Assembly (NCBI GenBank): GCA_001917995.1
Contig: MNFB01000046.1
Location: 1-39,797 of the forward strand
Reading direction: 5' to 3'
DNA: 39,797 bases
From: Thaumarchaeota archaeon 13_1_40CM_4_38_7
GTDB lineage: Archaea > Thermoproteota > Nitrososphaeria > Nitrososphaerales > Nitrosopumilaceae
Made by a program: the position numbers and the translations under genes. The notes under the pieces were generated by a model that searched no databases, was not told where the DNA came from, and saw only the letters and a program-made list of their open reading frames with translations. Each line of letters begins with the position of its first letter. Within the stretch, counting starts at the first letter, position 1. Below are positions 1 to 39,797 of the stretch, piece by piece.

Positions 1-1
1 G

Positions 2-403
2 GAAAAGGTACACAAAATTACAATTGCAAATAGAACAGAAGAGAGAGCCCAAAGCCTCATCAGATTCGCACATCAGTTGGGATTAGAATCGGATTATTCA
101 GATTTAAAAAATGCGGGGGAGGTAGCAGGAAATTACAAGTTCATTGTAAACGCCACATCAGTAGGTCTCAAAGGCAGTGGTTGTCCCATCATTACAAATA
201 ACATCAGGAGAGACTCGATCGTTTATGATATTGTATACATGCCTATAGAAACTCCATTAATTGAACAGTCAAAAAATCAAGGTGCGACCATCATTTATGG
301 ATGGGAAATGCTTCTTGCTCAAGCAATGAAATCATTTGAGATTTGGCTTAAGATGCCTGCTCCATACGAAGCAATGAGATTGACTCTGTTGGGGAGATTT
401 TAG
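2..403 (+). CDS. aroE: Shikimate dehydrogenase, C-terminal part (5' end outside window)
   Basis: The reading frame is open from base 2, so the gene starts upstream of the window and only about 133 C-terminal residues are seen. The visible part begins in the NADP-binding region: the NRTEERA stretch is the loop that normally follows the second strand of the Rossmann fold and binds the NADP phosphate. NATSVG and YDIVYMPIETPLI, followed by GWEMLLAQAMKSFEIW, are AroE hallmarks of the C-terminal lobe. The enzyme reduces 3-dehydroshikimate to shikimate with NADPH. The stop lies 2 nt before the shikimate kinase start, so the two are surely co-transcribed. Family identity is secure; the N-terminal shikimate-binding half cannot be assessed. 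Confidence 0.93.
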   Translation, partial: EKVHKITIANRTEERAQSLIRFAHQLGLESDYSDLKNAGEVAGNYKFIVNATSVGLKGSGCPIITNNIRRDSIVYDIVYMPIETPLIEQSKNQGATIIYGWEMLLAQAMKSFEIWLKMPAPYEAMRLTLLGRF

Positions 404-405
404 AG

Positions 406-1257
406 ATGACCCAAGTTAAGGCAAGTATGCACGGAGCAATTTCCATAGTAAACGCAATTGCTACGGGAAAAGGTGCAACACTTGGAATATCACTTGGAAT
501 AGAGGCCACCATCACGACAGAATCTGGCAAGGGAATTTTCTTTGAAAACAGGGAATCTAATCTAAGTGCTAGATTGATAAGAGCTGTACTTGATACATCT
601 GTTCCAAAATCAGAGCTTGAGCAAAAAAAACTGAGAATCTCTGTTAAAACAGAAATACCTTCTGGCTATGGACTTAAAAGTTCTAGTGCAATCTCTTCTG
701 TAATATCGCTTGCCTGTGCAAAGCTATTCAAACCAAAGGCTACTGATCTAGAAATTCTAAGAGATGGGGTTCACGCTTCAATTCAGTCTAAGGTGAGTAT
801 AACAGGAGCGTTTGATGATGCATGTGCGTGTTATTTTGGTGGGTTTTCCGTAACTGACAATACCAACATAAAGATCATAAAATCCGAAAAAGCTCCAGAT
901 GACTTGTCAGCTATTATTTTTGTACCAAAATCCCGAAGGAGAGGAAATGTAAAGAAGTTAAGAACATTGGAGAATGTCTTTGTCCAAGCATGGGAGCTTG
1001 CAAGCAAGTCAGAATATTGGAATGCTATGACTCTAAATGGCCTAGCTACTACCATACTGGGTTCTGACCCTAGAATTCTAACTGAACTAATTGAGAGTGG
1101 GGCCCTTGGTGCTTCAGTATCTGGTAATGGGCCTGCTATAGCAGCTGTTGCAAAAAACGATAGAATATCTAATGTGAAAAGAGTATTTTCTTCTTTAGAA
1201 GGGTATACCATGGTTTCTCCAATCAATAACAAAAAGGCTGAAGTGTATGAAGTGTAA
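406..1257 (+). CDS. aroK: Archaeal shikimate kinase (GHMP kinase family)
   Basis: A 283-residue GHMP-superfamily kinase that phosphorylates shikimate at the 3-position. Archaea use this fold in place of the bacterial P-loop AroK. The ATP-binding motif PSGYGLKSSSAISS lies near residue 86, and the C-terminal GHMP motif GASVSGNGPAIAAV near residue 230. The ATG start is 2 nt after the aroE stop. The 3' end overlaps the aroA start by 11 nt, which suggests translational coupling. The position between AroE (makes shikimate) and AroA (uses shikimate 3-phosphate) fits the function. Length is normal for the family. Confidence 0.93.
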   Translation: MTQVKASMHGAISIVNAIATGKGATLGISLGIEATITTESGKGIFFENRESNLSARLIRAVLDTSVPKSELEQKKLRISVKTEIPSGYGLKSSSAISSVISLACAKLFKPKATDLEILRDGVHASIQSKVSITGAFDDACACYFGGFSVTDNTNIKIIKSEKAPDDLSAIIFVPKSRRRGNVKKLRTLENVFVQAWELASKSEYWNAMTLNGLATTILGSDPRILTELIESGALGASVSGNGPAIAAVAKNDRISNVKRVFSSLEGYTMVSPINNKKAEVYEV

Positions 1258-2512
1258 AGTCGAAAAGGCCAAGCTAACTGGCATCATAGCTTGTCCACCA
1301 AACAAGAGCTACACACATCGTGCTATCTTTTTGGCTTCACTTGCCAAAGGTAAGAGTGTCATAAGAAATGTGCTACTTTCTCGAGATACTATAGCTACTA
1401 TCAATGCATGCAAGGCCTTCGGAGCTGAAATTAGCATCGATGGTTCCACAGTTACAGTAGAAAGTAAAGGCAAAGTAATTCCACAGAAATCAGAGATCGA
1501 TGCAACAAATTCTGGAACTACAATTAGAATATCTGCAGCTATTGCAGCGCTTTCTGATACCAAGATTATTCTCACCGGAGATTCCAGTCTAAAGAAAAGG
1601 CCAATGCAGCCTCTCCTTGATGCGCTAGGAAAACTTGGAGCAGCTTGCACATCAACTGATGGAAAACCTCCAATTACCGTAAAAGGGAAGATCCTTGGTG
1701 GAAACACAAACATTTCAGGTTCTGTCTCAAGCCAGTTTATTTCTGCACTTTTGATGGCTGCGCCTAAAACCGAAAAGGGGATAACGCTTGAAATAGAAGG
1801 CGATCTTGTCTCAAAACCTTATCTTGATGCAACTGTTGCAACAATGAAAAAGTTTGGAGCCTCTGTAAATACGATATTACCGTACAAAAAATACAACATT
1901 CCAAAACAAGACTATAAACCAATTGACTTTACTGTCCCATCTGATTTTTCTAGTGTGGCACTTATACTATCCGCTGCAGTGTTAATAGGCGATAATATGT
2001 CAATTATCGCCCCCGTAGGTGATCTACCGCAGGGGGACAGAGAAATGTTGTCCCATCTTGAAAAATTAGGTGTTCAAGTAAATATCGGAGATGATGTTAT
2101 CACAGTCAAATCGCCACAACTTCTCAAGGGAGGAAGATTTGATCTTTCAAACACTCCTGATTTGCTACCACCTATTGCCATTTTAGCGCTAAAGACATCA
2201 GGACCAATTGAAATATTCAATGTAAGGCATGCCAGGTTCAAAGAGACTGACAGAATTGCAATTTTAGCGCAAGAACTATCAAAGCTTGGGGTGAACGTAA
2301 CAGAGAAGGAAGACGGATTAATTCTTAATGCTCCAGGCATTATAAAAAGTGCTGAGCTTAATTCATTTGAAGATCATCGGTTGTTCATGGCATTCTCTAT
2401 CTCAGCAATGTTTGTTGGCAACTGTACAGTCACAGATCCAGACTCTGTGTATGTCTCCTATCCAACATTTATTGATGACATGAATAGAATTGGTGCAAAG
2501 ATTCTAGTTTAG
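1247..2512 (+). CDS. aroA: 3-phosphoshikimate 1-carboxyvinyltransferase (EPSP synthase)
   Basis: A 421-residue EPSP synthase that joins phosphoenolpyruvate to shikimate 3-phosphate. The N-terminus carries the substrate-binding PPNKSYTHRAIFLASLAKG (the K-S-x-x-x-R pattern). The NSGTTIRISAA loop near residue 88 corresponds to the PEP-binding NSGT-R motif. GDSSLKKRPMQPLLDALGKLGA and the later HARFKETDRI and EDHRLFMAFSISA segments are standard. The inside-out alpha/beta repeat layout is full length. It overlaps aroK by 11 nt and is the last gene of the first + strand block before a GNAT gene on the opposite strand. Confidence 0.95.
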   Translation: MKCKVEKAKLTGIIACPPNKSYTHRAIFLASLAKGKSVIRNVLLSRDTIATINACKAFGAEISIDGSTVTVESKGKVIPQKSEIDATNSGTTIRISAAIAALSDTKIILTGDSSLKKRPMQPLLDALGKLGAACTSTDGKPPITVKGKILGGNTNISGSVSSQFISALLMAAPKTEKGITLEIEGDLVSKPYLDATVATMKKFGASVNTILPYKKYNIPKQDYKPIDFTVPSDFSSVALILSAAVLIGDNMSIIAPVGDLPQGDREMLSHLEKLGVQVNIGDDVITVKSPQLLKGGRFDLSNTPDLLPPIAILALKTSGPIEIFNVRHARFKETDRIAILAQELSKLGVNVTEKEDGLILNAPGIIKSAELNSFEDHRLFMAFSISAMFVGNCTVTDPDSVYVSYPTFIDDMNRIGAKILV

Positions 2513-2527
2513 CTTTTTGATTTTTTA

Positions 2528-3334
2528 TTATTTCATTACAAAGGGTTTTTCTGAATCCTTTCGCATCAAGTAAAACAAAGATCTCTTATCAAGAAAACTC
2601 ATTTGAAGTGGAATCTTTTCCTGAGCAAAAACTTGAATTCTTTCGCATTGCAGTTCTGAAGCTTTGTTCTGTATAAATCGCAAGATGTCTGAAATCCCAT
2701 CAGCGGTGCCATTTACATAACCCAGTTGCATAACTTGATGAAAGTCGGCAGACCTATTCCATATTCCTATAGCTGATATCATTCCGTTTGTATCAGAAAT
2801 TATAACTCTTTCTTGTTGTATTAATTGAACTAGTTCTTGCTGTTCCAATGGTAACCATTTCCAAGAATCAACGTAAGTGGTAGAGCCAATCAGTGATTCT
2901 AGTTTTGACAAATCTACTGCGTTTCTGACAGTTGACCTTTCTTTTCTTGGCGTCATAGAATAAAGACGCCATTTGTCTTCTAACCTGTATCCCATAGATT
3001 CCACAAGTCTAATTGATGGATGGTTTTCACTTTCAATTATCAATCTCATTATCTTTGAGGGCACCACTGATTCTGCATGAGCAAGCATACTTGATCCAAT
3101 TCCTCTTCTGCGATATTGTGGATGAACCCTCATTCCTTCTACCCACGCCTGTTTTTCAGAAATAGCAAGATTGTAAACACCGGCGATTCTTCCATCTTCC
3201 TCTAAGACATAGAGCCTCCCTTTTGAGTTCCAGCTATCCCATACGTCTGAAATGTAATCACCCCACGAGAAGGTATTTTTACAAAACTCTAACACAGATG
3301 CCTTGTCGAATTCACTGGCATTTCGTATTCTCAT
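2528..3334 (-). CDS. GNAT-family N-acetyltransferase with extra C-terminal domain
   Basis: A 268-residue protein. The first ~130 residues are a GNAT acetyltransferase: RVHPQYRRRGIGSSMLAHAE holds the acetyl-CoA-binding R/Q-x-x-G-x-G/A loop, and ENHPSIRLVESMGYRLE is the C-terminal part of the fold. Residues ~135-268 have no motif I recognise and may be a degenerate second GNAT-like unit. The gene is transcribed against the aro genes, ends 15 nt after the aroA stop (convergent), and is divergent from aroC. Its substrate is unknown, and it interrupts an otherwise unidirectional aromatic cluster. The start MRIRNASEFD is typical for GNATs, with the first strand starting at once. Confidence 0.82.
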   Translation of the reverse strand: MRIRNASEFDKASVLEFCKNTFSWGDYISDVWDSWNSKGRLYVLEEDGRIAGVYNLAISEKQAWVEGMRVHPQYRRRGIGSSMLAHAESVVPSKIMRLIIESENHPSIRLVESMGYRLEDKWRLYSMTPRKERSTVRNAVDLSKLESLIGSTTYVDSWKWLPLEQQELVQLIQQERVIISDTNGMISAIGIWNRSADFHQVMQLGYVNGTADGISDILRFIQNKASELQCERIQVFAQEKIPLQMSFLDKRSLFYLMRKDSEKPFVMK

Positions 3335-3420
3335 GAGACTAAATATTGGCTTGCAGATTATCTAATTTTGGATTAGTATAGTCTAAATTTCATTAAATGA
3401 CACTTCATTTCCTATAAGGA

Positions 3421-3428
3421 TTATAAAC
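3421..3428 (+). promoter_or_regulatory. TATA box of aroC (leaderless promoter)
   Basis: TTATAAAC is centred about 25 nt upstream of the aroC ATG, the spacing expected between an archaeal TATA box and a transcription start at or next to the start codon. No Shine-Dalgarno sequence is visible. It implies that aroC starts a new transcription unit after the GNAT gene. Confidence 0.7.
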
Positions 3429-3448
3429 ATCGAAAAGAGAATTTTATC

Positions 3449-4543
3449 ATGTCTTCAAGTTCTATAGGAGGACGCTATGTCTTCACTAGTTTTGGCGAGA
3501 GTCATGGTAAATGTATAGGTGCCGTGGTGGATGGCTGTCCTGCCGGTTTAGAGCTTAAAGAAAGCGATATTCAGAAAATGCTTGACCTACGAAAGCCCGG
3601 TCAATCAATAGTGACAACACAGAGAAAAGAAGAGGACAAAGTAGAGATTCTCTCTGGAGTATTTCGTGGACATACTACTGGCGCTCCGATAGCAATGATA
3701 ATTTGGAATGCGGACCAACGTTCACGCGATTATGAAAATCTAACTTTAAAACCAAGACCTGGTCACTCCGATTATCCTGCATATATCAAATACAAAGGAT
3801 TCAATGATTACAGGGGCGGGGGGAGGTTTTCTGGGAGATTAACAGCTACGTTTGTAATGGCTGGCGCCATAGCAAGAAAACTTCTTTCTCAGACACTTGG
3901 AATTGAGACTTATTCTTACACTTGTCAAGTAGGAAAAGTAATGATGAAAGAACAAGCTTCTTCTAAAATGAAAGGCATGATTTATAGAAACGAAGTTAGA
4001 TGTCCTGATCCAAAAGTAGCTGCAAAGATGAAGGCGACAATTCTTGCTGCACGAAATAGTGGTAATTCTGTTGGAGGAATAGTTGAATCTATAACAACAA
4101 ATCTTCCAACTGGCATCGGTGAACCAATATTTGGTTCGTTAGAATCAGATCTTAGTAAGGCATTGTTTTCCATTCCTGCAGTAAAGGGAGTTGAGTTTGG
4201 TTCCGGTTTCCATGGATCAACACTGCACGGTTCAGAAAATAATGATGAATACATTGTTAAAAATGGAAAGGTGGTTACAAAAACCAACAATGCTGGAGGT
4301 ATCCTTGGAGGGCTTTCAACTGGCATGCCACTTGTTCTCAGAGTAGCTTTCAAACCTGCCTCATCGATTGCAAAAAAACAACAAACAGTAGATCTTAGGA
4401 CTAAAAAGCCAATTTTGTTGATAGTTGAAGGAAGGCACGATCCCTGTGTAGTTCCACGTGCTCCCCCAGTTGTTGACGCATTAGTATCTGTTGTTCTTGC
4501 TGATCACTCGCTTAGGGCTGGTCTTATACCACCGGTTATTTGA
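3449..4543 (+). CDS. aroC: Chorismate synthase
   Basis: A 364-residue chorismate synthase, an FMN-dependent enzyme converting EPSP to chorismate. The signatures are visible: FGESHGKCIGAVVDGCPAG at the N-terminus (FMN/substrate-binding His), RPGHSDYPAYIKYKGFNDYRGGGRFSGR around residue 105-130, and the C-terminal GRHDPCVVPRAPPV. Length and motif order are normal. It has its own TATA box with leaderless spacing. It is followed after 6 nt by the chorismate mutase-aminotransferase gene, so product and consumer are encoded together. Confidence 0.96.
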   Translation: MSSSSIGGRYVFTSFGESHGKCIGAVVDGCPAGLELKESDIQKMLDLRKPGQSIVTTQRKEEDKVEILSGVFRGHTTGAPIAMIIWNADQRSRDYENLTLKPRPGHSDYPAYIKYKGFNDYRGGGRFSGRLTATFVMAGAIARKLLSQTLGIETYSYTCQVGKVMMKEQASSKMKGMIYRNEVRCPDPKVAAKMKATILAARNSGNSVGGIVESITTNLPTGIGEPIFGSLESDLSKALFSIPAVKGVEFGSGFHGSTLHGSENNDEYIVKNGKVVTKTNNAGGILGGLSTGMPLVLRVAFKPASSIAKKQQTVDLRTKKPILLIVEGRHDPCVVPRAPPVVDALVSVVLADHSLRAGLIPPVI

Positions 4544-4549
4544 TAAGAA

Positions 4550-5920
4550 ATGTCTGACATCGACAAGCTACGTGATAAGATAGACAAGATAACATTTGAT
4601 ATCATAAAACTGCTCAAAGAAAGAAACGATATAGCAAAAGAAATTGGCAGTCTAAAGGATAATCTTAGGTTAGGAGTCACAAACGAAGAAAGGGAGAGCC
4701 AACTTCGCTCAAAGGTACTATCCCTGTGCAAAGAAATAGGGCTTGATGAAAAGTTGGGTCTAATTATGTTAAATTTTCTTTTAAATGAATCAGTCAAGAT
4801 TCAATCCTCGAACAAACAAACACACCTTTCTGTCTTTCTTAAAGCCAAGTCACTAGAAAAGCAAGGAAAGAAAATAATCCACATGGAAGTAGGAGAGCCC
4901 GACTTTAATCCTCCACAAATTGTCAAAGCGGCGCTTTCTGAAGTCTATGAAAAAGGATACACGAAGTATGGTGATTCAAAAGGAATGGTAGAGTTCAGAG
5001 AATCTCTTGCAAAATATGCAACTAGTAAATATTGTACCAAGACAGATCCACAAAACATTTTGGTCTCGCCAGGAGCTAGATTTTCTGTCTTTCTTGCAAT
5101 TTCAACGCTTCTGAATCCTGGAAATGAAATAATAGTAATAGAACCTGCATGGCCTGCCTACAAAGATAATGCCCTAAACACAGGCATCAAAATTAGGACA
5201 ATTCATACTACTTTAGAAAACAAGTGGGAACCCCAGATTGATGAGATTGAAAATGTCATAAATCAGAATACAAAGATGATAGTACTCAACTATCCAAATA
5301 ATCCTACAGGCAAGATTCTTCCTGAGAAACTACAGGATCAAATAATGAAACTTTCAATAAAAAATAATCTCTATGTGCTAAGTGATGAAATTTATTATGC
5401 ATATGCCTTCAGACCATGGAAGAGCATTCTTTCATACCAATATGATAAATCAGTAATAACGCAGTCATTTTCAAAATCGCACGCAATGACAGGATTTAGA
5501 ATTGGTTATGCCATATCACACCCTGATATAATAGAAAAGATGTCAAAACTTCAGGCCTTGGCATTAACAAACGTGTCTGAGCCTATACAATATGTTGCAA
5601 TGAAAGCACTTGATGCTGACACAACCGTTAACACTAAAACCATGAAGAATAGAATAGAAACAGTGACTAGAAGAGCTAAAGCTATGCCGCTTGACTTTGT
5701 AGAGCCTGATGGAGGTATGTATCTATTTGCAAAAATAAGAAAGGAGAATTTTGACTCTGTTGAGTTTACAAACAAGCTTTTAGACCACGGTGTAGCAATT
5801 GCACCAGGTGAGGGATTTGGTAACTATCAGGGATTTGTCAGAATATCTGCATGTCAAACAGAAGATATACTTAACCAAGGCATGCAAGTAATAGATGACG
5901 TGTTGAGGAATCAAAAATGA
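4550..5920 (+). CDS. Chorismate mutase (AroQ) - aminotransferase class I fusion
   Basis: A 456-residue two-domain protein. Residues 1-~85 (LRDKIDKITFDIIKLLKERN, then IAKEIGSLK) match the all-helical AroQ chorismate mutase with its conserved Arg and Lys positions. Residues ~95-456 are a fold-type I PLP aminotransferase: GEPDFNPP, NYPNNPTGK, DEIYYAY, and the Schiff-base lysine in SFSKSHAMTGFRIGY. The mutase makes prephenate, and the aminotransferase could convert prephenate to arogenate or transaminate phenylpyruvate/hydroxyphenylpyruvate; the sequence alone does not settle which. It sits 6 nt after aroC and overlaps tyrA by 4 nt (ATGA), so aromatic amino acid synthesis is the natural role. No ACT domain for feedback control is seen. 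Confidence 0.9.
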   Translation: MSDIDKLRDKIDKITFDIIKLLKERNDIAKEIGSLKDNLRLGVTNEERESQLRSKVLSLCKEIGLDEKLGLIMLNFLLNESVKIQSSNKQTHLSVFLKAKSLEKQGKKIIHMEVGEPDFNPPQIVKAALSEVYEKGYTKYGDSKGMVEFRESLAKYATSKYCTKTDPQNILVSPGARFSVFLAISTLLNPGNEIIVIEPAWPAYKDNALNTGIKIRTIHTTLENKWEPQIDEIENVINQNTKMIVLNYPNNPTGKILPEKLQDQIMKLSIKNNLYVLSDEIYYAYAFRPWKSILSYQYDKSVITQSFSKSHAMTGFRIGYAISHPDIIEKMSKLQALALTNVSEPIQYVAMKALDADTTVNTKTMKNRIETVTRRAKAMPLDFVEPDGGMYLFAKIRKENFDSVEFTNKLLDHGVAIAPGEGFGNYQGFVRISACQTEDILNQGMQVIDDVLRNQK

Positions 5921-6771
5921 AAAAAAAGATTGCAATAATTGGTGCAGAGGGACAGATGGGCAAGTGGTTCTCAAAGTATTTTCTTGAGAGAGATTTTGAC
6001 ATAATTGGATATGACTCTGAAAAAGAGATCCTAAACAAGTCTATTACAAAGGCACAATCCTTAGTTGGCGCTATTTTATCTGCAGATTATGTCATACTGT
6101 GTATACCTGTAAAAAGAACCCCTGAAACTATCAGACTAATTGCAAAGGAAATGAAAAGAGATTCATACCTTATTGACATATCCTCCCTTAAACTAAAGAC
6201 TGCTGCTGCGTTATCCAAGATACCAGACAAGGTAAATCCCATATGTATTCATCCCATGTTTGGTCCTGGTACAAAAAAACTCAATGGTCAAAACATAATC
6301 TCAATTCCAATTCGTGATGCAAAAAAGGAACTTGCCGTTGCTAAATCTTTGTTTAAAGAGGCAAACTTTGTTCAGATAGATGCTACAGAGCATGACAAAA
6401 AAATTGCTATCATTTTAGGTATGACACACTTGGTGAATCTAGCGCTTGCTAACATATTGGCAAAGGAAGAAAACTTTAGCTTAGTAGAAAAGATGTCAGG
6501 AACTACCTTTAAAGCACAAAAACTTTTGACTGCAGGAATTATGACCGAAGCCCCAGAGCTGATAGAAACCATAATTTCAAATCCAGAAATAAGAAGATAT
6601 GCTGAAGAATTCTGGAAAGATATAGGTAGAATGCTTATCTTAATTCAAGAAAACAGAACAGAAGAGATGCTAAAGTATATTTCAAGCGCAAAAGAAAGAC
6701 TTGGAAAAAATGTCGAACTTGACGATGCTTACAAGAAATTACTCACAATGGTAAATTCCGTAGATAAATAA
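5917..6771 (+). CDS. tyrA: Prephenate/arogenate dehydrogenase
   Basis: A 284-residue TyrA-family dehydrogenase. The Rossmann motif is AIIGAEGQMGKWFSKYF (GxxGxMG). The catalytic region includes HPMFGPGTKKLNGQNII and, downstream, EHDKKIAIILGMTHL with the conserved His; GTTFKAQ and the all-helical C-terminal dimerisation domain follow. It oxidatively decarboxylates prephenate or arogenate on the way to tyrosine. The start ATG overlaps the preceding stop in an ATGA tetranucleotide, indicating coupled translation with the chorismate mutase-aminotransferase. No C-terminal ACT domain is visible. Confidence 0.92.
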   Translation: MKKKIAIIGAEGQMGKWFSKYFLERDFDIIGYDSEKEILNKSITKAQSLVGAILSADYVILCIPVKRTPETIRLIAKEMKRDSYLIDISSLKLKTAAALSKIPDKVNPICIHPMFGPGTKKLNGQNIISIPIRDAKKELAVAKSLFKEANFVQIDATEHDKKIAIILGMTHLVNLALANILAKEENFSLVEKMSGTTFKAQKLLTAGIMTEAPELIETIISNPEIRRYAEEFWKDIGRMLILIQENRTEEMLKYISSAKERLGKNVELDDAYKKLLTMVNSVDK

Positions 6772-7176
6772 TTGAACTCTACTAGAATAGTAACTTGCTT
6801 TCTAACCAAGAACAACAAGTATCTCATCCTAAAAAGAAGTGATAAAGTGAAGACCATGAAGGGTCTCTGGGCAGGAATAAGTGGAATTATAGAAGGTAGC
6901 GAAGAACCCATCTATAGAGCAAAAAGAGAGATACTCGAGGAAACTGGTATTTCAGAGGACAAAATTGGACTGGTAAAAGCCACACCGCAAATGCGAGTTG
7001 ATTCTCCTCAATATGCCAATCATGAATGGATAGTCTATCCTTTTTTGTTCGTAACCCAAGAATCTGTAATCAAACTAAACTGGGAAAATTCTGAATGCAT
7101 GTGGATTAGCCCGTCTGAAATATCGCAGCTTAAGATTGTCCCAAGTTTAGATAAAGTTCTAGCTAGCTTGCTCTAA
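6772..7176 (+). CDS. NUDIX hydrolase
   Basis: A 134-residue protein with a perfect NUDIX box beginning at GIIEGSEEP and continuing to REILEETGI (G-x5-E-x7-RE-U-x-EE-x-G-U), the Mg-binding helix that hydrolyses nucleoside diphosphates linked to another group. The start is a TTG placed directly after the tyrA stop codon, with no spacer. The protein begins MNSTRIVTCFLTKNNKYLILKRS, a normal first strand for the family, so this start is convincing. The substrate cannot be inferred; the gene is probably the last of the aroC operon. Its 3' end overlaps the converging thiC gene by 18 nt. Confidence 0.88.
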   Translation: MNSTRIVTCFLTKNNKYLILKRSDKVKTMKGLWAGISGIIEGSEEPIYRAKREILEETGISEDKIGLVKATPQMRVDSPQYANHEWIVYPFLFVTQESVIKLNWENSECMWISPSEISQLKIVPSLDKVLASLL

Positions 7177-8487
7177 CTTTTCCACTTCTGAAGTATGGTA
7201 TCGTTGCTGTGGCAACATTATGTAGACGCAAGCACCACCGCACATTGTGCAGGGAACAGTATTGCCCTTTAATTGACCTGTTCTTGCATGTATACGGGCA
7301 GCCTCTTCAGGATCTATCGATAATGCAATTTGTTTTTCCCAGTTCAGGGTTCTTCGTGCTTCTGTCATTTCTGTATCCCACTTGATTGCCTTTTCTCTTA
7401 ATTTGACAAGGTCTGCCGCATGTGCCGCAATTCTATATGCAATCAAACCAGCCTTTACCTCTTCAGCTGTTGGCAATGCCAAGTGTTCTGCTGGTGTAAG
7501 ATAACACAACAAATCTACTCCTTCACTTGCTGATATTGCAGCACCAATTGCGCTTGCTATGTGATCGTGACCAGCTGCAACATCAGTAACAAGCGGACCT
7601 AAGACATAGTATGGTACATCCCCAATTAGAGATTTGGCTAGTCTTACATTTGCCGCAATCTCATTAATAGGAACATGCCCTGGTCCTTCAACCATTACTT
7701 GAACGTCCTTTTCATGAGCTCGTTTTGTGAGTCTTGACACGTTAATCATTTCTTGTACCTGAAGTTCATCATGAGAATCAAGTACTGAACCTGGTCTTAA
7801 CGCATCACCCAAGCTAAAAGTCACATCATATTGTCTTGCAATCTCGATGAGATAATCAAAGTGCTCGTAGTATGGATTTTCCTTATCGTATTTTAGCATC
7901 CATGCTGCTGTGATAGTTCCTCCCTTGCTTACTATTCCAGCATGTCGCTTTACTGCAATAATCCTCTTAGCTATTTCTTTTGTTATACCAGAATGTATGG
8001 TTGTATAATCGACTCCATCCTTTATGTTGTGCTCAAACGCATTAAGAAAATCGTCTTCTGTAATATCAAGCGGGTTTTTGTGTTTTTCAACCCCATAGTT
8101 GTAGGCCTCATATACAGGCACAGTACCAAAGCTTATCGGCGCTGCTTCAAGAAGTGTTCTTCTAAATAACCCAACATCGCCCCCGTCGCTTAAATCCATT
8201 ATAGTATCTGCATGATACTTGACTGCAATTTTTGCTTTCTTTACCTCCTCTTCTAAGTTCTTGTTAAGGGTAGAATTTCCGATGTTAACATTTACCTTAG
8301 TTTTCATTCCATTTCCTATTCCTACAACATGAATCTTTTGCGGGCGGACGTTGTTATGCGGTATGATTATCGAACCATTTGCAATCTTTGGCATTAGCCA
8401 CTCTAAAGTAACATGCTCATCTGCTGCAACTATTTTCATTTCCTCTGTTGCAATGCCTCTACGGGCTGCACTCATCTGTGTACCCAA
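7159..8487 (-). CDS. thiC: Phosphomethylpyrimidine synthase ThiC
   Basis: A 442-residue ThiC that converts aminoimidazole ribotide to hydroxymethylpyrimidine phosphate in thiamine synthesis, a radical SAM reaction using a C-terminal [4Fe-4S] cluster. Family blocks seen are MVEGPGHVPINEI, YVLGPLVTDVAAGHDHI, LLCYLTPAEHLALPT and HAADLVK. The cluster motif is CTMCGGAC, i.e. CX2CX3C, one residue shorter between the last two Cys than the CX2CX4C of bacterial ThiC. The start is TTG at 8487, or ATG at 8475 four codons later (MSAARRGIATEEM); TATA-like elements fit both. The N-terminus is short compared with bacterial ThiC. I looked for a TPP riboswitch in the short upstream gap and saw none. Confidence 0.94.
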   Translation of the reverse strand: MGTQMSAARRGIATEEMKIVAADEHVTLEWLMPKIANGSIIIPHNNVRPQKIHVVGIGNGMKTKVNVNIGNSTLNKNLEEEVKKAKIAVKYHADTIMDLSDGGDVGLFRRTLLEAAPISFGTVPVYEAYNYGVEKHKNPLDITEDDFLNAFEHNIKDGVDYTTIHSGITKEIAKRIIAVKRHAGIVSKGGTITAAWMLKYDKENPYYEHFDYLIEIARQYDVTFSLGDALRPGSVLDSHDELQVQEMINVSRLTKRAHEKDVQVMVEGPGHVPINEIAANVRLAKSLIGDVPYYVLGPLVTDVAAGHDHIASAIGAAISASEGVDLLCYLTPAEHLALPTAEEVKAGLIAYRIAAHAADLVKLREKAIKWDTEMTEARRTLNWEKQIALSIDPEEAARIHARTGQLKGNTVPCTMCGGACVYIMLPQQRYHTSEVEKLEQAS

Positions 8488-8513
8488 TTTACCTTTTTTA
8501 CTAATTGATTGGA

Positions 8514-8519
8514 TTTAAA
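8514..8519 (-). promoter_or_regulatory. TATA box of thiC
   Basis: On the minus strand CGTTTAAATCC gives a TTTAAA core about 28 nt before the TTG start at 8487, consistent with a leaderless transcript. A second AT-rich element (CAATTAG, near 8504) would fit the alternative ATG at 8475. Confidence 0.5.
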
Positions 8520-8631
8520 CGTGAGCTTCTTTAAGATTGAAAAAAGCATTTGTGTGTAATTTTGTTATATTTGTGAATCATTTTGTGAAAGATTAGATTT
8601 AGATTCAAGATTATTACATGAATTGAGAGTT

Positions 8632-9582
8632 TTAACCATAGTAAGGTCGTACGAATAAAGTAAGTGTTTTACTATCTAAAGAACTGCCAATCTGTGCTGT
8701 AACATGAACAGTGTAAGTTCCCGGTACAAAGTTGTCAGGAATCCTAAAGTTGTAAAAATAATATCCGTGATCATCTGTTAATCCTTCAAATGATTTAACA
8801 GTAATACCGTTGGAATCTAGAATTTGTGCAGTTATATTGGCATTAGGAACAACCCCATAGTATTGATCGAAATTAGCTGTGGGGTTTTGATCTGCATAGA
8901 AAACTTTCACATTTATACCATATGAATAAGAAATCGATATTGGGCTTGTTTGTTTTGCTATTAACAATATCTTTTTAGCACTGACGTCGGACGTAGGGCT
9001 TTGTGCTTTACTTGGAGCAGCAGATATCTGATTCTCTGGAAGAGTTTTGGGCTGAGTTTGTTGTGGAATTTGTTGCTGTGGTTGTTGTTGAGTTTGTTGT
9101 GAAGTCACATTGGAAACAATCAACGTTACTTTTGCGCTAAAAATTACCTTCATGGTCTCAGTTGCTACTATTTTACCAGTGATTCTGTACACAGAACCGT
9201 CTTGGTTGCTGCCAATCAGTTTTCCAAATAAGTTTAGATGAATTGTATTGCCACTTACGTCTTGAGCATCTCCTGATATGACCAAGTATTTACCGTACTG
9301 AAGCATTGTGGTTTGCCATATCCCAGAATTCAGATAATTGTCATCTGCGATAGTGACAACCCCGTTGTCTAATGTTGAAAGCCAGTTGCTTCCAGCCTCC
9401 CCACTTGTCCCAAGCTGTAAGGCCAAAGTAGAGTCATAGATAGCTTGTTTTCCAGTCAGGTAACCAGATGCTTGGATTAGATATTTTTTGTCAGGTAGAA
9501 AATCAGAATATGCCGGGGTAAAATGAAATGCAATAAACGAAAAGGCAAGTGCCAGTATTAAGAAAACTAAACGTGATTTCAT
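8632..9582 (-). CDS. Secreted protein with Gln-rich linker and C-terminal Ig-like domain
   Basis: From the ATG at 9582 the protein has 316 residues; a TTG at 9600 would add MRLKYY. The N-terminus MKSRLVFLILALAFSFIAF is a classical signal peptide, probably cut near TPAYS-DF. About 130 residues follow that resemble an unassigned beta-rich domain, then a low-complexity TSQQTQQQPQQQIPQQTQ linker, and a C-terminal beta-sandwich unit (ANITAQILDSNGITVKSF ... GYYFYNFRIPDNFVPGTYTV) of the macroglobulin/Ig-like type common in archaeal surface proteins. There is no cysteine, membrane anchor or enzymatic motif. It lies between thiC and thiDN but nothing in it suggests thiamine chemistry. Function unknown; likely cell-surface. 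Confidence 0.75.
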   Translation of the reverse strand: MKSRLVFLILALAFSFIAFHFTPAYSDFLPDKKYLIQASGYLTGKQAIYDSTLALQLGTSGEAGSNWLSTLDNGVVTIADDNYLNSGIWQTTMLQYGKYLVISGDAQDVSGNTIHLNLFGKLIGSNQDGSVYRITGKIVATETMKVIFSAKVTLIVSNVTSQQTQQQPQQQIPQQTQPKTLPENQISAAPSKAQSPTSDVSAKKILLIAKQTSPISISYSYGINVKVFYADQNPTANFDQYYGVVPNANITAQILDSNGITVKSFEGLTDDHGYYFYNFRIPDNFVPGTYTVHVTAQIGSSLDSKTLTLFVRPYYG

Positions 9583-9670
9583 GTAATATTTCAATCTCAA
9601 CTTGCAATAAACCTAGTTGATTTACTTAAAGTAGCCTTCGATTAAGAATACAATATTATCATTATTCAGA

Positions 9671-9680
9671 TTATTATAAC
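9671..9680 (+). promoter_or_regulatory. TATA box of the thiD-thiN gene
   Basis: TTATTATAAC is centred 26 nt upstream of the GTG start at 9702, which supports both the unusual GTG start and a leaderless message. Confidence 0.65.
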
Positions 9681-9701
9681 GTGAGTTCCTAACTTGATAT
9701 T

Positions 9702-11006
9702 GTGCAAGTATTATCAATTGCCGGTTCTGACCCCTCATCAGGCGCGGGCATTCAGGGCGATATAAAGACCTTCACAGTTCTTGGCGCATATGGATTTAGT
9801 GTCATCACTGCAATAACAAGTCAAAATACAACAAAATTTTTTGATGTTCAACCAGTTTTGCCATCGATCATAAAAAGTCAACTCAAATCAATACTTTCGG
9901 ACTTTAAAGTTGATGCAATCAAGATTGGGATGGTTTACAATAAGAAAACAATAATGGCAATTCATGCAGAGCTAAGAAATGTCAAGGTTCCTATAATTCT
10001 TGATCCTATCTTTGAATCCACAACGGGTGGAATTTTATTACAAAAAGATTCAATTTCATATTTTAAAAGACTGCTTATGCCAATGGCATATGTCATAACA
10101 CCTAATGTATTTGAGGCCGAAAAACTTACCAATGTGAAGATTAGGTCATTAGCAGACCTCAAAAAAGCAGCTAAAATGATTCAGAATATGGGTGCAAGAT
10201 GTGTTGTCATAAAGGGTGGGCACCTACAAAGGAGCAAGGTTATCGATGTCCTTCTCGAAGGAAATAGATTCTATACCTTTTCTCACAACAAGATAGCGTT
10301 TGTTGGACATGGTGGTGGTTGTACTTTTTCGGCTGCTTTATGTGTAAATATTGCAACAGGTAAAAAATTGAAAGATGCTATCAAATCTGCGCAAGAATTT
10401 ACTTTGCAATCTATGAAGAACGCAGCGAAATTGGGAAAAGGTCTATCAATAGTAAGACAAAAAAGAATTGATTCGATAGAAAATGATCTTTCACATGCCA
10501 TAAAGCAGTTTGTTGGAATAGAACGTATTCATGAATACATTCCTGAATGCCAGACAAATTTTGTTTACTCTGAAAAAAATCCCATATCCACAGTAAACAT
10601 ACTGGGATTGGAGGGGAGAATCGTCAAGACGGGTAAATTAGTTACCATTGCAGGGATCTTAAAATATGGAGGCTCAAGACATGTTGCGTCCGCAGTTTTG
10701 CAGATGACAAAAAAATTTCCTTCCATAAGATCTGCGCTTAACATAAAATATGACACAGAAACAATTGAAAAAGCCATCGCAAAGAGATTAAGCGTTTCTT
10801 CTTATGACAGAAATGCAGAACCACAAAAAGTAAAAAACAAAGAAGGCAAAACTATTTCGTGGGGAATAAAAAATGCAATAAAAACGACAAGAATGCCTCC
10901 TGATATCATTTATCACAGGGAAAGTATTGGAAAAGAACCTATGATCTTAATTTTCGGGGAAAATCCTAAAACGGTCTTAACAAAGCTTCTCAAGATAGTA
11001 AGATAA
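9702..11006 (+). CDS. thiDN: HMP/HMP-P kinase - thiamine-phosphate synthase fusion (ThiD-ThiN)
   Basis: A 434-residue fusion. Residues 1-~255 are ThiD, which phosphorylates HMP and HMP-P; it opens with IAGSDPSSGAGIQGDIKTF and ends with the anion-hole motif GHGGGCTFSAA (HGGGC where HGTGC is usual). Residues ~265-434 are ThiN, the archaeal thiamine-phosphate synthase that replaces ThiE (VNILGLEGRIVKTG, YGGSRHVASAVLQ, IRSALNIKYD, SWGIKNAI). The fused enzyme joins the ThiC product pathway to the thiazole phosphate. The GTG start is supported by a TATA box 26 nt upstream. The ThiD-ThiN order is well known in archaea. Together with thiC it is divergent across the secreted-protein gene. Confidence 0.93.
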   Translation: MQVLSIAGSDPSSGAGIQGDIKTFTVLGAYGFSVITAITSQNTTKFFDVQPVLPSIIKSQLKSILSDFKVDAIKIGMVYNKKTIMAIHAELRNVKVPIILDPIFESTTGGILLQKDSISYFKRLLMPMAYVITPNVFEAEKLTNVKIRSLADLKKAAKMIQNMGARCVVIKGGHLQRSKVIDVLLEGNRFYTFSHNKIAFVGHGGGCTFSAALCVNIATGKKLKDAIKSAQEFTLQSMKNAAKLGKGLSIVRQKRIDSIENDLSHAIKQFVGIERIHEYIPECQTNFVYSEKNPISTVNILGLEGRIVKTGKLVTIAGILKYGGSRHVASAVLQMTKKFPSIRSALNIKYDTETIEKAIAKRLSVSSYDRNAEPQKVKNKEGKTISWGIKNAIKTTRMPPDIIYHRESIGKEPMILIFGENPKTVLTKLLKIVR

Positions 11007-11023
11007 CACCATTCATCCTTCAA

Positions 11024-11032
11024 CATAAATAG
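11024..11032 (+). promoter_or_regulatory. TATA box of the nucleotidyltransferase operon
   Basis: CATAAATAG is centred about 26 nt before the GTG start at 11054, consistent with leaderless transcription of the nucleotidyltransferase and the downstream acetyltransferase. Confidence 0.6.
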
Positions 11033-11053
11033 TGGATTCTTAGAGTAATTTTC

Positions 11054-11755
11054 GTGAAAGCAGTAATCTTAGCTGGTGGCCTTGGTACAAGACTACAACC
11101 ATACACGACATTTCTTCCAAAAGCAATGCTGCCCCTTGGAGAAAAACCCCTACTTGAGCATCTCATCGAGTGGATAAAGAAAAGCGGAACTGATTCATTT
11201 GTGTTATGTGTAAGCTATCTTAGAAAGACAATCGAGGACTATTTTGAGGATGGAAGTAGGTTTGGGATCAAAATTGAGTATGCCGTAGCAAATCGGCCTC
11301 TTGCAACCGCAGGTCAACTTAAAACTGCAGAAGAATTCATTGATGACACGTTTGTTTGCGTGTATGGCGATTCTATTTTTGAATTTAATCTAAGAAACAT
11401 GATAGATAATCATTTTAGAAAAAAATCATTTGTTACAATGGGGCTCTTTGAATACAAAACAAAGATGCAATATGGATTCATAGACACGGACAAAAATAAT
11501 CGAGTAAAGGCATGGCGTGAAAAGCCCGAGGTTAAAGGAAATGTCAACATAGGATGCTACGTAATGGAGCCTGGAGTTTTCAAGTTAATTCCTCCCAATA
11601 GACCATACGGTATGGATGATGTCATTCGTGGTGCAATTGCAAAGAAGTACAAGGTAGGTGGATTTGTAATAAAAAAGGGTTTCATTGACATAGGGGACAA
11701 GATATCATACCGACGTGCATATCAGCATTATTTGGAGAAACTAGGCCAGATTTAG
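11054..11755 (+). CDS. Sugar-phosphate nucleotidyltransferase
   Basis: A 233-residue nucleotidyltransferase of the GlmU/RmlA/ManC-type superfamily. It opens MKAVILAGGLGTRLQPYT with the NTP-binding GGxGTRL-P signature, followed by FLPKAMLPLGEKPLLEHLIEW (the K-x-M-L-P-L pattern). VYGDSIFEFN carries the metal-binding Asp. There is no C-terminal left-handed beta-helix, so it is a single-domain transferase. The sugar and nucleotide (glucose, mannose or N-acetylglucosamine 1-phosphate; dTTP, UTP or GTP) cannot be read from the motifs. The following gene, a GNA1-like aminosugar acetyltransferase 11 nt downstream, makes UDP-GlcNAc synthesis a reasonable but unproven guess. Confidence 0.85.
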   Translation: MKAVILAGGLGTRLQPYTTFLPKAMLPLGEKPLLEHLIEWIKKSGTDSFVLCVSYLRKTIEDYFEDGSRFGIKIEYAVANRPLATAGQLKTAEEFIDDTFVCVYGDSIFEFNLRNMIDNHFRKKSFVTMGLFEYKTKMQYGFIDTDKNNRVKAWREKPEVKGNVNIGCYVMEPGVFKLIPPNRPYGMDDVIRGAIAKKYKVGGFVIKKGFIDIGDKISYRRAYQHYLEKLGQI

Positions 11756-11766
11756 AGCAAAAAGCT

Positions 11767-12213
11767 ATGACAGGCATCAAGATACGAAAGCTCCAAAAAA
11801 AAGATCTCTACAATGGCTTTTTAACATCACTTGATTCTCTAAGAAAAGCAAGCGATATCAAACCAGAAAAAGCTAACACAGTGTTTGAAAAGATATCAAA
11901 GAATCCTAATCAGACCATATATGTCGCAATAAAAGACTCGAAAGTTATAGGTTCTGCATGCATCCTCATCGAGCAGAAATTTATTCACAATGGCGGAAGG
12001 GTGGGACATATTGAAGATGTAGTGGTAGAAAAAAAATTCCAAGGAAAGGGAGTTGGCCGGAGACTTGTTCAAACCCTATTGGAATACGCCAAAAAGCAAG
12101 GTTGCTACAAAACCATACTAGATTGCGCAGATGATTTAGTGCCGTTCTACGAGAATCTAGGTTTCATAAGATATTCAAACTCGATGAGAGTCAATCATCT
12201 ATCAAAAAAATAG
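11767..12213 (+). CDS. GNA1-like GNAT acetyltransferase (putative glucosamine-6-phosphate N-acetyltransferase)
   Basis: A 148-residue GNAT protein. GHIEDVVVEKKFQGKGVGR followed by RLVQTLLEYAKKQGCYKTIL and DCADDLVPFYENLGF parallels, block by block, eukaryotic GNA1: the G-H-I-E-D-V strand, the Q-G-x-G-x-G acetyl-CoA loop, G-C-Y-K-x-x-L-D-C, and F-Y-x-x-x-G-F. GNA1 acetylates glucosamine 6-phosphate on the way to UDP-GlcNAc; most bacteria and many archaea instead acetylate glucosamine 1-phosphate with GlmU-type enzymes. It is co-directional with, and 11 nt after, a sugar nucleotidyltransferase. The assignment rests on motif likeness and context, not on an alignment. Its end overlaps the converging membrane protein gene by 19 nt. 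Confidence 0.72.
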   Translation: MTGIKIRKLQKKDLYNGFLTSLDSLRKASDIKPEKANTVFEKISKNPNQTIYVAIKDSKVIGSACILIEQKFIHNGGRVGHIEDVVVEKKFQGKGVGRRLVQTLLEYAKKQGCYKTILDCADDLVPFYENLGFIRYSNSMRVNHLSKK

Positions 12214-12623
12214 TCTCTTTTTGGTTTGGGTTTTACTCGGAATAAAAGACCGCCTACTACCATTGTAGGTATTGAAGCTGCCATAAATAATGTTGGAGTA
12301 ATTGTTAGCTCTGTAACAAGATATGCGTCAGATATGTGTCGTACGAGAGTACTGACATAGTACATACCTACAAGTGTAACTATTCCACCAGCAATAATTA
12401 ATGAACCATTGAGTCTTGAACCATATCTACGAGATAACAAAAATGATGATCCGGCTAGTATGAACGCTGGAGCACCACTTATTGAAATGAATTCACGAAT
12501 CTGTGATGAAGGATCGATATCATGAGATGGACTGATAAGAAAGACTGAGATTGATATCATTTCAGCGACAAACATGATAAATAACCCAAGACTTGCGCCA
12601 GCAATCCATTTCTCTATTGCCAC
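12195..12623 (-). CDS. Four-helix membrane protein, function unknown
   Basis: A 142-residue hydrophobic protein with four predicted membrane segments: WIAGASLGLFIMFVAEMISI, then APAFILAGSSFLLS, SLIIAGGIVTLVGMYYVSTL, and TLFMAASIPTMVVGGLLF. The loops are short and the C-terminus is basic (RVKPKPKRDYFFDR), probably cytoplasmic. There are no catalytic motifs and I do not recognise the family. The GTG start at 12623 is supported by a TATA-like TATTTATTGA about 24 nt upstream. The gene converges with the GNA1-like gene and overlaps it by 19 nt. Confidence 0.65.
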   Translation of the reverse strand: MAIEKWIAGASLGLFIMFVAEMISISVFLISPSHDIDPSSQIREFISISGAPAFILAGSSFLLSRRYGSRLNGSLIIAGGIVTLVGMYYVSTLVRHISDAYLVTELTITPTLFMAASIPTMVVGGLLFRVKPKPKRDYFFDR

Positions 12624-12664
12624 GTAATCTTTCTTTTATCTCAATAAATAAACCAAATGATTTG

Positions 12665-13681
12665 CTAAATTATTCCAACTAGACCTGCCAATTCTTTCCT
12701 ACATGATGAACCAAGATCTTGAGCAGCTTTCTCTGGTGTTACTTTATTTAGAAATACTCCATAACCCCTTTCAAGTCCAGACCAATAATCAGCTTGCGGA
12801 TATATTTCAATATGCCAATGAATCTGTCTATTGTTTTTCTTTTCTGGTGATAGATGGAACACCATATTGTACGACGGATTCTTCATTGTGTTTGCAAGTC
12901 CACCAAGCGTTGCTCTCAGAATAAGCGACAAGTCATTAATTTCTTTTTGTGTTATCTTTGAAAAGCTTGTCGTATGCTTTTTTGGATATATCCAAAATTC
13001 ATATGGGTGAGATGGGGCCCATGGACAGAACGCAAGAAATCCCTCTGTTTGTAATATTTGCCTTGGACCACCAGTCTCTGTGCTTATTGTTTGACACATA
13101 GGACAGATCCCTTTTTCGTTTAGGATCTTGTGCGCTGCTTCTGCCTCTTGTTCTATTATGGGTGGTATTGTTGAAAACGTTACGACGTTCAGATGAGGAT
13201 GAGTTGTAGAACCCCCAGCCTCCTTGCCCTGATTTACGTATATTGACACATAGGTAACTCCTCTCTGCGTGTAAAGCCACCTCAGTCTATCTTGAATTAC
13301 AACCAGAACATTTGACCATTGTTCAATCGATATGCTTGCCAGAGAATCTTTGTGCTTTTCTGACGCTACTACTACATAATGGTACCCATATGCTGGTTCG
13401 CTGTAAAGCGGCCTGTCACTGTAAGAATTCTCTGAAGTTGTTGCAACAACTGGATTCTTGCTCTCAAAGACTCGTACGGACCAACCTTCAACGTAATAAT
13501 CTTCTGTATCTTGAAGCCTTTGAAGCATACCATCCTTGGCAACAAGTGATAATGAAGATGGATTTGTCATGGCCTCATTTCCGGGACAAAAAGGACATTT
13601 TTTGGAATCGGCATCAACATGATTGTCTTGTGAAACTATGACGAATCGATCTACGACATAATCCTTACGAAGATCTCCCAT
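12665..13681 (-). CDS. galT: Galactose-1-phosphate uridylyltransferase-like protein (GalT/HIT superfamily)
   Basis: Taken from the ATG at 13681 the protein has 338 residues, beginning MGDLRKDYVVDRFVIVSQ. It shows the GalT layout: a zinc site CPFC near residue 29, the catalytic HPH in STTHPHLNVVTFS (second His is the nucleophile), a second CPMC pair, and the C-terminal HWHIEIYPQ metal-binding motif. The enzyme transfers UMP between UDP-glucose and a hexose 1-phosphate; some GalT-like archaeal proteins may act on other nucleotides. The frame can be extended upstream to 13738, but a TATA box 28 nt before 13681 and the conserved N-terminus favour the shorter form. Other Leloir genes are not in the window. 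Confidence 0.82.
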   Translation of the reverse strand: MGDLRKDYVVDRFVIVSQDNHVDADSKKCPFCPGNEAMTNPSSLSLVAKDGMLQRLQDTEDYYVEGWSVRVFESKNPVVATTSENSYSDRPLYSEPAYGYHYVVVASEKHKDSLASISIEQWSNVLVVIQDRLRWLYTQRGVTYVSIYVNQGKEAGGSTTHPHLNVVTFSTIPPIIEQEAEAAHKILNEKGICPMCQTISTETGGPRQILQTEGFLAFCPWAPSHPYEFWIYPKKHTTSFSKITQKEINDLSLILRATLGGLANTMKNPSYNMVFHLSPEKKNNRQIHWHIEIYPQADYWSGLERGYGVFLNKVTPEKAAQDLGSSCRKELAGLVGII

Positions 13682-13704
13682 ATTGGATAGATGCGGGATC
13701 ATGC

Positions 13705-13713
13705 GATTTAAAA
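13705..13713 (-). promoter_or_regulatory. TATA box of galT, fixing the start at 13681
   Basis: TTTTAAATC on the minus strand is centred 28 nt upstream of the ATG at 13681. It lies inside the longer open frame, which argues against the upstream start at 13738. Confidence 0.6.
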
Positions 13714-13907
13714 CCTTTTCAGTGATCGAAAACCGCAATATAAAACAGGAAAAGACGTGTATGCAAAGAGGTTTTGTTGGCGATAACTTGAATTGTGATC
13801 TAACGTGGAATCATTAAAACCAATCACTAGATAACAACCAAAGGATTTTTCTACCATTTTATTAATTAGAAATTCATGAAAATAACACGGAAAAGGATGT
13901 TTTAGTC

Positions 13908-14342
13908 TTGAATGTCAAGACTGGCGTCAAAGTGAAGATTGAATACACAGGAACTCTTGATGATGGTACGATTTTTGACAGTTCTGAAGATCATGGTAGA
14001 CCCTTAGAATTTCAAGTGGGAAGTGGACATGTGATAAAAGGATTTGATGATGCAATTTTGGGTATGAAAGCTGGTGATGAAAAGCAGTTCAGCGTCTCTC
14101 CAGCTGAAGCTTATGGAGAACATGATCCCCAGTTAGTACAGAAGGTACCAAAAGAGATTTTCCCAAAGGATGCAGAGCTTGCTCCAGGGCTTTTGTTTGA
14201 GGCTGGATTACCAACAGGAGAGAAGATTCCTGCGATGGTAACTGCCATAGAAGAGAATACAGTGTCTGTGGACCTAAATCATCCACTGGCGGGAAAAAAG
14301 TTAAACTTTAAGATAAAACTCACAGAGATAACATCCTCCTAA
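13908..14342 (+). CDS. FKBP-type peptidyl-prolyl isomerase (SlyD-like)
   Basis: A 144-residue FKBP-family prolyl isomerase. IEYTGTLDDGTIFDSSEDHGRPLEFQ splits into the first FKBP strands, and VGSGHVIKGFDDAILGMK is the core active-site segment; FSVSPAEAYGEHDPQLVQKVP marks the entry to the inserted flap domain seen in SlyD and archaeal FKBPs. It probably acts as a cytosolic folding helper, since no signal peptide is present. There is no His-rich metal tail as in E. coli SlyD. The start is TTG at 13908; no in-frame ATG is available upstream of the fold, so TTG is the best choice. Confidence 0.9.
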   Translation: MNVKTGVKVKIEYTGTLDDGTIFDSSEDHGRPLEFQVGSGHVIKGFDDAILGMKAGDEKQFSVSPAEAYGEHDPQLVQKVPKEIFPKDAELAPGLLFEAGLPTGEKIPAMVTAIEENTVSVDLNHPLAGKKLNFKIKLTEITSS

Positions 14343-14431
14343 TTTAGTCGAAAAGGTACCCATAATTTCAAACACTAGGCATAGAAAATCAAAGTTTATG
14401 TGTGATATGAAAAATTCTGAAAGTGAGTTGA

Positions 14432-15721
14432 GTGAAAATTACGAATAATTTAGATGTCCACATCATCTATGTTCTGCTTGATGGCATAGGGGATCTACCA
14501 CATCCTGACCTGAAGGGTGCTACACCATTAAGTTATGCAAAGACTCCCAATCTTGACAAGATTGCTAGTAATGGAACCATAGGTGAAGTCATTTCAGTAG
14601 GAAAGGGAATTGCCCCTCAATCGGATATAGCAGTCTTCAATATGTTGGGATACAAATTCCAAAATTCTACCTATGTAGGAAGAGGGGTGATTGAGGCGAT
14701 AGGGATAGGAATAGATTTCAAAAACGGAGACCTGGCACTTCGTGGAAACTTTGCAACAGTAAATGATGAAAAGATAATAGTGGACAGAAGAGCTGGCAGA
14801 AAGATAGAGAAAGAAGACACCCTTGGAATAGCCCGTGAGCTAGAGGAAAAAATTAGATTTTCAGACCCAAAGGCATCAGTTGTAGTTTCACCCACAATAG
14901 GACACAGAGTCATAGTTAGAATAAGATGCGAAGGCCAGTTTCTTTCGCCAGACATAAGTAATACTGATCCTGCTTATGCAAGAATAGATGGCATGGGAGT
15001 TGCAAAAGCTGTGGGCGATTATCTTAAGATAGAAAAGTCACTTCCATTAAATGAATCAGCTGGGGCCAAGCTTTCTGCATCACTTGTAAACGAATTCACG
15101 GAACAATCACTGCAAATCATGAAAGAGAGCCAAGTAAACAAAACTCGCATGGAAAAAGGAAAAAAGCTTCTAAATTCCATACTCTTAAGAGATGCTGGAA
15201 ATAAGTTTCCTGATGTCATACCGATAAATCAATTGCACGAAATGAAGTTTTCATGTATCGTTGACATGCCTGTTGAGATTGGTATAGCTAACGTATTGAA
15301 GATGAAAACATTTAGTGCCGGTGGACTAACAGATTATGAAGAAAAGGCGCGGGTTGCGGCACAAGCCATGGATACTCAAAATGCAATCTATGTACATATC
15401 AAAGGTCCTGACGAATTTGGTCATGATGGAGACGCAATAGGAAAAATGAAAAACATTGAAGAGATAGACAAACTATTCTTTGGCACGTTACTTGATAATA
15501 TCGACACTTCAAAAGTTGCTATCGTGGTATCAGGAGATCATTCTACGCCATGCATAAACAAGAGTCATAGTGATGACCCTGTTCCTGTACTAGTGTCAGG
15601 GAACTCTGTCAAAAAAGATGGCACGACCAGATTCACGGAAGAACAGGCCAAAAAAGGCGGGATGGGATTGTTGGCTGGCGCAGACGTTATAAAGATGGCT
15701 ATAAGGCTAGTTAAATCGTAA
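14432..15721 (+). CDS. apgM: 2,3-bisphosphoglycerate-independent phosphoglycerate mutase, archaeal type
   Basis: A 429-residue ApgM, member of the alkaline-phosphatase superfamily, interconverting 3- and 2-phosphoglycerate in glycolysis/gluconeogenesis. Visible motifs are YVLLDGIGDLPHPDLKG (first metal Asp), GKGIAPQSDIAVFNMLGY with the catalytic Ser, HIKGPDEFGHDGDAIGK with metal-binding Asp/His, and VVSGDHSTPCINKSHSDDPV with the D-H metal pair. Length fits the family. The start is GTG at 14432 (VKITNNLDVHIIYVLLDG). It converges with the DUF309 gene and overlaps it by 11 nt. Confidence 0.93.
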   Translation: MKITNNLDVHIIYVLLDGIGDLPHPDLKGATPLSYAKTPNLDKIASNGTIGEVISVGKGIAPQSDIAVFNMLGYKFQNSTYVGRGVIEAIGIGIDFKNGDLALRGNFATVNDEKIIVDRRAGRKIEKEDTLGIARELEEKIRFSDPKASVVVSPTIGHRVIVRIRCEGQFLSPDISNTDPAYARIDGMGVAKAVGDYLKIEKSLPLNESAGAKLSASLVNEFTEQSLQIMKESQVNKTRMEKGKKLLNSILLRDAGNKFPDVIPINQLHEMKFSCIVDMPVEIGIANVLKMKTFSAGGLTDYEEKARVAAQAMDTQNAIYVHIKGPDEFGHDGDAIGKMKNIEEIDKLFFGTLLDNIDTSKVAIVVSGDHSTPCINKSHSDDPVPVLVSGNSVKKDGTTRFTEEQAKKGGMGLLAGADVIKMAIRLVKS

Positions 15722-16271
15722 AAATCTCTATTTTCTTCGTAGATATCATCTCTGCTATTTTTTTTCGAATCAAGTCAACATCAATGGAGTAATATTTACC
15801 ACCGGCATTGGAAAATTTTTCGACTGCACGCTTTAAAATAGAGAGACAGATGTCGGCTTCATTTTTTTGGTAGTGGACAAGTGCAGCTGCAACAAGAATT
15901 ATTCCTTGCACCAGCTCTTTTTCACCTTGGTGAGTGTTCTTCCAAACTCCTTCTAAAACCTCGTGGCATTCCCAGAATCGTTCGTTGTTAAAATATTCCT
16001 TGGCTTGAAGAATCGCTTCTTCTTTTTCCATTTTTTCTTCAATGACATGTTTTGCGTGGTCAAGTGGACCAAGTGACTCAAGTTTTTCAACAAGTACATC
16101 AAGTTGTTCTTTGTCAACTGAAACGTCAAATTCCAAACACTTACTTGAAACTCTAGTGTCTCGAATAATTCTATTCATTCCTAAAGTTAGCTTGTCAGAC
16201 TTTGTCAATAACATTGGAGCATCAGACGGCAAGTATCGTAAATTTTTTAGATGAACCATGAAACGATCCAT
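15711..16271 (-). CDS. DUF309-domain protein
   Basis: A 186-residue protein. The C-terminal half has the DUF309 pattern: AKEYFNNERFWECHEVLEGV and then WKNTHQGEKELVQGIILVAAALVHYQKN, an all-helical unit with conserved E-C-H-E and Q-G. DUF309 is a widespread small domain of unknown biochemical function. Residues 1-~85 are a Thaumarchaeota-style extension without recognisable motif. A minus-strand GATTTAAGAA is centred 25 nt before the ATG at 16271 and supports the start. It ends inside the apgM 3' end. Confidence 0.78.
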   Translation of the reverse strand: MDRFMVHLKNLRYLPSDAPMLLTKSDKLTLGMNRIIRDTRVSSKCLEFDVSVDKEQLDVLVEKLESLGPLDHAKHVIEEKMEKEEAILQAKEYFNNERFWECHEVLEGVWKNTHQGEKELVQGIILVAAALVHYQKNEADICLSILKRAVEKFSNAGGKYYSIDVDLIRKKIAEMISTKKIEIFTI

Positions 16272-16356
16272 GTGTTAACAGAACTCCATTTTCTTAAATC
16301 TCTTAGTAAAACACAGTTAAGATTTATATGAACTATTAAAAGGACTTGGAGTACGC

Positions 16357-16854
16357 ATGTCCATGATCGAAGTTTCACATGATATGAAGAATTCCTTACT
16401 GTCAAGAAGGGAAATAACGTGTACGTTCAGGGGACTATCAGGTAGACTCAAGAAACTAGAAGCTGTAGATATGATAACCAAACAATTCAATTTAGAAGGT
16501 AAGATAGTAATACCTGTGCTTTTAAAAAATCAGACCGGTATACCAACTGTTTCTGGTACGTTTTATGTGTATGACGATGAAAACCTAGCAAAACAACATC
16601 TCAAGGCAGCTATTTTCAAAAGATTAGAGAAAGCAAAAGCAGGGCCTGCAAAAGATAAAGAAGTAAAGGAAGCACCGGCTGAAAAGAAAGAAAGTAAGCC
16701 AAAGGAAGCGGACAAACCTGAAGTCAAGGAGACCAAGCAAAAAGAAGATACCAAAGCAAAGCAGGCACCGGTAGAAAAAACTGAGAAAAAACCCAAGGAA
16801 GAGGGCAAACCTGCAGATTCGAAAGAAAGTGAGCCAAAGGAAGAAGGTAAATAA
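16357..16854 (+). CDS. rps24e: Small ribosomal subunit protein S24e with a long charged C-terminal tail
   Basis: Residues 1-~95 are S24e: NSLLSRREITCTFRG, then VDMITKQFNLEGKIVIPVLL, and the small basic fold ending near HLKAAIFKRLEKA. The family is normally about 100 residues; this one has 165. Residues ~96-165 form a low-complexity tail built of repeated Lys-Glu-Pro-Ala blocks (PKEADKPEVKETKQKE and similar). The tail is likely unstructured. The gene overlaps S27ae by 1 nt (TAATG). A TATA-like GATTTATATG lies about 30 nt before the ATG. An alternative start Met3 exists. This S24e-S27ae order is a common archaeal pair. Confidence 0.92.
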   Translation: MSMIEVSHDMKNSLLSRREITCTFRGLSGRLKKLEAVDMITKQFNLEGKIVIPVLLKNQTGIPTVSGTFYVYDDENLAKQHLKAAIFKRLEKAKAGPAKDKEVKEAPAEKKESKPKEADKPEVKETKQKEDTKAKQAPVEKTEKKPKEEGKPADSKESEPKEEGK

Positions 16855-17027
16855 TGACTGGAAAGAAAGGCTCAAGCCCTGCTGTTTACAAGTATTATAA
16901 AATCAAGGGAGAAAAAACAGAGAGAATGAAGAAAGAATGCTCAAGATGTGGCAAGGGAGTATTCATGTCTGAGCATAAAAACAGACGAACCTGTGGCAAA
17001 TGCGGCCTAACCGAATTTATTCAATAA
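16854..17027 (+). CDS. rps27ae: Small ribosomal subunit protein S27ae (zinc ribbon)
   Basis: A 57-residue protein too short for usual length cut-offs. It reads MTGKKGSSPAVYKYYKI at the N-terminus, then KECSRCGKGVFMSEHKN and RRTCGKCGLTEFIQ. The C-x2-C ... C-x2-C zinc ribbon with surrounding basic residues is the archaeal S27ae, without the ubiquitin part that precedes it in eukaryotes. Its ATG overlaps the S24e stop by one base (TAATG), so translation is coupled. The stop is immediately followed by the end of a converging gene at 17028, leaving no intergenic space. Confidence 0.95.
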   Translation: MTGKKGSSPAVYKYYKIKGEKTERMKKECSRCGKGVFMSEHKNRRTCGKCGLTEFIQ

Positions 17028-17792
17028 CTAGTATAATTTCTTCTTTCTAAGACGAGAAGCCTTTTGTTCTATCTGTTCCAGTTTTTGTAGAAGAATTGGG
17101 TCTATCTTTGTATTTGCAAACACGTCTGCTGGAATCTTAATTATATTGGTATCAAGGGCTATGTTTATTGTTGGCAATTTCTTTGCTATCCAAAATTTTA
17201 GTACCTTGTCTTCAAGTTTGTAATCCCTAAAACCTTCCGGAAATTTCTTTGTTATATGCAATAGTAATGTCTTGTCAGTGAACACGGCTCTTGGTTCAAA
17301 AAGCCTAGTAGAGTCAGAGTATATGCTTTCAAATAAATTGCTTGAGATCTCGTCTGATACAATCTCCATCTTTGATATTCTTCTTATCAGTTCTAGGTAA
17401 TGGAGAAACTCGTGTGCAAGTATAGCATGAATAGTTCCCTTTAGTCCATAGGCAACAAGAGGTGCAGTAATCTGAATTATGATTTCAAGTTTATTTCCAG
17501 TAATTACTGGAATAGTTCGCGCAAACAAGATCCCATAGTCAAATGAACTTGGATTTGGCTTTGATGTTACGATAGATGGTTCCACATAGGCAAGAGGAAA
17601 ATTAATTCCAGATGCCTTTTCGATTCTGTCTATACCTGCAACCGTAACCCCAAATCTGTTTATGATTAGGTCGTGAATTTTGTCTGGTATGAGACCATTT
17701 TTGTGCGCTTGGCGCACCTTCAGTAAAGGATCCAATCGAACAACCTTGAATCTGACTAATAATAAAACCTTGAGATAACACAGGATCTGCAA
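17028..17792 (-). CDS. Protein with HExxH motif (putative zinc metallopeptidase-like), function unknown
   Basis: The open frame gives 254 residues from a TTG at 17792. IHAILAHEFLHYLELIRR near residue 125 contains HEFLH, the HExxH zinc-binding helix of many metallopeptidases, and it follows a strand-like IIIQITAPLVAYG. A third zinc ligand cannot be assigned. There is no signal peptide, so the protein is probably cytoplasmic. The N-terminal start is doubtful: TTG at 17735 (LDPLLKVRQAHKNG) has a TATA-like TTTTATTATT about 26 nt upstream and may be the true start, giving 235 residues. The family is not one I can name. Confidence 0.65.
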   Translation of the reverse strand: MQILCYLKVLLLVRFKVVRLDPLLKVRQAHKNGLIPDKIHDLIINRFGVTVAGIDRIEKASGINFPLAYVEPSIVTSKPNPSSFDYGILFARTIPVITGNKLEIIIQITAPLVAYGLKGTIHAILAHEFLHYLELIRRISKMEIVSDEISSNLFESIYSDSTRLFEPRAVFTDKTLLLHITKKFPEGFRDYKLEDKVLKFWIAKKLPTINIALDTNIIKIPADVFANTKIDPILLQKLEQIEQKASRLRKKKLY

Positions 17793-17813
17793 GACGTTAC
17801 CTATTACAACAAA

Positions 17814-17834
17814 ATTTCCAGAAATTCTGGAAAT
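17814..17834. repeat. Perfect 21-bp palindrome (10-bp arms, one central base)
   Basis: ATTTCCAGAA and TTCTGGAAAT are exact reverse complements around a single A. The element lies 12 nt after the pus10 stop and just before the HExxH gene. It could be an operator for a dimeric regulator or, less likely because no spacer loop exists, a terminator hairpin. Confidence 0.6.
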
Positions 17835-17846
17835 GATACTAAAAAT

Positions 17847-19010
17847 TCAATTTGCAAGAATTATCTTGTGAAAATCAAATGTTCTGCATTTGCATTGGTT
17901 TTCCAAAATGCTACTAAAACTTGGTTCAACTTCTGAACCACTTACAAGTCTCTTTACCGGAATGCCACCATCCATCTGTAGCAATGCGGTAAAGGAATTT
18001 TCAGTTTTTTTCTTAAATTTTATCCCATAGATTCTTTTTTTGTTTTTCCATCCAGAACCTTCTCGCACCATGATAGGCGTGTCCTTTAGGTGATGCAGTT
18101 GTTTTAGCATATTGGGGTCGATCTCTCCTTCTGCTTCAACTTCTACTTCTACATATGTTCTAAACTTAATGGAATCAGAAGGGATCTTGGGAATCACATG
18201 CAAGTTAAGAAATGACACACCATCTAGTTTTATTTTCTTTGGAAAGGCAATATTTCTTTTATGTGGGCTGGTTAGCTTTGCAAAAAATGGTCTACCTTTG
18301 CCTAGTACCAGACTTGACTCGTCTTCACTTCCTATCCATGTAATTTTTGCTTGTTGTGCACCAAATTTTTCAAACAAAAATTTTGCCATCCTACCTTCTA
18401 CACTATTGAAATCAGAGATGCCGTGAAAATCACAATGAAAACAGCCTTTACCTTCACAATGTATACATGGCTTTTGCTTTTGGGAAATTCCTCGTATTTT
18501 TTTGGCATATCTGCCCTGTAGTATTACAGCCTTGGGCTTTATCTCGCATGAATCCCTTTTGAAATCCATGGTAAATACAACATCTGGATTGTCATAATCC
18601 ACCTTTGTTCTTGTCTTCCTTCCAAAACGTTTTCCTATCTCTCTTGTTACTTCACTTTTGATTCCAGCAATCCCACGTAGTTTGAGCTTTGAGCGTATTA
18701 TATCATCTCTATCAAGAATTGATGGTTGCAAGACAGCGCCAACTAGAAATGTGGAGAATTCATATTCTTTTGAGATTTCAAGCATTTTTCTCAAATGAGT
18801 ATCTAGTTCAGACATCAAACTTTTGCAAATGTAGCAGGATTTTGGATTTTTCTGCTTGAGGATGTATCGAATTTTTTGCCCTAATTTATCATAAGAGAGA
18901 ACTCCCAATTTTTTTTCAAACAGCCTACCAAGACAATGATCACAGAGACTATACTCGCAAAGTATTTGTCTGGTATCACCAATCACTTCCGACAATTTTT
19001 TTTTCTTCAT
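17847..19010 (-). CDS. pus10: tRNA pseudouridine(54/55) synthase Pus10
   Basis: A Pus10-family protein, 387 residues from the ATG at 19010 (a TTG at 19034 would add 8). The N-terminal part has the zinc-binding cysteines (CDHCLGRLF, CYICKSL), then CIHCEGKGCFHCDFHG. The catalytic domain includes SVEGRMAKFLFEKFGAQQ, IGSEDESSLVLGKGRPFFAKL and DGGIPVKRLVSGSEVEPSFS. The enzyme makes pseudouridine 54 and 55 in the tRNA T-loop. The active-site block usually reads G-R-E-D-x-D-V-R-x-L-G-x-G-R-P-F; here it is GSEDESSLVLGKGRPF, keeping the E-D pair but lacking the Arg and the second Asp. The preferred start has an AATAATACTT element at leaderless spacing. Confidence 0.88.
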   Translation of the reverse strand: MKKKKLSEVIGDTRQILCEYSLCDHCLGRLFEKKLGVLSYDKLGQKIRYILKQKNPKSCYICKSLMSELDTHLRKMLEISKEYEFSTFLVGAVLQPSILDRDDIIRSKLKLRGIAGIKSEVTREIGKRFGRKTRTKVDYDNPDVVFTMDFKRDSCEIKPKAVILQGRYAKKIRGISQKQKPCIHCEGKGCFHCDFHGISDFNSVEGRMAKFLFEKFGAQQAKITWIGSEDESSLVLGKGRPFFAKLTSPHKRNIAFPKKIKLDGVSFLNLHVIPKIPSDSIKFRTYVEVEVEAEGEIDPNMLKQLHHLKDTPIMVREGSGWKNKKRIYGIKFKKKTENSFTALLQMDGGIPVKRLVSGSEVEPSFSSILENQCKCRTFDFHKIILAN

Positions 19011-19058
19011 GGCACCATATTGTAAATAAGCCAAGTATTATTCGTAATTAATCCTACT

Positions 19059-19739
19059 CTACCACGGATATAGTCGTCTAAATGTTTCCTTGTCAGTTAC
19101 ACTAATTGCTTTAGTAGGGCATGTCTGAGCTGCATCAAGTATTTTTTCGGATGTAGCTCCTTGTTCATTTATTACTCGAGATTTAGGATTTACACGAACG
19201 TTTCTTTCTACTCTAAATACGGTCGGTACAATTGTCTCGCAACTACAGCAGGCGATACACTTGCTTTGGTCAACCTTGACTGATACCGGAACATCGCTTT
19301 TTGTTTCTATAATTGGTTCAGTGTCAACTTTGGCCTCCGCTCTTATCCGTTCATAATATTCCCAGAAGGTCTTTTCGTAATATTTCCAGAAATCTTGATA
19401 TGCATTTTCTGTTTGTTTAGTATATCTACTCCAATCTTCCTCTGCAGTCTGGTCAGATGGCCTTGCGCCCCAAGAATATTTCTTGGAGCCAAAATCATGT
19501 TTTTTCGTAGAGCTCTCATTGTAATTTCTATGTGATGAGCTGGTTTGGATGCTTTTCTTATATTCGGCCCTAAGGGCTTGATAAGCTTCCGTTATTACCT
19601 TGAATTTTTTACCATCTTGGTGTGAGTTGTTCTTGTCAGGATGGTATTGTAGCGCAAGTTTTCTGTATGCAGCCTTTACTTCTTTAATAGAGGCACCATC
19701 TGTAAGGCCAAGAACTTGATAGCATTGATAGTTATTCAA
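19059..19739 (-). CDS. DnaJ domain - ferredoxin fusion protein (DnaJ-Fer)
   Basis: A 226-residue fusion. Residues 1-~65 are a J-domain with the HPD motif at 33-35 (ALQYHPDKN) that stimulates DnaK ATPase. Residues ~66-150 are an aromatic and charged linker (SWGARPSDQTAEEDWSRY, FWKYYEKTFWEYYERI). Residues ~150-226 are a monocluster ferredoxin: SKCIACCSCETIVP gives C-x2-C-x2-C plus one extra Cys, and TCPTKAI supplies the fourth ligand, for one [4Fe-4S] cluster. The fusion could link chaperone recruitment to redox state or Fe-S delivery; this is inference. DnaJ-Fer proteins are known in Thaumarchaeota and plant plastids. It lies between ffh and pus10. Confidence 0.9.
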   Translation of the reverse strand: MNNYQCYQVLGLTDGASIKEVKAAYRKLALQYHPDKNNSHQDGKKFKVITEAYQALRAEYKKSIQTSSSHRNYNESSTKKHDFGSKKYSWGARPSDQTAEEDWSRYTKQTENAYQDFWKYYEKTFWEYYERIRAEAKVDTEPIIETKSDVPVSVKVDQSKCIACCSCETIVPTVFRVERNVRVNPKSRVINEQGATSEKILDAAQTCPTKAISVTDKETFRRLYPW

Positions 19740-19798
19740 TGAAACACCGTAGCTGAACTATTTTAAAAATTTTAGATATAAAGATGTTGACACAGTGT

Positions 19799-21124
19799 TT
19801 AGCCAAGACCCATTTTCCGTAACATTCCCTGTAGTTGTCGACCTTTTGATGCCTTCATCATGGATTTTGAGTTCTTGTAGGCTTTGAGAAGTTCTTTTAC
19901 TTCGTGTTCAGGCCAGCCAGATCCTCGTGCCAGTCTTTTGACACGTGATGCGTTGATAAGATCAGGATCGGCTTTCTCCTCTTTAGTCATGGATTGTATA
20001 ATATAACGCCACTTTTCCATTCGCTCCTCTTGCTGTTCTAACTGATCTTCTTTTACCATCCCAGACATGCCAGGCATGTTTTCTAAGATGTTTCGCAGTC
20101 CACCTGCCTTTGTTGCCTCATCGATTTGAAAGTAAAAGTCTTCCATGTTCATCTTACCATGGGTGATTCTCTTTAGTCTCTCTTCGTTTCCTTCGGTTTC
20201 AAGCCTCTTTGCCATATCAAGGAGGGCTTGGATGTCTCCCATGCCAAGCAACCTTCCTACAAATCTTGTAGGAGAAAATTTCTCTAGATCATCTATTCTC
20301 TCTCCTGTTCCAATGTACATTATTTTAGCACCTGTTGCAGCAGCTGCAGCTAACGCCCCACCGCCTTTTGCACTACTATCAAGTTTTGTTATTATGATGC
20401 CACCAACTGGAACAGTTTTGTGAAATGCTTCGGCCTGGTTGTAACACTGCTGGCCTATTGTACCATCTATTACAAGTAAGGCAAGATCCGGATTTGCCAC
20501 CTTGCTTATTCTTGTCATTTCTTCTAGAAGCTCTTTTTCCTCTTTATGTCGACCCGCAGTATCTATTATAATAACATCAAAATTTTGCCCCTCAAAATGC
20601 TTTAGACCGTTTTTGACAATATCAGGCGAGTCCTTGTTTGATTCCTCGCCATAAACTTCTGCGTTTGCTTTTTCACACATTGTTCTAAGTTGTGTAAGTG
20701 CACCGGGTCTGTAGGTATCAGCTCCAATTACTGCAACTCTGTAACCTTGTTTTGTCAAAAACTTGGCAAGCTTTGCTGTTATAGTAGTCTTTCCGCTTCC
20801 TTGAATCCCAAGCATTAGTACCTTATTTGTTATACCTGGCTTGAACGAAAATTCATCTTCTGCGCCAAGCAATTTGGCAAGCTCATCGTATAAAATTTTG
20901 ACAATATGGTCCTTTCTTGAAAGACCTGGAGGAGGAGTTTCCTTTAAGGAACGCTCTTCTAGATTCTTTGTAATCTCAAAGACAAATTTTACATTTACGT
21001 CTGACTGAAGCAGCGCTCTTTGAACGTCCTTTGCAAGTTCTTTTATTAGTGCCTCATCTACGGCTCCCGAGCTTACAATCTTTTTTATGGCAGCCCTAAG
21101 ACCGCTTTTGAGACTATCTAACAT
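19799..21124 (-). CDS. ffh: Signal recognition particle protein SRP54
   Basis: A 441-residue SRP54 GTPase that binds signal sequences and 7S RNA and docks with the receptor FtsY. N domain at residues 1-~90. The G domain has GIQGSGKTTITAKLAKFL (P-loop), IIDTAGRHKEE and ITKLDSSAKGGGALAAA. The Met-rich M domain includes MEDFYFQIDEATKAGGLRNI, SGMVKEDQLEQQEERMEKWR, and SRVKRLARGSGWPEHEVKEL, the RNA-binding helix pair. Length is normal. The start overlaps the stop of the diphthamide ligase gene by one base (TAATG). SRP19 is encoded in the same window at 26630. Confidence 0.96.
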   Translation of the reverse strand: MLDSLKSGLRAAIKKIVSSGAVDEALIKELAKDVQRALLQSDVNVKFVFEITKNLEERSLKETPPPGLSRKDHIVKILYDELAKLLGAEDEFSFKPGITNKVLMLGIQGSGKTTITAKLAKFLTKQGYRVAVIGADTYRPGALTQLRTMCEKANAEVYGEESNKDSPDIVKNGLKHFEGQNFDVIIIDTAGRHKEEKELLEEMTRISKVANPDLALLVIDGTIGQQCYNQAEAFHKTVPVGGIIITKLDSSAKGGGALAAAAATGAKIMYIGTGERIDDLEKFSPTRFVGRLLGMGDIQALLDMAKRLETEGNEERLKRITHGKMNMEDFYFQIDEATKAGGLRNILENMPGMSGMVKEDQLEQQEERMEKWRYIIQSMTKEEKADPDLINASRVKRLARGSGWPEHEVKELLKAYKNSKSMMKASKGRQLQGMLRKMGLG

Positions 21125-21807
21125 TATTGGTCTAAGATGGCTTCGGTTATTTCAAATCTTCCCCTGTAACCATCCCAGATCTTGTTTGCTTTTAGTATCT
21201 TAATTGGAGCCGAAAATAGAGGACAGTCTGTAACAAATGTCTCTGCCTCTCCTCCCTCAAATGATACATTAAATCCATGTTCTGAACTGCTATCAGATAA
21301 TTTTGTGATATCGTCTACCATGATTTCTTTTCCAAGCCACGAATCATCAAGTCCAGCTGTTGTAACACTAGTGATAATGAATTTAAATTTTGATTTTAGT
21401 AATTCGCTCAAATATTGTTTCTGATCTTTTTTCCAAAGTGGAGAAATTACTTGAAGGTCGAGATTTGTGCTGATATTTTCAAAATGATTTTTTTGATAAT
21501 TGCTAAGTATACCGCCGTGAACAACTCCTTGTATACCAAACTCTTTTTTTGCCTTTTGCAATATTTGATAAATTCCATCAAGTTCTGCTTGAGTATCGTC
21601 GGAATCTATTCCAGATACAAGATGTGGTATTTTCATGGCTTTGGCTTGAAGCGCGGTAGTCTTCATATTAGGATAATGCAAAAGATGACTTTCTTCTGAT
21701 TTTGGGAATATAGATACTAGGCATACTATGTCATGACCTTCTGATTTTGCTTTGTGTATTGCATATGTACTATCTTTTCCACCTGAGAAAAGAGCGGCTA
21801 ATTTCAA
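21124..21807 (-). CDS. dph6: Diphthine-ammonia ligase / Dph6-type ATP pyrophosphatase
   Basis: A 227-residue PP-loop protein: LAALFSGGKDSTYAIHKAKS carries the SGGKDS ATP-pyrophosphatase loop. YQKNHFENISTNLDLQVISP and FNVSFEGGEAETFVTDCPLF are hallmarks of the Dph6 (ATP_bind_4) family, with the E-G-G-E-A-E-T-F block diagnostic. It amidates diphthine on elongation factor 2 in the last step of diphthamide synthesis. The start is TTG at 21807; an AT-rich AAATTAATTG element is centred about 26 nt upstream. It shares one base with the SRP54 start, so the two translation-linked genes form an operon. Confidence 0.9.
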   Translation of the reverse strand: MKLAALFSGGKDSTYAIHKAKSEGHDIVCLVSIFPKSEESHLLHYPNMKTTALQAKAMKIPHLVSGIDSDDTQAELDGIYQILQKAKKEFGIQGVVHGGILSNYQKNHFENISTNLDLQVISPLWKKDQKQYLSELLKSKFKFIITSVTTAGLDDSWLGKEIMVDDITKLSDSSSEHGFNVSFEGGEAETFVTDCPLFSAPIKILKANKIWDGYRGRFEITEAILDQ

Positions 21808-21833
21808 TTCGAAATGAAGATATCAGTATTCAA

Positions 21834-21947
21834 TTAATTTTTTTCCAACGTTTTTACGCGTTTTAGGCAGTTCTCACAGAGTAAAATGTTATCTTTTGGT
21901 TTAATTTCCACGTTTGATGCCAAACAAACATGGCATAGTCCTTGCAC
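21834..21947 (-). CDS. 37-residue zinc-ribbon microprotein
   Basis: This gene is too short for ordinary ORF finding. It encodes MQGLCHVCLASNVEIKP followed by KDNILLCENCLKRVKTLEKN. Two C-x2-C knuckles spaced by 15 residues form a minimal zinc ribbon, and the rest is charged. The frame closes with TGA two codons upstream of the GTG, so GTG at 21947 is the only possible start. A TATA box lies 27 nt upstream (21971-21977). No function can be named; such single zinc ribbons often bind RNA, DNA or a partner protein. It lies between the Dph6 gene and the box C/D sRNA. Confidence 0.78.
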   Translation of the reverse strand: MQGLCHVCLASNVEIKPKDNILLCENCLKRVKTLEKN

Positions 21948-21970
21948 ATATTTTCAATACATATGGCGTG

Positions 21971-21977
21971 GTATAAT
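21971..21977 (-). promoter_or_regulatory. TATA box of the zinc-ribbon microprotein
   Basis: Minus-strand ATTATAC is centred 27 nt before the GTG at 21947. The spacing matches the other leaderless genes here and supports the short ORF as a real gene. Confidence 0.65.
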
Positions 21978-22011
21978 TGTTTGAATGATTGTTTTTATAT
22001 TAGAAAAGCCT

Positions 22012-22077
22012 GGATGCTTCAACACTCATAATCCTCATCACAAATTCAGTTGGCTTTTCTTCTCATCATCAGCATCC
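22012..22077 (-). ncRNA. Box C/D sRNA guiding 2'-O-methylation, predicted target C34 of elongator tRNA-Met
   Basis: Read on the minus strand, the 66-nt element has all parts of an archaeal C/D guide RNA. A 7-bp terminal stem GGATGCT/AGCATCC (22071-22077 with 22012-22018) encloses box C ATGATGA (22063-22069), a 13-nt guide, box D' CTGA (22046-22049), a 4-nt spacer, box C' GTGATGA (22035-22041), a 12-nt guide, and box D TTGA (22019-22022, one base off CTGA). The D guide GGATTATGAGTG complements ACTCATAATCC, which reads as an anticodon arm (stem GGA/TCC, loop CTCATAA) with anticodon CAT. The fifth base from box D faces C34. It lies 4 nt after the aIF5A stop; a TATA-like CTATTATAG inside aIF5A (~22100) could drive it. 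The D' guide target is unknown. Confidence 0.85.
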
Positions 22078-22081
22078 GAAA

Positions 22082-22489
22082 TTAGCTTTTGATTCGGACT
22101 ATAATAGTTCTATCCATTACTTTCCAGTATTCTACATCCTGACCTTGGGCTACCTTATCCTTTATCTCATCTTCAATTTGGAATACGTCAAATACCTCAA
22201 AGGTTTCAGAGTCCATTACCTGAACTATTGCATCAGTCTTTGATATCACTGACCCAACTCTCTTGTCTATGAGTGGAACTTGTATCTGGGCACTAACAGG
22301 TGATACATGTGGATATTTTTTCTTGTCAAATATTCCAACTGCTACTATTCTGGCCTTTGCTGCCCCGTGTTTGCCTGGCTTGCTTGTATCATACTCTACT
22401 ATTTTGCATGGTTCGCCATTTGGACTATCCACAGGAAGTAAAATGTAAGAACCAATTTTTAATGAACCAAGCTCAGCAGGCTTACTCAT
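22082..22489 (-). CDS. eif5a: Translation initiation factor 5A (aIF5A)
   Basis: A 135-residue aIF5A from the ATG at 22489 (the frame extends two codons to a TTG at 22495). TSKPGKHGAAKARIVAVGIF is the hypusination loop; Lys40 in KPGKHG is the residue modified to deoxyhypusine/hypusine. The C-terminal OB-fold (GSVISKTDAIVQVMDSETF) is present. The factor relieves ribosome stalling at proline-rich and other difficult sequences. A strong TATA box GTTATATAC is centred 27 nt upstream of the ATG, fixing the start. A box C/D sRNA begins 4 nt after the stop on the same strand and may be processed from, or initiated within, this transcript. Confidence 0.95.
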   Translation of the reverse strand: MSKPAELGSLKIGSYILLPVDSPNGEPCKIVEYDTSKPGKHGAAKARIVAVGIFDKKKYPHVSPVSAQIQVPLIDKRVGSVISKTDAIVQVMDSETFEVFDVFQIEDEIKDKVAQGQDVEYWKVMDRTIIVRIKS

Positions 22490-22512
22490 CACCAAAACAG
22501 AATTTGGAATAG

Positions 22513-22520
22513 TATATAAC
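22513..22520 (-). promoter_or_regulatory. TATA box of aIF5A
   Basis: Minus-strand GTTATATAC is centred 27 nt before the ATG at 22489, giving a leaderless message and ruling against the TTG two codons upstream. Confidence 0.72.
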
Positions 22521-22586
22521 CTTTCTAGTATTGTGATGTGATCTCATTTCTAACAATCTTGGCAAAAATTGAATTAATAATTTGGT

Positions 22587-23198
22587 TTATTTTATTTTTT
22601 CAATCACTGATAAGTTTAGGAGGTTCGTTAGTGTGATACCTTTTCTTGCTACCTCTCTTCTTGTTTTTTCACAATATTTATTATCAGATTGATGACTGTT
22701 ATCACTTGAAACTTCAAGAACGACTAAATTATCTCCGTATGGAAAAGTGAACTTTGGGCTCTCAGTTGATGATAAAGCCAAGCTACCTGATGCTGCTCTT
22801 CGAACTCTTTGACGCTTGGCTACTGTCATGGCCAAATCAGAAAGATCTGAATTGGAATGACCATATTCAAGATAGTAAACTGAGACAAGGTTTAGCTTGT
22901 CATGGCTTAGTCTTTCAAAAAACTCGTCATCTCTTGTGAAGACAAAAGTAGGCTTGTCCTGTTTGTATCTTTCAACTTCCTTCATTGTTTGTTTTTGATC
23001 TTTGAATCTTGCAAGAAGATATGTGTTTGTACGCGATGGAAAGTATGCGCTTCCATCTTCTGAAAAAGTGGCCGTAACAAAGTACATGTCATCTATATAA
23101 TCAGATTTTTCTAGAGTTTCCCGTAGCTTAGAAGAGGAACCATTGTGTAAATATGGTGCACATACGTAACCCCCCTCCAATGCTCCCGCTTTAGACAC
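22587..23198 (-). CDS. Conserved-looking protein of unknown function
   Basis: A 203-residue soluble protein beginning MSKAGALEGGYVCAPYLHNG from a GTG at 23198. It is mixed alpha/beta with segments such as YIDDMYFVTATFSEDGSAYF, TNTYLLARFKDQKQTMKEV and FPYGDNLVVLEVSSDN. There is no signal peptide, membrane segment or catalytic motif, and I do not recognise a family. A basic patch AKRQRVRRAASGS sits near residue 128. The TATA box (23221-23228) lies 26 nt before the GTG, which strongly supports the start. It is a stand-alone gene between aIF5A and tRNA-Tyr. Confidence 0.68.
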   Translation of the reverse strand: MSKAGALEGGYVCAPYLHNGSSSKLRETLEKSDYIDDMYFVTATFSEDGSAYFPSRTNTYLLARFKDQKQTMKEVERYKQDKPTFVFTRDDEFFERLSHDKLNLVSVYYLEYGHSNSDLSDLAMTVAKRQRVRRAASGSLALSSTESPKFTFPYGDNLVVLEVSSDNSHQSDNKYCEKTRREVARKGITLTNLLNLSVIEKIK

Positions 23199-23220
23199 GT
23201 GATCGAGATCTAACCACTTT

Positions 23221-23228
23221 CTTATATG
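23221..23228 (-). promoter_or_regulatory. TATA box of the 203-residue unknown gene
   Basis: Minus-strand CATATAAG is centred about 26 nt before the GTG start at 23198, matching the leaderless promoter spacing used by its neighbours. Confidence 0.68.
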
Positions 23229-23301
23229 TGGTTTGGTCAGTCAAATAATGCAAACTTTAATCGTTTCTGATTTCAGTAAATGGTCTTGTTTCCATCGATA
23301 G

Positions 23302-23310
23302 TTATTTAAT
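23302..23310 (+). promoter_or_regulatory. TATA box of tRNA-Tyr
   Basis: TTATTTAAT is centred 30 nt upstream of the first base of the mature tRNA, consistent with an archaeal tRNA promoter and a very short 5' leader. Confidence 0.6.
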
Positions 23311-23335
23311 ACGAAAATACCGGCTGAGAAACAGT

Positions 23336-23458
23336 CCCACGCTAGCTCAGCCTGGTAGAGCTTCCGGCTGTAGTGGTTGGCCACAGGCTAACTGATATCA
23401 GCCTATCAGGCTTACAGATACCGGAGTGTCGCAGGTTCAACTCCTGCGCGTGGGACCA
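23336..23458 (+). tRNA. tRNA-Tyr (GTA), intron-containing, CCA encoded
   Basis: Acceptor stem CCCACGC (23336-23342) pairs with GCGTGGG (23448-23454); the discriminator is A at 23455 and CCA follows in the genome. The D arm is GCTC/GAGC. The anticodon stem TCCGG (23363-23367) pairs with CCGGA (23421-23425). The loop reads CTGTAG before an intron and A after it, giving anticodon GTA at 23370-23372. The T arm is GCAGG-TTCAACT-CCTGC. The C1-G72 pair and A73 are archaeal tyrosine identity elements. A 46-nt intron interrupts the loop between positions 37 and 38. Confidence 0.95.
23374..23419 (+). other. tRNA-Tyr intron (canonical 37/38 position)
   Basis: Exon CTGT (positions 32-35) pairs with ACAG (23414-23417) of the intron. 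This leaves 3-nt bulges AGT on the 5' side and ATA on the 3' side, with cuts after the second base of each, as expected for the bulge-helix-bulge recognised by the archaeal splicing endonuclease. The intron also contains an internal AGGCT/AGCCT hairpin. The inner flanking helix is weak. Confidence 0.8.
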
Positions 23459-23493
23459 TCATAAAACTCAAAAACACAGCAGTAGAATAGAGT

Positions 23494-24003
23494 TTGTTGT
23501 CAGATGATTCAAAATGGTCCACATTAGATGAAGTCGATCAGAAAATTATTGGCATACTTAACAAGAATGCAAGGACACCATCGAAAGAAATTGCCTCTGA
23601 ATTAAGAAATTCTGGTGTTGATGTGTCAGATAGAACCATAAGAAAGAGAATTGAGCGGCTTGAGAAAAACGGAATCATCAGAGGCTACAAGGCAGTCCTT
23701 AGTAGTGTATCAGAAGTTGATCAATTCGAAGCATTGTTTGTCAAGTTAAAGATAACAAGATCTGTTGATACCATAATAGAAACTATAAAAAATTTCGTGA
23801 AAACCATTCCAAACTATCTCTTTGTAGCAACAATTGAAGGTGATTGGAATATGATAATAGTCATGAGAGTAGAAGAGCCTGGGAAAAATCCAACATCTAA
23901 AATAATTGAAAAATTCTCAGATCAAATACTAGATTACAAAATAAACAGTATCAAAATAAACGATGTAAATCTCTTAAATATGTCGTTGTTACTACTTACC
24001 TGA
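23494..24003 (+). CDS. Lrp/AsnC-family transcriptional regulator
   Basis: A 169-residue regulator. The N-terminal AsnC-type winged HTH is clear: LDEVDQKIIGILNKNARTPS, then KEIASELRNSGVDVSDRTIR and KRIERLEKNGIIRGYKAVLS. The C-terminal ~95 residues have the alpha/beta RAM-like ligand-binding layout (VDQFEALFVKLKITRSVDTI, YLFVATIEGDWNMIIVMRV). Ligand and targets are unknown. The start is TTG at 23494, with a second TTG next to it; an ATAAAAC element at about 23461 fits leaderless transcription. The gene follows tRNA-Tyr and its 3' end overlaps the converging TPR-receiver gene by 8 nt. Confidence 0.86.
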   Translation: MLSDDSKWSTLDEVDQKIIGILNKNARTPSKEIASELRNSGVDVSDRTIRKRIERLEKNGIIRGYKAVLSSVSEVDQFEALFVKLKITRSVDTIIETIKNFVKTIPNYLFVATIEGDWNMIIVMRVEEPGKNPTSKIIEKFSDQILDYKINSIKINDVNLLNMSLLLLT

Positions 24004-24742
24004 TTTCACTTAGCTTTGCAGTATCAAGTGCGTTTTTGAGTTCGTTTATAGTAAATGGTTTTTGAACAAACGCCGCAGACCCAATTCCTATTGTTTTTCT
24101 TACTCTAGGTGCGGTCTTTTCGTCTGCTGTTATCAGAATAATTGAAAGGCTAGGTTTTGATTCTAGTAATTTTGTTGCTACAACATCTCCCGTTATGTCT
24201 GGCAGGTCCATATCAAGTAACACGATTGGATTTTGTCCTGATTTGATTAATTCTGTAATTATGTCAAGAGCTCCTTTTCCATCCGAAGCTGTTTTGATAT
24301 TATCATAACCCAAGTATTGAAGAAAACTTGTGACTCTCATTAGTATGGCAGGGCTATCATCAACAGCCACAATTGTCCTCTTTTCCTCCGCGGGTTTGAG
24401 TATGTACTTTTTGGCTTGTTCAAACATCTTCATTGCTTCTTCGTATTGGCCTACTTTGAGATGACATTTGGCGGCACATCTATATGCATAATTTGCAGTC
24501 TGAGGATCTTTTTTCGCTAATTTTACATAGAAATCTGCAGCCTCCAAGAGTTCCTTTTTTGGGTCTTTTCCTTGCTTTACTTTACACGCTGAAGCCAAGA
24601 TTAGATAAAGGCCTGCCTTGAAATTGTAATTTTTCATTTCTTTTTGTGCTAAAGACATGAACAGATTATGAGCTGCAATATTTTGATCATTTCTTAGGTA
24701 AGTACAAGCTAAATCAAATTTCTCAAGTTCCTTATTCAACAC
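23996..24742 (-). CDS. TPR-like domain fused to a response-regulator receiver domain
   Basis: A 248-residue protein with an unusual domain order. Residues 1-~115 are helical repeats resembling TPR/SNAP-type units (NIAAHNLFMSLAQKEMKNYN, ANYAYRCAAKCHLKVGQYEE, AMKMFEQAKKY). Residues ~118-245 form a receiver domain: TIVAVDDSPAILMRV with the acidic pair, PIVLLDMDLPDITGD with the phospho-acceptor Asp, ILITADE with the Thr switch, and FVQKPF with the conserved Lys. There is no DNA-binding or enzymatic output, so the helical part probably mediates protein-protein contacts. No histidine kinase is encoded nearby. The GTG start has a TATA box 25 nt upstream. Confidence 0.85.
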   Translation of the reverse strand: MLNKELEKFDLACTYLRNDQNIAAHNLFMSLAQKEMKNYNFKAGLYLILASACKVKQGKDPKKELLEAADFYVKLAKKDPQTANYAYRCAAKCHLKVGQYEEAMKMFEQAKKYILKPAEEKRTIVAVDDSPAILMRVTSFLQYLGYDNIKTASDGKGALDIITELIKSGQNPIVLLDMDLPDITGDVVATKLLESKPSLSIILITADEKTAPRVRKTIGIGSAAFVQKPFTINELKNALDTAKLSEIR

Positions 24743-24762
24743 ACACCAGTATATTGTGATAT

Positions 24763-24770
24763 CTTATATT
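24763..24770 (-). promoter_or_regulatory. TATA box of the TPR-receiver gene
   Basis: Minus-strand AATATAAG is centred 25 nt before the GTG start at 24742. It is part of a divergent promoter region shared with scpA. Confidence 0.65.
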
Positions 24771-24835
24771 GTTTAGTACAATTTTTGAAGTAAAATTCTT
24801 GACTTGTGCTAACAAAAGAATAGAGCAATCAGATA

Positions 24836-24843
24836 TTATAAAC
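24836..24843 (+). promoter_or_regulatory. TATA box of scpA
   Basis: TTATAAAC is centred 25 nt before the GTG start at 24864, the same sequence as the aroC TATA box, and supports leaderless transcription. Confidence 0.7.
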
Positions 24844-24863
24844 AAAAACAACGAAAATACATA

Positions 24864-25523
24864 GTGAGTCAAGAAAATAGCGATATTGGAATTTCTCAGC
24901 CGCCTGTAAACATCCTTTTTGGCCCACTTGATGTATCCAAGAAGGATGTTTGGAGCATAGACATAGTACGTATTCTTGAAATTTTGGTTAAAGTACTCAA
25001 TCAAACAGACAAAAAAGACCTCAGAGTAGCTGGAATTGCTGCTCTATCATCTGCGATGATTCACAGGATGAAAGTCGAAAGCATATTTGCATTGCAAAAA
25101 GCAGCCATGGAAAAAAGACCACTCAACCAGAGAGAAGACATAGATATTCAACTAATTAACATGCCATATAGACACGAATCCACTTATCCAGTTACGCTAG
25201 ATGAATTATTGACCGTACTTGAAAACTTGATCGGAACTATAGCAAACCCCCGTTCAAGTCGACGCCAACTTGAATTTGAGCCTGTAGAAGCTCCTAATTT
25301 TGATGATTATTTCATTTCTCTTGAAAAAATAATAGGTCAATACGAGGAACTGATCATAAACAAGATAAGGCCTACTGGCTATGGTTCCTTTAGAAATATC
25401 GTCTCTGGTTTGGAGTTAATAGATGTGATACGATGCTTTTTTGCCATTCTCTTTTTAGCAAGAGATGCAAAAGTAGACCTTGAACAGACCGAAGGCGACA
25501 TTATAGTCTCCATAACAAAATAG
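24864..25523 (+). CDS. scpA: Segregation and condensation protein A (kleisin)
   Basis: A 219-residue ScpA-type kleisin, the protein that bridges SMC heads. It has the N-terminal FGPLDVSKKDVWSIDIVRIL segment (compare the F-x-G-P-L-D-L-L start of ScpA), a central acidic/variable stretch, and a C-terminal winged helix (ELIDVIRCFFAILFLARDAK, then VDLEQTEGDIIVSI). The partner ScpB follows 69 nt downstream with its own TATA box. The start is GTG, supported by TTATAAAC at leaderless spacing. The protein is slightly shorter than bacterial ScpA. Confidence 0.88.
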   Translation: MSQENSDIGISQPPVNILFGPLDVSKKDVWSIDIVRILEILVKVLNQTDKKDLRVAGIAALSSAMIHRMKVESIFALQKAAMEKRPLNQREDIDIQLINMPYRHESTYPVTLDELLTVLENLIGTIANPRSSRRQLEFEPVEAPNFDDYFISLEKIIGQYEELIINKIRPTGYGSFRNIVSGLELIDVIRCFFAILFLARDAKVDLEQTEGDIIVSITK

Positions 25524-25592
25524 AAATTTACAACTGTATCAATAGTCAATAGAGATTTCATTTAAGTACGTTTTATTGCACTTCTCTCTCAG

Positions 25593-26180
25593 ATGGGAAA
25601 GATAGAGGATGACGAAGCTGGCGCTAGGTTAGAGGCTGCCTTATATTCAGCAGGAAGGCCGCTGACCGTTGAAGAGCTAATCAAGGCTTCAGGCACAGAA
25701 TCGAGGACCAAAACCCTTACTCTTATGACAAACCTTGTCAAAAAGGCCAAATCGGTCTTTAAGGCAATAGAGATATCTGCTCTACCAGATGGCTCCTATG
25801 TATTTCAGCTAAGGCCTGAATTTAACACCATAATTCGAAAGTATGCTTCAAAACCTCTTCTGCCAACTGCCACCTTGAAAACGTTATCATACATTGCATA
25901 TATGCAGCCAGTGTCATCAAAAAGATTAGTAGAGGTGCGTGGCTCTGGCGTATATCTACATCTTAGATTACTACAACAATTGGATTACATCGGACATCAA
26001 AATGTTGGAAGACTAAAGATCTACAATACCACAGAAAAATTTCAGAAATACTTTGGCATTCAAGGAGATAAGGATTTGCTAAAACAAAAGCTCTTTACAA
26101 AAGTACGGAGCTCAAACCAACCTACTGTTCAACAACAAACCCCATCACCAGCTGAGTCTATACCACAGCCAAATCAATAA
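25593..26180 (+). CDS. scpB: Segregation and condensation protein B
   Basis: A 195-residue ScpB, a tandem winged-helix protein that binds ScpA in the SMC complex. Family features are RLEAALYSAGRPLTVEELIK, FNTIIRKYASKPLLPTATLK, TLSYIAYMQPVSSKRLVEVR, and GSGVYLHLRLLQQLDYIGH, which is the second winged helix. The C-terminal ~25 residues are Gln/Pro-rich (SNQPTVQQQTPSPAESIPQP) and probably disordered. The ATG start has TTTAAGTA about 29 nt upstream. It is directly downstream of scpA and upstream of S8e. Confidence 0.9.
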   Translation: MGKIEDDEAGARLEAALYSAGRPLTVEELIKASGTESRTKTLTLMTNLVKKAKSVFKAIEISALPDGSYVFQLRPEFNTIIRKYASKPLLPTATLKTLSYIAYMQPVSSKRLVEVRGSGVYLHLRLLQQLDYIGHQNVGRLKIYNTTEKFQKYFGIQGDKDLLKQKLFTKVRSSNQPTVQQQTPSPAESIPQPNQ

Positions 26181-26214
26181 CAAAGATCGAAAAAATGACT
26201 TTGGTGGTAGATAG

Positions 26215-26222
26215 TATAAATT
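26215..26222 (+). promoter_or_regulatory. TATA box of rps8e
   Basis: TATAAATT is centred 27 nt before the S8e ATG at 26245, a strong leaderless promoter for the S8e-SRP19 pair. Confidence 0.7.
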
Positions 26223-26244
26223 AGAGTTACTTTATCGACTGATC

Positions 26245-26625
26245 ATGAAGAAGTCTGTGGAGAATCTTGCAACAAGCAAGATTACTGGTGGTAGAAGATA
26301 TCCTCTAAGAACTAGAAGAAAATATGAAATCGATAGATATTCAGTGGAAACATTACCAGGTGAGCAAGTCACCGTAGTACGTAAAGTGCGAGGAAAAAAT
26401 CGTAAGACTGCACTTAAAACCACAGATTTTGTTAATCTATCAACACCAGATGCCAAAGTAAAGAAAGTAAAAATTCTCAAAGTGTTGAAGAACCCATCAA
26501 ACAACGATTATGAAAGACGCGGTGTTATTTCAAAGGGTGCAATACTAGAAACAGAAGCTGGACAGTGCAAAGTAGTTTCAAGGCCTGGTCAAGATGGAGC
26601 CGTTAATGCAATCTTGATAAAGTGA
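26245..26625 (+). CDS. rps8e: Small ribosomal subunit protein S8e
   Basis: A 126-residue S8e. The N-terminal basic segment SKITGGRRYPLRTRRKYEID matches the family, as do VRKVRGKNRKTALKTTDFVN, NNDYERRGVISKGAILETEA and the ending RPGQDGAVNAILI. Archaeal S8e is this short form, lacking the eukaryotic insertion. The start ATG has a TATA box 27 nt upstream. It is followed after 4 nt by SRP19, an information-processing pairing. Confidence 0.95.
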   Translation: MKKSVENLATSKITGGRRYPLRTRRKYEIDRYSVETLPGEQVTVVRKVRGKNRKTALKTTDFVNLSTPDAKVKKVKILKVLKNPSNNDYERRGVISKGAILETEAGQCKVVSRPGQDGAVNAILIK

Positions 26626-26629
26626 TCAC

Positions 26630-26929
26630 ATGAAAGATTACGAACATGTCGTAATCTGGCTGGATTATTTTAATAAGACACTTTCAAAAAAAATGGGCAG
26701 GAGAGTTTCTCGCGACAAAAGCATATTTGATCCCTCACTAAAAGAATTAATCGATGCCGCAAAGGCTGCAGGTTTTCAACCAACAGAAACAAATGATCAG
26801 GTAAGATTTCCAAGAAGGCCATATGTCAGATCTGGATATATCGTTATACCAAAAGCCCAGCCTAAATCCAAAATAATTTCCATCATTTCAGAAAAGTTGG
26901 TCTCCCGACGAGTGAAGCAATCAAAGTAA
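26630..26929 (+). CDS. srp19: Signal recognition particle protein SRP19
   Basis: A 99-residue SRP19, which binds the tips of 7S RNA helices 6 and 8 and prepares the RNA for SRP54. It shows VVIWLDYFNKTLSKKMGRRV, with the typical W-x-x-Y-x-x and G-R-R-V, and ARRP-like RFPRRPYVRSGYIVIP. The start ATG is 4 nt after the S8e stop, so it belongs to the same transcript. SRP54 is encoded about 5.5 kb away on the other strand. The 7S RNA gene was not recognised in this window. Confidence 0.93.
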   Translation: MKDYEHVVIWLDYFNKTLSKKMGRRVSRDKSIFDPSLKELIDAAKAAGFQPTETNDQVRFPRRPYVRSGYIVIPKAQPKSKIISIISEKLVSRRVKQSK

Positions 26930-27003
26930 ATATCTATTCTAGCTTGGAGCTAAAGTAATTTTGACAGAACTCTATTGATAACAGTATTTTGTTGAGAATC
27001 TAA

Positions 27004-27273
27004 TTGCAGGAGGTAGGTGAAGTTTTGCATCAAGCAAGTAGTGGTAGAGTCATAGTAAGACTAAGTAAACCGTTAAGAGATGGACAACTACTTGTCGATA
27101 ATTTGGGAACCAAAGTTGCCAAAGTTTCAGAAATGATAGGTCCCATTGATGCACCATACGCGTCAGCAATTCCACTTACCAACAATATCAAAAAACATCT
27201 TGGAAAAGCAGTCTATATTGTAGAAGAAACCCCTGCAACAAGACCAAAAAGATTCAGAGGAAGAAAAAGATGA
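27004..27273 (+). CDS. gar1: H/ACA RNP protein GAR1
   Basis: An 89-residue GAR1, a component of the H/ACA box ribonucleoprotein that guides pseudouridylation. It has the six-strand barrel core VGEVLHQASSGRVIVRL, then DGQLLVDNLGTKVAKVSEMI and GPIDAPYASAIPL, and a basic tail (RPKRFRGRKR). The start is TTG at 27004; no ATG or GTG is available before the conserved core. A weak TTGATAACA element lies at about -28. The 3' end overlaps the TFB start by 4 nt (ATGA), a GAR1-TFB arrangement seen in other archaea. Confidence 0.9.
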   Translation: MQEVGEVLHQASSGRVIVRLSKPLRDGQLLVDNLGTKVAKVSEMIGPIDAPYASAIPLTNNIKKHLGKAVYIVEETPATRPKRFRGRKR

Positions 27274-28229
27274 CCATTACAGAACTGCAAACACACTGCC
27301 CAGAATGTCAAGCCGCTTTAATTGATGACATTCATAGTGGCGAAAAGATTTGTTCAGGCTGCGGACTGGTCGCAATGGAACAGATGTCAGATTATGGCCC
27401 AGAATCAAGATCATCAAGTCTTGAAGACAAAATGAAGACAGCAAGGGCAACAGGACAAACCACCTATTCACAACACGACTTGGGAATAAGAACCGAGATT
27501 GCAATAGGAACAAAGGACTTTAGCGGAAAATCAATATCAATTGACATGGCAAATCAGATGTACAATCTACGAAAATGGCAGACTAGGATACGAGTTGCAT
27601 CTCCAAGGGAAAGGAGACTTGCAAATATTTTATCAAAAATTGGAGAGACATGCCAAGTACTTTCACTGCCAAGAAATGTGATCGAATCTGCGTCAATGAT
27701 ATACAGAAATTTTGAAGGTCAGGCAGAAGCAAAAGGCAAGTCTGTTGCATGTATGTCGGCTGCCACAATTTACATGGCATGCAAACAATGCGATGTTGTA
27801 AGATCACTTGATGAGATCTGTGCATCTACAGGTAGTACAAAAGATGAAAAAATGAATGTCAAGCTAACCGCAAAATACTATCGAATGCTTGTCATGGAAC
27901 TTGGTTCAAAGACAGCGCCTGTAGTTACCCTTGAGAAATATATCTCAAAGATTGCAAATCTAGCAAAGCTTGATGTCAGAGTAGAGAGGTTATCTGCCGA
28001 AATAGCAGAGAAAACCGCAGACCATAATCTTGCGGATGGCAAGGCTCCAAATGGGCTTGCTGCTGCCTATCTTTACATAGCTTCAACACTCCTTGGGCAG
28101 AGCGTATTGCAAAGAGATGTCTCAAGCGTAGCAGGGATCACTGAAGTTACTATACGAAACAGATGCAAAGAGATTCTCGGCGCGTACAAGATGAAAATTA
28201 CTTTACGACCACCGTTAGCTAAAAACTAA
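27270..28229 (+). CDS. tfb: Transcription initiation factor B (TFB)
   Basis: A 319-residue TFB, the TFIIB homologue that recruits RNA polymerase to TBP-TATA complexes. The N-terminal zinc ribbon has CPECQAALIDDIHSGEKICS and GCGLVA. The B-reader/linker region contains YGPESRSSS. Two cyclin folds follow: LANILSKIGETCQVLSLPRN with AAATIYMACK-like SAATIYMACKQCDVVRSLDE, and KISKIANL-like repeats ending NGLAAAYLYIASTLLG and GITEVTIRNRCKEIL. Thaumarchaeota usually have several TFBs; which paralogue this is cannot be told. It is translationally coupled to GAR1 and ends in a T-rich terminator. Confidence 0.95.
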   Translation: MTITELQTHCPECQAALIDDIHSGEKICSGCGLVAMEQMSDYGPESRSSSLEDKMKTARATGQTTYSQHDLGIRTEIAIGTKDFSGKSISIDMANQMYNLRKWQTRIRVASPRERRLANILSKIGETCQVLSLPRNVIESASMIYRNFEGQAEAKGKSVACMSAATIYMACKQCDVVRSLDEICASTGSTKDEKMNVKLTAKYYRMLVMELGSKTAPVVTLEKYISKIANLAKLDVRVERLSAEIAEKTADHNLADGKAPNGLAAAYLYIASTLLGQSVLQRDVSSVAGITEVTIRNRCKEILGAYKMKITLRPPLAKN

Positions 28230-28233
28230 CCCC

Positions 28234-28250
28234 TTTTCTTTTTGTTTTAT
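28234..28250 (+). terminator. T-rich terminator after tfb
   Basis: CTTTTCTTTTTGTTTTA directly follows the tfb stop codon. Runs of T on the coding strand are the usual archaeal termination signal; no hairpin is needed and none is seen. Confidence 0.5.
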
Positions 28251-28367
28251 TATTGCAACTATTGTATGATGGAAATTTGATGTTGGTGTAAAACAAGAAC
28301 GTTTTCACCTGTATCTTTCAAAATATTACACATATTCATACAAATAGCTACCGTTTGATGATATGTC

Positions 28368-28727
28368 ATGGCACGCGTAATGATTGCAGACGACTATACT
28401 GAAACCAGGATGTTTTTGCGAGACTTGCTTGTGATATCAAATCACGAAGTAGTTGCTGAAGCAGCTGATGGTCCAGAGGCTGTAGAAAAATTCAAAGCGA
28501 CAAGACCAGATATAGTCTTACTAGATTTAGCAATGCCAAAAATGGATGGTCTGTCAGTTCTAAGGGAAATAAAGAAGATGGATGAAAATGCCAAAGTAAT
28601 TCTGCTTACTGCAAGCGGTAACCTTAAAACAATAAACGAGTGCGTTCAGGCTGGCGCAGTCACCTATATCTTAAAACCCTTTAAGATTGAAGATTTATCA
28701 AATGCAATCAAATCGACCCTCAAGTAA
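28368..28727 (+). CDS. Stand-alone response-regulator receiver (CheY-like)
   Basis: A 119-residue single receiver domain: RVMIADDYTETRMFLRDLL with the acidic pair at residues 8-9, IVLLDLAMPKMDGLSVL with phospho-acceptor Asp53, VILLTASG (Thr switch) and YILKPFKI (conserved Lys). There is no output domain, so it must signal by protein contact, as CheY or Spo0F do. No chemotaxis or histidine kinase genes are in the window. A CATACAAATAG element is centred about 26 nt before the ATG. It is a monocistronic unit bounded by terminators on both sides. Confidence 0.9.
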   Translation: MARVMIADDYTETRMFLRDLLVISNHEVVAEAADGPEAVEKFKATRPDIVLLDLAMPKMDGLSVLREIKKMDENAKVILLTASGNLKTINECVQAGAVTYILKPFKIEDLSNAIKSTLK

Positions 28728-28779
28728 ATTCCGTTCTAATTCCTGAATATACTGAACACGAATTTCCAAAACTAAAATA

Positions 28780-28797
28780 AAAGAAAGACCTTTCTTT
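28780..28797. terminator. Hairpin between converging genes (likely bidirectional terminator)
   Basis: AAAGAAAG and CTTTCTTT are exact inverted repeats around AC, followed by a T-rich stretch before the RHH gene stop. The position between the converging CheY-like and RHH genes fits a shared terminator. Confidence 0.5.
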
Positions 28798-28805
28798 CCT
28801 AATTT

Positions 28806-29078
28806 TTAATTAATCCTTACTCCAAGGATTTTGGCCAATTCATAGCTTGGAAATTCTTTTTGCTGTTGAATAGGTCTTTCGTTTAATTCTCTTGATAATG
28901 CTTGCAGGAGATTTGGCTCTCTTTGTATAGTTCTTTGTTCTTGGTTGATTATCTTCAGTATAGCTTCCCTAATCAGATTAGATGGAGTGCAGCCAATAAT
29001 ATTGCATACATCAAGTAGTATACCATGTTCTTCTTCCGTTAATTTGGTCGATACTACTCTGAAGACCATGGTATACAT
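28806..29078 (-). CDS. Putative ribbon-helix-helix DNA-binding protein
   Basis: Taken from the ATG at 29078 the protein has 90 residues (MYTMVFRVVSTKLTEEEHGI...). FRVVSTKLTEEEHGILLDVC followed by NIIGCTPSNLIREAILKIIN has the RHH pattern: a short strand, a helix, a G-x-[TS]-x-S-x-x-I-R-x-A-I turn-helix. The C-terminal ~45 residues are charged and Gln-rich (LLQALSRELNERPIQQQKEF). The frame opens at 29105 but a TTTAATG element sits at the right distance for the start at 29078; 29069 is also possible. It is probably a small transcription regulator; the target is unknown. The gene is divergent from sufC. Confidence 0.62.
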   Translation of the reverse strand: MYTMVFRVVSTKLTEEEHGILLDVCNIIGCTPSNLIREAILKIINQEQRTIQREPNLLQALSRELNERPIQQQKEFPSYELAKILGVRIN

Positions 29079-29202
29079 ATGTAGGCCGCCATAGATTAGG
29101 TGCATTAAAGTTCAAACTGTTACAGACAACGTTGTTGTGGCTAAAATTGAAGGTGCTAATGTTCAAATCTTTCCTGATTAGATGAAGCTAATTTTTTGTT
29201 GA

Positions 29203-29212
29203 CTTATATATA
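29203..29212 (+). promoter_or_regulatory. TATA box of sufC
   Basis: CTTATATATA is centred 25 nt before the sufC ATG, one of the strongest TATA boxes in the window. Confidence 0.72.
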
Positions 29213-29232
29213 CAAAGGGCTCGATACACTCT

Positions 29233-30018
29233 ATGTCAGTACTTGAGATCAAAGATCTTCACGCCCAAAGAGATGGAAAGGAAATCCTAAGAGGAGTAAA
29301 TCTCAAGACAGGACCTGGCGAAGTTCATGCCATAATGGGTCCAAATGGCTCAGGCAAAAGCACACTTGCTTATACTATTTTAGGACATCCAAAATACCAA
29401 GTTACAAAAGGAAACATCTTACTTGATGGTCAGAGTATTCTCGATCTTTCTGCTGATGAAAGAGCAAAGAAGGGATTGTTTCTGGCATTCCAGTATCCAA
29501 CCGAGGTTTCTGGCGTAGGATATTCGCATTTTCTAAGGACATCTTATAATGTATTAAGCAAATCTCTTGCAGACGAAAAGCGAGAGGTTTTTCTTACAGT
29601 CAGAGAATTTCAAAATTATCTTAAGAAAAATTTAGATCAAGTAGGACTCAAACAGGATTTCTTGGCAAGATATCTAAATGAAGGATTTTCAGGTGGGGAA
29701 AAGAAGAGATCCGAAGTATTGCAAATGGCAGTTCTTCAGCCCAAGATCTCAATTTTAGATGAACCTGACTCTGGTTTAGATATCGATTCTGTTCAAGCAG
29801 TGGCAAAGGCAATTAGTCAGGTTTCAAGAAAGGACGCAACAGTGATTGTAATCACACATTACGCAAGAATTCTCAAGTTTCTTGACAATCTAGACTACGT
29901 ACATGTCATGTCAGAGGGCAAGATTATCAAAGAAGGGCCCAAAGGGCTTGCAGACGAATTAGAACAGAAAGGATATACCTGGCTAGGAATTGAAGATGTC
30001 ACTCACCAAACTAATTAA
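29233..30018 (+). CDS. sufC: Fe-S cluster assembly ATPase SufC
   Basis: A 261-residue ABC-type ATPase of the SUF system. Walker A is IMGPNGSGKSTLAYTILGHP, the Q-loop is FLAFQYPTEVSGVGY, the signature is FSGGEKKRSEVLQMAVLQP and Walker B is ISILDEPDSGLDIDSV. These variants (G-E-K-K-R, E-P-D-S-G-L-D) are specific to SufC. It powers conformational changes of SufB/SufD during cluster assembly. Neither sufB nor sufD is downstream here: a 70-residue gene follows 15 nt later, then a tRNA. It has its own TATA box at leaderless spacing. Confidence 0.94.
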   Translation: MSVLEIKDLHAQRDGKEILRGVNLKTGPGEVHAIMGPNGSGKSTLAYTILGHPKYQVTKGNILLDGQSILDLSADERAKKGLFLAFQYPTEVSGVGYSHFLRTSYNVLSKSLADEKREVFLTVREFQNYLKKNLDQVGLKQDFLARYLNEGFSGGEKKRSEVLQMAVLQPKISILDEPDSGLDIDSVQAVAKAISQVSRKDATVIVITHYARILKFLDNLDYVHVMSEGKIIKEGPKGLADELEQKGYTWLGIEDVTHQTN

Positions 30019-30033
30019 AAAAAGACAATAATA

Positions 30034-30246
30034 GTGTCTAAAAATTCTTACACAGCAAAAGAAACTTTGTTTTTGAAATCACAAGCCATGTTGGAAGATG
30101 CTTTAGCAAAAACAAATGACTTTTACACAACTTGTATGATGTATTTTGATGCGCTAAGAAGGCAAGGAAAGCAAGATTTTGGTTTTGAGGACGAGTTCTT
30201 CTATACAATGCCGGCAATCTCAGAGAAAATAGTCGGTAGTAAATAA
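30034..30246 (+). CDS. 70-residue protein of unknown function, downstream of sufC
   Basis: It begins at a GTG 15 nt after the sufC stop and reads MSKNSYTAKETLFLKSQAML followed by EDALAKTNDFYTTCMMYFDA. It is mostly helical and acidic at the C-terminus (DFGFEDEFFYTMPAISEKIV), with one Cys and no known motif. Tight spacing and common strand suggest co-transcription with sufC, so a role linked to Fe-S assembly is possible but unsupported by sequence. The coding potential looks real: balanced composition and no competing frame. Confidence 0.6.
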   Translation: MSKNSYTAKETLFLKSQAMLEDALAKTNDFYTTCMMYFDALRRQGKQDFGFEDEFFYTMPAISEKIVGSK

Positions 30247-30278
30247 GTAGCGAGTCACGCACATTCTTACGGTTTCAG

Positions 30279-30286
30279 TTATATAT
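30279..30286 (+). promoter_or_regulatory. TATA box of tRNA-Leu
   Basis: TTATATAT is centred about 26 nt before the first base of the tRNA-Leu acceptor stem. Confidence 0.68.
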
Positions 30287-30307
30287 TCAGTGTTTGAATT
30301 TCTCGTT

Positions 30308-30407
30308 GCAGAGGTATCGAAGCCCGGCCAACCGAGAAGGACTCAAGATCATGGCATGGGAAATCCTTTCCCTCAGGGGTTCGGGGGTTCAAATCCCTCC
30401 CTCTGCA
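30308..30407 (+). tRNA. tRNA-Leu (CAA), intron-containing
   Basis: Acceptor GCAGAGG (30308-30314) pairs with CCTCTGC (30400-30406); the discriminator is A at 30407 and no CCA is encoded. The anticodon stem AAGGA (30337-30341) pairs with TCCTT (30364-30368). The loop is CTCAAG, then an intron, then A, giving anticodon CAA at 30344-30346. A class II variable arm (CCC-TCA-GGG) precedes the T arm GGGGG-TTCAAAT-CCCTC, which contains one G-U pair. The long variable arm, A73 and the CAA anticodon identify leucine. Confidence 0.93.
30348..30362 (+). other. tRNA-Leu intron, 15 nt, position 37/38
   Basis: Exon CTCA pairs with intron TGGG (C-G, U-G, C-G, A-U) as a 4-bp central helix. It is flanked by 3-nt bulges AGA and AAA, with cuts after the second base of each. 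The intron is close to the minimum that can form this helix, so the inner stem is essentially absent (relaxed hBH form). Confidence 0.8.
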
Positions 30408-30588
30408 TTTTCTTGGCTTTCTTTTCCCTTCTCTGCCTTTGTTTACGGGTTGGTTCATCGAATCCTCTATGGTTCTCTCCCATAATACCTTTGTAGAGTG
30501 TTTATTAGAAAATCTTTTCACAGAAAGTCAATTCGGGATGAATTATGAACAGAACCCAGTCTAACAATAAGAGAACATCTTGTATATT

Positions 30589-30711
30589 CTATACCTTTAC
30601 CATCTCAATCTCTCTTACATTGTGTTTTGAGAGATCTTCATGCAACGTAGCGTGGTATTCATCAGTGAAAGTCAGATTGCATCTGTAGCATTTCCACGCT
30701 TTTGTGCTCAC
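30589..30711 (-). CDS. 40-residue C2H2-type zinc finger microprotein
   Basis: From the GTG at 30711 the product is MSTKAWKCYRCNLTFTDEYH followed by ATLHEDLSKHNVREIEMVKV. It has C-x2-C and then H-x3-H, with a further His in the SKHN segment, so a single classical or near-classical zinc finger forms most of the protein. The open frame could start upstream at 30777, but a TATA box (30733-30740) 26 nt before 30711 favours the short form. It may be a nucleic-acid- or protein-binding regulator. It stands alone between tRNA-Leu and the HD hydrolase, divergent from the latter. Confidence 0.75.
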   Translation of the reverse strand: MSTKAWKCYRCNLTFTDEYHATLHEDLSKHNVREIEMVKV

Positions 30712-30732
30712 ATATCTATTATACATTTTTAA

Positions 30733-30740
30733 CTTATAAA
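30733..30740 (-). promoter_or_regulatory. TATA box of the C2H2 microprotein
   Basis: Minus-strand TTTATAAG is centred 26 nt before the GTG at 30711 and lies inside the longer open frame, which argues for the 40-residue product. Confidence 0.65.
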
Positions 30741-30869
30741 GATATTGTAATTTTTTATTTTTACATGTTAGAATCAAACTGATTAGTCTGAAATTTTCTG
30801 ATTTGGAAATTTCTTTGAGTTTACAATGTGTTAGTATATTCTAGTATCACACTTAGCAAACTAGAGGAA

Positions 30870-30877
30870 TTTATAAC
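30870..30877 (+). promoter_or_regulatory. TATA box of the HD-domain gene
   Basis: TTTATAAC is centred about 28 nt before the TTG start at 30901 and supports that non-ATG start. Confidence 0.68.
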
Positions 30878-30900
30878 AAAGGATGGTTTGAGAAACCAAA

Positions 30901-31524
30901 TTGAGATCGGCCAAAAAATTAATCGCCCAAGTAAGAAAACAAACTGCAAAAAATGACGTCGCCCATGATTTCGGGCACATAATGAGGGTGTACAAGAATG
31001 CTCAAAAAATAGCCAAAAAAGAAAAGGCAAACATGAAGCTTGTTCTTGCGGCAGCCCTCCTTCATGATATAGTTTCGTATCCAAAATCAGACTCGCGATC
31101 TAGGACTTCTTCCATACTAAGTGCAAAGGAAGCTGCCAAGATTCTTCAAGGATACGGATATTCTGCTGATGAAATTAAAATAGTAACAGAAGCAATTAGA
31201 GATCACAGTTTCTCAAGAGGAATCACTCCACAAACACTAGAAGGTAAAATATTACAGGATGCAGATAGACTTGATTCAATGGGAGCAATGGGTATTGCAA
31301 GAACTTTCTCTGTGGGAGGAGCAGAAAAGAGAATATTTCATAGCAATAAGGATCCATTTTGTAAGTTTCGTCTTCCAGACGACACAAAGTGGACACTGGA
31401 TCATTTTTACAAAAAACTTCTACTTTTGGAGAAGAAAATGAATACGAAAACAGCCAAAGAGGAAGCAAGGCTGCGAATTAGAATAATGAACGAGTTTCTC
31501 AGAGAGTTTAGAAGAGAAATCTAG
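30901..31524 (+). CDS. HD-domain phosphohydrolase
   Basis: A 207-residue HD-superfamily protein. HDFGHIMRVYKNAQKIAKKE gives the first metal His, ALLHDIVSYP the paired H-D, AIRDHSFSRG a further His, and LQDADRLDSMGAMGIARTF the distal Asp of the motif. These metal-dependent enzymes hydrolyse phosphate esters, often of nucleotides; the substrate here is unknown. It starts with TTG, supported by a TATA box 28 nt upstream. Its 3' end overlaps the converging 103-residue gene by 4 nt. Confidence 0.88.
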   Translation: MRSAKKLIAQVRKQTAKNDVAHDFGHIMRVYKNAQKIAKKEKANMKLVLAAALLHDIVSYPKSDSRSRTSSILSAKEAAKILQGYGYSADEIKIVTEAIRDHSFSRGITPQTLEGKILQDADRLDSMGAMGIARTFSVGGAEKRIFHSNKDPFCKFRLPDDTKWTLDHFYKKLLLLEKKMNTKTAKEEARLRIRIMNEFLREFRREI

Positions 31525-31832
31525 CCGTAATCTAGGTATCTTTTATATCGCTTTTCAATTTCTTGATTTTTTCCAGCAAGGATTCGCTCAATCTCTTCTT
31601 GATGTCGATTTTTGATATGAACCGTCATTTCTTTCAAATTTTCATCTTGCAAATAGGCGTTAACTAATGGATCAAGTATTTTAAAGTATTCCACAACTTT
31701 TCTTCTAAATTCTTCCTGACTTGGTCTTCTGATTTTATTCATTCTAAACCAAATAGTAGCCCAGCTTGCTCCTACTACATGGGGTAACAAATCATATGCA
31801 CGGTCAATTTCAAATACCTCATCATTTCTCAT
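31521..31832 (-). CDS. 103-residue protein of unknown function, coupled to hemB
   Basis: The start is the ATG at 31832, overlapping the hemB stop as ATGA; the longer frame upstream lies inside hemB and is an artefact. The product MRNDEVFEIDRAYDLLPHVV then GASWATIWFRMNKIRRPSQE is helical and strongly charged (EEFRRKVVEYFKILDPLVNA, HIKNRHQEEIERILAGKNQE). There is no Cys, metal motif or membrane segment. Translational coupling to hemB suggests a link to tetrapyrrole synthesis or simple co-expression; I cannot name a family. Confidence 0.68.
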   Translation of the reverse strand: MRNDEVFEIDRAYDLLPHVVGASWATIWFRMNKIRRPSQEEFRRKVVEYFKILDPLVNAYLQDENLKEMTVHIKNRHQEEIERILAGKNQEIEKRYKRYLDYG

Positions 31833-32809
31833 TTCTCGCTGAGGGCTTGTGCGGCAATCTTTGAGAAATATGTTACTATCATGTCTGCTCCGGCTCGCTT
31901 GATTGCAGTAAGAATCTCTAATGTTACTTCTTTTTCGTCTATCCAACCTCGCATTGCGGCAGCCTTTACCATAGCATATTCGCCAGACACACTATACGCT
32001 GAGATTGGCACGTTAAACCTCTCTTTTGTTAGTGCGATTAGATCAAGGTAAGCCAAAGCTGGTTTTATCATTACAATATCAACTCCTTCTGCTATGTCAG
32101 CCTGAATTTCTCGCATGGCTTCTTTTGGATTGGTATATGGTAGCTGGTAGCTCGTCCTATCCCCAAATTTTGGAGCAGAATGTGCCATGTCTTTGAATGG
32201 CGAGTATAGCGATGATCTATGTTTTGCAGAATGTGACATTATAACCACATCAGAAAATCCCGCGTCATCGAGTGCCTTTCTTATTGTTTTTACTTGACCA
32301 TCCATCATTGCAGATGGTGAGACTACATCGGCTCCAGCTTGAGCTTGACTTACCGCAACTTTTGCGAGGATTTCAAGACTAGAATCATTATCTATCTTGT
32401 CGCCTTTGACAAGACCACAGTGTCCGGCACTGGTATACTGACAGAGACAAACGTCGGTCATGATTGCAATTTCGTTGCCAAGATCCTTTCTTATTTCTGA
32501 AACTGCTCTTTGAACAATTCCGTTGCTTGCAAATGCAGAAGTACCGTTATCATCTTTATGTGCCGGTATCCCAAAAATCATAACTGCTGGAATCTTCAAT
32601 TCTACAATAGAGTTTACTTCATCAACCACATCCCTTAATGGAAGCTTTTCCATACCAGGCATTGATTCACCTGCAATTCTGGATTTCAAATCCTCTTGAA
32701 CGAAGATAGGACAGATAAGGTCCTTTGGTGAAAGCCTAACCTCTTCTAGTAGCTCACGAATTTTGCTAGTTTTTCGTAAGCGGCGAAGTCTCAAGTTAGG
32801 AAAGGACAT
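31829..32809 (-). CDS. hemB: Porphobilinogen synthase (5-aminolevulinate dehydratase)
   Basis: A 326-residue HemB that condenses two 5-aminolevulinate molecules into porphobilinogen. The metal site DVCLCQYTSAGHCGLV has the three-cysteine zinc-binding form. The two Schiff-base lysines are in VIMSHSAKHRSSLYSPFKD and VMIKPALAYLDLI. The N-terminus RLRRLRKTSKIRELLEEVRL is typical. The gene lies 34 nt downstream of hemA on the same strand and is followed by the coupled 103-residue gene. Length and motifs are complete. Confidence 0.96.
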   Translation of the reverse strand: MSFPNLRLRRLRKTSKIRELLEEVRLSPKDLICPIFVQEDLKSRIAGESMPGMEKLPLRDVVDEVNSIVELKIPAVMIFGIPAHKDDNGTSAFASNGIVQRAVSEIRKDLGNEIAIMTDVCLCQYTSAGHCGLVKGDKIDNDSSLEILAKVAVSQAQAGADVVSPSAMMDGQVKTIRKALDDAGFSDVVIMSHSAKHRSSLYSPFKDMAHSAPKFGDRTSYQLPYTNPKEAMREIQADIAEGVDIVMIKPALAYLDLIALTKERFNVPISAYSVSGEYAMVKAAAMRGWIDEKEVTLEILTAIKRAGADMIVTYFSKIAAQALSEK

Positions 32810-32843
32810 TATGAGAAATACTCTGTGTTAGCAATATAATTTG

Positions 32844-34100
32844 TTACTCTCTTGTTTTATAATCGAAGAGTTTGGTAACAGTCCTTACTATTTCAGAATC
32901 GCCTTGTTCTGAGGCCTTTCTTAGGTTATTCATCGGAATTGACATTATATCTTCGACTATTGCCTGGGTGAGTTGGTCGATAATTCTTATTTTCTCTTCA
33001 TCAGTCTCACCTAGCATTTGAAGCGCCTTTTTGAGTTCCTTTATTCTCGCTTGATCAATTTCTTTGAAAACGTTATTTACTATGGGTTCTATTTCTACTC
33101 TTTTCATTGCTGCTTCTACCACTGGCAACTCTTCATTAATTATTTTCTCTGCTGATGATACCACACCTATTCTGGTTCTCATGTTCTTGTCTACCATCTC
33201 TGCAATCTGGTCTAGGTTCATCATTTTTATCTTTTTTATAGTTGCTACCCTTTCATCAACCGTTCGTGGGTTGGAAAGATCCATTATTAGCATGCCATTT
33301 TTGCGTGATTCCATCGCACCCTGTACTCTTTCATATGTAACTAGAAAGTATGGAGCAATGGTAGCTACAAAGAGGACATCTATTGATTTGAAATTTGACA
33401 TGGCTTCTTCAAATTTTATTGGCTTTCCGCCTACAGTTTGGGCAAATGCCTGAGAGCGCTCAAAGGTTCTACTTGTTACAAAGAAATTCGTTCCTCTTCT
33501 CTTAAGCGATTTTGCAACCAAGCTTGCTGCTTCTCCGGTTCCTATCAATAGGATGTACTTTGACTTGAGATCATCAATATTTTCTTCTGCTAATTTTACT
33601 GCCATAGAACCAATGGAGATGCTTCCCCTGCTTATGCCAGTTGAATGCCTTACTCGCGTTCCTACACGAATGGCCTTTTCAAATAATGTGTTTAGGCGGT
33701 TCCCAGCGGCTTGTAACTGTCGTGCAGCATTAATTGATTCTTTGACTTGACCTAGAATCTGCTCCTCGCCTACCACAAGAGAATCCAATCCCGATGTGAG
33801 TTTTAATAGATGATGGTATACTTCGGTTCCTTGACTTACCTCAAGGTTTTCCTTGAATGCGTTTTGTTCAAGACCTGCTACTGACGCCCATGTTTTTTTG
33901 ATTCTTTCTAGATCAGACATGTCTCCTAATCCAAATAGTTCTACCCTATTGCAGGTTTGTAATATGACACATTCTTGTAATCCAGAATGCTTTAGAAAAG
34001 ATTGGTAGGCAGAATCTAGATCTCGAAATGTGAACCTTTCAAGTGTATGAATGGGAGATCTTCGAAAAGTAACCCTAGCATTGATTATTTCATTGGTCAG
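32844..34100 (-). CDS. hemA: Glutamyl-tRNA reductase, apparently with a CTG start
   Basis: HemA reduces glutamyl-tRNA to glutamate-1-semialdehyde, the first committed tetrapyrrole step. The first ATG in frame (33920) would remove the catalytic domain: the open frame upstream encodes NARVTFRRSPIHTLERFTF and then ECVILQTCNRVELFGLGD, including the nucleophilic Cys of TCNRVE. Between that region and the TGA at 34107-34109 there is no ATG, GTG or TTG. A CTG at 34100 overlaps the upstream sirC stop as CTGA, mimicking the usual ATGA coupling. It would give 418 residues with the Cys at position 50. Downstream blocks are normal: GLDSLVVGEEQILGQVK, GTGEAASLVAKSLKRRG, and the C-terminal dimer helix. ATA, ATC or ATT starts remain possible. 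Confidence 0.9.
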   Translation of the reverse strand: MTNEIINARVTFRRSPIHTLERFTFRDLDSAYQSFLKHSGLQECVILQTCNRVELFGLGDMSDLERIKKTWASVAGLEQNAFKENLEVSQGTEVYHHLLKLTSGLDSLVVGEEQILGQVKESINAARQLQAAGNRLNTLFEKAIRVGTRVRHSTGISRGSISIGSMAVKLAEENIDDLKSKYILLIGTGEAASLVAKSLKRRGTNFFVTSRTFERSQAFAQTVGGKPIKFEEAMSNFKSIDVLFVATIAPYFLVTYERVQGAMESRKNGMLIMDLSNPRTVDERVATIKKIKMMNLDQIAEMVDKNMRTRIGVVSSAEKIINEELPVVEAAMKRVEIEPIVNNVFKEIDQARIKELKKALQMLGETDEEKIRIIDQLTQAIVEDIMSIPMNNLRKASEQGDSEIVRTVTKLFDYKTRE

Positions 34101-34789
34101 GTCATATCACCTAGCATTTCAATCACTCTTTTCTGTGCTTTTTTTAAATTTCCGTCTTCTATTAATTGTTTAACATGATTGTCATTCATGACGCCATACA
34201 AGAACTTCTTGCGCTCAGGAAAAGTGGCGATCTTTGACTTGGCCTCTCTTCGGGCAAAATCTTGTAGTTTTATTTGATAGATATCTTCCTTTTTGATTAG
34301 CTTTTTGAAGACTTTCTCAGCTTGCATTCTTAACTTGCGCGCCATTGCAGGGCTTTTTCCGCCAGTGGACACTGCTACTTGAACTGTGTCTTGTATATTT
34401 ATAACAGAGCCGAATGCAAAGTCACTGACTTCGGGATCATCCGCTGCATAGGCATAGCATCTCATCTTTTTAGCTTGCTCAACTATCTTTCTGTTTAATT
34501 TCCGATCGTCAGTTGTAGCAAGAACCATGAATGGTTTGTATTTTGTTAGAAAGTTGACGTCTTTTAGTTTCATTTTTTTGAACGCAATTTTCTTCTTTTT
34601 GATATAGCTTTCTATCTGTCTGTTTATTGAATCGCTAACAAGTAGAATTTTACAATCTTGAGTCAGTAACGCATTAACCTTCTTTAGCCCTTCGTTTCCT
34701 CCACCTACTACGACAACCAAGTTTCCCTTAAGATTGAGATCAACTATCAACGGTTTTCGCTGCCTTTGCATGATATTTATAGATTCCAT
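34097..34789 (-). CDS. Precorrin-2 dehydrogenase (SirC/Met8-N type)
   Basis: A 230-residue NAD-dependent dehydrogenase that oxidises precorrin-2 to sirohydrochlorin. MQRQRKPLIVDLNLKGNLVV then VVGGGNEGLKKVNALL is the Rossmann start (GGGxxGxxK). VLATTDDRKLNRKIVEQAKK and SDFAFGSVINIQDTVQVAVS, then TGGKSPAMARKLR, are typical CysG-N/Met8 blocks. The helical C-terminus is present, with no methyltransferase domain. It is the first gene of the sirC-hemA-hemB transcript and overlaps hemA at CTGA. Met7 is an alternative start. Confidence 0.9.
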   Translation of the reverse strand: MESINIMQRQRKPLIVDLNLKGNLVVVVGGGNEGLKKVNALLTQDCKILLVSDSINRQIESYIKKKKIAFKKMKLKDVNFLTKYKPFMVLATTDDRKLNRKIVEQAKKMRCYAYAADDPEVSDFAFGSVINIQDTVQVAVSTGGKSPAMARKLRMQAEKVFKKLIKKEDIYQIKLQDFARREAKSKIATFPERKKFLYGVMNDNHVKQLIEDGNLKKAQKRVIEMLGDMT

Positions 34790-34805
34790 GAAAATCTAGG
34801 TAACG

Positions 34806-34815
34806 TTTTTAATTG
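34806..34815. promoter_or_regulatory. Shared AT-rich TATA region between sirC and ahbAB
   Basis: The 51-nt gap contains a single AT-rich element (GTTTTTAATTG; CAATTAAAAAC on the other strand) placed 23-30 nt from both starts (34789 on the minus strand, 34841 on the plus strand). One TATA region may serve both divergent haem transcripts. Confidence 0.45.
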
Positions 34816-34840
34816 AAAGGTTGATTCGTTTTTTGTATAC

Positions 34841-35854
34841 ATGGACAAGATGGACAAGGAGATTCTAAATGAGATTCAATGGACATTTCCTCTTGTTCCA
34901 AGACCATATTCTGAAATCGCAAAAAAATTCCGCGTTTCAGATGAAGAAATCATGCAAAGACTTGGAGCCCTCAAAGAAAATGGAATAGTAAGACAGCTAA
35001 GTGCCATTTTTGATACTAGGAGACTTGGGTACAAAAGTGCACTAGTTGCAATGGCAATTGATCCTGAGAAACTAGAACATGTTGCAAATCAGATAAACAG
35101 GCATCCCGGTGTTAGTCATAATTATGAAAGAAATCATGAGTATAATCTCTGGTTTACTCTAGCTGTTCCTCCTAGTTCGGATCTGAAATCAGAAATTGAC
35201 AAGTTCTCAAAGTTATCAGGAATTAAAAAAAGTAGATTGCTTCCTACCATCAAGCTATTCAAGATTGGTGTAAAGCTTGAGATGATAGAAGAAAAGAAAG
35301 CTGATATCAAGCCTTCTGAAGAAAAGAAAAAAATTCATGAAGTAAAGTTTACTGCTACAGAAGAAGACAAAAACTATATTCGTGAATTGCAAAAAGATTT
35401 AGAAGTAGTTGAAAGACCCTTCTTGAAATCTGCACAAAACCTTGGGATAACAGAAGAGCAGCTTCTTGAAAAGGCAAAATACTATGAAGAAATTGGGATT
35501 ATGCGAAGATTTGCAGCCATTTTAAGGCATAGAGAAGCTGGATTTATCGCAAATGGTATGATAGTATGGAAGGTGCCAACAGAGAGAGTTGAAGAGGTAG
35601 GCGCCAAGCTTGGTGCATTTCCCCAGATTAGCCACTGTTACCAAAGACCAGTTTACCCAGATTGGCCATACAATGTATTTTCGATGGTTCATTGTAAGGC
35701 GATAGGGGAAGCAGAAGACATGGCAAAACAAATTCAAAAGCAAATAGACGTAGATGAATACAAGATTCTCTTTAGCTCAAGAGAGTTTAAGAAAACCAGA
35801 GTAGAATATTTCGTCGAACACGAATTTGAGATAGAAGAACCCATTACGGTATAG
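34841..35854 (+). CDS. ahbAB: Sirohaem decarboxylase, AhbA-AhbB fusion
   Basis: A 337-residue protein made of two Lrp/AsnC-like units. Residues 1-~150 match AhbA/NirD-type: LNEIQWTFPLVPRPYSEIAK, then GIVRQLSAIFDTRRLGYKSA and GVSHNYERNHEYNLWFTLAV. Residues ~165-337 match AhbB: RELQKDLEVVERPFLKSAQN, GIMRRFAAILRHREAGF and SHCYQRPVYPDWPYNVFSMV. In Desulfovibrio these are separate subunits of an enzyme that removes two acetate carboxyls from sirohaem to give didecarboxysirohaem, a step of the alternative haem route. The fusion resembles NirDL of denitrifiers. A charged linker (EEKKADIKPSEEKKKIHE) joins the halves. It is divergent from sirC-hemA-hemB. Confidence 0.9.
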   Translation: MDKMDKEILNEIQWTFPLVPRPYSEIAKKFRVSDEEIMQRLGALKENGIVRQLSAIFDTRRLGYKSALVAMAIDPEKLEHVANQINRHPGVSHNYERNHEYNLWFTLAVPPSSDLKSEIDKFSKLSGIKKSRLLPTIKLFKIGVKLEMIEEKKADIKPSEEKKKIHEVKFTATEEDKNYIRELQKDLEVVERPFLKSAQNLGITEEQLLEKAKYYEEIGIMRRFAAILRHREAGFIANGMIVWKVPTERVEEVGAKLGAFPQISHCYQRPVYPDWPYNVFSMVHCKAIGEAEDMAKQIQKQIDVDEYKILFSSREFKKTRVEYFVEHEFEIEEPITV

Positions 35855-35871
35855 AGTTTTCTTGTAGCTTT

Positions 35872-36870
35872 CTATGCTGTCTGAACTGATGTTTTCAGCT
35901 CATATGGAGGCCATTGATTGAATAGGTTTGTTACTTCATTCTTGTCTGCTTCGCTGAGGTATTTTCCGTCAGACATCTGGCAAAACATGGCAACTTCTTC
36001 TTCACTGACAACTGTTGGCAGCACTGATGATACTACATTATGAGATAAGACGAATTTGATAGCAAGTTCAGTTATGTTAAAACCATTTCGTTTTGCAATT
36101 GGCATCAATTGGTCTACCTTGTGGAGTGACTGCTTTACCCAATCGCCTGTCCTAACAGAACGGTGATCTTTTTCATTAATCTTAGTATCTGCTTTTACCT
36201 TACCGGTTAGTATTCCCGAGGCGTCTGGAACACGAACTAGGATACCAACATTGTGTTTTTCAGCTTCTTCAATTAGTATGTTACCTGGATTTTGTTCAAG
36301 TATGTTGTAAACTGTCTGTACTGCTGTAGTATTTGTTCTTGTCATAGATTCTAGTCCCTCTTCTGTCCATCCTATGGCAGGACCTAATGCAATCTGATAA
36401 CTCTTGATAACCCCTTCTTTTACCATCCTATCTAGAGTTTCAAAGACTTTCTTGTCTCTAATTGTGTGTATTTTTGGATTGTGTAGACCATAAACGTCAA
36501 GATAATTGGTTTGTAATCTTTCCAAGCTTTTTTGTAGTGCAAATTCTGTAAATTCAGGAGTAAATTGCTGAGGAAGTTCCTTGTGCCCAATCTGTTCATT
36601 CCCGTATATATCATAACCATATTTTGTTGAGATAACTACCTCCTTTCTCATACCAGAAAATACCTCGCCTATTAGCTTCTCACTTTTTCCCCTACCGTAA
36701 ATGTCACCTGTTTCAAAATAATTTATTCCTAAATCATATGCTCTTTTTAGCATCTTTTTTGCTTCGTCATCTTCAATTTTCTTGCCCCACCAATCAAGAC
36801 CCAAAGTCCATGCCCCAAAACCTATTTCTGATATCTTTATTCCACTTTTTCCAAGTGCTCTATATTTCAA
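35872..36870 (-). CDS. Aldo/keto reductase
   Basis: A 332-residue aldo/keto reductase TIM barrel. IGFGAWTLGLDWWGK opens the barrel; GINYFETGDIYGRGKSEKLI carries the catalytic Asp and Tyr, VVISTKYGYD the Lys, and VYGLHNPKIH the His. VLSHNVVSSVLPTVVSEEEV is the NADP-binding C-terminal part. The substrate is unknown. The start overlaps the DUF1802 stop by 4 nt (ATGA). It is the last gene of the HemQ-DUF1802-AKR operon, so a redox step linked to haem metabolism is conceivable but not shown. Confidence 0.92.
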   Translation of the reverse strand: MKYRALGKSGIKISEIGFGAWTLGLDWWGKKIEDDEAKKMLKRAYDLGINYFETGDIYGRGKSEKLIGEVFSGMRKEVVISTKYGYDIYGNEQIGHKELPQQFTPEFTEFALQKSLERLQTNYLDVYGLHNPKIHTIRDKKVFETLDRMVKEGVIKSYQIALGPAIGWTEEGLESMTRTNTTAVQTVYNILEQNPGNILIEEAEKHNVGILVRVPDASGILTGKVKADTKINEKDHRSVRTGDWVKQSLHKVDQLMPIAKRNGFNITELAIKFVLSHNVVSSVLPTVVSEEEVAMFCQMSDGKYLSEADKNEVTNLFNQWPPYELKTSVQTA

Positions 36871-37412
36871 TTTATAATTCTCCTAAATTCTGATAGTTTT
36901 TGTTGAAGCTCAGCCTCACTCAAAACTGTCTTTCCAGGTTCAGAATTTACATTTAATTCTATCCAAGATTTGCAACCGTGATATTCAGACAGAAGAGGAA
37001 TCTCAGTGGCTGGAACCTTGTATACCTTGAGAAATATTGCTTTCATTGGTTTTTCTGGCATCCAGTTCATCCTTTCCACTATGTAGGAATCACTCCAAAT
37101 GTGGTACGGAGATAGTTTCTCAATTTTTTCCATAGATACGACATCATGTTCCTCTAAGACTTCGGCAATTGACGTTATCCTGTTTACACCTTCATTGGGT
37201 TTGTTTTCCCTTACATCCGCTAGATATCCATGGTATTGTGATTTTAGCGAGGCATTGTCCTGATGCTCATATGTGGGAAATAATGCAAATTTTTCTGATT
37301 CTAGTTTAAAGCCCGAGTCTGCTTCTAAAATACCGCCCTTTCGTAGCAGAACTGTTTGGTTCCCGTTTTCAAGTGCTTGTACAACAGTTGCCCATTCCTT
37401 TAATGCCTTCAT
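36867..37412 (-). CDS. DUF1802-family protein
   Basis: From the ATG at 37412 the protein has 181 residues. MKALKEWATVVQALENGNQT followed by VLLRKGGI is the DUF1802 N-terminus; the family also shows FALFPTYEHQ and a helical C-terminus. Its function is unknown. The longer frame starts 15 codons upstream inside the HemQ gene, but the ATG at 37412 shares one base with the HemQ stop (TGATG) and is the natural start. It is coupled on both sides: TGATG with hemQ and ATGA with the aldo/keto reductase. Confidence 0.82.
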   Translation of the reverse strand: MKALKEWATVVQALENGNQTVLLRKGGILEADSGFKLESEKFALFPTYEHQDNASLKSQYHGYLADVRENKPNEGVNRITSIAEVLEEHDVVSMEKIEKLSPYHIWSDSYIVERMNWMPEKPMKAIFLKVYKVPATEIPLLSEYHGCKSWIELNVNSEPGKTVLSEAELQQKLSEFRRIIN

Positions 37413-38083
37413 CAACCTAAACTCCTTATCAGAGGAATCAGGTCTTTTTTGACGCAAACTATCATGGGTGTGTCTACTTTTACATATCCGCTGACACGGG
37501 TTTCTCTCAAGTCCATTATCAAATCTTGAAACTTGTGTAGGTCATCTGTTTCAAAAGCAAGCATAAAGTCTTCATCATGAATTCCAAATGAGTATGTCGT
37601 GTTTAGTTTAACCTCGGGGTATTTTCTTCCAGCTTCAATATGTTCTGTCATCATTTCTTTTCTCTTCTCTAACGATAACAGATACCATTCTCGCGTTTTA
37701 ATGAAAGGGTACACTATGGCATACTTTTTTTGTTCCTCACCAGCAAGCCAGCCGTGTCCCGCTGGGCTGTTTGTATAGATTGATGGTCTGGTACTTGACA
37801 TATACACGTGTGTGGGATTGATATATTTTCCAAAAACTGTAAGGTATAATTTTGAGACAACGTCTTGAATCTTTTCAACTGATTCCGAAGCAAACCATAA
37901 TAGAAATTCTGCATCATCTCGTAATCCCAGAGTGGAATATGCTCTGTACAATATCTGCGAATTCCTAAGAATGTTCTCGACTTCTTTTGCTGATTCTTCT
38001 TTTGCAAGATCGGCCATCCAACGCCATTTTGGGTCTACCTTGAAGAAGGAGAAATTGAAAAAATATCTTATAGGCTCACTCAT
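37412..38083 (-). CDS. Chlorite dismutase/HemQ-family haem protein
   Basis: A 223-residue Cld/HemQ-family protein. YAIVYPFIKTREWYLLSLEK then RKEMMTEHIEAGRKYPEVKL and NTTYSFGIHDEDFMLAFETD reproduce the conserved central blocks of the HemQ-like (coproheme decarboxylase) branch. The N-terminal ferredoxin-like half is MSEPIRYFFNFSFFKVDPKW. Characterised HemQ proteins decarboxylate coprohaem to haem b, while true chlorite dismutases degrade chlorite; archaeal members are less well understood. It is first in an operon with DUF1802 and an aldo/keto reductase, and has a TATA box 28 nt before the ATG. It lies about 2 kb from the sirohaem-pathway genes. Confidence 0.88.
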   Translation of the reverse strand: MSEPIRYFFNFSFFKVDPKWRWMADLAKEESAKEVENILRNSQILYRAYSTLGLRDDAEFLLWFASESVEKIQDVVSKLYLTVFGKYINPTHVYMSSTRPSIYTNSPAGHGWLAGEEQKKYAIVYPFIKTREWYLLSLEKRKEMMTEHIEAGRKYPEVKLNTTYSFGIHDEDFMLAFETDDLHKFQDLIMDLRETRVSGYVKVDTPMIVCVKKDLIPLIRSLG

Positions 38084-38107
38084 GGTGTCTTAATCTATTA
38101 TGACCTT

Positions 38108-38115
38108 ATTTAAAA
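38108..38115 (-). promoter_or_regulatory. TATA box of the HemQ operon
   Basis: Minus-strand TTTTTAAATA is centred 28 nt before the ATG at 38083. Confidence 0.65.
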
Positions 38116-38180
38116 ATCTCATCAGATTATTTCATGGTGGCAACAATTACGATGGTTTCTGTCAAGCAGAGAATCAATGA

Positions 38181-38189
38181 TATATTAAT
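38181..38189 (+). promoter_or_regulatory. TATA box of the 32-residue membrane peptide
   Basis: TATATTAAT is centred 30 nt before the ATG at 38215, allowing a leader of only a few bases. Confidence 0.55.
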
Positions 38190-38214
38190 TAGATAAGCAA
38201 TTAACCCTCAAAAC

Positions 38215-38313
38215 ATGAAAAGAAAGAACATTCTCATAATAGGAATGGGCTCCATTTTTAGCGCTTTCACAATTGTAATGATCCTTCTTGTTCTAGGGGC
38301 TTTTTCATCATAA
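38215..38313 (+). CDS. 32-residue single-span membrane peptide
   Basis: Too short for ordinary ORF detection. It reads MKRKNILIIGMGSIFSAFTI then VMILLVLGAFSS: a short basic N-terminus and one hydrophobic helix filling the rest. It has a TATA box 30 nt upstream and a 6-bp hairpin right after the stop, so it looks like an independent small gene. Possible roles are a subunit of a membrane complex or a regulatory peptide; nothing in the sequence decides. It sits alone between the HemQ operon and the PAP2 phosphatase, facing the latter. Confidence 0.6.
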   Translation: MKRKNILIIGMGSIFSAFTIVMILLVLGAFSS

Positions 38314-38331
38314 ACCGAATCTACCTCGGTT
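38313..38331 (+). terminator. Hairpin after the membrane peptide
   Basis: AACCGA pairs with TCGGTT across a 7-nt loop, starting at the last base of the stop codon. No long T run follows, so this could be a terminator or a stabilising 3' hairpin. Confidence 0.4.
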
Positions 38332-38383
38332 AAGAGCAGAAATAGATTGAAGATTTGAATTAAACCTCAATAAAGACTTGGAA

Positions 38384-39037
38384 TTAAATGGGTTTCTTCT
38401 TTCCCATTGAATCAATGCGTGAAAATATCGGCGTCATGTACTTGCTTGATGCAATCACAGCAAGACTAACAGCTGTACCCCATAACAGGCCACCAACAAC
38501 ATCTAGCGGATAATGAGCGCCAACATATATCATTGAATACATTACGGTTATTGCCTCAGCGGTTAACAATAATGAAATAATTTTTTGTTTTCCTTGATTA
38601 TATCGTAGCAGCATGATCAAAGCACCAGCAGATACAACTAGCGAGTGACCAGATGGAAACGCGGGTTCGCCTTCTGGCGCTTTGTACAGGAGATTATCTG
38701 GTGATAAAGGAGTAGGTCTTGGTCTACCTATTTCATCTTTAAGTAGATAACCTGTTGGAATCAATATCAAAAATGCTATAATGAGCAAGACTGCAGTCTT
38801 TCTTTCTTGATTTTTTCCAAATACTAGTAAAAGTATAATCGTTCCACCCCATACAACTTCCCTACCATACTGGGTAAATGTGACCAATATTTTATTCAAA
38901 ATCTGGATATGAGAACCGTTGATGCTGTCAAAAACAGACAGATCCCATTTCATAACTGAATCGTTGGTTGTGATAATCAATGAGGCAAGTATAGCAAATC
39001 CTAAAAATAGTAACCCACTTGCTATGGCATATTTCAT
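38384..39037 (-). CDS. PAP2-family membrane phosphatase
   Basis: A 217-residue type 2 phosphatidic-acid-phosphatase-like protein with about six membrane segments. The three catalytic motifs are in order: KDEIGRPRPTPL (K-x6-RP), PAFPSGHSLVVSAGA (P-S-G-H) and VGAHYPLDVVGG (S/G-R/A-x5-H-x3-D, here G-A-H-Y-P-x-D). Substrates may be lipid phosphates such as polyprenyl pyrophosphate, which would recycle the lipid carrier for glycosylation. The ATG has a TATA box 27 nt upstream. It is a monocistronic gene. Confidence 0.9.
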   Translation of the reverse strand: MKYAIASGLLFLGFAILASLIITTNDSVMKWDLSVFDSINGSHIQILNKILVTFTQYGREVVWGGTIILLLVFGKNQERKTAVLLIIAFLILIPTGYLLKDEIGRPRPTPLSPDNLLYKAPEGEPAFPSGHSLVVSAGALIMLLRYNQGKQKIISLLLTAEAITVMYSMIYVGAHYPLDVVGGLLWGTAVSLAVIASSKYMTPIFSRIDSMGKKKPI

Positions 39038-39266
39038 TTATGGTAGGGTTTGAACTTACAATATAAAATGTAGGTGGTTCAATAGACCAGACACCAGTGG
39101 AAAAAGCTCGGATTAATCTAGACTTGGGTCAAAATAGGATTGAAAGTCTAATGAAATTAGCTTCAAAAACAGCAATATAAAAAACCCATAAGTCAAATAA
39201 TAGTTCCGCGTAGCGTAATGATCAACTGACGATCAATGTTAAATGTTTGGGGTAATTCTATAAAAC
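39038..39266. other. Non-coding stretch with unexplained structure
   Basis: The longest stretch without a recognised gene. It contains the PAP2 promoter, an inverted repeat TAGACTT/AAGTCTA (39119-39125 with 39144-39150), a small CTAAT-gaa-ATTAG hairpin at 39149-39161, and a + strand TATA-like CAATATAAAA (about 39173) not at leaderless distance from any ORF. A TGATC/GATCA hairpin follows at about 39219-39236. No tRNA or C/D guide could be built. A small RNA or a leader of the zinc-ribbon gene is possible. Confidence 0.35.
39059..39070 (-). promoter_or_regulatory. TATA box of the PAP2 phosphatase
   Basis: Minus-strand CATTTTATATTG is centred 27 nt before the ATG at 39037. Confidence 0.65.
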
Positions 39267-39500
39267 ATGTTAACAACATTCGCCTTACGAATAATACCAA
39301 AACCCGTTGAGGGCACTAGAGTTGTAATGGTATGGACTGGCGGTTTACCATTTGATGCTTTCATGAAAGGTGGGGGTGAAACCACATGTACATGTGGGAA
39401 CTGCGGAATTTCTCTCCTCAAAAATGTGAATTATGACAATATACACAATATCGTATACAAATGCCCGATTTGTATGTCATATAATGAAACTCATATTTGA
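39267..39500 (+). CDS. Zinc-ribbon protein, function unknown
   Basis: A 77-residue frame. The C-terminal part TTCTCGNCGISLLKN then VVYKCPICMSYN-like sequence (IVYKCPICMSYNETHI) has two C-x2-C knuckles about 20 residues apart, a zinc ribbon. The segment before it is Gly-rich (VWTGGLPFDAFMKGGGETT). The start is uncertain: ATG at 39267 gives MLTTFALRIIP, while ATG at 39327 (MVWTGGLPFD) would give 57 residues. A TCTATAAAAC element at about 39257-39265 is too close for the first ATG but would give a short leader for the second. I do not recognise the family. Confidence 0.6.
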   Translation: MLTTFALRIIPKPVEGTRVVMVWTGGLPFDAFMKGGGETTCTCGNCGISLLKNVNYDNIHNIVYKCPICMSYNETHI

Positions 39501-39583
39501 AAGAAATCCCAAACCCCGAATTGAACAGGGAGAAGTTTTTGAGGTTGAACCCCGTTTTCTGAACAGAAGTTGCCATCAAAACA

Positions 39584-39593
39584 CTTATTATTT
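39584..39593 (+). promoter_or_regulatory. TATA box of the OB-fold gene
   Basis: CTTATTATTT is centred about 27 nt before the ATG at 39615. Confidence 0.6.
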
Positions 39594-39614
39594 GAACGTG
39601 GAAAATTTTGCTAC

Positions 39615-39797
39615 ATGCCAACCATAGATCAACTAAACAAACCACAGAACAGACTCGAACCAGTAGAAGGAGTCATAGATACCATTGGTGAACCACGAAC
39701 TGTAAACCTTAGAACTGGAGGGCAGGCTCAAGTCGCAGATGCAATACTAAAAGACGATACCGGCCAGATCAAGCTTACCTTATGGGATGCTCAGATT
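39615..39797 (+). CDS. OB-fold nucleic-acid-binding protein, N-terminal part (3' end outside window)
   Basis: The frame opens with ATG at 39615 and runs off the window after 61 codons: MPTIDQLNKPQNRLEPVEGV, then DTIGEPRTVNLRTGGQAQVA and DAILKDDTGQIKLTLWDAQI. The V-x-G-x-I ... V-A-D-A-x-L-x-D-D-T-G-x-I-x-L-x-L-W pattern is the OB-fold of archaeal RPA/SSB-type single-stranded DNA-binding proteins. Whether further OB-folds or a zinc finger follow cannot be seen. A TATA box at leaderless spacing supports the start. Confidence 0.8.
   Translation, partial: MPTIDQLNKPQNRLEPVEGVIDTIGEPRTVNLRTGGQAQVADAILKDDTGQIKLTLWDAQI

Follow-up and report, generated by a model that had tools for sequence, protein, structure and literature searches.

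A Conserved Box C/D sRNA in Nitrosotalea with Predicted Targets in Elongator tRNA-Met and 23S rRNA

Guided 2'-O-methylation of the wobble base C34 of elongator tRNA-Met was described as established in other archaea and in humans by an earlier note on the DNA analyzed here, and the literature agrees with it. In Haloferax volcanii, the guide is the RNA sR-tMet (Rfam RF02163; Joardar et al., 2011, as summarized in PMC6601510; predicted in PMC2584109). Human SNORD97 / SCARNA97 guide the methylation of the same base (PMC6601510), and C/D sRNAs of Pyrococcus are guides for the wobble positions of tRNA-Leu, tRNA-Met, and tRNA-Trp (reviewed in PMC7994747). The modified base is the partner of the guide nucleotide five positions upstream of the box (PMC7089733), and Cm34 is thought to prevent mispairing of C34 with A (PMC7668247). 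In the set of papers searched, no description of thaumarchaeal C/D sRNAs was found.

The DNA analyzed here, referred to as the window, is a stretch of 39,797 nucleotides (contig MNFB01000046.1) from Thaumarchaeota archaeon 13_1_40CM_4_38_7. The assembly carrying it comprises 1.38 Mb and is 80% complete. The window very probably encodes a 66-nt archaeal box C/D RNA with two targets, namely C34 of tRNA-Met for the D guide and position ~C2510 of the 23S rRNA for the D' guide.

Architecture and conservation of the sRNA

The features of the locus are listed in Table 1. Read on the minus strand from 22077 to 22012, the sRNA has the order GGATGCT-G-ATGATGA-GAAGAAAAGCCAA-CTGA-ATTT-GTGATGA-GGATTATGAGTG-TTGA-AGCATCC. 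The earlier note had placed a C/D sRNA here, with TTGA instead of CTGA as box D, and the 7-bp stem and all four boxes were indeed found in these positions. The length of the stem, the total length, and the guides of 13 and 12 nt agree with the sizes typical of archaeal C/D sRNAs. A regular-expression scan for this architecture gave one match in the window; 300 Markov-resampled windows having the same dinucleotide make-up gave no match. In the Rfam search, the sRNA had no match at the gathering threshold. The best matches at relaxed thresholds were sR41 (E = 2e-6) and snoPyro_CD (E = 1e-4), which agree with the sRNA in strand and span.

Table 1. Features of the sRNA locus and of the adjoining aIF5A gene, in window coordinates
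Feature	Position	Strand	Remarks
Box C/D sRNA gene, stem to stem	22012..22077	-	66 nt; conserved in 37/37 congeners
Terminal stem, 5' half GGATGCT	22071..22077	-	Pairs with 22012-22018
Box C ATGATGA	22063..22069	-	No change across 37 genomes
D' guide GAAGAAAAGCCAA	22050..22062	-	13 nt; core GAAAAGCC complements 23S rRNA GGCUUUUC
Box D' CTGA	22046..22049	-	
D'-C' spacer ATTT	22042..22045	-	4 nt; unconserved, column identity 0.35-0.62
Box C' GTGATGA	22035..22041	-	
D guide GGATTATGAGTG	22023..22034	-	12 nt; complements elongator tRNA-Met anticodon loop, C34 at D+5
Box D TTGA, non-consensus	22019..22022	-	
Terminal stem, 3' half AGCATCC	22012..22018	-	
aIF5A gene	22082..22495	-	Directly upstream of sRNA; Pfam IF5A-like_N E = 5e-18
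TATA-like CTATTATAG, likely promoter	22099..22107	-	~22-30 nt upstream of sRNA, within aIF5A 3' end

Boxes C, D', and C' agree with the consensus RUGAUGA / CUGA. The TTGA sequence of box D would be expected to replace one G-C pair of the kink-turn by G.U. Homologous sRNAs were divided into those of the family of the window, Nitrosopumilaceae (f1), and those of a second family of the order (f8). Of the 110 f1-type loci, 104 have either TTGA or ATGA as box D, and TTGA is a family-wide variant. CTGA was found in 13 of the 17 f8-type loci.

In the genus Candidatus Nitrosotalea, 37 genomes were searched and each of them contains the sRNA; the chromosome of Ca. Nitrosotalea devanaterra (LN890280) carries the same RNA. 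The boxes and both guides, whose conservation the earlier note had proposed as a check, are kept in all 37 congeners and across the family. In the genus alignment, the D' guide and the core of the D guide (GATTATGAGT) have a column identity of about 99%, and the downstream intergenic region has 0.64. All 7 stem pairs are kept in the 21 aligned sequences (21/21), with double-sided changes in three pairs; compensatory changes were seen, for example, in genomes G031 and G010.

At the level of the order, the pattern formed by box C' and the D guide was found in 220 of 400 genomes, and the reversed control pattern in 2. Matches to the pattern at five loci (L133, L159, L162, L169, and L186) were rejected as chance ones, the other boxes being absent. 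A homologue with both guides was found across Nitrosopumilaceae and in the second family. In genome G054 (locus L096), the homologue has a very similar D' guide and a wholly different D guide (AAAATATAGGCGAG).

Predicted targets of the two guides

The elongator tRNA-Met gene of the same genome (L024, G000:C24:34432-34524) contains ACTCATAATC. The gene reads GTGCCAG-TCCACATAAAGGGTAAT-ACTCATAATCTGG, and its middle 17 nt represent an intron in the anticodon stem, as judged by comparison with intronless f8 genes. The D guide forms 10 Watson-Crick pairs with ACTCATAATC and two G.U pairs with flanking U residues, and C34 is paired with the guide base five positions ahead of box D. Both features are in line with the duplex of 8-10 bp and the target base at position five expected for such guides. 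The proposal of the earlier note, a guide for wobble C34 of elongator tRNA-Met with this base exactly five from box D, is thus supported by a real tRNA gene as well as by conservation of the sRNA. Some details of the proposal have to be revised. The target is ACTCATAATCT and not ACTCATAATCC, and the intron adjoins it in the gene. In the proposed anticodon arm, the CTCATAA loop and the CAT anticodon stand, but the GGA/TCC stem is wrong, since the gene reads ACTCATAATCTGG with a short intron in the anticodon stem; the spliced arm is CCAGA-CTCATAA-TCTGG.

Among the 28 tRNA loci of the genome, tRNA-Met forms the best duplex with the guide (-14.6 kcal/mol vs. -12.0 for tRNA-Ile CAU). These two tRNAs are separated by base 39, which is U in Met and C in Ile2. 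The rRNA was rejected as a target of the D guide, having only matches with G.U pairs or mismatches. The anticodon loop of tRNA-Met is invariant and therefore allows no covariation test for this guide.

Most congeners have the 12-nt guide AGATTATGAGTA, every base of which complements the unspliced TACTCATAATCT. This suggests that the sRNA may act on tRNA-Met before splicing. Additionally, the -1 base of the D guide is A in 84 of the 110 f1-type loci and fits the last U of the intron. The f8 tRNAs have no intron in this place, and G, C, and A all occur at -1 in the f8 RNAs. This base was therefore rejected as proof of pre-tRNA targeting and is taken as suggestive. Most of the f8 elongator tRNA-Met genes read are intronless at the anticodon-stem place. 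In some other Nitrosopumilaceae (L192-L196 and L206), the insertion in the anticodon stem of tRNA-Met is longer than in Nitrosotalea and perhaps contains two introns.

For the D' guide, to which the earlier note had assigned no target, a site in 23S rRNA is newly predicted here. No rRNA genes were found in the genome of the window, a metagenome-assembled one, so the match was made on congeners. The core of the D' guide pairs with GAUGUCGGCUUUUCC of the 23S rRNA, at CGG(C)UUUUCC, and the guide base five positions ahead of box D' is paired with the C ending CGGC, which is the second C in GUCGGC. With the conserved GAUGUCGGCU as the anchor, this predicted target is at about C2510 in E. coli numbering. 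The site lies beside the peptidyl transferase centre.

The D' guide and the rRNA were found to change together. The commonest D' guide of f1 outside the genus is GGAAAAGCCGT. In f1, the guide sequence GGAAAAGCC (GAAAAGCC in Nitrosotalea) goes with CGGCTTTTCC in the rRNA. The f8 RNAs have the D' guide GGAAGAGCCG (guide sequence GGAAGAGCC), and their rRNA reads CGGCTCTTCC. Thus, a base of the rRNA differs between f1 and f8 and the guide differs to match, which makes one compensating change. The D' guide of Nitrosotalea has lost two edge pairs and forms a duplex of 8 bp (-12.3 vs. -17.0 kcal/mol in other genera).

According to the proposed mechanism, L7Ae, Nop5, and fibrillarin (aFib) would assemble on the two kink-turns of the sRNA. 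The D guide would pair with the anticodon loop of elongator tRNA-Met, possibly with the intron still in place, and fibrillarin would methylate the ribose of C34. The D' guide would pair with 23S rRNA near the peptidyl transferase centre and direct 2'-O-methylation of ~C2510. Genes for fibrillarin (E = 5e-87) and Nop5 (E = 2e-67) were found in the same genome, adjoining each other.

A real C/D sRNA might also be selected mainly for the 23S site, the match to tRNA being secondary or decaying. Covariation of the D' guide with rRNA would fit this explanation, as would G054, where the D' guide is retained though the D guide has completely changed, and the drift of the spacing between guide and box D in a Nitrosotalea subclade. 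Such an explanation is nevertheless improbable, because pairs were lost in Nitrosotalea by the D' guide while the D guide is near-invariant there, and because two families share the D guide.

The drift mentioned concerns 12 of the 37 congeners. In total, C34 is located at D+5 in 112 of 127 distinct loci. In the subclade, it lies at 6 from box D in ten genomes (L034, L048, L050, L053, L055, L056, L089, L091, L092, and L095) or at 4 in two (L039 and L043), and the D'-C' spacers are longer in some of the spacing-shifted loci. By the +5 rule, the target would then be U33 or A35, and exact targeting of C34 is thus uncertain in these 12 congeners. Additionally, the D guides of genomes G024, G027, and G030 (L048, L055, and L095) contain GGTTATGAGT.

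The last group bears on the question of whether another CAU tRNA, i.e., tRNA-Ile2 or the initiator, could be the target instead of elongator tRNA-Met. The CTCATAA loop is common to all CAU tRNAs, and the guide CGGTTATGAGT of G024 and G030 (L048 and L095) forms a more stable duplex with tRNA-Ile CAU than with elongator tRNA-Met (-17.8 and -18.1 vs. about -13 kcal/mol); the guide of G027, TGGTTATGAGT, shares the GG change, the energies given covering G024 and G030. For the window and 33 further congeners, base 39 favours Met, with the Met vs. Ile2 energies of -14.6 vs. -12.0 for the guide of the window and -14.9 vs. -9.1 for the commonest guide of the genus, and C34 of tRNA-Ile2 is the agmatidine site (PMC7668247). 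Another CAU tRNA as the target is therefore very improbable.

A broader interpretation can be put forward tentatively, as possible but on balance doubtful. In ammonia-oxidising archaea, one RNA would link the decoding base of tRNA-Met to a methylation adjacent to the peptidyl transferase centre, and in the subclade its guide would have slipped, in a few species toward tRNA-Ile CAU. Either the +5 rule would be flexible there, or the target would have moved to U33, A35, or another tRNA. The spacings found in Nitrosotalea provide a natural series for testing the +5 rule.

Genomic neighbourhood and putative promoter

The sRNA starts 4 nt past the stop codon of the aIF5A gene and shares its strand. 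This linkage is kept in many relatives, and some loci retain an aIF5A-like tail without the aIF5A gene. Of the 28 loci without upstream aIF5A, 20 have TAAAATA at exactly -28 relative to the stem, and this fixed position indicates that the sRNA probably has its own promoter. In the window, the promoter would be the TATA-like CTATTATAG inside the end of the aIF5A gene. That the locus is a chance or relic sequence of the aIF5A 3' region and not an expressed gene, as the result of Rfam at the gathering threshold could imply, is hardly credible in view of the invariant boxes, the compensated stem, the conservation in loci without upstream aIF5A, and the promoter-like element at a fixed distance.

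Some other features were observed in the window. A 37-codon frame (21834-21947, minus strand; VQGLCHVCLASNVEIKPKDNILLCENCLKRVKTLEKN) is located between the sRNA and the diphthamide synthase gene; it contains two CxxC pairs and likely encodes a small zinc-ribbon protein. The gene at 19059-19739 on the minus strand encodes a DnaJ domain fused to a ferredoxin-type 4Fe-4S domain (Pfam) and is adjoined by the SRP54 and Pus10 genes. Two intron-containing tRNA genes, probably for Tyr and Leu (Rfam model), were found on the plus strand at 23336-23455 and 30308-30407. ARAGORN with bacterial settings missed intron-containing tRNAs, including these two.

Comparison with described guide RNAs

According to the summary in PMC6601510, sR-tMet of H. 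volcanii is likewise a box C/D RNA guiding Cm34 in an intron-containing elongator pre-tRNA-Met. The predicted job of the window sRNA is the same, but its score of 19.5 bits against the gathering cut-off of 50 places it outside the RF02163 family. The tRNA-Met intron of H. volcanii is located at the canonical place; the one found here interrupts the anticodon stem. The predicted 23S target of the second guide is a further difference. The C/D sRNAs of Pyrococcus are also archaeal guides for nucleotide 34, tRNA-Met included, but belong to hyperthermophilic euryarchaea, and Thaumarchaeota are absent from the text of the review (PMC7994747). SNORD97 / SCARNA97 share the C34 target but are a eukaryotic snoRNA/scaRNA, and homology is not implied. 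The Rfam families sR41 (RF01126) and snoPyro_CD (RF00095) have the same box layout but different guides, and the scores are below the gathering thresholds (32 vs. 54 and 29 vs. 45 bits, respectively).

Thus, guided Cm34 was already known; what is added here is the predicted site in 23S rRNA, the conserved linkage to aIF5A, and the drift in the distance between guide and box D. A guide RNA, and with it Cm34 of tRNA-Met by implication, can be assigned to the globally abundant ammonia-oxidising archaea. One RNA seemingly serves both rRNA and tRNA in these organisms, in contrast to the tRNA guides of Pyrobaculum, which have an orphan second guide (PMC7994747).
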